A DNA stretch of 64,000 nucleotides from assembly GCA_937139405.1 (NCBI GenBank), contig CAKZPV010000049.1, forward strand, positions 1 through 64,000, written 5' to 3'. The DNA is from an uncultured Nitrospirota bacterium. Its GTDB lineage: Bacteria > Nitrospirota > Nitrospiria > Nitrospirales > UBA8639. Positions 1 to 64,000 of this stretch are shown here, piece by piece. Below the pieces are notes generated by a model. That model did not search any database, was not told the origin of the DNA, and was given only the letters and a program-made list of their open reading frames with translations. The translations under genes and the position numbers were made by a program. Numbering within the stretch: position 1 is the first letter of the stretch; each line of letters starts with the position of its first letter.

Positions 1-72
1 GAGCCGCGTGCGGCTCGAACGCACGACCCTCGCCTTAAAAGGGCGATGCTCTACCAACTGAGCTAGCGGCTC
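1..72 (-). tRNA. tRNA-Lys (anticodon TTT), 3' end cut by the window edge
   Basis: Read on the minus strand, the sequence folds as a complete cloverleaf. A 7-bp acceptor stem GAGCCGC/GCGGCTC, a D-arm with AGCTCAGTTGGTAGAGC, an anticodon arm TCGCC-CTTTTAA-GGCGA and a T-arm with GTTCGAGCC are all visible. The loop gives anticodon TTT, so lysine. The discriminator base and CCA would lie just beyond position 1. Confidence 0.95.
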
Positions 73-152
73 ACCGAGGAGGCGATGCTACCAATGGACT
101 CAGTGGTTGTCAAACGCAATGAAGAATCCGCAGAAGTTTCGTCAGAAATTAT

Positions 153-1460
153 TTAGCTCGTTTTTTTTGAACGCACCAGAGGGTTGCGAATCACAATCGT
201 CGCTTCTCGTTTGGAGCCTGTCGAAATCATATCGATAGGACAGGACACGAGTTCTTTGACACGAGCCAAATATTTTTTAGCATTGCGAGGCAAAGCATTA
301 TAGGATGTCACTCCTGACGTATCGCTGGTCCACCCTTCCCAACGCTCATAGACCGGTCGACAATTCTCTAACACCTCTAAATCAGCGGGCATTTCCCGAT
401 AGACCTTGCTTTGATAACGATAGCCTGTACAAATTTTCAATTCTTTACAGCCATCTAACACATCAAGTTTTGTCATGGCCAAAGATGTTAATCCATTCAC
501 CCGAACGGCATAGCGCAGCAAGACGGCATCAAGCCACCCACAACGGCGAACCCGCCCGGTCGTGGCTCCATATTCATGCCCGCGCGTCATAAGCTGTTGA
601 CCCATGGCATCGTCTAATTCGGTGGGGAATGGTCCACCGCCGACTCGAGTTGTGTAGGCCTTGGTCACGCCTAACACCGCTGAAATATTGGTAGGGCCCA
701 CGCCACTTCCCGTACAGGCCCCACCCGAGCAGGAACTGGAAGAGGTCACATAGGGATACGTTCCAAAATCAACGTCCAGATGCGTACCTTGAGCACCCTC
801 AAACAACACTTTTTTCCCATCAGCAAACGCACGATCTAGTAAAAGAGGAACATCAGCAATATAAGGGCGCAAACGTTCCCCATAAGCTTGATATTCTTTA
901 AATATCGCTTGGACCGTAAACCCCTTCACATTATAGATACGACGCAAGAACACATTAATTTCCACTAAATTTTCCTGAATTTTTTTCTTTAAGACATCAG
1001 GATTTAGCAAATCGCCCATCCGAATACCCACCCGAGCCATCTTGTCCACATAAGCCGGACCAATGCCTCGACCGGTTGTACCAATTCGCCGAGCGCCTTT
1101 GGCTTGCTCTGCCGCCTTATCAATAGCTTTGTGATACGGCATGATGACATGGGCTCGTTGGCAAATGAGAAACCGTTTGCCAACAGCAATCCCATTTTTC
1201 TTCAACCCATCTAACTCACCAATTAACCCACCGGGATCTATTGCAACACCATTGCCAAGTACGCAGAGCTTCCCACGATAAAGAACTCCAGAAGGAATGA
1301 GGTGAAAAATAAAGGTCCCTTTGTCGGTGATCACCGTATGCCCAGCATTCGAACCACCCTGATAGCGAACAATCACATTCGCATCTTTGGCCAGAAGATC
1401 GACAATCTTCCCTTTTCCTTCATCACCCCACTGGGACCCTACGACGACAAGCGCTGCCAT
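153..1460 (-). CDS. purA: adenylosuccinate synthetase
   Basis: PurA joins IMP and aspartate with GTP to make adenylosuccinate, the first committed step from IMP to AMP in the cytoplasm. The 435-residue length is normal for bacterial PurA. The N-terminus carries the signature VVVGSQWGDEGKGK (about residues 5-18), including the catalytic Asp and the GTP P-loop, followed by GGSNAGHT. The GTTGRGIGPAY and TTGRVRRCGW segments that bind IMP and form the catalytic site are intact. The ATG start puts the signature at the expected distance. No purine partner is adjacent; it lies between two tRNA genes. Confidence 0.97.
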   Translation of the reverse strand: MAALVVVGSQWGDEGKGKIVDLLAKDANVIVRYQGGSNAGHTVITDKGTFIFHLIPSGVLYRGKLCVLGNGVAIDPGGLIGELDGLKKNGIAVGKRFLICQRAHVIMPYHKAIDKAAEQAKGARRIGTTGRGIGPAYVDKMARVGIRMGDLLNPDVLKKKIQENLVEINVFLRRIYNVKGFTVQAIFKEYQAYGERLRPYIADVPLLLDRAFADGKKVLFEGAQGTHLDVDFGTYPYVTSSSSCSGGACTGSGVGPTNISAVLGVTKAYTTRVGGGPFPTELDDAMGQQLMTRGHEYGATTGRVRRCGWLDAVLLRYAVRVNGLTSLAMTKLDVLDGCKELKICTGYRYQSKVYREMPADLEVLENCRPVYERWEGWTSDTSGVTSYNALPRNAKKYLARVKELVSCPIDMISTGSKREATIVIRNPLVRSKKTS

Positions 1461-1643
1461 GGTCTCCTCCGCTACCTCAAATTAACTGGGCAAAAAAAAG
1501 CTCTGACAACAACAAGGCCAGAGCGCGAACTTGGCATCCTAAGTTGCACATCATAAATTGTCAACGAAGCATCTTCAGAACCTATACACGACGCTCAATT
1601 TCTTGACCGCATCAAAAACCCGTGATAGCATCTTTTGCGGTGT

Positions 1644-1719
1644 GGGGCTGTAGCGCAGTTGGGAGCGCGCGTGAATGGCATTCACGAGGTCGCCGGTTCG
1701 ATCCCGGCCAGCTCCACCA
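1644..1719 (+). tRNA. tRNA-Ala (anticodon GGC) with encoded CCA
   Basis: The acceptor stem GGGGCTG pairs with CAGCTCC (one G-U), followed by A and a genomically encoded CCA. The anticodon arm is CGTGA-ATGGCAT-TCACG, giving GGC (alanine), and the T-arm contains GGTTCGATCC. The ABC-F reading frame downstream stays open back into this tRNA, so gene callers may place its start wrongly inside the tRNA. Confidence 0.95.
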
Positions 1720-1818
1720 ACCTTCCGTTATTATTACTATCTTCTCTGGCATTCATCCCTGACAGGAGAGAGTCAGTGCAATCGGCCCAATCGCCGAATA
1801 ATTTTCCGTGGATTCACG

Positions 1819-3681
1819 ATGTTACACGTTGAACGACTAACAAAAACCTTTCCAACCAAGCCGCTGTTTATAGAGGCCTCGGCTCATCTGAAACCCGGGA
1901 CCCGCGTAGGACTTGTCGGCCCAAATGGATCGGGAAAAACCTCCCTCTTACGCATGATCCTCAACGACAATGACATTGAAAGTGGCCGAATTCGGAAACG
2001 GCCGTATCTTCGCATAGGCTATCTGCCACAAGAATTGGAAACATTGCCAGGCAATACCATATTGGATGCGACCCATCGGGATGAATTCCCCGAATATGAA
2101 GCCAAACGCATTCTGGCCGGCCTAGGATTTCAAGAGGGAGACTGGGACAGAAAGATACAAACACTCTCCGGGGGCTATCGAATGAGAGTGGCTCTCGCCT
2201 ACCTCCTATTATCGGCTCCCGATGTGCTGATGTTGGACGAGCCCACCAATCATTTGGATAAACCCACACAACGATGGTTGGAAAACTTCCTCATCAATTC
2301 ACCATTCACGCTGCTCATTATCAGCCACGATATTGAATTTCTCGACAAAATGGTCACGCATATCTGGGAAGTCCGAAATCATACCTTGCAAGAATATCGC
2401 GGTAACTATACACGTTTTCAAAAGCTCAAAGCCGAACGAGATGCACAGGAAGAAGCGGCCGCCAATCGACAATCCAAAGAAATTTCGCGTGTGCAGTCCT
2501 TTGTCGATCGATTTCGATATCAAGCCAATAAAGCCACTCAAGTCCAATCACGCATCAAGGCATTGGAAAAAGTTAAACGCATTGAATTGCAGCGGGATAC
2601 CAAACGACTCAGATTCAAATTTCCTGAACCGCCTGCGAGCGGAAGAGAAGTCCTTGATATGCAAAACATCCACAAACGATACGGCGAGAAAATCGTCTAT
2701 CAAGGATTAGACTTTGCGATTGAGCGAGGCCAGCGAATCGCCTTTGTCGGAGAAAACGGAGCAGGAAAATCGACGCTCCTGAAAATGTTGGCCGGCGTCC
2801 TAGAATTTGAAGAAGGCAAACGAAAGGTCGGGCACGGCGTCACGATCCATTATTTCGCGCAACACCAAGCGGAAATCCTTCATCCCGAACATAGCATCTT
2901 AGATTCGCTGGAAGACGCCGCCCCGATGGCTGAACGAAACTTTCTTCGCGGGTTGGCCGGCGCTTTTCTCTTCACAGGAGACGATCAACACAAACCCATC
3001 AAGGCCTTAAGCGGTGGGGAACGCAATCGCGTGGCCCTCGCCCGCATGCTCGTCGAACCAGCCAATACCCTGCTATTGGATGAGCCCACGAACCATTTAG
3101 ATCCCTCATCGGTCGACATGCTGACCGACGCCCTGCTTCAATTCCCTGGCACCATCGTCTTCATCTCTCATGACCCCACCTTCCTCATGCGGGTATCCAC
3201 ACGGGTCGTAGAAATTGATGAAGGCAAAGCTCGAGACTACATCGGAGACTATGAATACTACTGCTGGAAACGAGCCAAGGAATTAGAAGATCAGATTCCG
3301 CCAGAAGCCAAAACCGAAAAGAAAAAATCCAAGAAAAAAGAGAAAGCAAAAAAAGAGCAACCCACAAAAGAACACGTCACCAATGGCACCACCACAACAC
3401 CCGTCGCTCCTTCAGACGCACCATCTCGGCGAGACCTCTCCAAAAGTATTGCCCGCCTAGAAAAACAAGTGGCCAATGCCGAAAAAGAAATAGCCCAACT
3501 CGAAGAACAAATCAAAGCTCGCGATGTTGAACTCGCCGCCCCTGAGACCTACCAGGATTACTCCCGTTGGAACACCCTCCATCAAGAACGAGAGAAATGG
3601 ACCCGTGACCTCGACCGTCTCACCCACAAATGGGGCGACCTCACCGCCCAACTAGAAAAACAACAATCCCAAATCTCATAA
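1819..3681 (+). CDS. ABC-F family ATP-binding protein (EttA/Uup/YheS-like)
   Basis: A soluble protein of 620 residues with two ABC ATPase domains and no membrane segments, the layout of ABC-F translation factors that bind the ribosomal E site. Domain 1 has Walker A GPNGSGKTS (about 34-42), signature LSGGYRMRVA (about 115) and MLDEPTNHLD (about 139). A charged helical linker follows. Domain 2 has GENGAGKST (about 310), LSGGERNRVALA (about 396) and LLDEPTNHLD (about 420). A Lys-rich stretch near residues 497-520 leads into a C-terminal coiled coil. I chose the ATG at 1819 because upstream in-frame starts lie inside or next to tRNA-Ala and the protein then begins directly with the ABC fold (MLHVERLTKTF). 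The exact subfamily is not certain. Confidence 0.93.
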   Translation: MLHVERLTKTFPTKPLFIEASAHLKPGTRVGLVGPNGSGKTSLLRMILNDNDIESGRIRKRPYLRIGYLPQELETLPGNTILDATHRDEFPEYEAKRILAGLGFQEGDWDRKIQTLSGGYRMRVALAYLLLSAPDVLMLDEPTNHLDKPTQRWLENFLINSPFTLLIISHDIEFLDKMVTHIWEVRNHTLQEYRGNYTRFQKLKAERDAQEEAAANRQSKEISRVQSFVDRFRYQANKATQVQSRIKALEKVKRIELQRDTKRLRFKFPEPPASGREVLDMQNIHKRYGEKIVYQGLDFAIERGQRIAFVGENGAGKSTLLKMLAGVLEFEEGKRKVGHGVTIHYFAQHQAEILHPEHSILDSLEDAAPMAERNFLRGLAGAFLFTGDDQHKPIKALSGGERNRVALARMLVEPANTLLLDEPTNHLDPSSVDMLTDALLQFPGTIVFISHDPTFLMRVSTRVVEIDEGKARDYIGDYEYYCWKRAKELEDQIPPEAKTEKKKSKKKEKAKKEQPTKEHVTNGTTTTPVAPSDAPSRRDLSKSIARLEKQVANAEKEIAQLEEQIKARDVELAAPETYQDYSRWNTLHQEREKWTRDLDRLTHKWGDLTAQLEKQQSQIS

Positions 3682-3812
3682 TTCAACCCCGGTTTTTTCA
3701 GAAAACTGCAAGGCAAGTGAGTCAATAGATTTTCTTGCTTTTTCCTTATGCTAAATTCGCATAACCTGTCGATTAGAATTCATGCTGGCATCGAAACAAA
3801 CGAAGAAGTAAG

Positions 3813-4787
3813 ATGGCCTGCATGAGCAGTATGGATAAACAACTCAGCAATTCCTTCTCCACTGGCGGGGGTGGGAGCCATTTTGAAGTGCACGTCCAGG
3901 CGTCTTTTCTTGCATTAATGCTAGCAAGGGGATTTGCTCCCTGCTTACCATGCAAACCTATAAAGAAAATCAAATTACAAGGAAAATTTGCTGGTTTTCA
4001 AACAGATGATTTGATTGTCTTTACCCAGGACACTACCGGTAAGGGAGAGTGTAAATTACTTGGTCAGATTAAACATTCAATCACAATTACGGAAAACGAT
4101 TCTAAATTTGCAGAAGTGATCCAATCGGCTTGGCACGATTTTAATAATCCTGATGTATTTACAAAAAAGAAGGATGCCATTGCGCTGATTACTGGACCAC
4201 TAAGCGCTACAGACACCAGTGACGTAAGAATGATTCTTGAATGGGCACGACATTCAGAGAATTCGACGGAGTTTTTTGAAAAAGTTAATCTGGTAAATTT
4301 CAGTAGTGACGCGAAGCGAAGCAAGCTACAGGCATTCAAGGCAAACTTTAAAAAAGCAAATAACAACGAGGAAGTACTGGATGATGAAGCATTCGAATTC
4401 TTAAAGCACTTTCATCTTCTCGGTTATGACTTGGATATCAAGGCAGGTGTAACTTTGTCGCTTCTTCATTCATTGATAGGTCAGTATTCTCCGAATGGTG
4501 CACCTTCCCTTTGGGCTAGGATAGTAGAGGAGGTTTCCTCAGCAAATCAAAATGCGGGAACCATTAGCGCTGACAGTCTTCCAGAAGAATTAATAGCAGT
4601 TTTCAAGAAACCTCCCGTTGAGACCATACCTGAAAGTTTTGTGAAACCTAAAACGCCTAAACCTCATCAATCCTGGGCAAATCAAGAGGAAGTTAAAGCA
4701 TTAACAACAGCCATGCTTTTAGGTAAATGGCAAGAAACCAAGGAAGCAGACGTTGAAATAATTACGAGGCTCATCGATGGATTATAA
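3813..4787 (+). CDS. Cap4/DUF4297-like dsDNA endonuclease-domain protein
   Basis: A 324-residue protein whose N-terminus resembles the dsDNA-nuclease domain of Cap4-type defence effectors (DUF4297). Visible are a glycine run, then HFEVHVQASF (E25), LQGKFAGFQTDDLIVF (D65/D66) and LLGQIKHSI (Q85-x-K87). This spacing fits a PD-(D/E)xK nuclease with a Q-x-K variant. The rest (about 100-324) is helical and polar with no recognisable motif; no Walker A is present. The gene overlaps the next by 11 bp in a different frame. From memory, related proteins exist as one long chain covering both genes, so this may be the 5' part of a frameshifted gene. ATG at 3813 is used; M4 and M7 are alternatives. A defence role is inferred from the domain and setting. 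Confidence 0.65.
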   Translation: MACMSSMDKQLSNSFSTGGGGSHFEVHVQASFLALMLARGFAPCLPCKPIKKIKLQGKFAGFQTDDLIVFTQDTTGKGECKLLGQIKHSITITENDSKFAEVIQSAWHDFNNPDVFTKKKDAIALITGPLSATDTSDVRMILEWARHSENSTEFFEKVNLVNFSSDAKRSKLQAFKANFKKANNNEEVLDDEAFEFLKHFHLLGYDLDIKAGVTLSLLHSLIGQYSPNGAPSLWARIVEEVSSANQNAGTISADSLPEELIAVFKKPPVETIPESFVKPKTPKPHQSWANQEEVKALTTAMLLGKWQETKEADVEIITRLIDGL

Positions 4788-7368
4788 TTCATGGATAGCC
4801 AGTCTCCGGGAAGTTCTTCAACAACATGATAATCCGCTTGTGCTGAGAAACGGCCATTGGGAAGTGGCTGATCGCAAAACCATATGGGATACATTGGGCC
4901 CCAGAATTTTCGATGCTCACCTTGACCGATTCAAGGATTTAGCCGTCGAGGTACTCACAGAACTAGACCCACAATTTCAACTACCTACTGAAGAACGTTA
5001 CGCCGCAAGCATCCATGGAAAAGTACTGAACCATTCTGAAGATCTACGTCAAGGCATAACTGAAACTTTGGCCTTACTGGGAAATCATGGAGATAAGTTA
5101 AACAATTGCACTCTTCATAAACCAAAAACTACAGCCACTATGGTAATTCATGAAATTTTCGAACAATCAGATTGGCAGCTTTGGGGCAGCCTCAATAATC
5201 TGTTGCCAATCTTGGCTGAAGCAGTACCGGGGGAGTTTTTAAACTCGGTTGAAAATGCCCTAAGGCAATCCCATTGCCCATTCGATGAACTTTTTTCACA
5301 GGAAGACAATGGCATTTGGGGACAGAATTACATGACCGGATTGCTCTGGGCCTTGGAGGTCTTAGCCTGGGATGAAGATCATTTGGGGCGAGTGGCCTTA
5401 ATTTTAGCCGAATTAGCCTCTCATGATCCTGGCGGTAACTGGGCAAACAGACCTGTGAACTCCCTATCAACCATCTTACTACCTTGGTATCCACAAACAC
5501 TGGCAGACATAAATAAACGCATTGCAGCCATTTATGGGATTAAAAACGATTTCCCCAATATTGCTTGGAAAGTTCTTCTCGCCTTATTGCCAAACTCGCA
5601 TCAAACGACATCCGGTGCATACAAGCCTCGTTGGCGCAACATCCTTTCTCAAGATTGGAAGCCTAAAGTTACTAACAAAGAATATTGGAAACAGGTTACT
5701 GGCTATGCAGAGCTTGCAGTAGAAATGGCCTCCCAAGATTTAAATAATCTTAACGAATTAGTTGGCAATCTTGATAATTTGGCCTCCCCATCTTTTGATG
5801 CAGTATTGGAATATCTTGCTTCGTCAGAAATCACTGAACTCCCAGAAAATCAACGACTGCCAATATGGACAAGCTTGACAGACTTTGCGAGGAAACACCG
5901 GCAGTTCGCAGATGCAAATTGGGCACTTGCCTCTGAGATCGTTTCTAGAATTGAGGATACAGCCGATAAATTGAAGCCAGCCAGTCCCGAAGGCCAGTAT
6001 CAACGACTTTTCACTAGTAGGTATTTTGACCTATATGAAGAGAACGGAAATTTTGAGGAGCAGCAACAGAAAATTAATGAAAAACGTCAGCAAGCTATTA
6101 AGGAGATTTTGCTTGCCGGAGATATTCAAGGAGTAATGGACTTTATTGAAAAAGTGGAATCACCAAGTCAAGTGGGTTTGGCGCTCGGATTGGTTGCTGA
6201 AAACGGAATAGATTCGTATTTACTTCCAGAATATTTGATCATTGAAAGTGACAAATATCGGCGTTTTGTTGGTGGATTTATTTGGAGTCGTTACCAGACA
6301 AAGGGATGGCCATGGGTCGATGGGCTAGATCGCTCTGCATGGTCTCTTTTACAGATTTCTCATTTTCTGACTTCTTTACCCTTCAAGGGTGACACATGGA
6401 ATCGTGCCAATGAATGGTTAGGAGAGTCTGAGAACATTTACTGGGAAAAGGTACTAGTAAATCCTTACCAATCTGATAATGATCTCCTACACGCCATCGA
6501 CAAACTGCTCGAAGCTTCACGTCCTTATGCAGCACTTGATTGCTTAAATTATCGATTAATTAATCAATTGCCGCTAGATAGTGCACGAGCAATTCGAGCT
6601 CTCCTTGATTCGTCAACTTCCCCAGAACCGTCTCTGCCTATGGATTCCTATACTATTACGAAACTCATAGAGGCATTACAGAGCAATCCTCACGCTGATC
6701 AAGATGACCTATTTAAAGTTGAATGGGCCTACCTCTCTTTATTGGTTAGTCCTGGAAGGAATGTAAGACCAATTTTTCTTGAAACACAGCTAGCTACCCA
6801 ACCAGATTTTTTCTGCCAACTGATCCGTTTTATTTACCGTTCTAAAAATGAAAAAATAAGTCATAAGGAACCAAATGAGAAAGAGAAAGCCAATGCCATG
6901 AATGCCTATAGGCTTCTGGATAAATGGAAAAGGCCACCAGGGCTTCAACCAGATGGCAGTTTTTTGGATCAAAATTTTGAAGATTGGATTGATAGTGTTA
7001 AGCAGCAGTGTTCGGAATCGGGACATTTCGAAGTCGCCATGAAAAAAATAGGAGAGGTCTTATTTTATTGCCCGCCAAATCCCCAGGGACTCTGGATCGT
7101 AAAGGCAGCAGCCAACACATTAAATGCCAAAGACGCTGATGACATGAGACGCGGATTTGGGATGGAAGCATATAATTCCAGAGGTGTGCATTCGGTTGAT
7201 CCAAGTGGATCGCCTGAACGTGCGCTGGCAGAACAATGGCGACAAAAAGCAGATGCGGTAGAAGTTGCGGGGTTTGTCAGATTCGCAGCTACTTTAAAAG
7301 AACTAGCAGAGACTTATTATCGTGAGGCCGAGTCAGTCGTAGCAAGATATAAGTCAGAAAGCAATTAA
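4777..7368 (+). CDS. large protein of unknown function, partner or C-terminal part of the nuclease protein upstream
   Basis: An 863-residue, largely alpha-helical, Trp- and Leu-rich protein with no signal peptide, no membrane segment and no P-loop that I can find. Its ATG overlaps the end of the nuclease gene (ATGGATTATAA contains both the start and the other frame's TAA). Conserved-looking blocks include ERYAASIHGKVL, LASHDPGGNWANRPVNSL and DLYEENGNFEEQQ. I remember this family as the C-terminal region of about 1,200-residue proteins that begin with a DUF4297-like nuclease, but cannot check it here. It may act as a sensor or scaffold; I assign no enzymatic role. The frame is intact to its own stop, with no sign of further decay. 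Translational coupling to the upstream gene is likely if the split is real. Confidence 0.6.
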   Translation: MDYNSWIASLREVLQQHDNPLVLRNGHWEVADRKTIWDTLGPRIFDAHLDRFKDLAVEVLTELDPQFQLPTEERYAASIHGKVLNHSEDLRQGITETLALLGNHGDKLNNCTLHKPKTTATMVIHEIFEQSDWQLWGSLNNLLPILAEAVPGEFLNSVENALRQSHCPFDELFSQEDNGIWGQNYMTGLLWALEVLAWDEDHLGRVALILAELASHDPGGNWANRPVNSLSTILLPWYPQTLADINKRIAAIYGIKNDFPNIAWKVLLALLPNSHQTTSGAYKPRWRNILSQDWKPKVTNKEYWKQVTGYAELAVEMASQDLNNLNELVGNLDNLASPSFDAVLEYLASSEITELPENQRLPIWTSLTDFARKHRQFADANWALASEIVSRIEDTADKLKPASPEGQYQRLFTSRYFDLYEENGNFEEQQQKINEKRQQAIKEILLAGDIQGVMDFIEKVESPSQVGLALGLVAENGIDSYLLPEYLIIESDKYRRFVGGFIWSRYQTKGWPWVDGLDRSAWSLLQISHFLTSLPFKGDTWNRANEWLGESENIYWEKVLVNPYQSDNDLLHAIDKLLEASRPYAALDCLNYRLINQLPLDSARAIRALLDSSTSPEPSLPMDSYTITKLIEALQSNPHADQDDLFKVEWAYLSLLVSPGRNVRPIFLETQLATQPDFFCQLIRFIYRSKNEKISHKEPNEKEKANAMNAYRLLDKWKRPPGLQPDGSFLDQNFEDWIDSVKQQCSESGHFEVAMKKIGEVLFYCPPNPQGLWIVKAAANTLNAKDADDMRRGFGMEAYNSRGVHSVDPSGSPERALAEQWRQKADAVEVAGFVRFAATLKELAETYYREAESVVARYKSESN

Positions 7369-7377
7369 CACGAATGC

Positions 7378-7485
7378 CCTATAAATCTACAGGGGGCGTT
7401 GATGTCTTCTTCTTCGGTTAGAGAAGAAGAACCTGCGGGTCGATAATACTTGCGACCTTCTAACTCTTTGGGGAGATGGGATGAG
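7378..7485 (-). pseudogene. diverged fragment of the rarA 3' end
   Basis: On the minus strand this encodes SHLPKELEGRKYYRPAGSSS and then an acidic tail ending DINAP, matching the last about 33 residues of RarA (SHLPKELEGRKYYRSTNSPP, then an acidic tail ending DLNTPW). Similarity continues past the gene end: CCCTGTAGATTTATAGG here against CCATGGTAATTTATAGG at rarA. The stop codon TAA has become AGA. The nucleotide match is clear but imperfect, so the copy is old or came from a related strain. It lies in the same orientation as rarA, with the toxin-antitoxin pair between the two copies. Confidence 0.85.
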
Positions 7486-7530
7486 AAATCTTGGGAACAG
7501 ACATACGGTCTCTCAGTAATCGACTAACCA

Positions 7531-7965
7531 TCACGCTTCAAAAGGATTAACAATAGTCATTCCCCCTACCTGTTGCCCATTCGAAAGATCTTCAGAATAC
7601 AGAGTAGTGGCTCCACTTCGACGTGCAGACTCAAGAGTGAGAGAATCCCAAAAAGACCGTCGATATTTGGCTTGCAGATCAATAGCATTCAGTACAGATT
7701 GTTCATCATTCACAACTACACCCCAAGCACAAAGATCTTCAAGGATTGTGCGGGCCCTCTTCCTATCAATCGGAATAGGAATTTTTTGAGTCAAACTGAC
7801 GAATAACTCTTGAAGCACTTGGGTACTGACCACTCCGGTTTCCGCATTCCACAACTTAAGAATCTTTTTCCTAGCAACTTCTCTTTTTCTGCCTGCGATT
7901 GCATCATGAGCATACACTAATACATTCGTATCCACAAAAATTTTAGGTACGTTCATGAAATTCAT
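7531..7965 (-). CDS. PIN-domain toxin (VapC-like RNase)
   Basis: A 144-residue PIN-fold protein, the usual size of VapC toxins, which are Mg-dependent RNases. Acidic active-site residues are in place: D12 in KIFVDTNVLVYAHD, E53 in VLQELF, D107 in SFWDSL and D126 in YSEDLSNGQ. It overlaps the upstream antitoxin gene by 23 bp (14 bp if translation starts at M5, MNVPKIF), typical of coupled toxin-antitoxin pairs. The target RNA cannot be told from sequence. The pair sits between rarA and a partial rarA copy, which suggests arrival by transfer. Confidence 0.88.
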   Translation of the reverse strand: MNFMNVPKIFVDTNVLVYAHDAIAGRKREVARKKILKLWNAETGVVSTQVLQELFVSLTQKIPIPIDRKRARTILEDLCAWGVVVNDEQSVLNAIDLQAKYRRSFWDSLTLESARRSGATTLYSEDLSNGQQVGGMTIVNPFEA

Positions 7966-8188
7966 CTCGGGTATAGGAGGAACGTCCTTTGGTTCCCAGA
8001 TTCAACCCCTTTTTGAGTAGCGAAAGATGCCGCTGCTTGGCTTTCTCATAGCCTGTTTGTTGCTCAACTTTGCCTCGCAACACCTCTCTCATTAATTCGC
8101 TCAGGGACTTCTCTTCCTGAGCGGCTACAATTTTGGCTTTCTTTAAAAGGGTTTTGGGAAGAGAAAAAGTGAAATTTTGACGGTCCAT
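7943..8188 (-). CDS. RHH-type antitoxin of the PIN toxin
   Basis: An 81-residue protein whose first about 45 residues look like a ribbon-helix-helix DNA-binding domain: a short beta strand (NFTFSLPKTLL) followed by two helices (KKAKIVAAQEEKSLSELMREVL). The polar C-terminal half would wrap the toxin. It is encoded first and overlaps the PIN gene, the standard antitoxin-toxin order. By analogy it should neutralise the toxin and repress the operon by binding upstream of 8188; no operator was identified with confidence. Confidence 0.8.
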   Translation of the reverse strand: MDRQNFTFSLPKTLLKKAKIVAAQEEKSLSELMREVLRGKVEQQTGYEKAKQRHLSLLKKGLNLGTKGRSSYTRDEFHERT

Positions 8189-8359
8189 AGCAGCACCCTA
8201 AAATAGGTTTGTTCAGATTATCATGTAAATCACATAATTTCGTGTCTTTCAAATTTCTTTACGCCGACAAGATCACTCTATGTCACTCGGAAATTGTAGG
8301 AAAGATCTCAGCGGCCAGAATGCAAGGTATTCAGAAGGGGAAAAACTGAATCCTATAAA

Positions 8360-9694
8360 TTACCATGGGGTATTGAGGTCTTCATCATCATCATCTGCAG
8401 GAGGAGAATTTGTGGAGCGATAATACTTGCGCCCTTCTAATTCTTTTGGAAGATGAGATTGGGCTTTCGCACCCTTTGGATCATCATGGGCATAGCGGTA
8501 GTCTTTCCCATAATCTAAATCCTTCATCAACGAAGTGACCGCATTCCGCAAATGTAGCGGCACCGGCAGGTTACCTTTTTCCTTGGCATCTTTTCTCGCA
8601 GCTAAAATTCCAGCATACGATGCATTGCTTTTAGGTGCAGAGGATAAATAGGTCACCCCATGAGCCAGATTAATTTGCGCTTCAGGCAACCCTATGGCTT
8701 CCACCGCATGAAAGACAGCCGAGGCAATCACCAGCGCCTGGGAATCCACCATCCCAACATCCTCAGAAGCAAAAATTATCATGCGCCGTGCGATAAATTT
8801 CGGATCTTCCCCCCCTTCTAACATTCTCGCCAGCCAATACAGCGCTCCATCCGGATCGGAATCCCGCATGCTTTTTATGAAGGCCGAAATGAGATTGTAA
8901 TGCTCTTCCCCATCCCGGTCGTAGCGTAAGGCCTTTTGCTTCAGAGACTTTTCGACCTGAGGCTTGTCAATGATGGTAGGTTTGCCAGTTGCTGCATATT
9001 GGCTAACGACAAATTCCAGACCCGTTAACATCGAACGCGCATCACCATTACCATACCCAATCAACAGATGTTTAGCCTCAGAAGTGAGCGAGACATGCGA
9101 AGATCCGAGTCCCCGTTTGATATCTGAAAGTGTACGATCTAATATCTGCCCGAGCGCCTCTTCGTTTAAGGAATTGAGGACCACCACCATGGACCGAGAC
9201 AACAAGGGGGCAATCACTTCAAATGAAGGGTTCTGGGTAGTGGCCCCAATGAGAGTGATATCTCCTCGTTCGACATACGGAAGAAAGGCATCTTGTTGGG
9301 CTTTATTGAATCGATGAATTTCATCAACAAAGAGAAGCGTGCGTTGTCCTGACACTGTTCGACGTTGTTCCGCCATCTTCAGCAGGCCACGAAGTTCAGG
9401 CACACCACTGAGCACGGCTGAGAAGGGCACGAATGTCGCTTGGGTTTTCTTGGCAATGAGATTCGCCAGCGTCGTCTTCCCCGTCCCTGGTGGCCCCCAC
9501 AGAATAAGCGAGGGGACTCGATCTTGTTCAATGGCTATGCGCAACGGCTGATCTTCGGCCAGTACTTCGGCTTGCCCCACAAACTGATCAAACTCTAGCG
9601 GGCGCATCCGATCTGCTAAGGGAGCTTGCCGATGATCTTGAGGTTCGGATTTTGGAAACAGATCAGCCTGAGATTGAGAATCGAATAATTCCAT
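8360..9694 (-). CDS. rarA: replication-associated recombination protein A (AAA+ ATPase)
   Basis: RarA (MgsA) is a clamp-loader-like AAA+ ATPase that acts at stalled replication forks. The 444-residue length is normal. Walker A GPPGTGKTT lies at 67-75 and Walker B LLFVDEIHRF at 120-129, followed by the family's NKAQQD. Sensor regions (GATTQNPSFEV) and the C-terminal tetramerisation domain (HAVEAIGLPEAQINLAHG) are present. The C-terminus ends in an acidic tail. A second diverged copy of its last about 100 bp lies about 970 bp further on, beyond the toxin-antitoxin pair. Confidence 0.96.
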   Translation of the reverse strand: MELFDSQSQADLFPKSEPQDHRQAPLADRMRPLEFDQFVGQAEVLAEDQPLRIAIEQDRVPSLILWGPPGTGKTTLANLIAKKTQATFVPFSAVLSGVPELRGLLKMAEQRRTVSGQRTLLFVDEIHRFNKAQQDAFLPYVERGDITLIGATTQNPSFEVIAPLLSRSMVVVLNSLNEEALGQILDRTLSDIKRGLGSSHVSLTSEAKHLLIGYGNGDARSMLTGLEFVVSQYAATGKPTIIDKPQVEKSLKQKALRYDRDGEEHYNLISAFIKSMRDSDPDGALYWLARMLEGGEDPKFIARRMIIFASEDVGMVDSQALVIASAVFHAVEAIGLPEAQINLAHGVTYLSSAPKSNASYAGILAARKDAKEKGNLPVPLHLRNAVTSLMKDLDYGKDYRYAHDDPKGAKAQSHLPKELEGRKYYRSTNSPPADDDDEDLNTPW

Positions 9695-9892
9695 AAAGAA
9701 ATATCTTGTTCAAAAAATTGAGTCTGCTTCTTGTTTCTTCACTATGCTATAACCATCCAACAGGCTCCCGCAAATATCCTCTTTTAGACACACCTGCTTG
9801 TAGTATTTGGAAAAACAGCTGAAGATAGGAATCATAGAATACTTGCCTCCTAGCTTATTCATCTCATTCACTAGAAGGTTGGCTCCCTAAGT

Positions 9893-10085
9893 TCCGACGC
9901 CTGCTGTCTGGCCTATGGGAAGGACGCTCTCAATAACTGGCGGGCCTTGTTTGAGCAGAGCGAGTTGGTCCGCCTTCTTTAAGCTAGCGTCCGTCCTACC
10001 CAATTAAGTCAGACAGGGCGTCAATGGTTTTGGGTCCTTTTCCCGAAAGAAAAGGACCTCGGCTGCCGGGCCGAAACCCGGCAAC
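9893..10085 (+). repeat. structured dispersed repeat, copy 1 of 2 (193 bp)
   Basis: Matches 41374-41566 over the same 193-bp length. It contains an outer inverted repeat GGACGC (9922-9927)/GCGTCC (9987-9992) enclosing GGCGGGCC (9939-9946)/GGTCCGCC (9967-9974). Two tight hairpins follow: GGTCCTTTTC-CCGAAA-GAAAAGGACC (10033-10058) and TGCCGGG-CCGAAA-CCCGGCA (10064-10083). Both have the loop CCGAAA. Against copy 2, stem positions change in compensating pairs. It occupies most of the rarA-hydrolase intergenic region; the sequence on either side (9695-9892 and 10086-10240) shows nothing else I recognise. Similar tandem-hairpin repeats occur in other bacteria as far as I recall, but I know no name for this one. 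Confidence 0.85.
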
Positions 10086-10256
10086 TAAGAAAATTACTTT
10101 GACATATAAACTAGTGCAACAACTTCGTTCCAATTCTTTCCAAACTCTTTTTGGCTCGTAGCCCAACGTTAATGTTTGAAAAACAGTACAAAGCTGTAGA
10201 GCCAGAACTTATCTATTCTGTATTATCCAAGGAGTCCATATGAAAAGGAGGGACAA

Positions 10257-11051
10257 GTGAAAACCGTTATTGATGGCATGACAGTTGGATATACCGACGA
10301 CGGGAATGGCACACCTCTTATCTTCATCCATGCCTTTCCCCTTTCCAAATCCATGTGGCTACCGCAAGTCGATGTCCTGAAAGAGGCCTATCGAGTCATC
10401 ACCATTGACCTTGGAGGACATGGAGACTCCGATATCGTGCCATGGAATGATTCGTTAGACGGGTATGCCAAGAATATCATCCGCCTACTTGATCATCTCG
10501 AGATTACCCAAGCCGTATTTGTGGGCTTGTCGATGGGCGGGTATACCCTCTTTTCGATCTATCGACATTATGCAAATCGGGTGAAAGCCATAGTCTTAGC
10601 CGATACGAGGGCTCAAGCGGATAGCGAGGAAGGGCAAGCCGGGCGTCAGTCAATGGCGGAAGTGGCTTTCAAAGATGGGGCATCAGCCATTGCCAGTCTC
10701 ATGCTTCCTAAACTTCTGGCGCCTGCTACCATTGAACAGCGTCCTGAAATTGTGGAGGAAGTTCGGCAAATGATTCTTCAAACTCCAACGGCCGGAATTG
10801 TTGTCGACTTGGTAGCCATGGCTGCCAGGCCCGATTCTACTGATCTTCTTTCGACGATAACCTGTCCAACTTTGGTGATAGTTGGGGAAGAGGATCAAGC
10901 CACTCCCGTCGCAGAGTCGCAATACATAGCCAAGCGAATTCCTGGGTCAACATTCGTGACTATTCCTCAAGCTGGGCATCTCTCCAATTTCGAACAACCC
11001 GTCGTCTTCAATCAAGCCATGCAATCCTTTTTGGAGCGACATGAGCTATGA
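10257..11051 (+). CDS. alpha/beta-fold hydrolase
   Basis: A 264-residue single-domain cytoplasmic hydrolase. The catalytic triad is visible: nucleophile S92 in GLSMGG, D213 in VGEEDQATP and H241 in PQAGHLSN; the oxyanion-hole segment is FIHAFPLS near residue 24. These features resemble the esterase/3-oxoadipate enol-lactonase-like/chloroperoxidase-like branch, but the substrate cannot be assigned. Translation starts at GTG 10257, chosen because a strong AAGGAGG lies at 10245-10251, just upstream. No pathway genes adjoin it. Confidence 0.88.
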   Translation: MKTVIDGMTVGYTDDGNGTPLIFIHAFPLSKSMWLPQVDVLKEAYRVITIDLGGHGDSDIVPWNDSLDGYAKNIIRLLDHLEITQAVFVGLSMGGYTLFSIYRHYANRVKAIVLADTRAQADSEEGQAGRQSMAEVAFKDGASAIASLMLPKLLAPATIEQRPEIVEEVRQMILQTPTAGIVVDLVAMAARPDSTDLLSTITCPTLVIVGEEDQATPVAESQYIAKRIPGSTFVTIPQAGHLSNFEQPVVFNQAMQSFLERHEL

Positions 11052-11118
11052 CCCCGTGGATACAGAAACAAGGAGAAGAGGCGGCTCACTAGCTCTACCA
11101 CAACATCATAGAAAACTT

Positions 11119-11688
11119 TTACATCCATACCAGGACCACAAATCCCAAATAGCCGAAATACATCGTCAAGATCGATCCCACAATGATTTTGGTTCCCACC
11201 CAGTTTGCCCCTCGCCAGATCCATATACCGACCATGCCTACCATCAGAATTTCAACAAGGGAAAACACGTCTCCATGAAAATGAGGATCCCAATAGGAAA
11301 CAGGACTCACGAATTGCCAATTGGACAAGGGGTAGAAATGCCGATGAGCATCATCGTGATGTACGAAAATATCACCCAAACTATGCAACGCCACACTCGC
11401 AAAAAATAGTGACAGCATCTTCCATTTCAACCAGAGACTTAACGCTCCACCAAGAATGGCTACAGGAAACGAGTGAAAGAGATCAAAAACTATCTGCCAT
11501 CGTGCATCGAAGTATTGTTCCCAAATCACTGATTCCGGTAACCCTCGCCAGATTTTCTTCCAGAAATAAAACAGGAACATCGGCACATCAGGAAGGACAG
11601 CCCCAGCTAGGGCGGCTAACTGCAGAGATGGGGGTTTCTTCCATCCCAACAGTCCCAAATTGAGCATCAAATGGGCTGGTGTATTCAT
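11119..11688 (-). CDS. membrane-bound metal-dependent hydrolase-like protein
   Basis: A 189-residue integral membrane protein with about four to five hydrophobic segments. Conserved histidines are typical of the YdjM/DUF457-like 'membrane-bound metal-dependent hydrolase' group: NTPAHLML at the N-terminus, FDLFHSFP, and HSLGDIFVHHDDAHRHF in the middle. Such proteins are often mislabelled as cobalamin-biosynthesis CobQ; nothing here supports cobalamin. I start at the ATG at 11688 (MNTPAHL) because the upstream in-frame start is only a TTG. Convergent with the hydrolase gene at 10257. Function is unknown. Confidence 0.7.
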   Translation of the reverse strand: MNTPAHLMLNLGLLGWKKPPSLQLAALAGAVLPDVPMFLFYFWKKIWRGLPESVIWEQYFDARWQIVFDLFHSFPVAILGGALSLWLKWKMLSLFFASVALHSLGDIFVHHDDAHRHFYPLSNWQFVSPVSYWDPHFHGDVFSLVEILMVGMVGIWIWRGANWVGTKIIVGSILTMYFGYLGFVVLVWM

Positions 11689-11703
11689 CCAATTGCTATT
11701 CAA

Positions 11704-12033
11704 TGATAAGCGAGCTAGGGAAACATGGGTAGCGAGGCTTCTGCGACCTTACTCAAAGATGGCTGTACCCAAAATTTCGGGTTGGGAAAGAGAAATTCAA
11801 GAGGGTGGAATGATGTACTTAACAATCAGGGGGGAATCAAAACCGCATCGAGTAAAAACCGATTCCATTAAAAACATAGAGCCATAATACCGGCGCATCC
11901 TGCGCTCCTGGCCCGTCCTTGGGAATAGGAACGATAAAATTAAATGATGAGAGGAATTAAAGCTGATTCCATCAAGAAGGTCAAGAAGCTAATGATTCCG
12001 TACCTTTATGAAACTGGGATGCTTCGAGGAATG
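11704..12033. other. intergenic stretch without a recognised gene
   Basis: About 330 bp upstream of the membrane protein and downstream of folE. Short open frames exist but none has a ribosome-binding site or protein-like composition. It must hold the promoter of the 11119-11688 gene; I could not place it. Confidence 0.5.
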
Positions 12034-12702
12034 TTAGTCATTGTCGCCTCCACGAAGGCGAATCAATTTAAGAAATTCGTCTCTGGTTCCTTGTTGCTTT
12101 CTGAACACACCCAACATCTCACTCGTCACTGCCACTGTATTCTGCTTTTCGACCCCTCGCATACTCATGCAGAGATGTCGGGCATCCATGACAACTGCGA
12201 CTCCATGTGGATTGAGTTTTTCTTGAATGGTATGGGCGATCTGCACGGTTAACCGCTCTTGCACCTGCAAGCGTCGGCTAAACATATCCACAATACGGGG
12301 CACTTTACTCAACCCCACCACATGCTTTCGGGGGATATAACCAACATGACATTTGCCAAAAAACGGCAATAAATGATGTTCGCACAGGCTGTAAAAATCA
12401 ATATCTTTGACGATCACCATTTCGTCATATTGGATGGGAAAGAGCGCCCCGTTGAGCAGGGTGTCGATATCTTGATGGTAGCCCTGCGTCAAATAGGTTA
12501 ACGCCTTCGCCACACGCTTAGGTGTTTCTTGCAATCCATTTCGGTCAGGATTCTCTCCGAGTTGGCTTAATAATTTTCTAACGGTGGGTTCTATATCTTT
12601 AATCGAATCCGGCTCAGATATCTCGATCTTGTCTGAATCCGCAATCTTTCGGATATTCCGTGATTTAGATGCGACTTTGGATTTCGTCGATTTTGATTTC
12701 AT
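12034..12702 (-). CDS. folE: GTP cyclohydrolase I
   Basis: FolE converts GTP to 7,8-dihydroneopterin triphosphate, the entry to folate, queuosine and biopterin-type pterins. The 222-residue protein has a Lys/Ser-rich N-terminal extension (about 40 residues), then the canonical domain: [35 protein letters not shown], with zinc ligands in the CEHH segment, then [15 protein letters not shown] and the second zinc cysteine in [11 protein letters not shown]. It follows the PTPS-family gene with a 44-bp gap, suggesting co-transcription and a shared pterin pathway. Confidence 0.96.
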
Positions 12703-12746
12703 ACATCTCCATGATCGTGGGTTGAAGAAACAGTTCCCTGAAGAAT

Positions 12747-13169
12747 TTAGGACTTCGGATCACCCACATATTCAAAAAAGTTGTCCCGAGTTTCAATGAC
12801 TCCAATTTTTTCGAGTTGGCCAGTTGGGATCCGCTTCACCAACAAACCCCAGATGACTCGCGCTAAATTTTCTCCGGTTGTGGTGAGATTCTGAAAGGCT
12901 GAATCGAAATTCAAATGTTGGTGGTCGAAACGCGCGACAATGGTGCCCTGTACAATCTGATCAAGTTGGCTCACATCGGTGACTAATCCAGTTTCTGTAT
13001 TCAACTCGCCTTGGACGGTCACCTGAACCGTATAATTATGCCCATGGCCGTTGAGATTATTACATTTGCCAAAAATTTTCTGATTCACGTCATCTGGCAA
13101 TTGATCGGTATGCAGCCGATGCGCTGCGCAGAACGTATAAGTTCGAGTGATGGAGGTGAGCGTTGACAT
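12747..13169 (-). CDS. 6-pyruvoyl/6-carboxy-tetrahydropterin synthase family protein
   Basis: A 140-residue member of the PTPS/QueD family, acting on the product of FolE. Zinc-binding histidines are seen in CAAHRL and HGHNY, and the catalytic Cys in [21 protein letters not shown] supplies the catalytic-triad His and [10 protein letters not shown] the substrate-anchoring Glu. The GKCNN-x-NGHGHNY form is closer to pyruvoyl-type PTPS than to many QueD proteins, so the product could be either the queuosine intermediate or a biopterin-type pterin. No queC, queE or sepiapterin-reductase gene is in the window to decide. It precedes folE on the same strand. Confidence 0.85.
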
Positions 13170-13238
13170 GAAGACTTGGTACTAAAGAATCAGCGTATTG
13201 TGGTAAGACATGATCGTCGCCGACCATTCGCACGTTGT

Positions 13239-13586
13239 TTATTGAGAGGATGATTTTACTTGTTCAGACTGATCCTCTGACGATTTCTCCCACTTCTCTT
13301 CCGGGACCTGAACAATGACATCCCCCAATAGACGAGCCTGACAGCCTAAACGACGATAGGATTCAGTGAGGGCTTCACGATCCAGCAAATCTTGCTCATC
13401 AAAATCAATATCAGACAAATTTTCTAACCCTGCCACCACATCAACTCGACAGGTGGTGCACGATGCATTGCCGCCACAATCGTGATTGAGGGGAAAGCCA
13501 AGCTGCTCAGCTGCCTCTAGAAGAGAAAGATCGGCGTCGACCTCTCCACTTTTTCCTTCAGGATGAATAAACGTGATTCGAGGCAT
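13239..13586 (-). CDS. 2Fe-2S ferredoxin (adrenodoxin/ISC-type spacing)
   Basis: A 115-residue ferredoxin with cluster ligands C37-x5-C43-x2-C46 (HDCGGNASCTTC) and C82 (RLGCQARL). The x5 spacing is that of the vertebrate/ISC-type group rather than plant-type. A short hydrophilic C-terminal tail is added. Its gene starts 12 bp after the NuoF-like gene, so the two are probably translated together and the ferredoxin may be the electron acceptor or donor of that flavoprotein. Confidence 0.92.
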   Translation of the reverse strand: MPRITFIHPEGKSGEVDADLSLLEAAEQLGFPLNHDCGGNASCTTCRVDVVAGLENLSDIDFDEQDLLDREALTESYRRLGCQARLLGDVIVQVPEEKWEKSSEDQSEQVKSSSQ

Positions 13587-13598
13587 CCAGGTTGACTC

Positions 13599-14894
13599 CT
13601 ATCCTGCTGCGACCGGTTCTGGTTTTTGTGGACAACGCCCTAATCGAATATGCTCTTCAAACTCGTCTCGGAATAGTCTTAAACTATTTTGCACGAGGAC
13701 GGCAGCACCAGTCACCAACGTGCAAAAGCCTGTGCCTTTGACAAACCCGCAAATTTGCAACAACTTGTCTAAGTCTTTGTCTTCACCATGCCCATTTTCG
13801 ATTTTCCGAATCAGAATCGCCAATTCTTCGGTGCCAATTTTACATGGTGGGCATTGGCCACAGGTTTCACGCTCGAAAAAATGCGAAAACTTTAAGGTTT
13901 GCTCTACCATGCATGTCGCATCATCCACCACAATCACGCCAGCAGAGCCCAGCCCCGTGCCCGCTTTTTTTAGAGAATCAAAATCCATAGACAGATCTAA
14001 TTGATCTGCGCCAACCATCGAAAAGGACGGCCCACCTGGAAAAACGGCTTTGACGCCGCGACCATTGGGCACACCTTGTCCGCAAACTTCAATCAAATGA
14101 CGGATTGACGTACCCAGCGGCAATTCATAGACACCTGATCGATTGACCGCCCCACTGAGCGAAAACAACATCGTCCCTGGTGTCGTACTCGTTCCCACCT
14201 CTCGAAACCACGCGGGGCCATTTCGTAACAGGTTAGGAATATTTGAAAGCGTCTCCACATTATTGATCAGCGTGGGCTTACCATACAGGCCAAATTCTGT
14301 GGGATAAAACGGTGGTTTTTGTTTTGGCTGTGCTGGACGCCCTTGCATCGATTCCAACATCGCAGTTTCTTCGCCAGCCACATAACTGCCGTAGCCATCG
14401 AAGACTTCGATATCTAAATTTAGATCGGTGCCCAGAATATTGTCACCGACAAACCCTTTGGCTCGAGCTTCTTCTTTGGCCCGTTCAAAGATTGCTTTCT
14501 CTTCTGCAAATTCGTGATTAAGATAAATGTAGGCTTTCTTGGCTCCAACCGTATGTGCTGCAATCAAACACCCTTCTAATAACTGATGCGGATGATGCCT
14601 GAGCAAGTAACGATCCTTGAACGTCCCAGGTTCATGCTCCCCCGCATTGCACACAAAATAATGTTCTTTGATGCGATGATTGAGGACTTTGTCCCATTTT
14701 AAACCGGTGGGAAAACCCGCTCCACCTCGCCCACGAAGATGCGCCTCCTTAATTTGCGCAATCGTGGCCTGCGGATCACTCTTAATGACACATTTGGCCC
14801 AAACTTCATACCCGCCCTGTTGGCAATAGGCATCGCTATCCCAAACATCTCCTGGAATGGTTCGCAATACACGGGGAGTCATCTCTTCAACCAT
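13599..14894 (-). CDS. nuoF: NuoF-like NADH dehydrogenase flavoprotein subunit
   Basis: A 431-residue protein with the full NuoF layout: LRGRGGAGFPTGLKW (about 54-67) and the FMN/NADH domain with YVAGEETAMLESMQGRPAQPK, a SLBB-like region, and the C-terminal N3 4Fe-4S site CGQCPPCKIG plus a distant Cys in GTGFCTLV. It would oxidise NADH via FMN. No other complex I genes adjoin it; instead a 2Fe-2S ferredoxin gene follows. It may be a displaced complex I subunit or a small NADH:ferredoxin-type diaphorase, so the gene symbol denotes family, not proven complex membership. Confidence 0.9.
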   Translation of the reverse strand: MVEEMTPRVLRTIPGDVWDSDAYCQQGGYEVWAKCVIKSDPQATIAQIKEAHLRGRGGAGFPTGLKWDKVLNHRIKEHYFVCNAGEHEPGTFKDRYLLRHHPHQLLEGCLIAAHTVGAKKAYIYLNHEFAEEKAIFERAKEEARAKGFVGDNILGTDLNLDIEVFDGYGSYVAGEETAMLESMQGRPAQPKQKPPFYPTEFGLYGKPTLINNVETLSNIPNLLRNGPAWFREVGTSTTPGTMLFSLSGAVNRSGVYELPLGTSIRHLIEVCGQGVPNGRGVKAVFPGGPSFSMVGADQLDLSMDFDSLKKAGTGLGSAGVIVVDDATCMVEQTLKFSHFFERETCGQCPPCKIGTEELAILIRKIENGHGEDKDLDKLLQICGFVKGTGFCTLVTGAAVLVQNSLRLFRDEFEEHIRLGRCPQKPEPVAAG

Positions 14895-15095
14895 GAGTCG
14901 CCTCTATCACAACAGTCCAATTTTTCATTTTCATCAGTATCTCGGTGGTTTGGGGTGTGAGTACTTCACAAATTATTCTTCGCATCCCACTATACGAATG
15001 GGTCTCAAATGACGTCAAGCAGAGGATGAAAAAGCCAAAAGACTCTGATCTGAAAATCATGGGCACAATAAGGACACGCACACACCGGTAGGAAG

Positions 15096-16043
15096 TTAGG
15101 CTGTCTTTTTTATCATCTGATCAACTTTTTCACACAATTCTCGAACCACTTGAGCTGACGCTTCTAACCCGCCTTTTTCCTCGGTGGTTAACGCATATTC
15201 GATGATGGCTTCGGCACCATCCAATCCCAATTTCACCGGAACCCCTAACACCAAATCTTGAAATCCATATTCTCCTTCACATAAGACGGCACAAGGGAGA
15301 ATTTTCTTTTGATCTTTCGTAATCGCTTCGACCATTTCCACCACAGAGGCTGCCGGAGCATAATAGGCACTGCCCGTCTTCAATAAATTGACAATTTCTG
15401 CCCCGCCTTCACGTGTTCGTTTGATCAGTGCTTGAAGCGTTTCAGGTGGAAGCCATTCATCTATGGGACGCCCGGCAATCGTCGTATACCGAATGAGAGG
15501 CACCATCGAATCGCCATGTCCGCCTAAGACCATTGCGTGAATGTTTTCCACCGAGACTTGTAATGCCTCTGCTATGAAGGAACGGAATCGTGCAGAATCC
15601 AGCACACCCGCCATTCCCAGCACGCGGTTTCGTGGAAATCCACTGACCCGGTGAGCCACATGAGTCATGACATCTAGTGGATTCGAGACAATAATGATAA
15701 TCGCATCCGGAGACTGTTTGGTTGTTTCTTTGACAACTGACGAAACAATCTTCGTATTGGTCTCCAACAATTCGTCTCGACTCATACCCGGTCGCCTCGG
15801 AATACCCGAGGTAATGATGACCAAATCCGAATCTCTGGTCGCTTCGTAACTATTCGCACCTGTGACCGCGGAATCATAGGCACAAACTGGTCCAGCTTCG
15901 ACAAGATCCAAGGCTTTGCCTTGTGGCATTCCTTCGACAATGTCTACTAACACAATGTCGTAACAATTTTTTTCAGCGAGGCGTTGTGCAATAGACCCAC
16001 CCACATTACCCGCACCCACCACAGTCACTTTTACTCGCCTCAT
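15096..16043 (-). CDS. mdh: malate dehydrogenase (LDH-like type)
   Basis: Mdh interconverts malate and oxaloacetate with NAD in the TCA cycle. The Rossmann start [17 protein letters not shown], the coenzyme/substrate region [35 protein letters not shown] and the catalytic His in [12 protein letters not shown] are intact, which places it in the LDH-like (group III) malate dehydrogenases. I use ATG 16043 (MRRVKV), which has GGGTGG just upstream and starts the fold directly; an upstream ATG at 16076 would add 11 residues. The product is then about 315 residues. It follows the 16083-16487 gene closely. Confidence 0.94.
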
Positions 16044-16082
16044 CACGCCACCCATTCCTTTGAGGACCCCAGCCACGCGCGT

Positions 16083-16487
16083 TTAGTCATCATCATGGCT
16101 CGCCCATCCTGCGACTTTAAAATTGATGGTACATACAAAATTATCCCCATCATAAAAATTCACTTTAATCTTTTTTTTGCCGTATTCTCGCGACAAAAAA
16201 CTATCAGGATTCTCGACAAATTCCTGATACTCCCCCGCCGCATATCCACCAAGCTCATTAAACGCCACAATCATCCCAACTTTGACTTCCTGTAACATTT
16301 TTGTCGTGCAGCGAGGATAGATTTCCCAAAACTTCTCTCGGATTTCGTCCGGCGTCGGCTCCGTTCGCTCTCCGTCCTCCGGACGTGGCTTATCAAATTT
16401 GGCCTGACGCCGGACATAGGGATACTGATGGCCGGTAAATAGCTTATACAGCCAAGGCGGCACTTCTGGTCGAGTCGAATTGGTCAT
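16083..16487 (-). CDS. conserved-looking protein of unknown function
   Basis: A 134-residue soluble protein, not recognised. It is rich in charged and aromatic residues, with PPWLYKLFTGHQYPYVRR near the N-terminus and an EEs-and-Ks-rich middle (PTPDEIREKFWEIYPRC), and ends in GWASHDDD. No signal peptide or membrane segment. It sits between the NorD-like gene (27 bp) and mdh, all on one strand, so it is likely part of that operon. The single Cys pattern does not suggest a metal site. Confidence 0.7.
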   Translation of the reverse strand: MTNSTRPEVPPWLYKLFTGHQYPYVRRQAKFDKPRPEDGERTEPTPDEIREKFWEIYPRCTTKMLQEVKVGMIVAFNELGGYAAGEYQEFVENPDSFLSREYGKKKIKVNFYDGDNFVCTINFKVAGWASHDDD

Positions 16488-16514
16488 GAGTGTCTCATCA
16501 CATCCTCATAAAAG

Positions 16515-19500
16515 TTATCGTGTCGTCAACCGTTGATAAATTTTTGGCAACCGAGTTGGAAGCGATTCCACTTCATCAACGACCAAATACCCAATATCTC
16601 CATACATTCTTTTGACATAGTCCGTCGCTGCTTGGTCAATAGTAATACAGAACGGGTGAATGCCTTTCAAGCGCGCCTCACGAAGGGCCATCTTGGTATC
16701 TTCTAGAGAATATTCGTCTGCATAATCATCATCCAACGGCTTCCCGTCACTGATCAAAATCAGTAACCGTACTTTTGCCGCCTGCTGTATTAGTCGATGC
16801 GTCGCATGACGAATAGCCGCTCCATCACGATTTTGTTGCCGGGGCTTAGCACCACTGATTTTCAGGCCAACACGCCCACCCGATCGTTGATCAAAATCTT
16901 TCAGGACGTGAATATCCACCGATTGCCGACCTTGTCCTGAAAATCCATAGATAGCATATTGATCACCAATAGCTGAAAGCGCCTCAGACAACAAGAGTAG
17001 TCCTTCTTTTTCGATATCAATGACTGGACGGGCTCGAGAACCGATCTGACGGCCAGTTGACCCACTCATATCAACGAGAAACGCAACCGCCACCTGACGA
17101 TCATGTTTCTGGCGAGTAGAATAGACTTGATCAGATGGCTCATGTCCTTGTCGGCGATCCACCATCCAGTTAACCAAGGCATCAAGATCAATGTCCTCTC
17201 CATTCGATTGCCGATTCAGTCGTCGTAAGGCCTCTGGACGAATCGTCTCAAAATATCGACGAATCAAACGGACCATAGGTCCGTAGGCCTGAAACGTCTC
17301 ATCAACAAAATCTGGTGAACCTTCGATGCCTGGTTGCTCGATGACTCGACACCATTGGGGTCGGTAATCTCGAATCAAGCCATCCCATTCGTCATAGATA
17401 TATTCACTGCGACCCAGAGGGGTGCCATGACGTCGATCTTGTGGATGAAGATTCGGTTCAAACCATTGCTGTAAAGGCGAAGTCCCGAACAGTGGCTTTT
17501 GCGGGTCTTGTGGCGTTTTCGTTGGGGAAGGAGGGGACGGTTGCTGGCGCACTGACGAACCTCCGCCTCCAGTTCCCTCTGAAAGACCTCCGTCTGGTTG
17601 TTGTTCTCCGGCTTGTTCTTCAGACTTTTCTATATCCTCAGCTTGCACATCATCGGGATTTAACACACCTCGAAATTCCCAATTCAGGACAGGCTGATAG
17701 TCGTCCTCCAGATGTTCGGCCGCTTCATGGTTCTGCCCGGCTTCGGAAACCGATGCCTCTTCCGATAAACTTTCCTCCAGCTCGTCATCTTGGTCTTTCG
17801 TAAATGTCCCAATTCTGGACTCTAACTCCTGATACAGGCGATCAGCTAACTCGATTCCATCATCAACCGTCGCCGTTGAGCGTTGAATCGTTTTGGCGAT
17901 CTCCCACACATCATCAATGACTTCTTGAAGGCCTGGCCGAGAAAAATCATCTTTCGTCAGTCCTGAAAAATACAACAGCAATGCATCTAAGACGATTTCC
18001 CGCGCAGTCATTCCATGCGACAACGAGCGAGTCTGAATCGCTTCTTTTGTCAGGATATCCAAATCTTCCTGTAATCCTGGATATTCTTGCTTGAGTAAAA
18101 AATCGATTCGCGCGTCTTCGACAATTTCCCATAAATCCCGGATAATTCTGGATTGGGGATAGCCACGAAACAGGTCTCCTAACGTCCGGATAGGAGTATT
18201 CTGGGCATTCGTGATTTGCTCATAACGGTTCTTCACCTTCGAACCCAGCCATTGCAACACGTCAGTAGATACCCGATAAGTTCCAAACTCTACGTGACCA
18301 ATCTCATGCGCCACCATGACGGAATACCAACGGCGATTTCCCTCTCGCGTGGGGGATCGCTTCATGATCAGCGGGAGATAAATTGTGAGGTTGTGCCTAT
18401 TCAGTTGCGCTCGTTCTGAGGCCATTATTGCGCTTGACTGACTCAAAGATGCACCACTTTCTGGAAGCGGCTCCAAGGTGACCTCTTGACCACAGAGCGC
18501 CATGGCAAACATTTTCAACGAACGAGTCACCTGCCGGAGAGACACCCCACTGAGCGCTTCTTCGACGACCACACAAGCCTGCCGGGTTTCCAACGCAAAA
18601 AAGGCCCGGCCAGCATCAATACTATAATCCAACGCCTCCATTCCCTGACGAAACCATGCATCAAACACTGTGGTATCTTCGAATTCGCGCTGCAATCCAA
18701 GCACCTCCGGCACTCGCCGAAAATAAGTCAAGGCTGTCTCAGGATCCTGATCCACGACCAACAACCCGAATTTCAGCACTCGGACTTGCCATTCCTGAGT
18801 GGGCAGACGCCCTAAAACTGCCGGGGCTTCCGCGAGAAACGCGATGGCATGTTCGGGTGAACGATCAGCCAGATTTGATCCTAGATCGATGACCCGTTGC
18901 TTTACCTCTAGAACTGCAATTTCAGAAAATAAACTTGGGCTCGTTCGAAAAAACTCCAGTGTACCCACATAATCGGGTTTGCCAAAACTGTTTTGTACCA
19001 TCAATTTCATGCCGAACCCGATCCATTCCTTCGCTGCGACTAACGGAATCGAGTGAGCAATAGCCGAACTCTGCCGGAAAAACTCATTACCTAAAACATA
19101 GTTCCATCCCGCCAGCTCCATCCCTAACGTGGCCCATTGCTGCATATCCTCTATGGAATGATCTTGAGCTAATTGGGGCAAAATCTTAAACCATTCATAG
19201 GCACATTGTGGTGCGGACTCCATAGGTCCGTCTGCTAATTCCAAGACCTGCGCCAATAGTTCGTCTCTTTGCTGCGGCTCTCCTAAAAACTCAAGAAACA
19301 TAGGGCTTTCTTTAAAGTATCGAAGACCCAATGCTCCAGTTGCCTGCGCAAGAGTGATCCCGAGATCAAGCCAGGGAACGACACTCGGGAGGCATTCTCT
19401 GCGTCCTACCTCACCTAATGCTGCAACAGCTTGCCCTTGTATTTTAGAGGAGATTTCGCCTAATTCCTCTAATAATTCCAACACAGAGGCTTGATGTGGT

Positions 19501-19598
19501 GATTGGCCTAATTGATTGAGAAGGTCTTGAGCAGTCGTGGCATCCAGCTGGTCAATGAAGAGTTCTTTGAGACTATTTGGTTGAGATGATTTTGACAT
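16515..19598 (-). CDS. NorD/CbbO-type VWA-domain protein
   Basis: A 1,027-residue cytoplasmic protein. Residues 1-330 look like helical repeats. A putative metal site HEIGH lies at about 428-432, in VAHEIGHVEFGTYR. A long acidic, low-complexity stretch follows (about 600-740). The C-terminal VWA domain has the MIDAS motif DMSGS at about 841-845 and ISDGKPLDD. This is the architecture of NorD/CbbO proteins, which work with a MoxR-type AAA+ ATPase (NorQ/CbbQ) to activate metalloenzymes such as nitric oxide reductase or Rubisco. No AAA+ partner, nor or cbb gene is in the window, so the client is unknown. It heads a probable operon with the next gene and mdh. Confidence 0.87.
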   Translation of the reverse strand: MSKSSQPNSLKELFIDQLDATTAQDLLNQLGQSPHQASVLELLEELGEISSKIQGQAVAALGEVGRRECLPSVVPWLDLGITLAQATGALGLRYFKESPMFLEFLGEPQQRDELLAQVLELADGPMESAPQCAYEWFKILPQLAQDHSIEDMQQWATLGMELAGWNYVLGNEFFRQSSAIAHSIPLVAAKEWIGFGMKLMVQNSFGKPDYVGTLEFFRTSPSLFSEIAVLEVKQRVIDLGSNLADRSPEHAIAFLAEAPAVLGRLPTQEWQVRVLKFGLLVVDQDPETALTYFRRVPEVLGLQREFEDTTVFDAWFRQGMEALDYSIDAGRAFFALETRQACVVVEEALSGVSLRQVTRSLKMFAMALCGQEVTLEPLPESGASLSQSSAIMASERAQLNRHNLTIYLPLIMKRSPTREGNRRWYSVMVAHEIGHVEFGTYRVSTDVLQWLGSKVKNRYEQITNAQNTPIRTLGDLFRGYPQSRIIRDLWEIVEDARIDFLLKQEYPGLQEDLDILTKEAIQTRSLSHGMTAREIVLDALLLYFSGLTKDDFSRPGLQEVIDDVWEIAKTIQRSTATVDDGIELADRLYQELESRIGTFTKDQDDELEESLSEEASVSEAGQNHEAAEHLEDDYQPVLNWEFRGVLNPDDVQAEDIEKSEEQAGEQQPDGGLSEGTGGGGSSVRQQPSPPSPTKTPQDPQKPLFGTSPLQQWFEPNLHPQDRRHGTPLGRSEYIYDEWDGLIRDYRPQWCRVIEQPGIEGSPDFVDETFQAYGPMVRLIRRYFETIRPEALRRLNRQSNGEDIDLDALVNWMVDRRQGHEPSDQVYSTRQKHDRQVAVAFLVDMSGSTGRQIGSRARPVIDIEKEGLLLLSEALSAIGDQYAIYGFSGQGRQSVDIHVLKDFDQRSGGRVGLKISGAKPRQQNRDGAAIRHATHRLIQQAAKVRLLILISDGKPLDDDYADEYSLEDTKMALREARLKGIHPFCITIDQAATDYVKRMYGDIGYLVVDEVESLPTRLPKIYQRLTTR

Positions 19599-19790
19599 AA
19601 CAAGCTGAAGTAGAGACTTAACGCATCAGAAAAGGAGACATGTTCCCTCAGAACTCTTCAAAAAACCACCTTGGCTTCGTGACCTTGAACAGCTGGGCAT
19701 TATAAAAGTGCCCTGTGGGCTTGTAAACCAAAGGTAGAAAGGTGATTCGTCCTCACAGACCATACATCACCACCATGGAGTGGAACGACC

Positions 19791-20087
19791 TTATTGCTCT
19801 TGATCTTGCAGTGCCGGCAACCGAGCCTGAATCTCTTGAACTGTTCTCCCTTGAATCATGATCCATTTCCACCTTCCACGCTTTCCTGAGAGAACCTGAA
19901 CATTCTGGGCTTGAACACCAAAATGCTGTGCTAAGAATTGACATATTTCAGTGTTTGCTCGCCCTTCGACTGGTGGAGAGGTGAGTCGCACTTTGAGAGC
20001 ATCACCATACCAACCAACAATTTCTGTTTTCGAGGCTCGTGGCTGACAATGAATATGAAGCTCTACATTCCCGGATCGAACTTTCAT
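19791..20087 (-). CDS. DUF167/YggU family protein
   Basis: A 98-residue protein of the DUF167 (YggU) family, seen by HCQPRASKTEIVGWYGDALKV, the core LTSPPVEGRANTEICQFLA and VQVLSGKRGRWKWI. The cellular role of the family is not established. I start at ATG 20087 (MKVRSGN); the longer frame begins at a TTG. The gene stands alone, with an AT-rich spacer upstream to the Bfd-type gene. Confidence 0.88.
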   Translation of the reverse strand: MKVRSGNVELHIHCQPRASKTEIVGWYGDALKVRLTSPPVEGRANTEICQFLAQHFGVQAQNVQVLSGKRGRWKWIMIQGRTVQEIQARLPALQDQEQ

Positions 20088-20253
20088 GCAGGGGCGACTG
20101 TTCAATCAAATTCCCTCTCTCAAAAAACCAAGAACATTATGTCATTTCTTCTCATAATAAGTACAAATACATAATAAAATACCTTACTATCCATTTCATC
20201 AATATTACAATAATTTCTTTATTTTCAAATGTTTAAAAGAGTACATTCTTCTC

Positions 20254-20312
20254 TTGACAGGGCAAAGGCTTCATAGTAAACTTATTTAAAGTTGAGAACT
20301 ATTATCATTATC
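20254..20312 (+). promoter_or_regulatory. sigma70-like promoter with Fur-like operator
   Basis: TTGACA at 20254-20259 and TAAACT at 20277-20282 are 17 bp apart. Directly downstream, 20294-20312 (GAGAACTATTATCATTATC) matches the 19-bp Fur consensus GATAATGATAATCATTATC at 15 positions. It covers the expected transcription start, so iron-bound Fur would block transcription of the Bfd-type ferredoxin gene. The match is by eye; no matrix score was computed. Confidence 0.65.
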
Positions 20313-20340
20313 GAATTAAGAATACGAGCAACACGCAATC

Positions 20341-20547
20341 ATGTTTATTTGCATCTGTAAAGGCATTCGAGAATCTGATGTTCAGGAACTTGGGAAAGCA
20401 GGAATTACCTGCCCCAAGAAACTCGCTTCTGCATTAGAATTGAATGATAAGAAAAATTGTTGTGGCCGATGCATCAAGAATATTTCTAAATTTGTTGAGA
20501 TTGCCAAAGAAGAAGAATCCTGCACTCAAGCTCCAGTTTTAGGTTAG
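20341..20547 (+). CDS. bfd: bacterioferritin-associated ferredoxin-like [2Fe-2S] protein
   Basis: A 68-residue protein with a BFD-type 2Fe-2S domain: FICICKGIRESDV at the N-terminus and KNCCGRCIKNI further on, giving the four ligands C4, C6 and the CxxC of CCGRC. Bfd reduces bacterioferritin to release stored iron when iron is short. The Fur-like operator directly upstream agrees with that. No bacterioferritin gene is nearby. Other small BFD-domain proteins exist, so the symbol reflects family similarity plus the regulatory site. Confidence 0.85.
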   Translation: MFICICKGIRESDVQELGKAGITCPKKLASALELNDKKNCCGRCIKNISKFVEIAKEEESCTQAPVLG

Positions 20548-20688
20548 CCCCGGGCTTTCACACAGCCAATCTTGCTTAAGGCCATTTACCCTCCGCTTCT
20601 CATTCTATTACCCTTTACCTTCCTGCTTTCGGCCCATTCAAGAATCTTTGCTAGGCTGTATTATTCTTCAATCAAGGACTCTCATTCC

Positions 20689-21480
20689 TCAGAATCTGAC
20701 ATCCAATGTCCCAATGCCTTGCCACCACATCCAACCACTGACTCCCAATAGTAGGCCTAAAGATATCAGAACCGTATAATCAGACCGTTTCATTTTTCTA
20801 GTTATATGCAAAGAACGATGTGCGGTGGGATGAAATCCTTTGGATTCCAAAGCCATGGCTAACAGATTTGTTTGACGAAGCGCATGCCCAATAAGCGGCA
20901 CAACCAAAGGCACATACTTACGAATACGCGCCACAATATTTCCAGATGAGAGATCTAACCCCCGCGAACGTTGCGATTGAATCACTCCAACTCCAGCCCC
21001 TAACAGAATTCCCACCCACCGGAAGGCCAAAGAAAAGGCGAAGCCGACTCGAGAAGGTAGTCCTAGGCGTTGAGAAGCCTGAGCGAGTTCTTCAATCGTG
21101 GTCGTCGACAGTAGCCACACGCCCCCCCACACCATAATGAGCAGCCGCATACCCATTCCAAGACCAAAGACGCACCCTTCCCATGTCACCCCCAGAGCAT
21201 GAAGTATGGGAACGGGCGTTGTTCCTTCGACAAAAAATGGCCACAAAATAATGCTATAACACACAAGCAATGCTGCGAGAGCCCATATTTTCCTCACGTT
21301 CACGCCTGCTTGAGCAATGGCGAGGCCTCCCATCACGACAGCCAGCACTCCGAGCAAATAGCCTGGATGAGAAAAACACAACGCCAGGATAAAGATGCCC
21401 AGCACAAGCAACATTTTGGTCCGCCCATCTAATTGATGCACCCATGTTTTGCGATTCAAGTACAGAGTAATAGTCATCAC
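20689..21480 (-). CDS. ECF transporter transmembrane protein (EcfT/CbiQ-like)
   Basis: A 263-residue membrane protein with about five to six hydrophobic segments. The coupling-helix region characteristic of EcfT/CbiQ is recognisable around RLGLPSRVGFAFSLAFRW, and in QSQRSRGLDLSSG with its Ala-Arg-Gly-like motif here as QRSRG. It would connect the ATPases to the substrate-binding S component. It overlaps the upstream S-A-A' fusion gene by 4 bp (ATGA), so translation is coupled and the two genes make a full ECF importer. Confidence 0.9.
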   Translation of the reverse strand: MMTITLYLNRKTWVHQLDGRTKMLLVLGIFILALCFSHPGYLLGVLAVVMGGLAIAQAGVNVRKIWALAALLVCYSIILWPFFVEGTTPVPILHALGVTWEGCVFGLGMGMRLLIMVWGGVWLLSTTTIEELAQASQRLGLPSRVGFAFSLAFRWVGILLGAGVGVIQSQRSRGLDLSSGNIVARIRKYVPLVVPLIGHALRQTNLLAMALESKGFHPTAHRSLHITRKMKRSDYTVLISLGLLLGVSGWMWWQGIGTLDVRF

Positions 21481-23894
21481 ACCTGAATCTTCAGGGAAGC
21501 TTTCACTTCATTGACGGTTAATAATGTATGCCCCCATCGTTGACAAAACAAAGAAATGGGAGGAATCTCCAATGACGCAGCACGAACCAGAGCCGTATCA
21601 TGGAAAATATCTCGCGGCAACCCATCAGCTACAATCTTTCCTTTCTCCATCAAAAGGCAACGCTGTGCATACTCAGCAACCAATCTCATCGAATGCGTGA
21701 TCATCACAATGGTATGGCCTTGCCGGTGTAGCTCACGGATCATTGTCATCATTCGTTCAGTTTCTGGTGCATCGAGTCCTGTGGTCGGTTCGTCAAAAAT
21801 CAACACACCTGGCCGAGTGGCAAGGATCGAGGCAACGGCAACCCGTTGGCGCTCGCCTTTTCGCAATGAAAATGGATCGAGAGCACTGCTCTTCTCAACA
21901 GAGAGCCCCACTGATTCTAACGATTGACGAACACGAGCAGAAATCTCCTCTGGAGAATAGCCAAGATTTTTGGCACCAAACGCAACTTCCTCCCAAACCG
22001 TATCCGCAAAAATTTGGTGATCCGGATTTTGAAAGACCAAACCTATGTGCTTAGCCAACTCGTTCATCGAAGTGGTTCGCGTATCAAAACCATCAATCAC
22101 GATCCGTCCTTGCGTTGGAGACAACAGGCCATTCAGCAATCTTGCCAATGTACTTTTTCCAGACCCGTTCGCCCCTAACAACGCCACAAACTCTCCTCGA
22201 GAGATCGCACAATTGAGATTCTGAAGGACGAGCTGATCTTCATATTGAAAACAAGCTCCATCGATTTGAATTATTGGATTTGTTGGTGTCTCTGCCCAAG
22301 AAGCTTGCTTACCCAGTCGTACCGTGTCATCAAGCACAACTGCCGGAGGTTCAATCATGAGATGCAAATCCTCAGCACATATCCAGGCTTCTTCTACTGT
22401 GATAGGTAGCGAATCACAAGCGAGGTCCTCAAAGCATTCCGTTAAAGCTAGAGGTCGGATTCCTTGTTGACGCATCATAGGGGGATCACGAAGCAATGTG
22501 TCGGGTGGGCCTTCCCACACTAACTGACCTTCATCGAGCACAATGACACGATTCGCAAATGGAAGATCGTCATGATCTTGCTCAGTCATCAACAGACTCA
22601 TACCCTCGACTCCCAGCTGTCGTAAGGTCTGTCGTAATTGACTGCGACTTGCAGGATCCAAATCTGAACTAGGCTCATCTAATAGCAAGAGCTTCGGCTC
22701 CTGCACGAGCACAGAAGCCATGACAAGCCGTTGACGTTGTCCTCCAGACATCTTCATCGGATCACGGTCAAGATCAACATCTAAACCGACAGAACCGAGC
22801 GCATGCGCCATTCGTCCTTCGATCTCATGAAACGTCAGAGGTGTCTCACGATATTCCAAGGGATGACGAAGCTCAGCTCCAACAGTGGTGCCAATCAATT
22901 GGCTTTCAAAATCCTGAAAGACCAATCCCACTCGACCCGCCCGCTTCCAAACAGGCATGGCCCTCGTGTCTTCTCCGCATACCAGGATCTCACCGGAAAA
23001 TGTACCTGGAATCATATGCGGGATCAGACCATTGCAGGCATAACACAGGGAAGACTTGCCTGACCCACTCCGACCCAACAGCATGACGAATTCGCCCGGC
23101 GCAATTGAAAACGAAATATTCTGAAGTCCTGGTCTGGTTTGAGTTGAATAGGAAAAAGAAATATCTCGACAGGCTAAGAGTGACAAGGAAGCATGGGCAT
23201 CGGAGGGATGATACGAATCGTTTTTTAGAGAAGACGTCGCAAAAGAATGGTCCAATCTCTTAACCGCTGAAAACGACGGAACGATATCGTCATAGAGCAA
23301 TTGCCACCGTTTGACACGAGGGTAGAGAAACCTCAGCAAGGGTGGACCCAAAAACAAGCCCATCACAATATTATTAAAAAAAATCGCAGGTGCTAACACG
23401 ATAAACGGAAGCAGCCCCAACAGCTCCACACCCCACCCAATTGTTCCTGCGCAGGCTCCGGACGCAACCACACAGATCAGTCCATACTCGAATCCTTGTC
23501 GCCAAGATTTCACCGTTGGTGGCTGTCCCGACGACAATAAACCCAAATTTCCCCACATTAGATAAGGAAGGTATCCAAAGAGAAAGTTTCCCAAAAAACC
23601 AAACGCACTGGCTGGGCCCAACGTGCCAAAACAATCTCCAATAATATTGCCGATACCAGCACCCCATGCGGCCGCGGGGCCAAACAACAAGGAGGCAACA
23701 ATTGGAATCGCATTCGCTGGTCGCAATTCCACAAATCCTGGAATAATTGGAATTCCTGCCTTGAAAGGAATAAGAATCGCCGCGTATATTGCCGCGATCT
23801 GAGCCGTCACAACAATCAAGCGTGTGTCCTGCCACACCCCTACAAGATCGGCCCACCAGCGACGCGGGTCATACAAAGCCGAATGAGTGCTCAT
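21477..23894 (-). CDS. fused ECF transporter: S component plus two ATPase domains
   Basis: An 805-residue fusion. Residues 1-200 form a six-helix S-component-like membrane domain, with FVELRPANAIPIVASLLFGP and a GAGIGNIIGDC stretch. Two ABC ATPases follow. The first has Walker A LGRSGSGKSS (about 278), MSGGQRQRLVMA and LLLDEPSSDLD; the second has LGANGSGKST (about 575), LRKGERQRVAVA and IFDEPTTGLD. The second signature is LRKGE rather than LSGG(E/Q), a variation seen in EcfA pairs. With the EcfT gene after it, one protein supplies everything else needed for vitamin or metal uptake. The cargo is unknown: I see no riboswitch and no vitamin pathway gene beside it. Confidence 0.9.
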   Translation of the reverse strand: MSTHSALYDPRRWWADLVGVWQDTRLIVVTAQIAAIYAAILIPFKAGIPIIPGFVELRPANAIPIVASLLFGPAAAWGAGIGNIIGDCFGTLGPASAFGFLGNFLFGYLPYLMWGNLGLLSSGQPPTVKSWRQGFEYGLICVVASGACAGTIGWGVELLGLLPFIVLAPAIFFNNIVMGLFLGPPLLRFLYPRVKRWQLLYDDIVPSFSAVKRLDHSFATSSLKNDSYHPSDAHASLSLLACRDISFSYSTQTRPGLQNISFSIAPGEFVMLLGRSGSGKSSLCYACNGLIPHMIPGTFSGEILVCGEDTRAMPVWKRAGRVGLVFQDFESQLIGTTVGAELRHPLEYRETPLTFHEIEGRMAHALGSVGLDVDLDRDPMKMSGGQRQRLVMASVLVQEPKLLLLDEPSSDLDPASRSQLRQTLRQLGVEGMSLLMTEQDHDDLPFANRVIVLDEGQLVWEGPPDTLLRDPPMMRQQGIRPLALTECFEDLACDSLPITVEEAWICAEDLHLMIEPPAVVLDDTVRLGKQASWAETPTNPIIQIDGACFQYEDQLVLQNLNCAISRGEFVALLGANGSGKSTLARLLNGLLSPTQGRIVIDGFDTRTTSMNELAKHIGLVFQNPDHQIFADTVWEEVAFGAKNLGYSPEEISARVRQSLESVGLSVEKSSALDPFSLRKGERQRVAVASILATRPGVLIFDEPTTGLDAPETERMMTMIRELHRQGHTIVMITHSMRLVAEYAQRCLLMEKGKIVADGLPRDIFHDTALVRAASLEIPPISLFCQRWGHTLLTVNEVKASLKIQV

Positions 23895-23992
23895 GGAATT
23901 GAGAAAAGATTTGTGAGATTGTCTTCAGTATTCAGGTGAGAATGGATTGACGATCAGATGAGCAATAAAGACAGTCATTTGCGCCCACAGCC

Positions 23993-25210
23993 TTAGTCTT
24001 TCACGCAACGAAAACTGGTGTGGGCATAAGAATAACCTTGTCGGAACCAATTTCGAAATGATCGTCGTAATAACCGGCCAGCAGTCAACGGTCCAGCACC
24101 TTTCACGACATAATGATCTTGATCAAAAAATCTCTCTGAATATCCTGGATACGTTGGTAGAGGATTGAACCCTTCAAATGGATGAAAGGACGTCGATGTC
24201 CATTCCCAGCCATTTCCGACTGGCTGAGCTAGACCAAACGCGCTCGTTCCGTGTGGGTCTGCCGTAACTGGTCTTGGATCCCACGTCTGAAAATCGAAAT
24301 TCCCACACGCCGAAGTGACAGAATCAGGCCCCCATGGGAATTGCTGATCGACACCGGACGGCGTACCATACGCTGCTCGGTGAAATTGTGCTTCGGTAGG
24401 AAGAGCCAACCCCTTCCAGACTGCATAGGCTTGAGCCTGCTGATGCGTCACATATACAGGCCACGAAAGAGGCAACGGCACATCTTGGAACATCGTCTCT
24501 AAAAACCACTGTTCGCGCTGACGCTTCCAGAGTGAGGGGGGCGTTCCTCCCTCTTTCACAAATTGGAGATATTGTTCATTCGTAATTTTATATCGGCTGA
24601 TGGCAAAAGCCGGAACATCTACCTCATACTCACCAAATTCATTGTCCCAACCAAAACCCTCTTCACGACGACGACCTAAGTGAGTCAACCCTTCTGGAAT
24701 CTCGACCATCTCCTCGGAAGGCGTCTGTCCATGTAAATAAAGTTGTACAGAAAGAGGCGCCGGTTTTTCTCGAGCGTCCAGATGATGCAATAGATACCCA
24801 GTGGTTTCGAGATGCATGAGACGATGCTCAATGACCACATGTACCATCTCTTCCGGCACCTGTTCTAGAGCCTGATCAACTTCTTCCCTGACCCGTGCAT
24901 TGTAGCCTTCCACTTCCTGAATGGTTGGCCAATCAGAAGACTTATCACTTGAGGCTGCACCCACCACTGGATCAATGCCCGCCTCAAATAACTGGTCAAA
25001 TGATGCATGAAATGCCGGCTTATCTAGGGTCCAGCGACACAATTGATTCCAATCAAACGCTTCGAGATGCCCTAAATAAAAAATCAATCGATGCCGTTCA
25101 GGAATCGGACGAGCATACATAGCCTCTGGGCTAATCAGTGAAAAAAGACTGTCCGTCCGTTTCCGCGCTTCCTCCAATTCCTGGAGAAGACTGGAACATA
25201 GCGTTGTCAT
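23993..25210 (-). CDS. egtB: ergothioneine biosynthesis sulfoxide synthase EgtB
   Basis: EgtB is an Fe(II)- and O2-dependent enzyme joining hercynine to cysteine or gamma-glutamylcysteine as a sulfoxide. The N-terminal DinB-like domain has the iron-site histidines: YLGHLEAFDWN and the HxxxHxE element EHRLMHLETTGY. The C-terminal FGE-sulfatase-like domain shows PVGNGWEWTSTSFHPFEGF, YPGYSERFFDQDHYVVKG and SFRNWFRQGY, a very specific family fingerprint. The start at ATG 25210 (MTTLCSS) has GAGG 7 bp upstream; a start 12 bp earlier is possible. It is divergent from a transporter operon, with egtD and an egtE-like gene 3-4 kb away. No egtA or egtC is in the window. Confidence 0.95.
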   Translation of the reverse strand: MTTLCSSLLQELEEARKRTDSLFSLISPEAMYARPIPERHRLIFYLGHLEAFDWNQLCRWTLDKPAFHASFDQLFEAGIDPVVGAASSDKSSDWPTIQEVEGYNARVREEVDQALEQVPEEMVHVVIEHRLMHLETTGYLLHHLDAREKPAPLSVQLYLHGQTPSEEMVEIPEGLTHLGRRREEGFGWDNEFGEYEVDVPAFAISRYKITNEQYLQFVKEGGTPPSLWKRQREQWFLETMFQDVPLPLSWPVYVTHQQAQAYAVWKGLALPTEAQFHRAAYGTPSGVDQQFPWGPDSVTSACGNFDFQTWDPRPVTADPHGTSAFGLAQPVGNGWEWTSTSFHPFEGFNPLPTYPGYSERFFDQDHYVVKGAGPLTAGRLLRRSFRNWFRQGYSYAHTSFRCVKD

Positions 25211-25506
25211 ACTGAACCTCATTCATGAAGATAAAAAAATGAAAAAAGTGAGTATCAATAAAAAAACCTCATTCGAGGCTGCCGCTACTATACCGAACTT
25301 CCCCTCATTGGAAAAGTTCAACTGAACCTGTTCAACATGAGAAATTTCCCATCGTCCAGAAGCATAATGCCAGCTCCACCTGAATGCTTTCTTAGCTAGC
25401 CAGGTGTGTTGTTCCTTGCTATTCTGCCAACGTCCGCTTGGCATGAATTCTCAACCCTACTCCTGACAACTTCTGTTGGCTTGAGGAATGCTCCTCACTA
25501 CCGCTA

Positions 25507-26271
25507 TTGGGAACTCCTGTGACACATACCTGGGAACTTGAAGCCCGGCAACTTAGCAAACAATTTCCTGACGGCACCTTTGCGCTACAGGATATCGACT
25601 GGAGAGTCAAACAGGGCGAAACAATGGCTCTTATTGGTGAAAGTGGGTCCGGGAAAACCACACTGCTGCGATTATTGAATCGTCTTGTTGAACCTTCTTC
25701 AGGCAAAATCTTCATTCAAGGGCACCCAATAACCAACCAAGATCCTATTGCCCTACGCCTCCAGCTAGGATACGTTCCCCAAGATGGAGGACTGTTCCCC
25801 CATTGGACTATCAAAGACAACGTCTGCTTGGTGCCTCACTTATTAGAATGGTCTCCTGAACAACAACAGAATCGATTCAATACCTTACTCCCCCTGGTCA
25901 ATCTAGACCCAACACACATTGCTGACCGGTATCCCATTGAATTGTCCGGCGGACAACGGCAACGGGTCGCTGTCGCCAGAGCCTTAGCAGCCGACCCAAC
26001 TATTGTCTTGTTCGATGAACCGTTTAGTGCTTTAGACCCCTTGACTCGTCATGAATTACACGAACAATTTCTCGTTCTCAAATCCACACTCCACAAGACG
26101 ATGGTCGTGATCACTCATGACATGGCAGAAGCCTTTCGTCTAGGTGATCGCATCACCGTATTAAAAGACGGGCGCATACATCAAATAGGCACCCCACAAG
26201 AACTCATGGATACACCCGCAACCTCGTATGTGACTTCGCTTATCCAGCATCACATAGGATACCCACATTGA
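25507..26271 (+). CDS. ABC transporter ATPase, EgtV/ProV-like
   Basis: A 254-residue ATPase of the osmoprotectant (OpuCA/ProV) group. Walker A GESGSGKTTLLRLLNRLVEP (about 43-62) with the family's NRLVEP, Q-loop YVPQDGGLFP, signature ELSGGQRQRVAVARAL and FDEPFSALDP are complete. No CBS domains follow, as in short ProV-like and EgtV proteins. The start is uncertain: TTG 25507, or GTG 25519 in the same frame. One base separates its stop from the next gene's ATG, so it powers the fused permease. The setting between egtB and egtD suggests ergothioneine or a related betaine as cargo. Confidence 0.88.
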   Translation: MGTPVTHTWELEARQLSKQFPDGTFALQDIDWRVKQGETMALIGESGSGKTTLLRLLNRLVEPSSGKIFIQGHPITNQDPIALRLQLGYVPQDGGLFPHWTIKDNVCLVPHLLEWSPEQQQNRFNTLLPLVNLDPTHIADRYPIELSGGQRQRVAVARALAADPTIVLFDEPFSALDPLTRHELHEQFLVLKSTLHKTMVVITHDMAEAFRLGDRITVLKDGRIHQIGTPQELMDTPATSYVTSLIQHHIGYPH

Positions 26272-26272
26272 C

Positions 26273-27883
26273 ATGAGATATTGGCTTTCTAATAACCACC
26301 ACATTCCAGTAACGCCTGTAGGAGGATTGCTAAAAACCCTATTTTTAGCATTGGTGCTCCTGATCTGGGCAAGTCCAGTTCTCGCGTCAGCCAATTCTAC
26401 GATCATTGTGGGATCAAAAAACTTTTTAGAAAATCGACTACTGGCCGAAATGTTTGCGCAACTGATTGAGGCTCAAACCACCTTAACTGTCGAACGAAGA
26501 TTGGGGCTGGCCGGCACACAGATTTGCTTTCAAGCCTTAACGACTGGAGGCATTGACCTCTATCCTGAATATACCGGGACAGGTCTTGTCACCATTCTCG
26601 GTGAAACACCGATGCGTGATCCAGTGGCGGTCTTGAACAGAGTGCGCAGAGAATTTCGGCAACAGTGGAACCTGTGGTGGCTCGCACCACTAGGATTTGA
26701 TAACTCCTATGCCTTGGCTTTACGGCGAGATCGTGCGGATACGTTGAGCATCCGCACGATTACAGACCTGACAGAAGTCGCCCCACAACTGAAAGCTGCC
26801 TTTGGGTACGAATTCATTCAACGTGCCGACGGACTCCCAGGACTCAAACAACTGTATGGACTCCAATTTCGCAACGTGGTTGGGATGCAACAGTCCTTAA
26901 AATATCAAGCGACGGATGCCGGTGATGTGGATGTGCTGGATGTGTATACCACTGACGGCCGCTTGGCGGTGTACGACTTTATCATTTTGGAAGATGACCG
27001 CCAGTTTTTCCCTCCGTATGACGCCGCAGCGTTAGTCCGAGGAAAAACGTTGGAACAACACCCTGAATTGAGTAGGGTCTTGAGTCTCCTAACAAATGCC
27101 CTCAGTCCCGAACGCATGCAGGAATTAAATCTACGTATTCAAGAACAGGGAGAAGCAATACCCAATGTCGCATTCGACGCATTACGTGACTTACAGCTCG
27201 TCCAAAAAGGCAAATCCTCAGCCTCGACAACCCAACAGGATTCGACGTCATTGTTCAGCTATATGTGGGATAGACGAATGCCACTGCTGGTCCGTACTGG
27301 AGAACATTTAGGACTGGCAGGATTAGGGTTGCTGCTAGGCACGACGGTCGCCATCCCATTGGCCTTCCTTCTAGAACGCTGGCGAAAAGGTGCCGAAACC
27401 ATGATTCGTCTTATCGGCATGTCGCAAACCATTCCCTCGATTGCATTGCTCGCCTTTATGATTCCACTTTTTGGAGTGGGCGCATTGCCTGCAGTCATCG
27501 CGTTATGGATCTATTCTCTCTACCCAATTGTGCGGAATACGTATTCTGGTCTGCGCGATGCCGCACCAAGCGTCGTCGAAACTGGACGAGCACTAGGAAT
27601 GACCGAATGGCAAATTTTAAGATCAGTGCGGCTTCCTCTCGCAGCACCCACGATCATGGCTGGCATTCGAACGGCCGCCATTTGGACAGTAGGAACTGCG
27701 ACTCTTGCCGCATTTATTGGTGCTGGTGGATTAGGCGTCCCTATTGTTTCGGGGCTCCAATTAGCCGATGTCCATGTCATTCTGTCGGGGGCCATTCCCG
27801 CCACAATTTTGGCTTTGCTTGTTGATGGCCTGTTAGGTTGGATTGAATACATCCTACGACCACGAGGGCTAGAAACACCATAA
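26273..27883 (+). CDS. substrate-binding protein/permease fusion, EgtU-like with reversed domain order
   Basis: A 536-residue protein. A signal or anchor segment (about 20-40, LFLALVLLIWASPVLA) leads into an OpuAC/OsmF-type betaine-binding domain (about 43-310; VGSKNFLENRLLAEMF, GIDLYPEYTGTGL). A permease domain with five to six helices follows (about 340-530; the EAA-like loop AAPSVVETGRALGMTEWQIL). Quaternary-amine binding is known for this family. EgtU, the ergothioneine transporter subunit, also fuses both parts, but as I recall with permease first. Here the binding domain comes first. Location between egtB and egtD makes ergothioneine the leading candidate, with glycine betaine or choline as alternatives. 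Confidence 0.85.
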   Translation: MRYWLSNNHHIPVTPVGGLLKTLFLALVLLIWASPVLASANSTIIVGSKNFLENRLLAEMFAQLIEAQTTLTVERRLGLAGTQICFQALTTGGIDLYPEYTGTGLVTILGETPMRDPVAVLNRVRREFRQQWNLWWLAPLGFDNSYALALRRDRADTLSIRTITDLTEVAPQLKAAFGYEFIQRADGLPGLKQLYGLQFRNVVGMQQSLKYQATDAGDVDVLDVYTTDGRLAVYDFIILEDDRQFFPPYDAAALVRGKTLEQHPELSRVLSLLTNALSPERMQELNLRIQEQGEAIPNVAFDALRDLQLVQKGKSSASTTQQDSTSLFSYMWDRRMPLLVRTGEHLGLAGLGLLLGTTVAIPLAFLLERWRKGAETMIRLIGMSQTIPSIALLAFMIPLFGVGALPAVIALWIYSLYPIVRNTYSGLRDAAPSVVETGRALGMTEWQILRSVRLPLAAPTIMAGIRTAAIWTVGTATLAAFIGAGGLGVPIVSGLQLADVHVILSGAIPATILALLVDGLLGWIEYILRPRGLETP

Positions 27884-28165
27884 TAAAACTAGCCAGACAT
27901 TCTTCATCGACCTTAAACTTATTCTCTATTTTTTTGCTGAGCCCCACACCGCAATTGGTTGCATCAATCAGCCATGAGCGGTATAGTGTTATGAATTAAC
28001 ACTTCATATTTCATTTCTCGTCATCCCTTTCCTTGTACATTTTCCCATCTCAAATTTGCATGCCGTAATTCTATTCTTCAAAATACCTGATACACTCATC
28101 CTGCTCCAGCGCGAGATGACTTGATTCAACAACTGTGTATCTATTCTCGAACCTGGGAGGAGTGC

Positions 28166-29149
28166 ATGAATTCAGAAACTGAGGCATCGATTACAATTGA
28201 CGTACCGATCACACGAGAAGATCCTGACACCCTTGGGAAAATCGTCAAGACAGGTCTCCTTGCCAATCCAAAAACATTGCCATCTAAGTTATTTTATGAC
28301 GAGCGAGGCTCGACCCTCTTTGAACAAATTTGCGAATTGCCAGAATATTATCAAACACGAACCGAGCATCAATTGCTCATCAGCTGTGCAGACGAAATCG
28401 TCGCATTTAGCGAAGCCGAGGAACTCGTTGAATTAGGGTCGGGAGCCGCAACGAAAACTCGTGTGTTATTGGATGCCATGACAAAATCTGATCAGTTGCG
28501 TTATTTCGTGCCGTTTGATGTGGATGAAACCATTGTTCGCCGAGTCTCTGAAGAACTGGTTCAGGAATATCCTGGTCTTCAAATCCACGGCGTAGCAGGA
28601 GATTTCCTTGTTCATCTGGAACATATTCCTGAAGGTGGGAAGCGTCTTGTGGTCATTCTCGGAGGTACCATCGGCAATCTGCCGAAAATCGCAGCAAAAG
28701 ATTTCCTCACTGCGGTGAATACTGAAATGGCATCAGGAGATTTTTTCTTGTTAGGCGTCCAACTTATTACCGATCCTCACCGATTAGAAGCAGCCTATAA
28801 TGATCAACAAGGCATTACGGCAAAATTCAACAAGAATATTCTCCGAGTCCTTCGAAATCAACTGGGTGCTCAATGCGATCCAGACAATTTCAATCATGTC
28901 GCGCGCTATAATCCAGACTCCCACCGCATTGAAATGTGGTTACGATCTACTCAAGATCAAACACTGGATATTCCTGACTTAGACCTTTCTGTTTCTCTCA
29001 AAAAAGACGAAGAGATTCGCACTGAACTCAGTACGAAATATGATCGTCCCTTGGCAGAGGACCTACTCTCTTCATCGGGATTTGAGTTGGTCAAATGGTA
29101 CACTGATCCAAGTCAACTCATCGGTCTCGCGTTAGCCCGAAAACCCTAG
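28166..29149 (+). CDS. egtD: L-histidine N-alpha-methyltransferase EgtD
   Basis: EgtD trimethylates histidine to hercynine, the substrate of EgtB. The 327-residue protein has the family start LPSKLFYDERGSTLFEQICE followed by LPEYYQTRTEHQLL, the SAM motif VELGSGAATKTRVLLDAM, FVPFDVDE, and VVILGGTIGNLP. The start is ATG 28166, with GGGAGGAG 5 bp upstream; a longer frame from TTG 28121 lacks a ribosome-binding site. It lies 280 bp downstream of the transporter gene, so it may have its own promoter, and 89 bp before the PLP-enzyme gene. Confidence 0.95.
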   Translation: MNSETEASITIDVPITREDPDTLGKIVKTGLLANPKTLPSKLFYDERGSTLFEQICELPEYYQTRTEHQLLISCADEIVAFSEAEELVELGSGAATKTRVLLDAMTKSDQLRYFVPFDVDETIVRRVSEELVQEYPGLQIHGVAGDFLVHLEHIPEGGKRLVVILGGTIGNLPKIAAKDFLTAVNTEMASGDFFLLGVQLITDPHRLEAAYNDQQGITAKFNKNILRVLRNQLGAQCDPDNFNHVARYNPDSHRIEMWLRSTQDQTLDIPDLDLSVSLKKDEEIRTELSTKYDRPLAEDLLSSSGFELVKWYTDPSQLIGLALARKP

Positions 29150-29238
29150 CCTGCAAATGATTCCTTCCGTCTGACGTTTCTCTTGGGACAAATGTCTTTC
29201 TTCGGCAAGCACGTCGCTCAATACTTCCCAACGCAGCC

Positions 29239-30312
29239 ATGATTTATCTTAATGTCGCAGGGCTTTTCCCATTCAACCAAGCAGTACAACAGGAAGTTGC
29301 AAATACACTAGAACAGTTTAGCCGGCTGCTCTATTCTGAGGAAGGCATTTATTATTATCGGGAGACTATGCAGCGCTGTCGAAAAAACGTTGCCCAATGG
29401 TTACATGTCGCGAACCCTGAATCCGTGGCTTTTGCGCCAAATGCCACCACCGCCAGTTGGCTGGTCTTATCTCGCATTCATTGGCAATCAGAAGACCACA
29501 TCCTTACGACGACTCATGAAAACTCTACGGTCCTGAAGGAAATCCTAGGTCTACAGACTCAGGGTGTGCAGGTACATACGCTTGACCCAACATCCCCCAC
29601 GGAATTAGAAAATGAGATAGAACACTACCTCGCGTCCCAACAAGTTCGAGCAATAGTCATCAGTCATGTCTCACATATCGATGGACGAATATTCCCTATT
29701 GAGCGCATAGCTAAACTTGCCCATGCCCATGACGCCTTCTTAATTGTCGATGGGGCACAGGCCGTCGGACACATCCCCATCAACTTTGAGCGCTGGCAAC
29801 CCTATGCCTACTTTTTCCCTGGGCATAAATGGTGTGCAGGACCAATGGGGACAGGTGCACTTATCCTAGGGGAACGATTTATGGAGCGCGATGCATTAGG
29901 TCGTGATAAGAAGCAGGAACACTGGCAACCTCTTTGGGCAGACTTTGAACTAGGAACGCAAAACATTGGATTGATAGCCGGGTTGGCCAAAGCCTGCCTG
30001 ATCAAACAAGAAGACGGACTCAAGACCAACAGGTTAGAACAGATCCGAGAAGAAATTCAGCAGAATTTATCAAAGATTTCTCAATTCAAAATCTTGGAAT
30101 GGGATGGACCACATAGTCCTGGAATTTTGTCTTTTACCTTTCTCGACAAACAAACTGAATCACAACTTCAGTCCAAATCAGACGACATGACCTGGAAAAC
30201 CTTCTCTCTTCCAAAGAATCCCTCACAAACAGGCATACGTCTCTCATGGTCTTCCGACATTACCAAAACAGAAGTAGAATATTTTTTCAATCTTCTTCAA
30301 AGCAGCCTTTGA
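29239..30312 (+). CDS. class V aminotransferase-fold PLP enzyme, EgtE-like C-S lyase candidate
   Basis: A 357-residue fold-type I PLP protein of the cysteine desulfurase/isopenicillin epimerase group. The cofactor Asp is in LIVDGAQAVGH and the Schiff-base Lys in FFPGHKWCAGPMGTG; NATTASWLV binds the phosphate. In ergothioneine synthesis EgtE cleaves the sulfoxide made by EgtB to yield the thiol. Position right after egtD supports that role, but class V proteins are diverse and sequence alone does not fix the reaction. The C-terminal domain is somewhat short. Confidence 0.8.
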   Translation: MIYLNVAGLFPFNQAVQQEVANTLEQFSRLLYSEEGIYYYRETMQRCRKNVAQWLHVANPESVAFAPNATTASWLVLSRIHWQSEDHILTTTHENSTVLKEILGLQTQGVQVHTLDPTSPTELENEIEHYLASQQVRAIVISHVSHIDGRIFPIERIAKLAHAHDAFLIVDGAQAVGHIPINFERWQPYAYFFPGHKWCAGPMGTGALILGERFMERDALGRDKKQEHWQPLWADFELGTQNIGLIAGLAKACLIKQEDGLKTNRLEQIREEIQQNLSKISQFKILEWDGPHSPGILSFTFLDKQTESQLQSKSDDMTWKTFSLPKNPSQTGIRLSWSSDITKTEVEYFFNLLQSSL

Positions 30313-31111
30313 GCCTTCAGGCAATCAACAAAAAAGTAGAGCCATCGATTCCAATCTTGTATTCCCTCTTGCTACATATCATTACGCCAACTCCAGCTCC
30401 TGTGAGATAACTCATTCTCTCTAACCTTTCAACTTTGCGTGTTCCATTCTGGAATACCCAGCCCAGCCATGGGTAAGATATCAAAACTTGGTCGGCTATC
30501 TAAGCTGACTACCGTGTTACTATCGTTTCGACCCTCAGCGATGATTCCGCGTTGTTATCACTACACAATACATTCGACCATGGTGATAGATCGTGCAAGA
30601 TCGAGAAATAATAATAATATACAGAAAAAGATACAGAAGTTATCAAATTAGATAACAATCTACGAGTGTCAAGATCTAGAATTCTCATCATGATTGAAAT
30701 ATGAAACCACCAATCTATAAAGAATTCAGAGGCCGAGTGAGATCAAAAAATTGCCTTCAAGAACAGAAAGCCTTACAGATTTAGAAATAGTACAGCCCCC
30801 ATTCCTCAGGCATTCTTTCGTATACCTGCAAGAAGCTAATGTAGAGCACATGCCGGTCGCAATAAAACACATATCCTATCCTGAGAATTCTTCATTCTTT
30901 GCCAGACAATCTTTCTCTCTGCATATCTTATTCAATGAACACTTCTCAATCAGAATGTACCCCAAGTCTTATGTTTTTGAAATCCACCAAAAACTCTAAA
31001 AGCCTCATCGCATAATGCCACTAGAACGTTGGAACACCTAGATCTGTTGACTTCAGGTCCAACCTCAGGCCTCAACAAGATGAAAACAATGGTCTTGAAC
31101 ATATGAGCACT
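30313..31111. other. gene-poor stretch of about 800 bp
   Basis: Downstream of the EgtE-like gene. Short open frames on both strands have odd composition and no ribosome-binding sites. The stretch is AT-rich in places (30601-30720). I see no tRNA, CRISPR or insertion-sequence end. It may hold remnants too decayed to recognise. Confidence 0.5.
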
Positions 31112-31306
31112 TTATTGAATAAGAAAAGCCTCGGAAGCCCGCCGTGCATGACGACGACGGCGCTGACGCAAAGGCTCTTCTTCGTAATCAATTCCTTCCA
31201 AAAAGCGTAACGCACGACTGATGCTTCGGATATCAACGTTATCATCGTACTCATCTTGTTCCGCTAACATTCCTTGCAGTTGATTGGGATGAAAGAAATA
31301 GCTCAT
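31112..31306 (-). CDS. small acidic/basic protein of unknown function
   Basis: A 64-residue protein with an excellent ribosome-binding site (AGGAGG 7 bp before the ATG). It begins MSYFFHPNQLQGMLAEQDE, has an acidic middle (DEYDDNVD) and ends in a strongly basic run (RQRRRRHARR). No signal peptide or membrane segment. It resembles nothing I can name; the charge split suggests nucleic-acid or protein binding. It is flanked by gene-poor DNA. Confidence 0.65.
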   Translation of the reverse strand: MSYFFHPNQLQGMLAEQDEYDDNVDIRSISRALRFLEGIDYEEEPLRQRRRRHARRASEAFLIQ

Positions 31307-32061
31307 GATGTTGTCCTCCTGGTAATAATGTAAATCAAGAATGGCTGCTTATCTATAACGTAAAGCAAACGTCATACCAGGGTTCAAACAATGAGGAATA
31401 ATTTATATACCATTGAAGTTTCGACATTTTTGAAGTTCACAGTCTATTTAGCAACTTTCTAGACATTAAAATTATTAGAAATGAAATTCTAGTTATTGAA
31501 AACTAGGGCGATACGTTGTATCCAAGCGAAACAGTCAGGCCTCCTTTCCAAAAAACATATTGAGCTCAGGGACTCCCTTCCGATGACGTTTGCTAGAGGT
31601 GGACTCTTCAGACTATTTCCTAATTCTTGCGAAATAGCTCGAAGAACACGGTCTCTGTGATTTTGGAAGAAAGGAGCTAAGGTATATGTGAGCAATTTGC
31701 CAGATAAAACCGAATCTGCTTGTACTTGAATGAAGGTACGGAAAATTTACCGGCTTGAACCTTCCCGGACTGTCAAACAGTCGGTCGATTCTTCTGACAA
31801 GCCCTACGACTCAAAATGTGCTCGGAGAATACATCGGCAGAAGGCCGTACTGAGAAGTAACAGAGGTTTTCAAATTGCTGTCCGTGCCAACTATCTTGAA
31901 AAGATATTTGACGATATCTTTTGCCATGACTAAATATGGCATTATTATTGCTTATTTCATAAAATACTCGAGTTTCTGAAAAAAATGCTGTTTTTTGCAG
32001 TTTATCTCCCACATAGTGATGGGAGAATGGAACACTTTCTTTAAAAAAGGCGTAATGAACG
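31307..32061. other. gene-poor stretch between two small genes
   Basis: About 750 bp, AT-rich, with no open frame of convincing composition. A minus-strand frame across 31773-32177 overlaps the small plus-strand gene at 32062 and has no ribosome-binding site, so I treat it as a shadow. Promoters of the flanking genes should lie here. Confidence 0.45.
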
Positions 32062-32232
32062 ATGGTTGAACAACCCACTAAGAAGCCCCAGCCAAAAAAT
32101 CTCCCTACATGGTGGAACCGAGGTCCTTTAGGATTAGTTGAAGAATGGGAAAACCGAGTTTCGGATGAAGAAATCACTCGCCGACAAGATCGCTGGCGAC
32201 CTGCTTCCTCTCCTAATGCTAAACCGCGTTAA
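32062..32232 (+). CDS. possible small protein (56 residues)
   Basis: A short open frame, MVEQPTKKPQPKNLPTWW then an acidic helix (GLVEEWENRVSDEEITRRQD) and a basic Pro/Ser tail. The even, protein-like composition and Trp content speak for a real gene; the ribosome-binding site (AAGGCG) is weak and I know no relative. It reads away from the caspase-like gene, which is convergent. Confidence 0.45.
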   Translation: MVEQPTKKPQPKNLPTWWNRGPLGLVEEWENRVSDEEITRRQDRWRPASSPNAKPR

Positions 32233-32469
32233 GTTTCAAAATCCACGCCGTTTCGCTTGCCATTCTTAAGATAATAAGCCATTTTTGGCTTATCCTGCGG
32301 ATAAACCCTAGAATTCTCTCCAAACTTAGTACATGACAGGAGCAGAGAGATGCGCTCCTACGAATTGACTAACGTGATTCCTCAAAACACTATCAAAAAT
32401 ATTCTTGAATCGTCGGAAAAATGAGTAATGAGGGCAATGACGATGCGAGCCGCATCGAAATTTAAAGAT

Positions 32470-34716
32470 TTAGCTTTGGTGGGGAATAAAGATGAAGTCG
32501 CCAAGACTTTCATGGCCGGCAAACTGTAATGGCCAATAGGTGGGAACCTGCTCCATATCGTATCGTCCAGAAGCCTGAACAACCCGAGTCCGAACGGCCA
32601 AGAACAGACGTTCTGTTTCCAAGATAGTTTGATTCTCTGTTAATACATTTAAAAATGCACCCGTAAACACCGAATGTCCACCTTGCCCGACATCAAGAAC
32701 AGGTTGTTCTCCTCCTGAAGTAAGTGCCGTACGCACACGCTTTTTCGCAATAGTTTTCAACATGGTCATGCGCGCTTCATTTGAAAGCCCAGGGCGAAGT
32801 TTTGCCAAGCTCGACCGCGTCAATTTCCCAGCAAAACAAGAATCAGCCACGACAAGAATGTGTTTAGCAGACATCAACTCCAGCAGATCCGTAATACTGG
32901 GCGTGAGAATCCATTGCGAGGTATCATCGATTTCTGCATCAACAGGTATCCAGTAGCCACGATCAATATCCTTCTCTAAATGACCGTGCCCTGCATAGTA
33001 GACCAGAAGGTTATCATTCTCCTTAAGGTTTTTCCGCAGGGTATTGAGCCCCTTTAGAATATCGCGTCGTGTCGCGTCTTTAATAAAGGTCACCTTGAAC
33101 TCATAACGAGACTCAAGAATATCCGCTACCGCTTGAGCGTCAGAAACAGCATTGTGTAAAGGACTCCAATGTTGATAGCGATTGTTACCAATTACCAAGG
33201 CATGGTAATTCCCAAACACCTCCATATCTTCTTCAGATACTGTTGGGGCAGAGACAACAGTCTTGCCAGCCACCAGCATAACCTTTTTTGCCGCCCGTTT
33301 ATTTTGAATATCAACGGCAAGGATTTGAATCGGAAGTGTATCTTGAGCTCCCCGCAACGGCGGGAAGTCCATCGTGAAAACACCTTCTTCATCCACTTGA
33401 ACCGCCCGGCCATTCATCGTAAGAATTCGCAGGCCAGCTGCCGCTAAAACACGGCCAGAAATTTGGCGTGAGACGCCGATAGGGACGGCTATGCTCTGGG
33501 GACCTTTCACAACTTTAATGCCCCTAGTTACCGCGAGAGGCGGATCGATAATTTCAATGCTGGGTCCCTCAAAGCCCAAATCCACTGCTGGGGCCTGTTC
33601 CAACTCATGCGCCTGTTGAGTCGCTTCTTTTTCTAACAAGGCAATCTGTGCATGAAGTTGCGTCACTTCTTCATCTCGTTCACTGACAACAGCCTGCTGA
33701 TTTTCCAGCTGCAGACGAATGCCCTCCAGTTCCTGCTCCATTTGTATATGAGTGGGATCTTGTTGGGATTTCGCCAGTATTTGCTCCAATTCCTTAATGC
33801 GCTTTTGGCTGCCCTGTGCAGTCGTCGATTCTTGGGTGAGACGCGCTTTCAATTCCTGGAGCTCCTGTTGAGCCAGCTCATGCTGCGTGTGTTTAGGGCC
33901 AACCTGTTGTTGTAACTCATCATACTGCGCTTGGAGAGAGTCTAATTTTTTCCGTTCGACCTGAGACTCTGATGACCGCTGACGAAGCTGTTTCCGTAGT
34001 CCAGTCAGCTCTTGGGTGATTTCTTCAATATGGTCGTGCAACTGATGAATCTCAAGTTCTTTCGCGCTGAGAGTCTTCTCTAAGTCTTTGATACGACTTT
34101 TGGCTTCCTCATTCAGCAGCATGGAAAGATCAGCTTCACCCATGCCTGAGGCTTTCGCATACCACTTTGAAGCGGTTGCAGGATTCTTGGACACTCCTGA
34201 CCCTGTTTCATACAAACGTCCGAGATTCATCGCGGCTTGACGATGTCCTTGCTCCGCAGCTTTTTGGTACCAAACTGCTGCAAGCGTATAATCTGGCTTA
34301 CCTTTCGGACCTTTTTCATAAATGGTGCCGACATAATATTGGGATTTGGCGTCACCCTCCTGGGCCGCATCAAGCCATAATTTCAAGGATGTTTGGTAAT
34401 CAGCACGATCTGAAAGGGTATATTCACCACCACGAATGGCACAGTCCTGGGCGGTAACCCGAGTCGGCCGCCGAGCAGTCACAAACGTCACATGGGTCCC
34501 GAGACGGCGCATTTGACCTGGAAGCAAACAGTCAACCGTCATAAAATCATCAGAACCTGCAGCTGAAACCACAGAGGATGAATCTTCAGCCCCTTCGCCA
34601 ACAACAGAATCTTGCCCCGACTGTCCTGCACACCCGGATAGCAAACAAATATTCAACAAAGCCAACAATATAGGGCTAATCATATTCTTTACAGAGGGAT
34701 ATTCGGATTTCAGCAT
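32470..34716 (-). CDS. caspase-like (peptidase C14) lipoprotein with Sel1 repeats and coiled coil
   Basis: A 748-residue protein. A lipobox LLSGC at about residue 26-30 predicts lipid anchoring. Two or three Sel1-type repeats follow (QYYVGTIYEKG, AAMNLGRLYETGSG; about 120-190), then a long coiled coil (about 200-370), a small beta domain, and a C-terminal caspase fold (about 505-740). The catalytic dyad is visible: His in YYAGHGH (about 576) and Cys in VVADSCFAGKL (about 626). It should cleave proteins after a specific residue, probably in the periplasm or outer envelope; the substrate is unknown. Divergent from the outer-membrane barrel gene at 34887. Confidence 0.88.
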   Translation of the reverse strand: MLKSEYPSVKNMISPILLALLNICLLSGCAGQSGQDSVVGEGAEDSSSVVSAAGSDDFMTVDCLLPGQMRRLGTHVTFVTARRPTRVTAQDCAIRGGEYTLSDRADYQTSLKLWLDAAQEGDAKSQYYVGTIYEKGPKGKPDYTLAAVWYQKAAEQGHRQAAMNLGRLYETGSGVSKNPATASKWYAKASGMGEADLSMLLNEEAKSRIKDLEKTLSAKELEIHQLHDHIEEITQELTGLRKQLRQRSSESQVERKKLDSLQAQYDELQQQVGPKHTQHELAQQELQELKARLTQESTTAQGSQKRIKELEQILAKSQQDPTHIQMEQELEGIRLQLENQQAVVSERDEEVTQLHAQIALLEKEATQQAHELEQAPAVDLGFEGPSIEIIDPPLAVTRGIKVVKGPQSIAVPIGVSRQISGRVLAAAGLRILTMNGRAVQVDEEGVFTMDFPPLRGAQDTLPIQILAVDIQNKRAAKKVMLVAGKTVVSAPTVSEEDMEVFGNYHALVIGNNRYQHWSPLHNAVSDAQAVADILESRYEFKVTFIKDATRRDILKGLNTLRKNLKENDNLLVYYAGHGHLEKDIDRGYWIPVDAEIDDTSQWILTPSITDLLELMSAKHILVVADSCFAGKLTRSSLAKLRPGLSNEARMTMLKTIAKKRVRTALTSGGEQPVLDVGQGGHSVFTGAFLNVLTENQTILETERLFLAVRTRVVQASGRYDMEQVPTYWPLQFAGHESLGDFIFIPHQS

Positions 34717-34886
34717 TCTTTAAACACCTCCGCTAGATTGGGAAAATAAGTGTACTTGTTATTGGCAAATCTATCAATACAAGCCTGAAGAATATATTGC
34801 CATGAAGTTCAGGACACTTTATAATCGACAGCTTTTGTAGGCAGCAAGTTGGGGAGAAATAGCGAAAATAATAATGGAGGTCGTGA

Positions 34887-36107
34887 ATGAGTATGATAAA
34901 ACTATTATCTAATCGCGTTCTGCTAGCCTTTGCTCTTGTTGCAACTGTGGGGCTGCCTTCTCAAGCACTTGCAGCAACAACATTAGATCAGGCGGTAGCC
35001 AATCAGCTTGACTTAGACTGTCAAGTCTTAACCAATAATGCGGGAGGGTCAGTACCAGGCTTGGAACCAGATTTAGCCAACATTTGCGATGCTCCTGGTG
35101 GTAGCGGAGTCGGGGGTGCCAGCGGAGGAGGCACTGGCTCTGCTCAATCTCTGGGCGCAACAGTTGAAAATCGTCGCCAAGATAGACTGGAAGGAAAACC
35201 AACTGGGAATCAAGCGACCCTTAGCTTGCCCAGCGGATTGGGACTCTTCATTACCGGTAATATAGAGGCCTTGGATAGAGATCAAACCACATTTGGTGAT
35301 GGATTCGATTCAACTGTGTTAGGGGCTACAGCTGGAGCAGACTTTCGGTTCAGTAACATGTTCTTAGCCGGCGGTGCATTTAATTATGGTAATCGAAATG
35401 GCGATTTTGACAATGGTGGAGATTTCAATACAAATTCTTACGGGGGATTGATTTATGGGTCTTTCATGCCCATATCAGCCATGTTCCTAGATGTCAGTTT
35501 GGGCTACACCAGACATAACTATAAGGTGCATAGGGAAGTTTTATATCAGAATCTTGGCACTACAATATTCCCCGGCACTCCCAAAAGTAATTCCGATGGA
35601 AATGAATTTGCTATCAGAGCTGTTACAGGCTATGACCACACCATGGGAATGGTGACGGTTGGTCCCCGGGTAGGAGTGAACTATTCCCACCTTTCAATTG
35701 ATGGTTATAAAGAGAGCGGCGGGAGCGGGCTTGCACTGAAATATGAAGATCAGACTGTGAAATCTCTTCAGACCACAGTAGGACTTCAAGGTTCAATGGC
35801 CATCAATACCTCCTATGGTGTCTGGGTTCCGCAAGCGACGGCAGATTATGTGCATGAATTTGAGAATGATCAGCGATCCATAGACGTCCAATTTGCTGGA
35901 GACAACCGCGCAGAGGCCCCAGGTGGGGTCTCGAAATTCTCTTTTAACAACGACAAACCCGATCGAGATTTTTTCAACTTGGGCATTGGGACAGTATTGG
36001 TTCTGTCCAATGGGATCCAACCCTTTATCAATTTCAGAGCATTGGTAGGACATAGCCAATTCGATAACTATGCTGGAACGATTGGTTTGCGAATTGAAGG
36101 CAGCTAA
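34887..36107 (+). CDS. autotransporter-type outer-membrane beta-barrel protein
   Basis: A 406-residue exported protein. The signal peptide (about 1-29, ending SQALA) is followed by a short Gly-rich segment and a barrel (about 125-406) with alternating strands such as GLGLFITGNIEAL, FRFSNMFLAGGAFNYG and DVSLGYTRHNY, ending in a final strand IGLRIEG. It resembles the autotransporter beta-domain family but has almost no passenger. Pore or adhesin functions are both possible. GGAG lies 7-10 bp before the ATG at 34887; M3 is an alternative. A strong terminator follows. Confidence 0.8.
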   Translation: MSMIKLLSNRVLLAFALVATVGLPSQALAATTLDQAVANQLDLDCQVLTNNAGGSVPGLEPDLANICDAPGGSGVGGASGGGTGSAQSLGATVENRRQDRLEGKPTGNQATLSLPSGLGLFITGNIEALDRDQTTFGDGFDSTVLGATAGADFRFSNMFLAGGAFNYGNRNGDFDNGGDFNTNSYGGLIYGSFMPISAMFLDVSLGYTRHNYKVHREVLYQNLGTTIFPGTPKSNSDGNEFAIRAVTGYDHTMGMVTVGPRVGVNYSHLSIDGYKESGGSGLALKYEDQTVKSLQTTVGLQGSMAINTSYGVWVPQATADYVHEFENDQRSIDVQFAGDNRAEAPGGVSKFSFNNDKPDRDFFNLGIGTVLVLSNGIQPFINFRALVGHSQFDNYAGTIGLRIEGS

Positions 36108-36137
36108 GATCTAGACAAAAAAACCACAAAGTTCGAG

Positions 36138-36175
36138 AAAAGGCGGCTTACCGTTAGGTTAGCCGCCTTTTCTTT
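36138..36175 (+). terminator. rho-independent terminator after the barrel gene
   Basis: AAAAGGCGGCT pairs with AGCCGCCTTTT around a short loop, followed by a T-rich run (TTTTCTTT). It ends the 34887-36107 transcript; its reverse also lies just past the convergent ion-channel gene and could serve both strands. Confidence 0.85.
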
Positions 36176-36224
36176 GCAGAAATTCCTTCACAACATTGCA
36201 GTGTTGCACTGCTCCCAACTTACA

Positions 36225-37031
36225 TCACGTTGCTTTATCTAAGCGCTCTTCTAAACGCTTAAGAGCTTTTTGTGTTTCTCGCAAATCTTTCAGAATTTCT
36301 TTTTGCGTGACAGGGCCTTGAAGTTCTGTAAGCCGTTCAGCTTTCGCTTCATCCAAATTATTGATCACCACCGCAATAAACAGATTGATGACGACGAATG
36401 TGCCCAATATCACAAAGCTCACAAAATACACCCATGACAATGGATGAAAATCCATGGCTGTATACATCACATCCGTCCAATCTTCTAAAGTCACAACGCG
36501 AAACAGAGTCAACAGCGAAATTCCCAATGATCGCCAATGCGTGGGATCATGCTCATGGAACAATTGATAGCCCGTAATGGCATAAATATAAAAGATCACA
36601 CCCATGAGGGTCATGACGTGAATCATGCTCGGGATAGATCGCACCAACGTGGAAACAATTAATCGGAGTTCTGGAATCGTCGAGACGAGACGGACCACCC
36701 TCAACAGTCGCGCTAATCGCGCGATCATGGCAAAGTCCCCTGTGGCAGGGATCAATGAAAACATGATGACGGAAAAATCAAAGATATTCCATCCATCCCG
36801 GAAATACCGATCCACTTGAGGAGCAACCGCAATCATTTTGAGTATGGCTTCTAGAATAAAAATCCCAAGAATGACATGATTACCCAAATGCATGAAGTCG
36901 CCGTACTGCTCCATCAAAGCCGGCGACGTTTCCATTCCCAAAATAACCCCATTGATAAGGATGAACGCTATGATCCCGTGCTCAAACCAAGGGGCACTGA
37001 CAATCTGACTTGCTCGATCTTTCATCGTCAT
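36225..37031 (-). CDS. voltage-gated-like cation channel subunit with acidic TLEDWTD filter
   Basis: A 268-residue one-domain six-helix channel of the bacterial NaV (NaChBac-like) family, active as a tetramer in the inner membrane. The S4 voltage sensor has four arginines at every third position (R105, R108, R111, R114). The selectivity filter is TLEDWTD (181-187); the usual bacterial sodium filter is TLESW. Acidic residues at the two extra positions match those placed in engineered calcium-selective NavAb variants, so calcium preference is plausible but unproven. A C-terminal coiled coil (LKDLRETQKALKRLEERLDK) should hold the tetramer. Confidence 0.9.
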   Translation of the reverse strand: MTMKDRASQIVSAPWFEHGIIAFILINGVILGMETSPALMEQYGDFMHLGNHVILGIFILEAILKMIAVAPQVDRYFRDGWNIFDFSVIMFSLIPATGDFAMIARLARLLRVVRLVSTIPELRLIVSTLVRSIPSMIHVMTLMGVIFYIYAITGYQLFHEHDPTHWRSLGISLLTLFRVVTLEDWTDVMYTAMDFHPLSWVYFVSFVILGTFVVINLFIAVVINNLDEAKAERLTELQGPVTQKEILKDLRETQKALKRLEERLDKAT

Positions 37032-37160
37032 TAACTCACAGACCTATGACCCTCTCTCATCTTCAAAAAAAGATGAAAGTGAGCCCTGATTCAACAATGT
37101 AGAAAAATGGAAAGCACGTAAACGGTGAGAGAAAGCAGTAGCACAACTCCTCGTGGAGCT

Positions 37161-37598
37161 TCAACTCTTCGATGTTTGCAAATAACCTCGCAGCAGATCT
37201 CGACGCGCGACAATGCCAATAAGGCAACCCACGTTGTCTAAGACTGGGACGCGAATGAGATGGTTATTTTGCAAAACATCAACCAAAGTCATCACGTCCG
37301 TATCCTTGGTGACCGAAATCGGGTTGGCCGTGAGAATATCTTCAGCAGTAACATCTTCCAATTTTTTCCCTTTGCGAAGCGACCCGAGCAAATCAAACTC
37401 TGACACAATACCCAGAAGTTTATTGTTGTTATCTACAATAGGCACAGACCCGAATCCGTCCATCATATAGGACGCCAACATTTCTGCTTTGGTGCCTTTC
37501 GTCGCACTTTGCACCTGCATTTCCATAATCGAGCCGACCGTTAGATGCCCGAACTTACTCTCTCGCAATGCCGTACGACCTTCAGCTGTTGGATTCAT
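37161..37598 (-). CDS. CBS-domain pair protein
   Basis: A 145-residue protein made of two tandem CBS domains: about 18-76 (SVPIVDNNNKLLGIVSEFDLL) and 82-140 (IRVPVLDNVGCLIGIVARRDLL). Such pairs bind adenine nucleotides and regulate partner proteins. No partner domain is fused and neighbours (ion channel, FTCD) give no clear client. The ATG has an upstream AGGAGG. Confidence 0.9.
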   Translation of the reverse strand: MNPTAEGRTALRESKFGHLTVGSIMEMQVQSATKGTKAEMLASYMMDGFGSVPIVDNNNKLLGIVSEFDLLGSLRKGKKLEDVTAEDILTANPISVTKDTDVMTLVDVLQNNHLIRVPVLDNVGCLIGIVARRDLLRGYLQTSKS

Positions 37599-37665
37599 GA
37601 CAAAACCTCCTCTATAAGAGACGAACGAAGCCTCCTCGCTTATGAAAGAGGCAGACTAAAATATA

Positions 37666-38583
37666 TCAAAAAATAGAAGCTTGTTCTAGACGATATTCTA
37701 TTACGGGATCGGACTTCATTGGCCGCAACTTAAGATCGTGCAACAAATTTTCATCCCATGCAGCCTTCGGCACTAACCCCACCATCTCGCTTTCTAGAAT
37801 CTCTACACCATAGATTTTGGCCTCTCTGTTCACCGCGTTAAAGACCTGGCGCAAAGAGGTTTCTCGATAATCGGTCAGATTCATGGAGACTTGCACCAAC
37901 TTCCGAGACAACAAAGAAACTCCCATAGCCTTCACTGCTGGTAATCCTCCACTAGAAGTCCTGATCGTTTTGGCGATCGTTTTGGCCGCCACGAGATCAT
38001 TACTCTGAAGGACGATATTGAAGGCTATAAGAAAAAACCTAGCCCCCACAGCGATAGCTCCGGCAGTTGGATGAAAGATTGGCGGGCCATAATCTGGCTT
38101 CCAGTCATGTTCTGCCTGCATGCGCCGATCTAGGTCAGCCAAGCCTCCCCGCCTGACAATCTCTAGTTTTGCTCGTGATATCACATTTCCAGCTTCTTCA
38201 TATAAAAAGACCGGAATCTCAAGCTGTTGACCAATTCGCCCACCGAGTTCATTCGCATACCGGACGCAATCTTCCATGGTTACCCCTTGAATAGGAATCC
38301 ACGGCACCACATCAACAGCCCCAATTCGTGGGTGTTCACCATGATGCTCGCTTATATTTATCAGCTGCTGAGCTTGTCGGACCAACCCAAATAGTGCCGC
38401 CTCCATGGCTTCTGGCTCACCAACGATCGTAAACACCGAACGATTGTGGTCTGAATCAATGTGGACATCCAACACGGCTACTTTTGGAATGCGTTCAAGG
38501 TCGGTCAGTAACGTGGAAATCACAGACTGATCTCGGCCTTCACTAATATTAGGCACGCTTTCAACTAATCGCTGTATCATCAT
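37666..38583 (-). CDS. glutamate formimidoyltransferase (FTCD N-terminal type)
   Basis: Transfers the formimidoyl group between formimidoylglutamate and tetrahydrofolate, part of histidine breakdown and one-carbon supply. The 305-residue protein has the family markers VESVPNISEGRD at the start, DSDHNRSVFTIVG, EHHGEHPRIGAVDVVPWIP and VFLYEEA. It lacks a cyclodeaminase domain. No hut genes are nearby, so it may serve one-carbon metabolism rather than histidine catabolism here. M1 and M2 are adjacent; either start is possible. Confidence 0.92.
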   Translation of the reverse strand: MMIQRLVESVPNISEGRDQSVISTLLTDLERIPKVAVLDVHIDSDHNRSVFTIVGEPEAMEAALFGLVRQAQQLINISEHHGEHPRIGAVDVVPWIPIQGVTMEDCVRYANELGGRIGQQLEIPVFLYEEAGNVISRAKLEIVRRGGLADLDRRMQAEHDWKPDYGPPIFHPTAGAIAVGARFFLIAFNIVLQSNDLVAAKTIAKTIRTSSGGLPAVKAMGVSLLSRKLVQVSMNLTDYRETSLRQVFNAVNREAKIYGVEILESEMVGLVPKAAWDENLLHDLKLRPMKSDPVIEYRLEQASIF

Positions 38584-38804
38584 TTCCTTGACGACTCGGA
38601 ATCCTCATGACCTAGAATTCCTTGACACCCCTAAAAATCGCATATTATAGTCGAACTAGCTGATTTCCAAGGGTTTTCTACAAGATCTCATGAAAACATC
38701 ACAAACAGGAACTGTGAACCTGCTATAATTCTGTCACAAATTTAGTACAATCGAGACCATATCTAAGGATATAAACAATTCTCTCCCAGACAAAGGGGAC
38801 TCTC

Positions 38805-39335
38805 ATGAATGCTACACAAATTGAGCCCACGGCAGCACTCGCAGATTTAAAAGAAAAAAAGCCAGAGAGTGTCACGATCGTTTGCCTCAGCGGCGACATG
38901 GATAAAGCCATGGCCGCCTTTATTATTGCCACGGGGGCCGCAGCCATGGGGATGAAAGTAACCATGTTCTTTACATTCTGGGGCCTCAATATTATTCGTA
39001 AACCCGAATCGACCAGCTCAGCCAAAGACTGGATGCGCCGTGCCTTTGGATGGATCAACAAGGGTGGAGCGAGCAATTTGCCTCTCTCCCGATTCCATTT
39101 CGGAGGACTCGGGTCCACGATGATGAAGAAAGTCATGCAGAACAACCGCATGCCCGGTATTGCTGAACTTCTAGAAACCGCTCAAGACCTTGATGTGAAA
39201 CTGATCGCCTGTACCACCACGTTAGGCATGTTGGGCATACCAAAAGATTCTCTGATTGATGGTGTCGATGAACTGGCTGGCGTCAGTACCTATCTGGCTG
39301 AAGCCCGACATGGATCAGTCAACTTATTTATTTAA
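38805..39335 (+). CDS. DsrE/DsrF-like (DsrE2) sulfur-relay protein
   Basis: A 176-residue protein of the DsrE2 type: VTIVCLSGDMDKAMAAFIIA, GMKVTMFFTFWGLNIIRK and the conserved Cys in IACTTTLGMLGI. DsrE2 proteins are thought to carry sulfane sulfur and are typically found with TusA, as here. Two hydrophobic stretches are part of the fold or membrane contact. An AAGG-like site is weak; the start is at ATG 38805. First gene of a dsrE2-tusA pair, 34 bp before tusA. Confidence 0.88.
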   Translation: MNATQIEPTAALADLKEKKPESVTIVCLSGDMDKAMAAFIIATGAAAMGMKVTMFFTFWGLNIIRKPESTSSAKDWMRRAFGWINKGGASNLPLSRFHFGGLGSTMMKKVMQNNRMPGIAELLETAQDLDVKLIACTTTLGMLGIPKDSLIDGVDELAGVSTYLAEARHGSVNLFI

Positions 39336-39369
39336 TAAAACCCTAGAATCTCATAAAGAAGGACGCACC

Positions 39370-39612
39370 ATGATACCAGCCGACGTCAAACTCGATACAC
39401 TCGGATATTTCTGCCCCATGCCCATCATCTTAACCTCCAAGAAAATCAAAGAGCTGGTTCCCGGCCAAGTACTTGAGGTGGCTTCAGATGATGAAGGAAT
39501 CAAAAAAGATATGCCCGCCTGGTGCGAAACCACAGGCCATGGGTGGGTCGGCTTAGAAGAAGAACCAGGAGCCGACAAAACCATTTACAAAGCCTACGTC
39601 AAAAAATCCTAA
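39370..39612 (+). CDS. tusA: TusA family sulfurtransferase
   Basis: An 80-residue SirA/TusA-fold protein that hands on persulfide sulfur. The active Cys is in LGYFCPMPIILTSKKIKEL. The ATG at 39370 has AAGGA 8 bp before it; an in-frame upstream ATG inside dsrE2 is spurious. Partnered with DsrE2, it likely moves sulfur for oxidation or cofactor synthesis; no Hdr-like or Dsr core genes are present here. Confidence 0.92.
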   Translation: MIPADVKLDTLGYFCPMPIILTSKKIKELVPGQVLEVASDDEGIKKDMPAWCETTGHGWVGLEEEPGADKTIYKAYVKKS

Positions 39613-39637
39613 GATAGTCAATTAAAAAGCTTAATCG

Positions 39638-39677
39638 AAAGGCCGTTGGTGCAAAGGCACTAATGGCCTTTTCTTTT
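39638..39677 (+). terminator. rho-independent terminator after dsrE2-tusA
   Basis: AAAGGCCGTTGGTGC pairs with GCACTAATGGCCTTT around AAAG, followed by TCTTTT. The hairpin covers the ATG at 39663, which argues that the redoxin downstream starts later. Confidence 0.8.
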
Positions 39678-39683
39678 ACCACA

Positions 39684-40340
39684 ATGAATAATTACACATT
39701 GCACAACATTTCGATAGAGACCTGGGTGCAGGGTGGACCAAATACCCTGAACGACCTTGTCGGCTCGGTGGTCTTAGTGGAAGTCTTTCAGGTGAATTGC
39801 CCTGGGTGTTTTATGTATGCCTTGCCGAAGGCGATTCAATTACATGAACATTATCAAGATAAAGGCCTGAAGATTATTGGCCTCGCAACAGCCTTTGAGG
39901 ATTATGACAAAAACACCTTGGGAAATTTACAACGATTGGTCGAATCTGGCGAAGTAATAGGAGAAACACTCAAAGCCTTAACTCATCAAGGGATGCTGAC
40001 CGATGGCAAGCTTAAATGGCGTCTGCCATTCCCAGTAGGCATGGACCGTGTGCTACCGGAATCCGAACCACTGACAGAAGAGAGAATACTAAGTTATACC
40101 CGAAACTGCCTACCAGAATTTGATGGGCTATTGGAGGAGAGAAAGCAAGCGGCTCTCAATCAAGTCAGAAACTATTTGCAACAGAAAACCATGAAGGCCG
40201 AAACCTTTGAGCGCTTCGCGCTCCAAGGCACCCCCTCTTCAATCCTCTTCGACCGAAAAGGCCAAATACAAGATATATCGTTTGGACAGACGGAAAGCCA
40301 GCCAGCCCTCATTGAACAGCTTCTGGCATCAACAGACTAG
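39684..40340 (+). CDS. TlpA/peroxiredoxin-like thioredoxin-fold protein
   Basis: About 218 residues with a thioredoxin fold: VVLVEVFQVNCPGCFMYALPK contains a CPGC redox centre, KGLKIIGLATAFEDYD the following strand, and GTPSSILFDRKGQI the cis-Pro region. No signal peptide, so it acts in the cytoplasm. An insertion between the halves (about 85-170) is helical. I place the start at ATG 39684 (MNNYTLHN) because the earlier ATG 39663 lies in a terminator hairpin; the choice is not proven. It follows the sulfur-relay genes and may keep their thiols reduced. Confidence 0.75.
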   Translation: MNNYTLHNISIETWVQGGPNTLNDLVGSVVLVEVFQVNCPGCFMYALPKAIQLHEHYQDKGLKIIGLATAFEDYDKNTLGNLQRLVESGEVIGETLKALTHQGMLTDGKLKWRLPFPVGMDRVLPESEPLTEERILSYTRNCLPEFDGLLEERKQAALNQVRNYLQQKTMKAETFERFALQGTPSSILFDRKGQIQDISFGQTESQPALIEQLLASTD

Positions 40341-40463
40341 CAGGGCCACCCTTTAGCAATTTCAACCTCATCATTTCCCAATTTGAGTGTTAAACACTTG
40401 AATCTACCAGCCTAAGAAGCTCTTTGTAGATCCGGTGAAATGAAAAGGTTTGGCCTCATAGAA

Positions 40464-41117
40464 TCATGGTTTTATCCGAACGTGGGGTTTTGACTGAGGA
40501 TTCGCTACACTTCGGAACTTCTCGATCATTCCAACAACTCGATGATTAGAAAATGTATGTTTATAGCGAACTCCATTTAGTTCGACCACGAAGTGGAATT
40601 CGCTCCACTGTTGCATAAAATCATGTTCTTTCAAATACGCTTCGTAACCCTGCGCCCTGTCGCAGAGGGGGATCATTATTTGGAAATCGGCACCTGGCGG
40701 TACACCGGTTGTCGAAGATGGCAACACTGGGATCCCGTCAATTACGAAATGTAATGGCTCTGAGTTGGAGTTATTAATATTGGAAACCAAGTGACCCTGA
40801 ATGTTGTTAAGCCCTTTACTTGAGCGATTTCGACCATCGGCTTGAAAGCTGATGACCCGTAAATCTCCACCGCCTCCCACCATTCCAAGAAAACTTTCAA
40901 AATTCCACACAACCGGTTCGCGCCATTTGGACCAAACTAGAAGCGAGCCTCCAAGCATAACGACAAAAACCGAAATGCCTCCCCAGAGCGGGTTTTCTTG
41001 AATCAGATCCAAGGCAAATGCGAACGAGCTTAGGATTACCCAAGCGATAATTTTGCTCCATACAGGGTCATTCCAAATTCGTTGCCAATTCATAACATGT
41101 ACGAATAGTTTCAACAC
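40464..41117 (-). CDS. membrane-anchored protein of unknown function
   Basis: A 217-residue protein with two hydrophobic helices near the N-terminus (about 21-38 and 45-62) and a C-terminal soluble beta-rich domain (about 75-217). The soluble part has no motif I recognise. Start M1 at 41117 or M9 (MNWQRIW). It is monocistronic beside the second structured repeat. Confidence 0.6.
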   Translation of the reverse strand: MLKLFVHVMNWQRIWNDPVWSKIIAWVILSSFAFALDLIQENPLWGGISVFVVMLGGSLLVWSKWREPVVWNFESFLGMVGGGGDLRVISFQADGRNRSSKGLNNIQGHLVSNINNSNSEPLHFVIDGIPVLPSSTTGVPPGADFQIMIPLCDRAQGYEAYLKEHDFMQQWSEFHFVVELNGVRYKHTFSNHRVVGMIEKFRSVANPQSKPHVRIKP

Positions 41118-41373
41118 ATAACAATAATTAGACTAATCCGCTTAAGGTACGGAGCTCTGATTTGTTCTCCATAGATCAGGCCTTGGAATTTTTTGGCGAA
41201 TGCGTGTTAACGCCCTTCACATTCCATCTTAACCTATCTGCACTATAGTTATTCGAAATAATTTCTAAAGGCTTCTTTCCTTTTTGATAGCACATCATAA
41301 TCGCTGGCTGAACAATCCACGCCTACGACAACCCAGCAAAAAATTTCCCAAATCCATCATATCTCCCTCTCTA

Positions 41374-41566
41374 TCCGACGCCTGCCGCCCGTCCCCATTT
41401 GACGGACGCTCTTATCTCCCTGCGGGCCTTGTTTGAGCATAGCGAGTTGGTCCGCTCTCCCGTTGTTTGCGTCCGTCAAATCTAATAAGGACGGACGGGG
41501 CGTCAATGGTTTTGGGTCCTTTTGCCGAAACAAAAGGACCTCGGCTACCGGGCCGAAACCCGGTAT
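41374..41566 (+). repeat. structured dispersed repeat, copy 2 of 2 (193 bp)
   Basis: Same length and order as 9893-10085. Outer stem GACGGACGC (41401-41409)/GCGTCCGTC (41469-41477) encloses GCGGGCC (41422-41428)/GGTCCGC (41449-41455). The two tandem hairpins are GGTCCTTTTG-CCGAAA-CAAAAGGACC (41515-41540) and TACCGGG-CCGAAA-CCCGGTA (41546-41565). Relative to copy 1, closing pair C-G has become G-C in the first and G-C has become A-T in the second. The flanks 41118-41373 and 41567-41791 hold no gene I can support. Confidence 0.85.
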
Positions 41567-41791
41567 CGACGGTTGCTTCAAAAAAATGATTAGAGAGCCT
41601 GTTCCATTGCTTCCATCTCCCTATCATGACCGTTCCCACCCAATATGTTACTATTTCCTTACTTGGTCAATTTCAATCGGCTATTTTCCCGAAGGAAAAT
41701 TTCTCTTTAGTTCCAATGACTACAATGCCGATACAATAATTAACGGGGCCTAACCGCACTCAATACATACATCACAAAGGAGCGCCCCACC

Positions 41792-42253
41792 ATGCTCTGG
41801 TGGCATTGGTCAATTTTAGGGTTCAGTCTCATAGGAATCGAAATCCTTACCTTAGGTGGTCTAGGAAATTTCTATTTTCTTTTCTTTGGGATGGCAGCAT
41901 TGATGGTTACTGGACTGACCTGGTCTGGGCTTGTTGAGGCTGCCTGGCTGCAATGGTTTCTCTTCGCCATCTTGGGCATCATTTCTCTCCTTGTGATGAA
42001 AAAACCCCTGCAGAATAAACGAACCCTGAATGGAAATGACGAGCCCGACGTCGATTCGATGGTGGGGGAAATTGCGAAAGTACTGGAACCTCTTGAGCCC
42101 CAGGCTATGGGAAAAGTTGAACTTCGTGGGTCGACTTGGAACGCCCGTAATGCCGGAGAGAGTCTCCTCGATACGAATTCCATCGCCAAGATTGTGCGTG
42201 TGGATGGTCTCACAGTATGGATTCAAGCCGAATCGCTCACACAGGAGGAATAA
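41792..42253 (+). CDS. NfeD-like membrane protein
   Basis: A 153-residue protein with three N-terminal membrane helices (SILGFSLIGIEILTL, FYFLFFGMAALMVTGL, WFLFAILGIISLLVM) and a C-terminal OB-fold domain (VELRGSTWNARN). NfeD proteins pair with SPFH/stomatin proteins; the partner starts 2 bp later. AAAGGAG precedes the ATG. Together they likely organise membrane microdomains or a protease complex. Confidence 0.92.
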   Translation: MLWWHWSILGFSLIGIEILTLGGLGNFYFLFFGMAALMVTGLTWSGLVEAAWLQWFLFAILGIISLLVMKKPLQNKRTLNGNDEPDVDSMVGEIAKVLEPLEPQAMGKVELRGSTWNARNAGESLLDTNSIAKIVRVDGLTVWIQAESLTQEE

Positions 42254-42254
42254 T

Positions 42255-43193
42255 ATGTCAGGTGAATTATTAGCCACACTGGTTTTTGCCGGCCTGGCCT
42301 TACTGATCTTGAAAAAAACCGCCGTCGTCGTGCCACAGCAAAGCGCGTATGTGGTCGAACGATTGGGAAAATATTCATCCACCCTCAATGCAGGCCTCCA
42401 CATCTTAGTCCCGTTTATCGATGTCATCCGGTACAAGCATTCGTTGAAGGAACTCGCCCTCGACGTCCCAGAACAAATTTGTATCACGCGAGACAATGTA
42501 CAAGTCGGTGTTGATGGCGTGCTCTACATCAAAGTCTTGGATGCTGAACGTGCGTCCTATGGAATAACAGATTTTCGATTTGCGATTTCTCAACTCGCCC
42601 AAACCACATTGCGAAGCGAAATTGGAAAAATTGATCTAGACCGAACCTTTGAGGAACGATCAACGATTAATATTTCCGTGGTCAACGAACTAGACAAAGC
42701 CTCAGCACCTTGGGGAGTCAAGGTGATGCGCTATGAAATTAAAAATATTAACCCACCCCAAGACGTGGTCAATGCCATGGAAAAACAAATGCGGGCCGAA
42801 CGAGAAAAGCGTGCGGTCGTATTGTCGTCGGAAGGTCAGCGAGACGCGGCGATCAACGAGGCCGAGGGGGAGAAGCAACAAGTCATAAAAGCCTCAGAAG
42901 CCAAACGACAACAACAAATCAATGAGGCTGAGGGGGAAGCCCAAGCAATTTTAGCCATCGCCACTGCTACCTCTGAAGGAATCAAGAAGGTCGCGGAAGC
43001 CATTCAAGACCCCGGCGGTTACGAGGCCGTGCAACTCCGTGTAGCTGAACAATATATTGGAGAATTTGGAGAGTTGGCCAAAGCCAGTAATACGCTCGTA
43101 CTCCCGGCATCCGTCTCAGATGTGGGATCGATGATCGCGTTAGCGATGAATGTGATTAACAAAAGCCCTGGCAAGACTCCAACGATCTCGTAA
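42255..43193 (+). CDS. SPFH/stomatin-like protein (QmcA-type)
   Basis: A 312-residue protein: N-terminal membrane helix (LLATLVFAGLALLIL), SPFH domain (VVPQQSAYVVERLGKYSSTL, TTLRSEIGKIDLDRTFEERS) and a C-terminal Glu/Ala/Lys-rich coiled coil (INEAEGEKQQVIKASEAK). Start at ATG 42255 with AGGAGG nearby; the open frame extends upstream inside nfeD but out of plausible context. It forms ring-like assemblies in the membrane and partners with NfeD. Confidence 0.93.
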   Translation: MSGELLATLVFAGLALLILKKTAVVVPQQSAYVVERLGKYSSTLNAGLHILVPFIDVIRYKHSLKELALDVPEQICITRDNVQVGVDGVLYIKVLDAERASYGITDFRFAISQLAQTTLRSEIGKIDLDRTFEERSTINISVVNELDKASAPWGVKVMRYEIKNINPPQDVVNAMEKQMRAEREKRAVVLSSEGQRDAAINEAEGEKQQVIKASEAKRQQQINEAEGEAQAILAIATATSEGIKKVAEAIQDPGGYEAVQLRVAEQYIGEFGELAKASNTLVLPASVSDVGSMIALAMNVINKSPGKTPTIS

Positions 43194-43295
43194 TGTTTAG
43201 CTCCCTCTTTCTGGTTGACTGCTTAGCTGACTTTCGGGATGATGCCTCCTTAGCCTGAAACATCTCTACAGCCTAATAATTCCGGGAGCCATATT

Positions 43296-43838
43296 ATGAA
43301 AAAATTGAAACTGCATCATTTGCTATGGGTTCTTCTGTTGCCGAGCCTGGCTCATGCCAGTTCTTATGCTCCCCTTGCTGATTTTTCCGCCGTACGCCAA
43401 AATGCCCAATGCCAACTGACAACACTCCACGAAACATTTCTTAAAAATTGGACACCGCCATCAGGCTATTTTATGGTTCCCGCATACCCTAAATCCAAAC
43501 TGGCCAGCGCTATTCCTAGCGGCACAGCAACGATCAAAGGGAAAAACTATCAAACATTTCCTTCAGCTGTATTGCTCAGCCCTGACTCTCCGGAAACAAT
43601 TATTGCCTTTTACAAAAACACATTAGGGCGGGGTTGGCATCAAACTGAAGACCATGGGTTGACCTACCTCTATCGAATGCCCAGACCCATCAATTCTGGT
43701 GAAACGCTTACACAGCAACTGATGAGCCGTCCCGGCTATACCCCTCATATTGCGATAGATACGGACTTGAAGCCGTGTGATCAACATTTAGTTCCAGGCG
43801 CCAAAACTCGAATGACCATCGTTGCTGCTCCTCAATAA
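43296..43838 (+). CDS. exported protein of unknown function
   Basis: A 180-residue protein with a signal peptide (MKKLKLHHLLWVLLLPSLAHA, cleavage about residue 21). The mature part has SPETIIAFYKNTLGRGWHQ, a pattern seen in small periplasmic proteins that contain a 'displacement and strand' fold. No enzyme motif. Two Cys residues (about 38 and 164) could form a disulfide. Monocistronic, downstream of the SPFH gene. Confidence 0.65.
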   Translation: MKKLKLHHLLWVLLLPSLAHASSYAPLADFSAVRQNAQCQLTTLHETFLKNWTPPSGYFMVPAYPKSKLASAIPSGTATIKGKNYQTFPSAVLLSPDSPETIIAFYKNTLGRGWHQTEDHGLTYLYRMPRPINSGETLTQQLMSRPGYTPHIAIDTDLKPCDQHLVPGAKTRMTIVAAPQ

Positions 43839-43874
43839 CGATACCAGGGTACGTCTGCCTTCCCCTTTTAGTTT

Positions 43875-44630
43875 TTAAGTGATACGGACTTCTCGAAAGG
43901 CCAATGGGACCCCATAAAGAGGATCTGTCCGATGGCGCACCACTTCTACCTGCTGTCCCTCCCCACCGAAAGAGAGATGTTCTCCTACTTTAGGATTTTT
44001 CCCATAAGCCATCAGTCGACTTGCAACATCATAGAGCATGGATTCATGTTCTTTCCCGGATAATCCAATAGGTTGAAAACTCTCAACCTCATCCAATCCA
44101 AACTTTGTGAGTCCGCGGGTATGCAGCCACATTCTCATGTGTTGCAGCTGTTCATGTTGTTCGATCTGCACATGATCATTGATTAGAAATGCCACCAAGT
44201 CTCGATCCTTCCAGTCGGACGGGTTGAGATAGACCCCAGTTGCCACATCATAGGTCGTTCCTTCCATCAGCAACGTGAGCCCCCGTGCGATGCGAGTAAG
44301 ATGAAGCACCTCATCCTGTCGATCCGGCTGTATTTTTGGCGAAGCCATCAGTTGAGCCAAATGGCGATGATCCCATTGCAGCCGACCATTCCACTGCTCG
44401 ATAACCTGAGCGGGAAGCGCCAATTGCACTTGAGTCTTCCAATTCGTGTGTACAGCCTCAAAATGGTGATGTCCATTCGTGGAAAGAAACCGAATGGCCA
44501 ATGGTCCGCCGTAGTGCTGATCAAACCAGGCTGCCAGATATCCCGGAGGTGGAGGTTCCCCATGAGTCCAGCCGATGAGAAATGCCGGCAGCGCCTGACG
44601 GGCAGAATTCTTCTTTTTAATTTTTTTCAT
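43875..44630 (-). CDS. protein of unknown function, His/Trp-rich
   Basis: A 251-residue soluble protein with a basic N-terminus (MKKIKKKNSARQ). Many His and Trp residues (GHHHFEAVH, QWDHRHLAQL) and a segment QIEQHEQLQHMRMWL. I recognise no fold; cysteine is absent, so no obvious iron-sulfur site. It is convergent with the exported protein gene and stands apart from the next minus-strand operon by 100 bp. Confidence 0.6.
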   Translation of the reverse strand: MKKIKKKNSARQALPAFLIGWTHGEPPPPGYLAAWFDQHYGGPLAIRFLSTNGHHHFEAVHTNWKTQVQLALPAQVIEQWNGRLQWDHRHLAQLMASPKIQPDRQDEVLHLTRIARGLTLLMEGTTYDVATGVYLNPSDWKDRDLVAFLINDHVQIEQHEQLQHMRMWLHTRGLTKFGLDEVESFQPIGLSGKEHESMLYDVASRLMAYGKNPKVGEHLSFGGEGQQVEVVRHRTDPLYGVPLAFREVRIT

Positions 44631-44730
44631 TCAAAGGAAAGGCAGAGAACTTCAGAGGGCTCCTATTGCTGAATAGGAGGAAGTAACCCGAGAGAGATTG
44701 ATTCATAGATAATCCCAACACAACCACACC

Positions 44731-45126
44731 TTAACGCTTCGCCTCTTCCGGTGGCCAATCCAATTCTTCTTGTCGCCCACAATACCAACAAGTGATTCGA
44801 TACCTAGCCCGACGGCGCGGGTTGGGTAACGAGTGAAATTGTACTGGCGCCTGGTCATACGGACATACGGGTTCCAAATGCAACAAATGTTCTTCAGTTA
44901 TTTCCATTAAGGAACCTTCATCCCATGGAGGCTCAATCTGTGGGCAACCAGTGATGGTCCTTTCCCAATGGCAGGAACCACACGCCAATCGAAAGCTTTT
45001 GACTCGATCAGCCTGCTGAGAAATATCTGTGACCTCAACAGAACCTGAACAATCCTGGCTTTCACAATTTATGGATTGCTTGTGCAGAGCTTGAACAAAA
45101 GCAGCTGGAGCATTTGTCATAGTCAT
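44731..45126 (-). CDS. small zinc-ribbon-like protein of unknown function
   Basis: A 131-residue protein with paired cysteines: NCESQDC, ACGSC, VCPYD and TCWYC, the layout of two zinc ribbons. Zinc binding is inferred. The start is ATG 45126 with AAAGGA 10 bp upstream; a TTG 9 bp earlier is less likely. It lies 1 bp after pgl on the same strand and is probably co-transcribed with it, though no link with the pentose pathway is known to me. Confidence 0.7.
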   Translation of the reverse strand: MTMTNAPAAFVQALHKQSINCESQDCSGSVEVTDISQQADRVKSFRLACGSCHWERTITGCPQIEPPWDEGSLMEITEEHLLHLEPVCPYDQAPVQFHSLPNPRRRARYRITCWYCGRQEELDWPPEEAKR

Positions 45127-45127
45127 C

Positions 45128-45907
45128 CTATTCAATTCCTTTATCTCGATCCCATGCCACTGCAGAATTCTGTTGTAAGTAACTCGCAGCCTCCCGATCC
45201 ATCAGCCAAATCACGTCTCCCTGTACTGGATTGACAATTTGCGCCGGATACTGTCGAGGTTTGAATGGCCCTTCTAACACTCGTTGCGCAGCTTCCGCTT
45301 TGTCTAATCCACTCACCACAAACACTACCCGTTGTGCCGTATTGAAAACCGGTGGAGTTAGAGTGATGCGAAAAGTCTGAAATTTTTCTACCCAGGGTGC
45401 AGCGACCCATAACTTTTTCTCCTCAAGTACTGCCGTCTCTGGGAATAATGAGGCTGTATGAGCATCTGGCCCCATGCCTAATAACACCAAGTTAAATCGT
45501 GGAACGGTAACTGCCTCTGGAGAGAACGCTTGTTGCAACCGTTCCTGATAACATACTGCCGCTTCCTTTGCTGGACGTTCCCCTTCAATGCGAAAAACCT
45601 GTTCCGATGGAATAGAAAGGCGATCTAATAGATTTTCCTTCGCCATACGAAAATTACTCTCTGGATGATCAGGAGGGACAGGCCGCTCATCTCCCCAGAA
45701 AAACCTGACAGATGACCAATTAATTTTCGATCGATAGGGATCACCAGTTAGCCGAGCAAACAATTTACGAGGCGTTGAACCGCCAGAAAGAGCTAGCGAG
45801 TAGAACCTGGAAGAATTGGATTGTGAAGTGATTGACTGAGCGACACATCGAGCCGCGGCCTCAAAAAGATCCTCCTGCGTCTGACAAACAACTATTCGCC
45901 GTGGCAC
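45128..45907 (-). CDS. pgl: 6-phosphogluconolactonase
   Basis: Hydrolyses 6-phosphogluconolactone in the oxidative pentose phosphate pathway. The DevB-type protein shows LALSGGSTPRKLFARL, VRFFWGDERPVPPDHPESNFRM and LVLLGMGPDAHTASLFP. The start is GTG 45907 (VPRRIVV), with AAGGA 7 bp upstream, giving 259 residues; a TTG 21 bp earlier is possible. The small transaldolase at 46526 belongs to the same sugar-phosphate area of metabolism but is on the other strand. Confidence 0.93.
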   Translation of the reverse strand: MPRRIVVCQTQEDLFEAAARCVAQSITSQSNSSRFYSLALSGGSTPRKLFARLTGDPYRSKINWSSVRFFWGDERPVPPDHPESNFRMAKENLLDRLSIPSEQVFRIEGERPAKEAAVCYQERLQQAFSPEAVTVPRFNLVLLGMGPDAHTASLFPETAVLEEKKLWVAAPWVEKFQTFRITLTPPVFNTAQRVVFVVSGLDKAEAAQRVLEGPFKPRQYPAQIVNPVQGDVIWLMDREAASYLQQNSAVAWDRDKGIE

Positions 45908-46014
45908 AAAGATATCCTTATGAAACAAGCAGAGATCATGCCGCCTTAGAAAATCACCAAGAATTAGGACAACAAACCGTTTATGGATTGTTGGTAGGAG
46001 TCATCGTTTCTAGA

Positions 46015-46329
46015 TTAACAATCAGTATATTTGTAATCGTCAAGTTTTTTCTCTTGATCAAACTCTAAAGTAATATGGCATTGATTCGGGGAAAAATTAA
46101 AGAATGGGAATCGAGTTTCTCCACCAGCTATGCGGGAATAGATCCAACTCTCTCCACCCAAAAACCGTGAAGACTTTCCACTCGGTTTCCCCCAATTTTC
46201 TTCAAACCAGGCTTGATCTTTCCCTTCAAATTTCGCCGGATCGAGTGAGGCATCTAAATACGGATTATCCCCTCCGCAGCCAGCCCAACACAATCCCAAT
46301 ACGCCTATCAGCAAATATCGTTGAATCAC
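46015..46329 (-). CDS. small lipoprotein of unknown function
   Basis: A 104-residue protein with a lipoprotein signal: hydrophobic MIQRYLLIGVLGLCWAGC, with the acylated Cys at about 18 (WAGC). The mature part, about 85 residues, contains WFEENWGKP and ITLEFDQEKKL, reminiscent of SmpA/OmlA-like or 'outer membrane assembly lipoprotein' folds, but too weak to assign. Followed by AGGCG-type RBS upstream of 46329. Confidence 0.7.
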   Translation of the reverse strand: MIQRYLLIGVLGLCWAGCGGDNPYLDASLDPAKFEGKDQAWFEENWGKPSGKSSRFLGGESWIYSRIAGGETRFPFFNFSPNQCHITLEFDQEKKLDDYKYTDC

Positions 46330-46525
46330 TTTCGCCTCCTTCTCACAAAAGAACCCTACCTTGTCTCAAAGCATATACTAAAAATTCTAGCCCTCGTTTC
46401 TCAATCAGTCAAACGAGGCCATTCAGCTACCTAGAGACATAACCTATTTGTCCAAAACCTTTTGGTTGATTACAATGAACCAATATTTTTGAACACAAAC
46501 ATGTCCTATACCAAAGGAGACTCTC

Positions 46526-47179
46526 ATGAAGCTATATTTGGATACCGGCAATGTTGAAGAAATTCGCGAAGCTGCGAGCTATGGACTCGTAGATGGCATC
46601 ACGACCAATCCGTCTCTAGTCTCGAAAGAAGGACGAGATTTCAAGGACCTGCTCTCAGAAATCTGTACCCTTATCGATGGTCCTATCAGTGCAGAAGTCG
46701 TGAGTGTCGAAGCCGAATCCATGATCAAGGAAGGGCGTGAACTCGCCAAAATTCATAAAAATATTGTTGTGAAAGTTCCCCTCATTCCGGAAGGCCTCAA
46801 AGCCACCAAGCAGATGTCCAGCGAGGGAATCCGCGTCAACGTCACCCTCTGCTTTTCCGCGACACAAGCGCTCTTGGCTGCCAAAGCTGGGGCCTGGTGT
46901 GTTTCACCCTTCATCGGTCGTTTAGATGATATCAGTTCGGACGGCATGGACCTCATTGAACAAATCTTGACCATCTATGAAAATTATGATTTCCCAACAC
47001 AGGTTCTCGTCGCCAGCGTTCGCCATATTCAGCATGTCGTTGATGCCGCACTATTAGGTGGTCATATTTGCACCATGCCCTACAAGGTGTTTCAGCAACT
47101 CGTGAAACATCCGCTTACCGACATAGGCTTAAAAAATTTCTTAGCGGATTGGGAAGCCCGAAAGGCTTCCACTAAATGA
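46526..47179 (+). CDS. small transaldolase / fructose-6-phosphate aldolase (TalC-type)
   Basis: A 217-residue TIM-barrel class I aldolase. The Schiff-base Lys is K83 in [21 protein letters not shown] and SPFIGRLDD are the usual flanking motifs. This size is shared by TalC transaldolases and FSA; Gln59-type or Phe/Tyr active-site differences cannot be settled by eye. Most free-living bacteria use such TalC proteins as transaldolase. AAAGGAG lies 8 bp before ATG. Monocistronic. Confidence 0.93.
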
Positions 47180-47206
47180 CCTGGCTCTATTCTCGAATAG
47201 ACTCGA

Positions 47207-47893
47207 CTACTGTGACTCAATAATTCTCTTGCCGCGCCGAAAAATGGCATGAAACATGGAGCGTGTCAACTTTCCTGTAAAGGTATTTTGCTGACTCGGA
47301 TGGTAGGAACCTAATAACGTCACGCTCCACGGCAACACGTATTCAGCTTGATGTGAAAATTTTGGACGTGGAGAAGGGATAGCTCTTCCCATTTCTTGGC
47401 AGGTTCGCAAATATTCATCAAACGCAATTTTCCCAAGCGCTACCACCACCTCAATCTGACGTAACAACTCTAGCTCTTCCACCACAAACGAACGACAGGC
47501 TTCGAATTCCTCTTTAGTGGGCTTATTGGCCGGAGGCGCACAACGCACGGCAGCCGCGACATAACAGTTCTGAAGCCTCAGACCATCCTCGCGATGAATG
47601 GATTCCGGTTGATTCGCAAAACCAAAAGCATGAAGTGCTTCATACAACCAATCGCCGCTCCGGTCCCCCGTAAACACCCGTCCAGTGCGATTGCCTCCGT
47701 GGGCGGCAGGGGCCAACCCTAAGACATACAACTGGGCTTTCGGATCACCAAAACCTGGGATCGGGCGGCCCCAATACTCCCAATCTTTAAACCGCTTGAC
47801 CTTTTCCTTCGCAACCTCCCGACGATATGTTGTTAATCGAGGGCAACGTACGCAATCTGCAATCGTGTTCTGTAAGAGCATTATGTCGTTCAT
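47207..47893 (-). CDS. family 5 uracil-DNA glycosylase (UdgB-like)
   Basis: A 228-residue 4Fe-4S uracil-DNA glycosylase that removes uracil and related deaminated bases. Motif A appears as LGLAPAAHGGNRTGRVFTGD, which marks family 5; motif B is GSYHPSQQ. The cluster Cys ligands include DCVRCPRL and later Cys in NCYVAAAVRCAPP and EACRSF. Typical of UdgB, the catalytic Asp/Asn of motif A is replaced by Ala-His. Start M1 or M5 (MLLQNT). Confidence 0.9.
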   Translation of the reverse strand: MNDIMLLQNTIADCVRCPRLTTYRREVAKEKVKRFKDWEYWGRPIPGFGDPKAQLYVLGLAPAAHGGNRTGRVFTGDRSGDWLYEALHAFGFANQPESIHREDGLRLQNCYVAAAVRCAPPANKPTKEEFEACRSFVVEELELLRQIEVVVALGKIAFDEYLRTCQEMGRAIPSPRPKFSHQAEYVLPWSVTLLGSYHPSQQNTFTGKLTRSMFHAIFRRGKRIIESQ

Positions 47894-48126
47894 GAATACT
47901 ATCCCACCATAAATCTTTCTGCCTCATGTGCAGAGAGATTCTTTGCCATTCCTCAACATCGCCATATCTTCGATCAACAAAAGCGACTCGTGTGCCCCAC
48001 ATTGACAATACGCATCAAAATCGGCAGGCTATAGACTGACAACGGGGCTAGCTGGCGATTTTGATTTCGTTTTTTATTCTTCCAGTCATCATACGGAAGT
48101 CATTTTACTAACCGCCATTGCCCAAA

Positions 48127-50568
48127 ATGTCACAGGCACTAGCCAACCAGCGTTCTCACTCTAATTCTTTGCGCTCTTCTTCTCCAAGTGTTGCGCCTTC
48201 TCTTCATTCCACAAAATATCTTTATAATCAACAGATTAGCCAGCTGTACTCCCTGGCACCTTATGGCATAGTTGCTTCCATTATTAATGCCGGGATTCTC
48301 TGTGCCCTTATGTGGCAGTCTGTACTTCAAGGCCCCATGATGTTTTGGTTCGTGGGCGTGCTTGCCATCAATGGGCTTTGGAGCATTTTGCTCTATCGCT
48401 ACCGCCTGGTATCCAGCGACAAAGGCTCAATCAATTTCTGGGAAAAATGGTTCATTGGCGGTAATATGGCATCAGGCTGTATTTGGGGAATAGGAGGAAT
48501 CATCCTGTACCCCACTACCTCCATTGGACATGAAATATTTCTGACCTTCGTATTCGGGGGCATGGTGGCAGGAGCCACAGCTCTGTATGCTTCCCACTTT
48601 CCTGCCTTTCTCGCTTTCAGTCTTCCCGCTTCCACGCCGTTAACTCTCCATTTTTTTTCCAGAGGAGACTCACTGCATATTGGCATGGGGATGATGGGAC
48701 TCTTGTTCATCGCCGTTATGATCATGACAGCAAAACGCAACAATAGCATGCTGCTGGAATCCCTAACCTTATATCAAGAAAATTCAACCTTGATACGAAA
48801 TTTAACTCTCTCACGTGATCGTGCGGAGGGTCTCAACAATTCCCTCAGCAAAGAGATCGCCCATCGGGCTGCTATTGAAGAGGAATTGCGTCAACATCAG
48901 GATCAACTTGAAACACTCGTTGACGCACGAACGGCTGCACTGCAAGCATCTGAATCGCGCTATCGATTTGTGACAGAAAATATCTCGGATGTCATTTGGA
49001 TGATGGAACCGAATGGTAGTCGATTTTCCTACGTAAGTCCCTCAGTTAAAGAATTACGAGGATATTCGGCCGAGGAAGTCATGGCGATGTCATTAAATGA
49101 ATGTTTGACCCAACCATCATTAGAAAAAGCTGAATGGGCCATGCGCCAACAGCTAGAACGCCTTGATAAGGAACCCGACCAACTGGGCCCATTTCTTCTC
49201 TTGGAGCTCGAACATAAATGTAAAGACGGAAGCACGGTTTGGGCTGAAGTGCGAGCCAGCCTGTTATTAGACAACGAGGGACATCCGCTCGGATTTGCCG
49301 GAGTGACCAGAGATTTAACCGAACGCCGAAAAATAGACAAAGAAAAGCATCGACTGGAATCTCAACTGTTACGGTCACAGAAAATGGATGCCATTGGCAC
49401 GCTCGCTGGAGGAATCGCTCATGATTTCAACAATCTTCTCACAAGTGTGCTCGGAAATATCACATTAACCCAACACATCATGAAATTGCCTCCACTAGGG
49501 GAAAAGTATCTCGCAAGAGCCGAACAAGCCACTTCACGCGCGAAAGATTTAACTCAACAACTTCTGGCCTTTGCCAAAGGTGGGGATCCAATTAAACATT
49601 TAGTTTCTCTTAGAGACCTAGTTATTGAATCGTCGGGATTTGCCCTTTCGGGCTCTTCAGTCCTCTGCGAACAACACCTTCCAATCAATTTGTGGCCGAT
49701 CGAGGCAGACCCTGGGCAGGTCAGTCAAATTATCCACAACATTGGCATCAATGCCGTACAAGCAATGCCCAATGGGGGCACACTTGTCATACAAGGTGAA
49801 AATAAGTGGATCAACAAATCTTCTGGCAATTTCCCCGCCTCTTTTCCCTCAGGTCCTTATGTCCAAATCACGTTGACTGACGAGGGTATCGGCATTGCCA
49901 AAGAACAATTGGATAAGATTTTCGATCCATACTTTTCCACGAAGCCAGAAGGACAGGGGCTTGGCCTCGCGTCAACCTATGCCATTTTAAAAAAACATGG
50001 GGGGCACATTTCTGTCGAATCAGAAGTAAATGTAGGCACCAAATTTTCATTGTATTTTCCAGCTTGTGCAAGTGGGGCCAAACCCATCAAACTTGAGACG
50101 CTTCCACTCCAACATGGACGAGGCACAATACTGCTCATGGATGATGAAGAACCAATTCGTCTATTAGCGAGAGAAATGCTTTCTCACTGTGGGTATCAAT
50201 GCATATTAGCTAAAGATGGGCATGAAACCATTGTTCTCTTCGAACAAGCGCTAAAAAACGGAACTCCGTTTTCTGCTGTTATTTTGGACTTAACAGTCCC
50301 AGGAGGTCTTGGTGGAAAAGATACGATCCTCCGCTTGCGAGAAATGGATCCTCAGGTGTTAGCGTTTGTGTCTAGTGGCTATTCGAATGACCCTATTATG
50401 GGCAATTATCAGACGTATGGATTTCATGGAGTTATTACCAAACCGTATTCGCTGATAGGACTCAGTAGTATCTTACATCAACGACTAAAGGTCGTTTCTT
50501 CACAATCCCTTGAACCTTCCCTTCCAAATCTTGAAGCCTCAGAATATTCTGATTCAGACCCCCGCTAA
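48127..50568 (+). CDS. membrane hybrid histidine kinase with PAS and receiver domains
   Basis: About 813 residues. Six hydrophobic segments (about 45-200) form a membrane sensor, followed by a coiled coil, a PAS domain (about 275-395, YRFVTENISDVIWMMEPNGS) with PAC, HisKA with GTLAGGIAHDFNNLL (H at about 430), HATPase (NGGTLVIQGEN, GQGLGLASTYAILKKHGG), and a C-terminal receiver (LLMDDEEPIR, acceptor Asp in ILDLTVPG). The HisKA type matches the NtrB/two-component hybrid group. No response regulator gene is adjacent. A TTG start 9 bp earlier is possible. Confidence 0.92.
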   Translation: MSQALANQRSHSNSLRSSSPSVAPSLHSTKYLYNQQISQLYSLAPYGIVASIINAGILCALMWQSVLQGPMMFWFVGVLAINGLWSILLYRYRLVSSDKGSINFWEKWFIGGNMASGCIWGIGGIILYPTTSIGHEIFLTFVFGGMVAGATALYASHFPAFLAFSLPASTPLTLHFFSRGDSLHIGMGMMGLLFIAVMIMTAKRNNSMLLESLTLYQENSTLIRNLTLSRDRAEGLNNSLSKEIAHRAAIEEELRQHQDQLETLVDARTAALQASESRYRFVTENISDVIWMMEPNGSRFSYVSPSVKELRGYSAEEVMAMSLNECLTQPSLEKAEWAMRQQLERLDKEPDQLGPFLLLELEHKCKDGSTVWAEVRASLLLDNEGHPLGFAGVTRDLTERRKIDKEKHRLESQLLRSQKMDAIGTLAGGIAHDFNNLLTSVLGNITLTQHIMKLPPLGEKYLARAEQATSRAKDLTQQLLAFAKGGDPIKHLVSLRDLVIESSGFALSGSSVLCEQHLPINLWPIEADPGQVSQIIHNIGINAVQAMPNGGTLVIQGENKWINKSSGNFPASFPSGPYVQITLTDEGIGIAKEQLDKIFDPYFSTKPEGQGLGLASTYAILKKHGGHISVESEVNVGTKFSLYFPACASGAKPIKLETLPLQHGRGTILLMDDEEPIRLLAREMLSHCGYQCILAKDGHETIVLFEQALKNGTPFSAVILDLTVPGGLGGKDTILRLREMDPQVLAFVSSGYSNDPIMGNYQTYGFHGVITKPYSLIGLSSILHQRLKVVSSQSLEPSLPNLEASEYSDSDPR

Positions 50569-50623
50569 ACCTGTCGTTTCCTGAAAAGTGTGTTCACAAG
50601 ACGAGATAAATCCGTAACTCTTA

Positions 50624-51961
50624 ATGATCATTGAAACGTCCAATGTGCGAATGAATCGACGTCTCAAGGCTCTTATTCAAAGTAGCTTGACTGCGGCTGC
50701 CCCCGCAGAAGTCATGAAACAATCGATCACCAGAAAGAATCATCTTCTTTTCGTTCATAACATTCAATATGACCTCTCTCTCTATCAGCAGATCGTGTGT
50801 GTCGGTGCGGGTAAAGCCTCGGGACACATGGCACAATCACTTGAACAGATACTGGGAAAATATTTAGAAGACGGAATAGTTGTGGTCAAAGACGGGTATG
50901 GTACGCATACAAAAAAAATTCAGATTATTGAAGCTAGTCATCCTCTCCCTGATGCGCGAGGAGTCAGAGCCGCCAAACAGATTCTCAAAATTTCGCAGTC
51001 GCTCACGAAACAGGATCTACTGATTGTTTTACTTTCAGGAGGCGCCTCCAGTCTTCTCTGCGCTCCGGCTCCAGGCCAAACGCTGGCAGATAAACAACGC
51101 ACCACCAACATACTGTTACGATGTGGAGCAAATATTCATGAACTCAACACTGTGCGAAAGCATCTCTCTGTCATCAAAGGCGGTCAATTAGCTCAAGCCA
51201 CTTCCGCGAAAATATTGACCGTGATCATATCCGATGTCCTGGGGGATGATTTGGCTACAATCGGTTCAGGCCCTACCATACCCGATCCCACTACCTTCCA
51301 AGATGCTCAAACCATTCTGGAGCAGTATCAAATTTGGAGTAACGTTCCCGAACTCATTCGAGAACATTTGGAAAATGGTATCAAGGGGCACATTCCGGAA
51401 ACATGGAAAGGCCGAAGCCCACATTCTTCTCAGTATCAATCTGTCATTTTAGCCAATAATCAAACAGCCATGAACGGTATTGCGAAAGAAGCCGAACGAT
51501 TGGGACTCCGCCCGTATATTCTCAATACCCCACTCCAAGGGGAAGCCAAAGATTTAGGAACGATTCTGGGTGCGATGGCCAAAGATATTCGTAAATTTGG
51601 CAATCCGGTCCGTCCACCTGCTTGTCTCATTGCAGGTGGAGAACCAACAGTAACGGTCACCGGAAAAGGGAAAGGTGGCAGAGCGCAAGAATGCGTATTA
51701 GCAGCCGCTCAAGAATTGGCTGGACTCACCAATGTCATTGTGGCAGGTTTCGGAACTGACGGAACGGATGGCCCAACAGACGTGAACGGTGCCATAGTAG
51801 ATGGAAAAACTGTTGAAAGGGCTAAGAAAAAAAGGCTGTCGATTGAAAACTTTTTAGAAAGACATGACAGCTACACATTCTTCAACAAAATCGGCGGACA
51901 TATTATCACTGGTCCTACGCAAACCAACGTCAATGATATCTATCTAGCAGTCGTCTTATAA
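50624..51961 (+). CDS. glycerate 2-kinase, MOFRL family
   Basis: A 445-residue protein of the GckA/TtuD type that phosphorylates D-glycerate to 2-phosphoglycerate. The DUF4147 N-terminal domain shows VCVGAGKASGHMA, EASHPLPDARGVRAA and VLLSGGASSLLCAP; the MOFRL domain has GGEPTVTVTGKGKGGRAQECVLAAA and FGTDGTDGPTD. Length is normal. It is followed 48 bp later by the MazG-like gene on the same strand. Confidence 0.93.
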   Translation: MIIETSNVRMNRRLKALIQSSLTAAAPAEVMKQSITRKNHLLFVHNIQYDLSLYQQIVCVGAGKASGHMAQSLEQILGKYLEDGIVVVKDGYGTHTKKIQIIEASHPLPDARGVRAAKQILKISQSLTKQDLLIVLLSGGASSLLCAPAPGQTLADKQRTTNILLRCGANIHELNTVRKHLSVIKGGQLAQATSAKILTVIISDVLGDDLATIGSGPTIPDPTTFQDAQTILEQYQIWSNVPELIREHLENGIKGHIPETWKGRSPHSSQYQSVILANNQTAMNGIAKEAERLGLRPYILNTPLQGEAKDLGTILGAMAKDIRKFGNPVRPPACLIAGGEPTVTVTGKGKGGRAQECVLAAAQELAGLTNVIVAGFGTDGTDGPTDVNGAIVDGKTVERAKKKRLSIENFLERHDSYTFFNKIGGHIITGPTQTNVNDIYLAVVL

Positions 51962-52009
51962 TCATGCTTTTTCCCGATTTTTAGGAGGAACCAGAGGAGG
52001 TTACAATCT

Positions 52010-52396
52010 GTGAATGCCGCACAAAAGATGGTTCAAGAATTTCATGAACAATTTGATATTCATGTAGCGACGACACCTTCAATTCCTGATGACGCCACAC
52101 GCACCCTTCGGAATCGTCTCATTCAGGAAGAATTCGAGGAATTTCAAGAAGCAATGCAGAACAAAGACATCCCTGCTATGGCCAAAGAATTAGCTGATTT
52201 ACTGTACGTCGTCTATGGAACTGCTGTGTCTCTGGGAATCGACATGGACCCAGTTTTCAAAGAAGTGCATCGCTCCAACATGAGCAAAGTCGGTGGGCAC
52301 AAACGCGAAGACGGCAAATGGGTCAAACCCCCAACGTATTCTCCGGCATCTCTCGAGGCCATTCTAAAAGGCCAATCCCTTGCGAAAAATGACTAA
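52010..52396 (+). CDS. MazG-like nucleotide pyrophosphohydrolase
   Basis: A 128-residue all-alpha NTP-PPase. Acidic metal-binding motifs appear as RLIQEEFEEFQEAM (EExxE) and ELADLLYVVYGTAVSLGID (ExxD). The tail KRGEDGK-like KVGGHKREDGKWVKPPTY resembles phage/bacterial phosphoribosyl-ATP-type MazG proteins. It may clean house of aberrant nucleotides. The start is GTG 52010 with GAGGAGG about 9 bp upstream. Confidence 0.88.
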   Translation: MNAAQKMVQEFHEQFDIHVATTPSIPDDATRTLRNRLIQEEFEEFQEAMQNKDIPAMAKELADLLYVVYGTAVSLGIDMDPVFKEVHRSNMSKVGGHKREDGKWVKPPTYSPASLEAILKGQSLAKND

Positions 52397-52438
52397 TCCA
52401 ACACAATGATAAAACTAATTTTTAAGATTTCTCTGCTC

Positions 52439-53281
52439 TCATGGCCCCTTCGCCAGCATATTATCGATGAGACGAACTTTCCCTATTTGAATGGCTCCGA
52501 CCAACACAACTTCCCCTTTGACCCTCGGGAGCGTCGAAAGTGTATTGGCATCACACACCGCTAGATACTCTATTCTTACACCAGAAAATTTTTCCAATAT
52601 TTTCTGCATACTGTTCTGAATCATCTGCACGTTTGTCTGGCCATGCTTGATGGATTGCACACCTTGTCGTAGAGCTACAGACAAACTGATGGCTTGCCGT
52701 CGTTGATTTTCTGAAAGATAACGATTTCGAGAACTGAGAGCGAGGCCGTCTGATTCTCGAATCGTAGAGCAACGGACAATTTTTGTGTCAATATTCAGAT
52801 CTTTGACCATGTGCTTAATGACCAACAATTGTTGGTAATCTTTCTGACCAAAATACGATCGATTCGGGCGAACGAGACATAATAATTTCGTCACGACAGT
52901 CGTGACGCCTTCAAAATGTGTGGGGCGGAACGTCCCTTCCCAACTCTGACTCAGTCGGTTTACCTTTACTGTAGTCTGAAAATCTTTTGGGTAGAACTCT
53001 TCACTTGAAGGACAAAAGAGCACATCAACTCCGGCCTCCCGGCACAATTGCTGATCGCTTTTGACTGGTCTGGGGTATCGGCTCAAATCTTCGCTTGGAC
53101 TAAATTGCAAGGGATTCACAAAAATACTGACGACGACCGTAGAACAATGCTTTCGTGCCCGACGGATTAAGGAGAGGTGTCCTTCATGCAATGCACCCAT
53201 CGTAGGCACAAATCCAATACGTTGCGTAGCATATTTACGTCGCCACACCTGCAGCACTCGAATCGACCGAATGATACGCAT
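52439..53281 (-). CDS. panC: pantothenate synthetase
   Basis: PanC ligates pantoate and beta-alanine with ATP to make pantothenate for coenzyme A. The 280-residue protein has the adenylation motif PTMGALHEGHLSLI (HxGH), VVVSIFVNPLQFSP, FGQKDYQQLLVIKHMV and the KMSKS-like region near ALSSRNRYLS. Two bp separate it from folK upstream, so folK-panC is an operon. panB and panD are not in view. Confidence 0.96.
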   Translation of the reverse strand: MRIIRSIRVLQVWRRKYATQRIGFVPTMGALHEGHLSLIRRARKHCSTVVVSIFVNPLQFSPSEDLSRYPRPVKSDQQLCREAGVDVLFCPSSEEFYPKDFQTTVKVNRLSQSWEGTFRPTHFEGVTTVVTKLLCLVRPNRSYFGQKDYQQLLVIKHMVKDLNIDTKIVRCSTIRESDGLALSSRNRYLSENQRRQAISLSVALRQGVQSIKHGQTNVQMIQNSMQKILEKFSGVRIEYLAVCDANTLSTLPRVKGEVVLVGAIQIGKVRLIDNMLAKGP

Positions 53282-53283
53282 GG

Positions 53284-53844
53284 CTATTCTGATGCAGTTG
53301 GAACTGAACAGGTAGGGCGCGCAGGATATGTGGATCCAGGCTTGATAGAGAGTTTCGTCACCTGATTCGGATCATCAAGAGCCTCTAATAATTCGTGCAT
53401 TGAGCGGTGCAGCGCTGGATGGATATAGGCTGGATCCAATTCCACTAATGGTTCCATGACAAATCGACGTTTGTGCAGGCGAGGATGAGGAACCGTTAAT
53501 CCCGGTTGATCAATTTGGTGTTGACCAAACAACAGAAGATCGAAGTCCATCGTACGTGGACCCTGTCGATTGATCTCATTGCGGCCTAAACCTCTCTCTG
53601 TTTCTTGCAAGATAGCCAAAAGACGTTGGGGACTCAAGGACGTTTCTAACCGAACGATTCCATTGTAAAACCAATGTCCTCCCAGTCTTCCTTCGGGATC
53701 GACCGGTTCTGTTTCATAGTAAGATGACACACCAGTAACTTGTGAAAGAGGGAGAAGGTTCATGAGCGCAATGGCTCGATCACACAACTCTTGGCGATCT
53801 CCCACATTCGACCCAAATCCGATAAAGCTGATTTCTCGAGGCAT
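53284..53844 (-). CDS. folK: 6-hydroxymethyl-7,8-dihydropterin pyrophosphokinase
   Basis: FolK activates the pterin alcohol in folate synthesis with ATP. The 186 residues include FIGFGSNVGDRQE, SSYYETEPVD, RGPRTMDFDLLLFG and VPHPRLHKRRFVMEPLVEL, the full signature. It is read first in the folK-panC unit. Together with folE at 12034 it shows that part of the folate pathway lies in this window. Confidence 0.96.
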   Translation of the reverse strand: MPREISFIGFGSNVGDRQELCDRAIALMNLLPLSQVTGVSSYYETEPVDPEGRLGGHWFYNGIVRLETSLSPQRLLAILQETERGLGRNEINRQGPRTMDFDLLLFGQHQIDQPGLTVPHPRLHKRRFVMEPLVELDPAYIHPALHRSMHELLEALDDPNQVTKLSIKPGSTYPARPTCSVPTASE

Positions 53845-54063
53845 TAAGAATTACCCTCTTCACATGCGCCACTTTATTTCTTGGAAACAGAGGAAACAAA
53901 GAGCGTTTGACTGATTTTATAAGAATGGGTAGGAAATTCCTCCCATTTCTCTCTAGATGCTATGGATTGTAATCAAGGAAGGACAAACTGTCGAGACACA
54001 TGAGGAAATACTCGTGGGGACATCCGAATAGGGATATCCCCACGAAACGATTTTGATTGATCC

Positions 54064-54312
54064 CTACCAGAGAGAGGATTTGGCTCGACCCCGCTCCTTC
54101 GATTCGGGCACAGCTCGTCTTGTGAGTGTCGTCGATTGGGAAGGACGAATTTCCTCAAAGGCTTCATTGCGTTTGTTGGCGATAGCAGCGGAAAGACCTA
54201 CATATACTTTTCGCGCCGCGTCAGACCACTTAGGGTCAAAGGGTGCCCCTTTAAAAGCTGCTTCTGCAGCTTTTCTTTCATCATGTGTTAAGGGTCGATC
54301 ATGTTGCGGCAT
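54064..54312 (-). CDS. small protein of unknown function
   Basis: An 82-residue hydrophilic protein: MPQHDRPLTHDERKAAEAAF leads into a helical, Ala-rich middle (WSDAARKVYVGLSAAIANKR) and a basic tail. GAGG lies just upstream of the ATG. I do not recognise the family, though the compact composition looks like a real gene. Confidence 0.6.
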   Translation of the reverse strand: MPQHDRPLTHDERKAAEAAFKGAPFDPKWSDAARKVYVGLSAAIANKRNEAFEEIRPSQSTTLTRRAVPESKERGRAKSSLW

Positions 54313-54350
54313 TACTCTCCTCCATTTACTCTATAAAAAATACTAATAAA

Positions 54351-54497
54351 TTAGTGGACGAGTGGTTGTGGTTCTTTTTCTGCTTGAATCCGCTTCCCGC
54401 AATTCAAACATGCAAAGTACAATATACTCAACCCGACCTCTAAGTCTACGGCTCGTTCCATGACCATCGAACCCTGGCATTTTTCACAAGTTTTCAT
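54351..54497 (-). CDS. small zinc-ribbon protein
   Basis: A 48-residue protein, MKTCEKCQGSMVMER... with CxxC at 4-7 and again CLNCGKR near residue 33, forming one zinc ribbon. AGAGGGGGCACC precedes the ATG at 54497, a strong ribosome-binding site, so I reject the longer frame that opens at 54659. Role unknown; such proteins often regulate or chaperone. Confidence 0.75.
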   Translation of the reverse strand: MKTCEKCQGSMVMERAVDLEVGLSILYFACLNCGKRIQAEKEPQPLVH

Positions 54498-54963
54498 GGT
54501 GCCCCCTCTGTGAGTATTGAATCCCACTTTTGTTTCAGCAAACGATGTGCCTAACACTGAGGGCAAATAAGACTCGTATGATTGAATATGAACGCCAACT
54601 AACAAGCCAGAAATAAGCAATTTGAGGTGTTCTGTAGCAGCAAATTTGGCGATGATCAAAGACTACTCGTTAAGATCATCGACAGACCATGACGTCAGTC
54701 CTTGGTCATCAGTGAAAGATACTGATCTTTGCTAGAATGTATGTTGGTGTTGAACTAGGTAAAGTCGTTAAGAGTTCCGACTATTCATAAAGAGAGTAGA
54801 GATGGAAGGGAAAGATTTTTAATGGGGGTAAAAATGCTTGAACTAGTATTCTGCCAATTCGACATCAGAAAAGTGATCAATTCAACGTCTCAGAAAAAGA
54901 ACAGATAGCAATATGTCTGATATGAGATAGCACTCTTATATGTATAAGAGAAAAAGAGAGATC
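54498..54963. other. intergenic stretch without a recognised gene
   Basis: About 470 bp. It holds a perfect 8-bp inverted repeat CTCTTATA-TG-TATAAGAG at 54933-54950 just past the bactofilin gene. It lacks a downstream T-run on the gene's strand, so I cannot call it a terminator. Nothing else recognised. Confidence 0.45.
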
Positions 54964-55392
54964 TCAAGCTCCTCCCATACTAACTCGGCCATTAAACATA
55001 CCTCCTGTTTCAACAGAAAGCCGTGGAGCACTCATGGTACCGTCAATAAACCCAGGAGAAAGAAGTTTAATCGATTCTTTCGCCACAACTTCTCCCTGAA
55101 TATTCCCTTTGCAAATCACGGTCCCAGCTTCAATTTTTGCTTTCACAACGGCTCGATCTCCAACGACTAAGGTGCCTTTGGTATGAATAGTTCCTTCTAA
55201 TCGCCCATCGATTTGCACATTCCCTTCATACCAGATTTCTCCAATACATTCGACGCCGACACCAAAAAATGCCACGACTTCTTTTTTCGCTTGCATGACC
55301 GGAACCGGAACCTGAAAAGATTTTTGAGACCCTAGAGAATTTGAAAACTCCTTCGCAGGGGTCTCAATTTCTAGCTCGCTCGTAAGTGTCAT
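54964..55392 (-). CDS. bactofilin family cytoskeletal protein
   Basis: A 142-residue protein with the polymer-forming bactofilin core (about 40-135), a right-handed beta-helix seen as repeats of G-x-I/V steps: GEIWYEGNVQIDGRLEGTI, GTLVVGDRAVVKAKIEAG, GNIQGEVVAKESIKL. A short polar N-terminal tail precedes it. Bactofilins polymerise without nucleotide and scaffold envelope or cell-shape enzymes. AGGAGGT precedes the ATG. No peptidase M23 gene adjoins it. Confidence 0.9.
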   Translation of the reverse strand: MTLTSELEIETPAKEFSNSLGSQKSFQVPVPVMQAKKEVVAFFGVGVECIGEIWYEGNVQIDGRLEGTIHTKGTLVVGDRAVVKAKIEAGTVICKGNIQGEVVAKESIKLLSPGFIDGTMSAPRLSVETGGMFNGRVSMGGA

Positions 55393-56060
55393 AGAACTTA
55401 CCTCCTCTTTAATTTGGCCATTAATAATAATGACAGCATAATTAAATTCCCAAGTATCCTTCGAAATCAGTTCGTCGTAGCTTAACTGATTTTCTTCCTA
55501 AATCAACTTTCTGCGGACAATGCGCCGCTCTCAGATATTCGTTCAATGGAGGAATATGTCGTGATGTTTTCTAGAAGAGACACACATAGATACTCTGCTT
55601 GAATCAATAGATTGTAAACCTATATGAAATCGATGGTTATTATTTTGGGGAGAACATGGAGTCTGAGTCGGCGCCACCGATCTACAGTTATGAAACTTTT
55701 TTAAGGAAGATTAACAAAAACCCAAGATCCAGCTTCCCCAGAGATCTTCAATCATTCGTCAATGACTTTCATTTCCCTATTCGATTGCATCTGATTGGTT
55801 AGGGAATGATTATACCTAATGGCTGGTGGTTGAAAACATAGTGCACTTTCAGAAGGCATGGACACTATTTGTTACACTCATGAGGGTAGCTATTTCGAAC
55901 AGTCTCGCTCATTTTAAATTTCACACCCCTAAGATCATAAGAACCACTCTACTAATCGATGGTTATTTTATTTTTTCATACATGAATTATGGAACCCATT
56001 GGCACCAAAATACAAAAGTTAGAGATTTCAGATGCGCAACTATTGCTCATCACAGGACTT
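55393..56060. other. gene-poor stretch of about 670 bp
   Basis: No protein-like frame with a ribosome-binding site is visible on either strand. The upstream part must hold the bactofilin promoter. It marks the border between the ordinary gene order and the accessory right end. Confidence 0.45.
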
Positions 56061-56550
56061 TTAGGATTGTTTTAATCCAACTATTTGGAGAAGGAAATGA
56101 ATATTAGTATCGAGATAGGTAATACGAAATCCGGCTGTTTCGAGTTCGTATTTTATTTCCTGTTCTGTGAAATGATGCTCAAAACAGGGTTCGAGTTTAT
56201 TTCCTTTTTCCAATGGATCTAATTTCAACAAACGACGAAGAAAATTACTAAACGTGGCAATGAAGTCATAATAACGTGAGTTGGAATATCTCTGACAAGA
56301 ACCTATCATAATGGGTCCATAATTCAGCAAGTTCGAACGTAATTGTTCTAGGAATTTTTAGCTATTTATGCTTTGGTATTATATTAATGTAAACACCAGT
56401 TCCTACGATGATTGCATCATAAATAGTCCTGCCATCCGGACATTCATCCGGGGCTGAATACTCAACCCTTCCTTCGAAACCTTCTTTCGTTAGGAGTTTA
56501 CAACCAAACTTAACCATTGTCCGACTACAACCAAAGATGAAAACTTGCAA
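56061..56550 (-). pseudogene. decayed SAM-dependent methyltransferase
   Basis: Two minus-strand frames encode consecutive parts of one protein. The first (56550-56362) has EYSAPDECPDGRTIYDAIIV and then GTGVYINIIP, like the middle of class I methyltransferases that read 'YDaViVGwGaY..I'. The second, in another frame (from about 56347), has FLEQLRSNLLNYGPIMIG and HHFTEQEIKYELETAGFRI, the usual C-terminal end. A stop and a frame change separate them, and the N-terminal SAM-binding loop is not recognisable. I infer a broken gene; its original substrate is unknown. Confidence 0.55.
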
Positions 56551-56845
56551 AGATAACCGTCAAATCCCTTAGACTTCTTTGCCAGCGCTAGCCCCTTCTA
56601 CCATACTTCTCAGAACGGCATGAAGGATTTCCAACGGGTTTTTCTTGCACACTGCCTAGACCTTGCCGCATTCGATCTTCATCTATACAAATGCTATAAA
56701 GGTTGTCCATGGAACAAAATTTATGTGTTTTTTGGCGGAATTCGAAAAGACGAACAAGGGGCAAAGGGCTGCGGGAAAAGTCCTGGTGTTTGGCATACTG
56801 ATCTACGAAAGCCCTTTCTTTTTTGTATATGCAGAGGATTAATTC

Positions 56846-57766
56846 ATGGCGGAAAATAAAAAGAGATATCACTGGCCGGTGTTTGTAATTATCGGCATCA
56901 TTGCAATGATCTTTGTCATAAAAATGCCGTCTTTTATGACGCCAGCACCAAAGATACCGCCTCCAAATACTTCATCACCAATGTCGGTCACTGCGAAAGA
57001 CGATTGGACTCCTGCACAACTAGCTAACCTAGCTATTTGGCTTAAAGCTGACGCAGGTGTCTATAGTGATGCAGGAGCAACTCTGGCGTCTGATACCGAT
57101 ACAATTCAAGAATGGCATGATCAAAGTGACAATGGATATGTCTTCTCCCAAACTACGGAATCAAAAAAGCCTGTCTGGAACGCAGTTGCCCGGAATGGAC
57201 TTCCTGCCGTAGATTGCGACGCGACCGACGATATAATGATTCACGCTACTGATATCTTACTAAATGGGCAAACTGGATACGTGTTTGCGGCGTTCACGCT
57301 TGATGCTCTACAAGATTTTCTAACTATTATTGGATCTGCAGATAATGACGTCGCAACCCAGTACTGGCTCGCGACGGCATATAAGGGTTATAAAGGTGAC
57401 CCTTACATGACTATCTTCAACTATTCGGACACAACAGGCCAAAATATCATCCTTGGGACAACCAAAATTACAACAGGGGCATATCTTATGGGCTGGGCTT
57501 CCAACGGCTTAGCTTACCGGATGCGACTTAATGGGACAGAGGAACCAGTTGTTGCAAGACAAGGATCTAATGATGGTGATTGGCTAGCTGACATCGTTGG
57601 TAGAGACAATGTGAGTGTCCCTGCTGTCAAGTTTAATGGTGGCGCTGTAGAAGACTGGCTTGATGGGGATCTTTACGAGATTATAGTTGTAGATGGAGTA
57701 GAGTTAACGGAATCTGATATAGCTAGGATCGAACACTATTTGAATAAACGATGGGCGATATACTAG
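56846..57766 (+). CDS. membrane-anchored LamG/concanavalin-like domain protein
   Basis: A 306-residue protein. Residues 1-8 are basic, followed by one membrane helix (WPVFVIIGIIAMIFVI), a Pro-rich linker, and a C-terminal domain (about 50-306) starting DWTPAQLANLAIWLKADAGV. That start, with IQEWHDQSDNG and a final IARIEHYLNKRWAI, is typical of LamG-like jelly-roll proteins, common in phage tails and cell-surface proteins. It probably displays a carbohydrate- or protein-binding domain. No phage genes are adjacent. Flanked by a pseudogene and gene-poor DNA. Confidence 0.75.
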   Translation: MAENKKRYHWPVFVIIGIIAMIFVIKMPSFMTPAPKIPPPNTSSPMSVTAKDDWTPAQLANLAIWLKADAGVYSDAGATLASDTDTIQEWHDQSDNGYVFSQTTESKKPVWNAVARNGLPAVDCDATDDIMIHATDILLNGQTGYVFAAFTLDALQDFLTIIGSADNDVATQYWLATAYKGYKGDPYMTIFNYSDTTGQNIILGTTKITTGAYLMGWASNGLAYRMRLNGTEEPVVARQGSNDGDWLADIVGRDNVSVPAVKFNGGAVEDWLDGDLYEIIVVDGVELTESDIARIEHYLNKRWAIY

Positions 57767-57780
57767 GGCGCGTTCACAAT

Positions 57781-57814
57781 TAGCTATGTCAGATATCGGT
57801 TGCGGCCATAGCTA
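57781..57814. repeat. short inverted repeat between convergent genes
   Basis: TAGCTATG (57781-57788) pairs with CATAGCTA (57807-57814) across 18 bases. It lies between two converging genes and could terminate transcription, but a T-run is missing. Low confidence. Confidence 0.3.
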
Positions 57815-57947
57815 GAAGGTCCTGAAAGTGTTGAATTAGGTTTTCGTCTACCATAAGACATCACATTGTTTAATCTTTTTCATCCGTATAATCTTCAACA
57901 AACGTTACGCGCAAAAACCCACCAGACTCTGTGAGTTACCAATAGGA

Positions 57948-58664
57948 CTACTTCTTAAGAATTAACGCATGGCTTTCATGCATATGTGTATATTCCCGAA
58001 ATCCTTTATGCGGTGGTTCTTCCCATTGGGTCGTCATTACTTCAGGTTCATTCACAGATAACCCCTTAGCAATGCTTATCAGGTCTGACGGTTCATAAAA
58101 TCTATAAAAAAATCGATTGTCATACATAAATTCGTTCGGGGCGACTTCTTCCATGTTAATCCCCTTCATTGGATCATTCACAGAGAAAAATCCCGCGATT
58201 AATCGGCCACCAGGCTTCAGTATTCGCATAAGTTCTTGTAAGGCAAAAATGGGCCTCGCAAGATGGCCTAGCGTTCCCCAGCATAAAATGCAATCAAAAT
58301 GACTATCCCCCCAAGGTGTGCCAAAAATATCTGCATATTCGTAGGAACAATTGTGAATGTTTTTCTTTTCGAGATTTTCTTGAGCGATTTTTATGGCACG
58401 ACGCGAAACATCAGCAGCCATGACTTTGGGAAATGCTTGTGCTAATGAAAGAGTATTTCGCCCGTCTCCACAGGGAAGGTCTAAGACCTCTCGAGGATTA
58501 GATTTTTTAAAGATGTTAATGGCATGTTCCTGAATAAAGGGTACGGGGGGTTCGCTCCAAAGGATGGACGTGCCTTCGAGTTTATAGGCATTGTCCCATT
58601 CTATTTTTCCATCGTTGTCTATTTTGTCGCGTTTTTGGGAATCAACAATTTTTCCGGTGTCCAT
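57948..58664 (-). CDS. class I SAM-dependent methyltransferase
   Basis: A 238-residue methyltransferase. Motif I is EVLDLPCGDGRNTLSLA (about 57-73), then VMAADVSRRAIKIA, FDCILCWGTLGHLARP and LKPGGRLIAGFF. The substrate cannot be read from sequence. It begins 9 bp after the formyltransferase gene, with GAGGT before the ATG, so it is the last gene of a PLP enzyme-formyltransferase-methyltransferase operon. Its place near an NRPS gene suggests tailoring of a small molecule. Confidence 0.88.
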   Translation of the reverse strand: MDTGKIVDSQKRDKIDNDGKIEWDNAYKLEGTSILWSEPPVPFIQEHAINIFKKSNPREVLDLPCGDGRNTLSLAQAFPKVMAADVSRRAIKIAQENLEKKNIHNCSYEYADIFGTPWGDSHFDCILCWGTLGHLARPIFALQELMRILKPGGRLIAGFFSVNDPMKGINMEEVAPNEFMYDNRFFYRFYEPSDLISIAKGLSVNEPEVMTTQWEEPPHKGFREYTHMHESHALILKK

Positions 58665-58673
58665 TTTTTACCT

Positions 58674-59432
58674 CTATTGTTTAGTCAAATGTTTATACCT
58701 GCCTTCTAAAAGAATCAGTTTTGCCTTTTCTTTAATTGCGGGCGGAGCAACAGGGAAAGTTGGATAGGCTGGACCCGTCAACTCTAAGTCCTCTTGTTTT
58801 TGGCATTCCATGTTTCCTTTCTCCATTCGATTTAATGCTCTTGCCAATAAATTGGCGCACGAATTTATGAGTGCATACATGAGAAGTGGGAAAGATGAAC
58901 CTTGTTCTAATTCTATTTTCTCACGCAAAAGGAGGGGTCCTGTATCAATATCTTTATCAATAAAGTGCACACTACAACCTTGAGGTAAATCATGATACAG
59001 GGCCCAAATATAAGGATTATTCCCTTTTACGTCTGGTAGGTAGCCAGGGTGGACGTTGATAATCCCGATTCTCGGGATGGTGAGAATATTAGGCCTGATA
59101 ATTCTGGTATCTCCCAAGACAATTAAATCTAGGGTTAATTCGTTTAGGAGGTTTTGGGATACGTCGTCATTATGATTGGTGACTTTTGCACACCGAATGC
59201 CTCGCCCCGCTACAATTTCTTGCAAGCTAGGCGGTAAGGGAATTCTAGGTTCAAGGCATTTCAATTCGTTAATCAGGGACAACTCGTTTTTTTGTGCCAA
59301 TGAAGAATCTTCTTCGATGACGACAAGAGGCTCATGCCCTTCTTGAATAATTTGATGAAGCATCGCATTACCTCGAGGGTTTCCTCTGAGATTTAGATAG
59401 GCAAAGCGTAGAGTGTTTTTTGGGGGTGACAT
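58674..59432 (-). CDS. formyltransferase-fold protein
   Basis: A 252-residue protein related to methionyl-tRNA and GAR formyltransferases. The catalytic triad is visible: Asn and His in INVHPGYLPDVKGNNPYIWAL and Asp in HFIDKDIDTGPLL. It probably uses N10-formyl-tetrahydrofolate to formylate an amine. It is shorter than Fmt and lacks its tRNA-binding C-terminal domain. The sequence before the catalytic core is only loosely like the family. Clustered with a PLP enzyme (23 bp upstream) and a methyltransferase, it fits small-molecule tailoring rather than translation. Confidence 0.85.
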   Translation of the reverse strand: MSPPKNTLRFAYLNLRGNPRGNAMLHQIIQEGHEPLVVIEEDSSLAQKNELSLINELKCLEPRIPLPPSLQEIVAGRGIRCAKVTNHNDDVSQNLLNELTLDLIVLGDTRIIRPNILTIPRIGIINVHPGYLPDVKGNNPYIWALYHDLPQGCSVHFIDKDIDTGPLLLREKIELEQGSSFPLLMYALINSCANLLARALNRMEKGNMECQKQEDLELTGPAYPTFPVAPPAIKEKAKLILLEGRYKHLTKQ

Positions 59433-59455
59433 TGAATCAGAACGTTTTAAAAAGA

Positions 59456-60688
59456 TTACGCTTTGGTAAGGGCTCGGTCCAAATCCTCACAAAGATCCTC
59501 AGGATCTTCTAACCCTACCGATATTCTGAAAATTCCATCGCCGGCATATTTCCGATAATCTTTTAATGCCTTTTTTGAAAGGTGAAATGAAGAGGCTTGC
59601 AATTGCTCTGTCGGTAAATAAAAAATGAGACTTCTATGGTGGCCAAGGGAAACAGCATAGTGAAAAATCCGAAGACTTTCACACAAGCGCTCGACGGTAT
59701 TGGCACGATGGTTTTTAAGTTGGAATGTGAGCATTCCTGAGAAATTGTGCATTTGCGTTTTCGCTAATTCATAATCAGGATGAGATGATAGCCCAGGATA
59801 ACAAACTTGTTTGACCTTATTATGATTTTGCAGAAACTGGGAGACTTTCATCGCTCCTTCTTGATGCGCATGCATTCTAAGAGGAAGCGTGGCTATACCC
59901 CGCATGATTAACCACGCGTTAAAGGGGCTCAGCACGCCTCCATTTCTTATAGCAAATTGCTGACGAAACGTTTCTAGTTTTTTCTGATTTCCAATGAGGG
60001 CTCCTCCAATGGCATCACCATGACCGCACATATATTTCGTCAAAGAATGAACCACGTAATCGGCACCCAGCTTAAGAGGCTGTGTTGCAATTGGCGTTGC
60101 CAACGTTGAATCTACGGCCAACTCAGCACCCACTTTATGAGCAATTTGAGCAATTCTACTCAAATTTGACAATCGAAGTATGGGGTTGCATGGCGTCTCT
60201 ATGAAAACAAGCTTGGTTCGTGGCTCCATCGCCTTTTCAACTTCAGAAAGATTTGAGGAATCCACCTTGGTGATTTGAATTCCCTGCCTAGGAAGAAATT
60301 CATTGATCATTTCTGCCGTTGCAGCGTAGGTTACATTGCTCACGACAAGATGATCCCCCGGCTTCAACCAGTATTGAAAAAGAGAAGATATTGCGGCCAT
60401 CCCACTGGCGAATGCAACTGATGCTTCACCACATTCGAGGTTAGCAAGCTTCTCCTCAAGCTGACGCACGGTAGGATTTGCCCATCGGGTATAAAAGTAT
60501 GGGGCATCCTCCTGCATTTCCTCAACAGAAAATGGGGCATGGGTATCGGCAAGGAATGTTGTTGTCATGACTAAATTTGGTGAAGTGCCCCGATGTCCTG
60601 GATCAGGGTATTCTCCGCCATGAATGGCAGTTGTTCGTATCCCATGATGGGGTTCCATATACTTGTCATCGCTATTGCACCTATTCAT
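59456..60688 (-). CDS. Cys/Met metabolism PLP enzyme (cystathionine gamma-synthase/lyase-like)
   Basis: A 410-residue fold-type I PLP enzyme of the gamma-family. Markers: TTFLADTHAPF, YTRWANPTVRQLEEKLANLE, the stacking-Tyr region VVSNVTYAATAEM, cofactor Asp in ELAVDSTLATP and the Schiff-base Lys in VVHSLTKYMCGHGDAIGG. Synthase, lyase and methionine gamma-lyase activities share this fold and cannot be separated by eye. It starts an operon with the formyltransferase and methyltransferase. M11 (MEPHHGI) is an alternative start. Confidence 0.9.
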   Translation of the reverse strand: MNRCNSDDKYMEPHHGIRTTAIHGGEYPDPGHRGTSPNLVMTTTFLADTHAPFSVEEMQEDAPYFYTRWANPTVRQLEEKLANLECGEASVAFASGMAAISSLFQYWLKPGDHLVVSNVTYAATAEMINEFLPRQGIQITKVDSSNLSEVEKAMEPRTKLVFIETPCNPILRLSNLSRIAQIAHKVGAELAVDSTLATPIATQPLKLGADYVVHSLTKYMCGHGDAIGGALIGNQKKLETFRQQFAIRNGGVLSPFNAWLIMRGIATLPLRMHAHQEGAMKVSQFLQNHNKVKQVCYPGLSSHPDYELAKTQMHNFSGMLTFQLKNHRANTVERLCESLRIFHYAVSLGHHRSLIFYLPTEQLQASSFHLSKKALKDYRKYAGDGIFRISVGLEDPEDLCEDLDRALTKA

Positions 60689-60785
60689 GAGAAGCCATTT
60701 TGATGAACAACAAAGACAATTAGCCTTCAGTAAGATTCTGAAAATGCATCCAGTCCCTTTGTCTTAGTCTTGGAAAGACTGCCTT

Positions 60786-61526
60786 TTAGTTCAGAATTCT
60801 GTCAATGGTCCAGTAACCCGCCATGAGTGCAATACCGCATGAAGCAGGCATGGAAAGGTAGGTGCGATACCACGATTGAGAACGAAACCAGCCAACTGCG
60901 AGGTAGGCCAATCCAATGACGCTGAGTTGGCCAAGTTCTACCCCAACGTTGAAACTGACAAGAGCCGTAAGGAAATGTTGCTGAGGGAGTCCAAGTTCTG
61001 CAAGAACGCCTGCAAACCCCAATCCATGAATGAGTCCAAATCCAAATATCACTAATGGTCTCCACGGCTTCAGTTCGGTGGTGTACAGATTTTCTACAGC
61101 CACGTACACAATGGAAAGAGCAATGAGCGGTTCAACAATGGAAGCCGAAAGGGAAATGACCTGAAAACTGGAAAGAGCGAGGGTTACAGAATGGGCAACG
61201 GTAAACGCTGTAACCTGCCAAAGTAAGGATTTAAACCGGCTACTAAGGAAAAAGAGCCCCAACACGAATAAAATGTGATCTAATCCTTCTGGAAGAATAT
61301 GTTCATATCCTAAAAACAAATATTGTATGACAGGACCTAATTGATTAGGCGACGTTACATCGACACCAGATGGAAGATCTTCTGAGGTATGATGCGCCCA
61401 TACGTTTTCCGGGCTCATAGACCATATAAAAAAAGGTAACAAATACATCCAACCCTTCCTCAATATTTCCCCACACCTTGTCTCCAAAGCGAGGAAAACC
61501 CGAACTTGTATGGATGCAGAGTTCAT
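60786..61526 (-). CDS. HupE/UreJ-like membrane protein
   Basis: A 246-residue protein with about seven hydrophobic segments. The HupE/UreJ_2 markers are GYEHILPEGLDHILFVLGLF, TAFTVAHSVTLAL and IHGLGFAGVLAELGLP. Some relatives import nickel or cobalt. The N-terminal part includes a signal-like stretch and AHHTSEDLPSG, a His-bearing periplasmic segment. Translated 2 bp after the 61529 gene, with which it makes a two-gene unit. Confidence 0.85.
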   Translation of the reverse strand: MNSASIQVRVFLALETRCGEILRKGWMYLLPFFIWSMSPENVWAHHTSEDLPSGVDVTSPNQLGPVIQYLFLGYEHILPEGLDHILFVLGLFFLSSRFKSLLWQVTAFTVAHSVTLALSSFQVISLSASIVEPLIALSIVYVAVENLYTTELKPWRPLVIFGFGLIHGLGFAGVLAELGLPQQHFLTALVSFNVGVELGQLSVIGLAYLAVGWFRSQSWYRTYLSMPASCGIALMAGYWTIDRILN

Positions 61527-61528
61527 GT

Positions 61529-62386
61529 TTACGGTTGTTCAGTTTCTAGAAGGTCAACAGGTAGCTTTAGCGTTAGCGTGGAAGTATGACGGACCACATC
61601 GTATTCTTTCCCTTGGTCAACTCCTTTTTTATCACGTTCTTCAACATACGTCAGAAAGGTCCACAACCCAGGCTCTGAGGCTTGGAATCGGACATATCCC
61701 TTAGTATCTGTCCTGAAATGGATTTTAGGTCCCGTAGGACCACGAACGGTCAAATGCGTGTCCACGGCAGGCTGACCTTTCCATCTCACAAAAATTTCCA
61801 CCGACGGCCCGATCGATCGGTTAATAAAATTTGAAAGCCTTTCTATTCCGATGTCTAAAGGAAAAAACTTACTGGGTTTGACATATCGACCTGGGACGAT
61901 ATCTAAAAGAAAATCGTTTGCTACACCTAAAGCCTGAATATTTTTCGATGAATTCACATCGAGATGCTTAGCGTGATAGTGAAGCAGAGTTTCATTTCCC
62001 GTGTCGGGAAACCGCCACACTCCCCATTTTGCATATATTTCGACGCTGCGAGGACCCAATTGGGGGAGTTCTGCTGATAACCATCTGTTTCCTTGCTTGT
62101 TTACTTCAGCCAGCTGAATTCGTTGGGGACTCGTGGTCTTTAGCGTTCGAATCCAGGCTTGAGCTCCGTCGGCAAACGGTTGAAGATATTCACCGATACC
62201 AGGCCTGGGCTTATCCTCAAAGTGTAAATTTGTGATCCCAAACTTTCCGGAATCATGGTCTATAGTTGCCCAAAGATAGTGAGATAAGGCAGGTGAACCC
62301 TGAATAACGAGAAATACTATGACTAGTAGAAGGATTATTCGAAACACAGAAACTTTTCCCTTAGACAAAAGCATTGAAAATTTCAT
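61529..62386 (-). CDS. exported DUF4198-like protein
   Basis: A 285-residue protein with an N-terminal signal or anchor (VFRIILLLVIVFLVIQGSPALS). The mature part is beta-rich with HYLWATIDHDSGKFG near its start, ETLLHYHAKHLDV (several His) and HLTVRGPTGPKIHFRTD-TKGYVRF, like DUF4198/NikK-type periplasmic proteins that assist metal import. That name is tentative. It precedes the HupE/UreJ-like gene, the pairing expected for a metal uptake unit; which metal is not clear. Confidence 0.65.
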   Translation of the reverse strand: MKFSMLLSKGKVSVFRIILLLVIVFLVIQGSPALSHYLWATIDHDSGKFGITNLHFEDKPRPGIGEYLQPFADGAQAWIRTLKTTSPQRIQLAEVNKQGNRWLSAELPQLGPRSVEIYAKWGVWRFPDTGNETLLHYHAKHLDVNSSKNIQALGVANDFLLDIVPGRYVKPSKFFPLDIGIERLSNFINRSIGPSVEIFVRWKGQPAVDTHLTVRGPTGPKIHFRTDTKGYVRFQASEPGLWTFLTYVEERDKKGVDQGKEYDVVRHTSTLTLKLPVDLLETEQP

Positions 62387-62737
62387 TTACCCACTATATT
62401 AGTAGAACTAGGCAATTTTACCAATAGGAAGAATTATTTCATGGAATTTGGTAAATATCTATTGCAGCGAGGGAACCCTTAATAGAACTCTTCTGAAAAC
62501 ACTTGAGGGAAACGAAGGGCTCAATATATCATAAATTAAGGTTTAATGGCCTACTCGAAAGTTCTAAAGATTTCGAATAATTTTAATGACTTCTTCTTGA
62601 GTCAGAGTCTAGAGGATTTCACGTGGGGATGACTGAAAGTCGTTTTAAAAACGTCCATTGCCAAATCATATCTACGTGGGGGCCTATCTACAAACGCAGG
62701 GGTTAAGAGGATTTAGCACTTTTTTGTGAGTTTAGTC
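62387..62737. other. divergent intergenic region
   Basis: About 350 bp between the DUF4198-like gene and the NRPS gene, both reading outward. It must hold both promoters. No recognisable regulator site was found. Confidence 0.5.
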
Positions 62738-64000
62738 ATGCAGAAAACTGATACGAGTGACCGTTTCACCTATGTTCATGAATTATTTGAACAGCAAGCG
62801 GAGCGCACTCCTCATAGAATTGCCCTGGTCCATAAGGACTGCCATGTCACCTACCAAGACTTAAACCAGCGCAGCAATCGACTTGCCTATTATCTCACCC
62901 AAATAGGGGTTCGACCGGAAGCCATCGTTGGGATCTATGTGGGCAACCCCGTTCATTCTGTGATTGGAATCCTTGGAGTTTTGAAGGCAGGCGCCGCATA
63001 TACTCCGCTTAATATAGATGATCCTCTAAACCGGATTAATGCCCACCTAGGTAATGCCCACGTCCAACATGTAATTGTCGATAGTTATTCCCCTGCAGAT
63101 TTTGAATGGCCTGATGGACAAATTATTGATTTTGACGAGGATGTTTGGCAAATGGCCTCTGTTCCAAGAGAGGGTTTGGGGATAGGAATTCATCCCAAAA
63201 ATCTGGCCTATGTCATTCATACCTCTGGCACAACTGGTGACCCAAAGAGCGTTGCTATGGGGCATGAGGCCTTTTCTAACCTCATCTCGTGGCATACCAA
63301 GACGTTAGCTGGGGATAATGTAAGAACTTTGCTTTACACCCCTTTCAGTTTCGATGCGTCAAATCAGGAGTTGTTTTCCACAATCTGCGTGGGAGGAATA
63401 CTTTACCTGATTGACAATACGATTCGTCATGATCCGTTCGAACTCATTTCATTCATTCAAGAAAAAATGATCGGTCGCATCCTTTTATTTTTTGCGCCTT
63501 TGCAAAACTTTATGGTTATTGCCAATGACGAAGAACGCGTATTTGATCACCTTCATGAGATTATCACCGCAGGCGAACCGATTAAGATGACCTCGCAACT
63601 TCTCAAGTTTTTTCACAGGAACAACACCTGTCGATTTATCAATATGTATGGTCTTTCAGAAACTCATACCGTTACGTGTTTTCTCTTCCCCTCCGATCCT
63701 CATTCGTGGTCGACAACTGCATCCATCGGACTCCCGATCAGCCACACAAAAATTGACTTTTTTGAAGAAGAAGTCTTGGGAAAAGAGCAATCCGGGGAAA
63801 TCTATGTCAGTGGAGTTTCATTAGCAAGAGGATACTTGAATCGTCCCGACCTTACCGCGGAGAAGTATCTCCCTTGCCCTTTTGATGGTTCCATGGGGGA
63901 ACGAATGTGTCGCACCGGTGATCTTGGAAAAAGATTGCCTGATGGATCGTTAGAATGCTTGGGGCGCCGAGATTATCAAGTGAAAATTCGTGGGTACCGG
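62738..64000 (+). CDS. NRPS-type adenylation domain protein, 3' end beyond the window
   Basis: The frame is open from ATG 62738 to the last base (421 codons) and starts directly with an A domain: FEQQAERTPHRIALVHKDCH then TYQDLNQRSNRLA (A1), GVLKAGAAYTPLNIDDP (A2), AYVIHTSGTTGDPKSVAM (A3), PFSFDASNQE (A4), MYGLSETHTV (A5), GEIYVSGVSLARGYLNRP (A6) and RMCRTGDLGKRLPDGSLECL then GRRDYQVKIRGYR (A7-A8). The A3 loop has KS instead of the usual KG. No condensation domain precedes it, so it is a loading module or stand-alone A-domain protein; what follows (PCP, further modules) is outside. The substrate cannot be assigned with confidence. Confidence 0.9.
   Translation, partial: MQKTDTSDRFTYVHELFEQQAERTPHRIALVHKDCHVTYQDLNQRSNRLAYYLTQIGVRPEAIVGIYVGNPVHSVIGILGVLKAGAAYTPLNIDDPLNRINAHLGNAHVQHVIVDSYSPADFEWPDGQIIDFDEDVWQMASVPREGLGIGIHPKNLAYVIHTSGTTGDPKSVAMGHEAFSNLISWHTKTLAGDNVRTLLYTPFSFDASNQELFSTICVGGILYLIDNTIRHDPFELISFIQEKMIGRILLFFAPLQNFMVIANDEERVFDHLHEIITAGEPIKMTSQLLKFFHRNNTCRFINMYGLSETHTVTCFLFPSDPHSWSTTASIGLPISHTKIDFFEEEVLGKEQSGEIYVSGVSLARGYLNRPDLTAEKYLPCPFDGSMGERMCRTGDLGKRLPDGSLECLGRRDYQVKIRGYR

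Follow-up and report, generated by a model that had tools for sequence, protein, structure and literature searches.

An intergenic repeat of Nitrospirales with a covarying fold, two proposed 3' pseudoknots and a central motif that recurs in other bacterial phyla

Bacteria commonly carry short palindromic repeats, for most of which the mover is unknown. The reviewed MITE-like intergenic repeats, among them ERIC/RU-1, Correia/NEMIS, RUP, YPAL and CIR, are non-autonomous, multicopy sequences of 100 to 200 bp whose single strand is base paired over a long stretch, whose mover is in most cases unknown, each family being listed for a single genus or a small number of genera (PMC2229807). For ERIC repeats, transcription and effects on mRNA stability have been reported (PMC2229807). 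REPs are defined as palindromes of 20 to 40 bp, one end of which bears GTAG (or CGTC), and the CGTC REPs were reported to lack a dedicated transposase (PMC3733652). The element analyzed here is, in its working, closest to the ERIC/Correia-type MITE-like repeats and to the REPs, and by membership it is neither, since a link to RAYT, the size and tag of REPs and a target duplication were all tested for and not found. It resembles the MITE-like repeats in size, intergenic position, copy number, long base-paired single strand and non-autonomy, and it is short, intergenic, multicopy, non-coding and highly base paired, as MITEs of the ERIC/Correia type are. Unlike them, it showed neither TA termini nor a target duplication, it carries a proposed two-pseudoknot 3' module outside its closing stem, and its motif spans many phyla; consistent terminal inverted repeats were not seen in it either. 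With REP/REPIN sequences of the GTAG and CGTC superfamilies (PMC3733652) it shares palindromic structure, intergenic position, many copies and occurrence in distant phyla, whereas its length of about 190 bp, its complex pseudoknotted fold, the missing GTAG tag and the missing Y1_Tnp link set it apart.

Two copies of the element lie in the window, i.e., the whole stretch of 64,000 nucleotides analyzed, which comes from an uncultured Nitrospirota bacterium. The original prediction placed them at 9893-10085 and 41374-41566, with 193 bases each, and these coordinates and the equal length hold; the extent of the element, however, is about 191 bp, because the common element stops at CCGGCA and the terminal two bases are therefore flank. 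It begins with TCCGACGCC at its 5' end and ends with CCGGCA at its 3' end. Copy 1 spans 9893-10083 (plus strand, R1 bit score 213) and copy 2 spans 41374-41565 (plus strand, R1 bit score 213.4). Copy 1 lies between a gene for a RarA-like ATPase (8360-9694, minus strand) and one for an alpha/beta-hydrolase-like protein (10257-11051, plus strand), both named from their translations, and copy 2 between the divergent genes 40464-41117 (minus strand) and 41792-42253 (plus strand). One reading frame across copy 2 is stop-free, yet it shows no sign of coding.

The fold has four stems, A to D, together with a three-base loop closed by a GC/GC mini-stem, the 3' hairpins 1 and 2, and the two proposed pseudoknots; its statistics come from 92 full copies, which represent three species. 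In copy 1, all on the plus strand, the outer stem A joins GACGCC (9896-9901) to GGCGTC (10017-10022), with 88 to 91 of the 92 copies paired at each position. Position 17:119 of stem B (9904-9913 with 10007-10016) is TA in 58 copies and CG in 29, and 15:121 is mostly unpaired; position 29:101 of stem C (9918-9927 with 9987-9996) is GC in 44, CG in 32 and TA in 8. Stem D (9940-9973, with 9940-9946 paired to 9967-9973) is topped by the conserved motif. Downstream lie the 10-bp hairpin 1 (10033-10058), where 142:165 is GC in 49 and CG in 31 copies and 144:163 is CG in 54 and AT in 35, and hairpin 2 (10064-10083), which forms the 3' limit of the element; both have the loop CCGAAA. The pair exchanges first noticed between the two window copies were recovered: in hairpin 1 the closing C-G of copy 1 (TTTTC-CCGAAA-GAAAA) is replaced by G-C in copy 2 (TTTTG-CCGAAA-CAAAA; 41515-41540, plus strand), and in hairpin 2 the second pair changes from G-C (TGCCGGG/CCCGGCA) to A-T (TACCGGG/CCCGGTA; 41546-41565, plus strand).

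Across the 92 copies, 93.3% of the cells are paired compared with 85.6% in shuffles, and double-sided changes occur in 36 of 61 pairs compared with 21.6 ± 2.0. The covariation score is 0.234, against 0.105 ± 0.003 after shuffling, and it does not exceed 0.073 in slid controls, so that the signal is lost when the 3' partners are slid; copies within one family are related, and none of these numbers counts independent events. The claim that folding is under selection, which had been drawn from two copies, is thus upheld by covariation over 92, and the family and its fold are well supported. With pseudoknot 1 excluded, G-T wobbles on the plus strand outnumber A-C mismatches (165 versus 83), which suggests that the plus strand, i.e., the TTTGAGC strand, is the one that folds.

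We propose that the loop of each 3' hairpin pairs with the bases immediately 5' of its own stem, giving two H-type pseudoknots. The loop CCGAAA is indeed common to both hairpins, as originally described, but it is probably not free. In pseudoknot 2 of copy 1, TCGG (10059-10062) faces the loop bases CCGA (10071-10074), and this pairing covaries inside the genus, with position 170:179 being GC in 36, CG in 13, TA in 11 and TG in 9 copies. Pseudoknot 1, in which TTTTG (10028-10032) would pair with CGAAA (10044-10048), has 97.6% of its cells paired and is almost invariant inside the genus, and its support is for that reason drawn from other taxa. There, loops and upstream segments such as CTTGATC/GATCAAG, CTTGAC/GTCAAG, CTTGAA/TTCAAG, GTCGCC/GGCGAC, GCGGCC/GGCCGC and TGGCC/GGCCA match each other. 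An earlier cross-phylum test with letter shuffles within each of 23 hairpin elements gave no signal (median p 0.6; none with p ≤ 0.05), and we judged it weak because short loops and segments often match again after shuffling. A permutation test, selected after that result and applied to 42 hairpins found by relaxed detection among the motif matches listed, gave 4.53 for loops against their own upstream segments and 3.65 ± 0.125 for loops permuted among elements, a value reached in 0 of 2000 permutations; the p-value is indicative, since the taxa behind some of the examples are related and a script chose the hairpins.

The segment singled out at the outset as the most conserved unpaired part is conserved but not wholly unpaired. 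It reads TTGTTTGAGC-NNN-GCGAGTT, with a near-invariant GC/GC mini-stem closing a three-base loop that varies (GNA, ANA or CNN); copy 1 has TTGTTTGAGC-AGA-GCGAGTT at 9947-9966 and copy 2 has TTGTTTGAGC-ATA-GCGAGTT at 41429-41448, both on the plus strand, and the motif is near-invariant in the copy alignment. GC-GNA-GC is an unusually stable DNA mini-hairpin; CNN loops are also used by this genus. In the window copies and at all motif loci, TTGAGCGA and AGCGAGTT are nearly mirror-symmetric, and because they are near-identical backwards a reversed-pattern control is not independent.

In at least nine bacterial phyla the central motif TTTGAGCGNAGCGAGTT caps long, imperfect palindromes. The pattern TGTTTGAGCGNAGCGAGTT matched at least 116 contigs, and the matches listed belong, by their record titles, to Pseudomonadota, Bacteroidota, Bacillota, Nitrospirota, Nitrospinota, Desulfobacterota, Patescibacteria, Acidobacteriota (Aminicenantes) and Cyanobacteriota (Gastranaerophilales). 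Of the 113 non-redundant sites listed, 109 have 12 or more predicted pairs across the motif, compared with 60 of 134 random windows, and folding at the listed matches had a median z of -3.2 relative to dinucleotide shuffles. Flavobacterium sufflavum has 28 sites, Flammeovirga sp. OC4 has 47 and Haemophilus aegyptius has 5; the motif was single in 2 of the 14 genomes counted. Among viral contigs, two patterns that required GGTTT downstream of the motif had no matches. Near the zot-like gene of some Vibrio contigs that resemble filamentous phages lies GTGTTTGAGCGNAGCGAGTT (L238:2380-2396 and L244:1779-1795, both minus strand), and a Vibrio tasmaniensis plasmid (L293; NZ_AP025512.1, 131959-140056) has the conserved stretch around GTGTTTGAGCGNAGCGAGTT near such a gene. 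In these cases about 60 bases on the upstream side are conserved, the downstream sequence varies, and the long palindrome is apparently missing.

The element recurs far beyond chance: 43 places in the 4.46-Mb genome match copy 1 (BLAST, E ≤ 0.001). The mapped copies fall between genes, a point that the original prediction had proposed to check, and the reading frames that cross them are translated repeat. All 21 genomes of the genus that were examined have matches, two further genera of the family have weaker ones, and the other 16 genomes of the order have none. A covariance model built on 27 copies gave 142 matches in the genomic regions searched, and in a phylum-wide draw its strong matches were confined to three genera, all of the same family; the same element also lies on Nitrospirales metagenome-bin contigs (L091 and L136). 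Copy 1 had no BLAST match among phages and plasmids. We found no description of the motif or the element in the literature searched, which comprised open-licence papers. Several contigs of this assembly have an element a few kilobases or less from their end (L043, which is G000:C36 with 4978 bases; L035, G000:C18; and L042, the start of G000:C48), and L043 bears an IS110-like transposase gene besides the element.

If the element were transcribed and served the host as a structured RNA, such as a small RNA or an mRNA-stability or processing element, duplicated many times and selected for that role, this would explain the pseudoknots, the strand-specific wobbles and the near-invariant motif, all of which are common in functional RNAs; ERIC repeats, with their reported transcription and effect on mRNA stability, offer a parallel (PMC2229807). 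We nevertheless consider this reading unlikely. The orientation of 104 copies relative to their neighbors is near random (32 convergent, 19 divergent, 24 and 29 tandem), and this want of a gene-orientation rule speaks against a leader or terminator that regulates in cis; copies are numerous, their number varies, and loci are not kept between sister species. A search of Rfam 15 at gathering and relaxed thresholds returned tRNA matches only, plus one chance snoRNA match far under threshold, and so assigns the element to no RNA family.

The genomes of two sister species, G010 and G019 (about 90% identity), differ in the presence or absence of the element at corresponding loci. The flanks are altered too at these loci, one difference being an internal deletion of a copy and others involving 100 to 200 extra flanking bases, and no clean empty site for an insertion was found among them. 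The clearest sign that the unit spreads comes from Flavobacterium sufflavum, in which ten copies are nearly identical in unrelated surroundings and have sharp ends, at GTCCTTAGC and, on the 3' side, exactly at the pseudoknot hairpin. A flank-word test detected no target duplication, either in 92 Nitrospirales copies (own 3.09, null 3.18) or in 9 Flavobacterium copies (own 3.89, null 3.54). The 5' terminal segment of the element pairs with bases 125-130 and not with the 3' terminus, and no consistent outer inverted repeat was found in the Flavobacterium copies. ATAAAAACGTCATT, tried as a terminal inverted repeat in Flavobacterium, did not rise above the reversed-pattern control and is the 3' extension of some copies; an extension of roughly 45 bp that ends with it is present in about 9 of the 28 Flavobacterium sufflavum copies (L378-L387). 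Some copies in the Nitrospirales genus retain a ACACAGAAAATCAC-like 3' extension.

The same genome holds a second subtype, in which nothing but the central motif and the 3' module agrees with the first; its other stems are different. Three times in one region, subtype 2 directly follows subtype 1 copies truncated within hairpin 1, as though an insertion or recombination had occurred at that point (L031:1913-2272 and 4571-4927; L032:1450-1808; G000:C32). Two subtypes with differing 5' domains and a common 3' module, like the termination of the Flavobacterium element at its 3' hairpin, are what one would expect of a SINE-like RNA that spreads by retrotransposition, with a reverse transcriptase recognizing its 3' hairpin module. 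RVT_1 has no match, however, in the complete, element-rich genomes G010, G019 and G128, target duplication is absent and 5' truncation does not predominate among partial copies, which makes this the least probable of the readings considered.

The original prediction left the choice between a structured RNA and a REP or other mobile DNA hairpin, and proposed a search for a RAYT transposase. A selected fold, intergenic position and variation between sister species bear out the general proposal; its REP/RAYT version, a REP-type repeat whose hairpins a RAYT (Y1 tyrosine transposase) recognizes as single-stranded DNA, fared badly. This genome does have three Y1_Tnp genes, and the element is palindromic, intergenic and present in high copy, as REPs are. 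Yet the motif is near only 1 of 30 Y1_Tnp loci, the element-rich complete genomes G019 and G128, and also G023 and G232, have no Y1_Tnp match, that of G014 is a mere fragment with three stops, and the element-free G021 and G024 hold 5 and 3 such genes. Together with the size and the missing tag, which depart from the REP definition (PMC3733652), these counts leave the RAYT reading a very slight chance, and RAYT as a requirement is largely refuted. Neither RAYT (Y1_Tnp) nor a recognizable reverse transcriptase is required, because element-rich complete genomes lack both.

Like integron attC sites, the element has a folded single strand, imperfect palindromes and one-orientation repeats beside toxin-antitoxin genes in islands. 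In such islands (L327 and L329, G010:C1:1399000-1450000; L336 and L338, G019:C1:3427000-3446000 and 3637000-3655000), many elements in one orientation are interleaved with toxin-antitoxin-like genes, and the contents differ between G010 and G019 at the same site. A recombination site that moves gene cassettes would account for same-orientation runs spaced 0.3 to 3 kb apart among HigBA-like, nucleotidyltransferase/HEPN-like, VapBC-like and small unknown genes, and for runs that differ between sister species at the same place. Unlike attC, though, the element is scattered genome-wide, most copies elsewhere being solitary among ordinary genes, and has no fixed orientation to its gene (upstream gene on the same strand in 56 cases, on the opposite strand in 48). 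The spacer sequence common to tandem copies can be explained by segmental duplication, and some of the same-orientation runs are accounted for by elements duplicated in tandem together with their spacers. We therefore regard an attC-like role as improbable.

The best explanation, to which we give a probability of roughly 0.55, is that the element is a non-autonomous mobile intergenic repeat whose plus strand, as single-stranded DNA or RNA, adopts a fixed fold with two pseudoknots and is moved in trans. The long stem, shut by GACGCC/GGCGTC, would present the conserved motif on its top, and 3' of it the two hairpins would pair their loops back upstream; motif and 3' pseudoknot may be the parts that a copying enzyme or the host machinery recognizes. 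Spread would serve the element itself and not the regulation of neighboring genes. No recurrent neighbor gene was found among the 116 motif loci listed, where the largest neighbor clusters resemble translated repeat DNA or common gene families; the element is therefore taken to be non-autonomous, and its mover would be supplied in trans. A bias relative to replication is a possible prediction of a single-stranded DNA mechanism. With the terminus assumed to lie opposite dnaA, 67 copies are head-on and 36 co-directional, and after clustering the bias is weak (32 head-on, 18 co-directional, p = 0.065). It is conceivable, if rather doubtful, that all these sequences form one ancient superfamily of mobile elements acting as folded single strands, with a TTTGAGC-NNN-GCGAGTT cap and a 3' H-type pseudoknot, distributed over most major phyla and moved by a mechanism that is neither RAYT, DDE/TIR nor reverse transcription.

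Beyond the earlier observation of two copies, what is new are the two pseudoknots and the relatives in other phyla. The element would account for spurious short open reading frames with the phrase LFERSEL/F, and it could become a new Rfam family. Its pseudoknotted fold is precise and testable, its motif is fixed, and relatives occur in the culturable Flavobacterium, Flammeovirga and Variovorax; the family could thus help to find the copier of such elements and the reason why the motif has been conserved over such distances.
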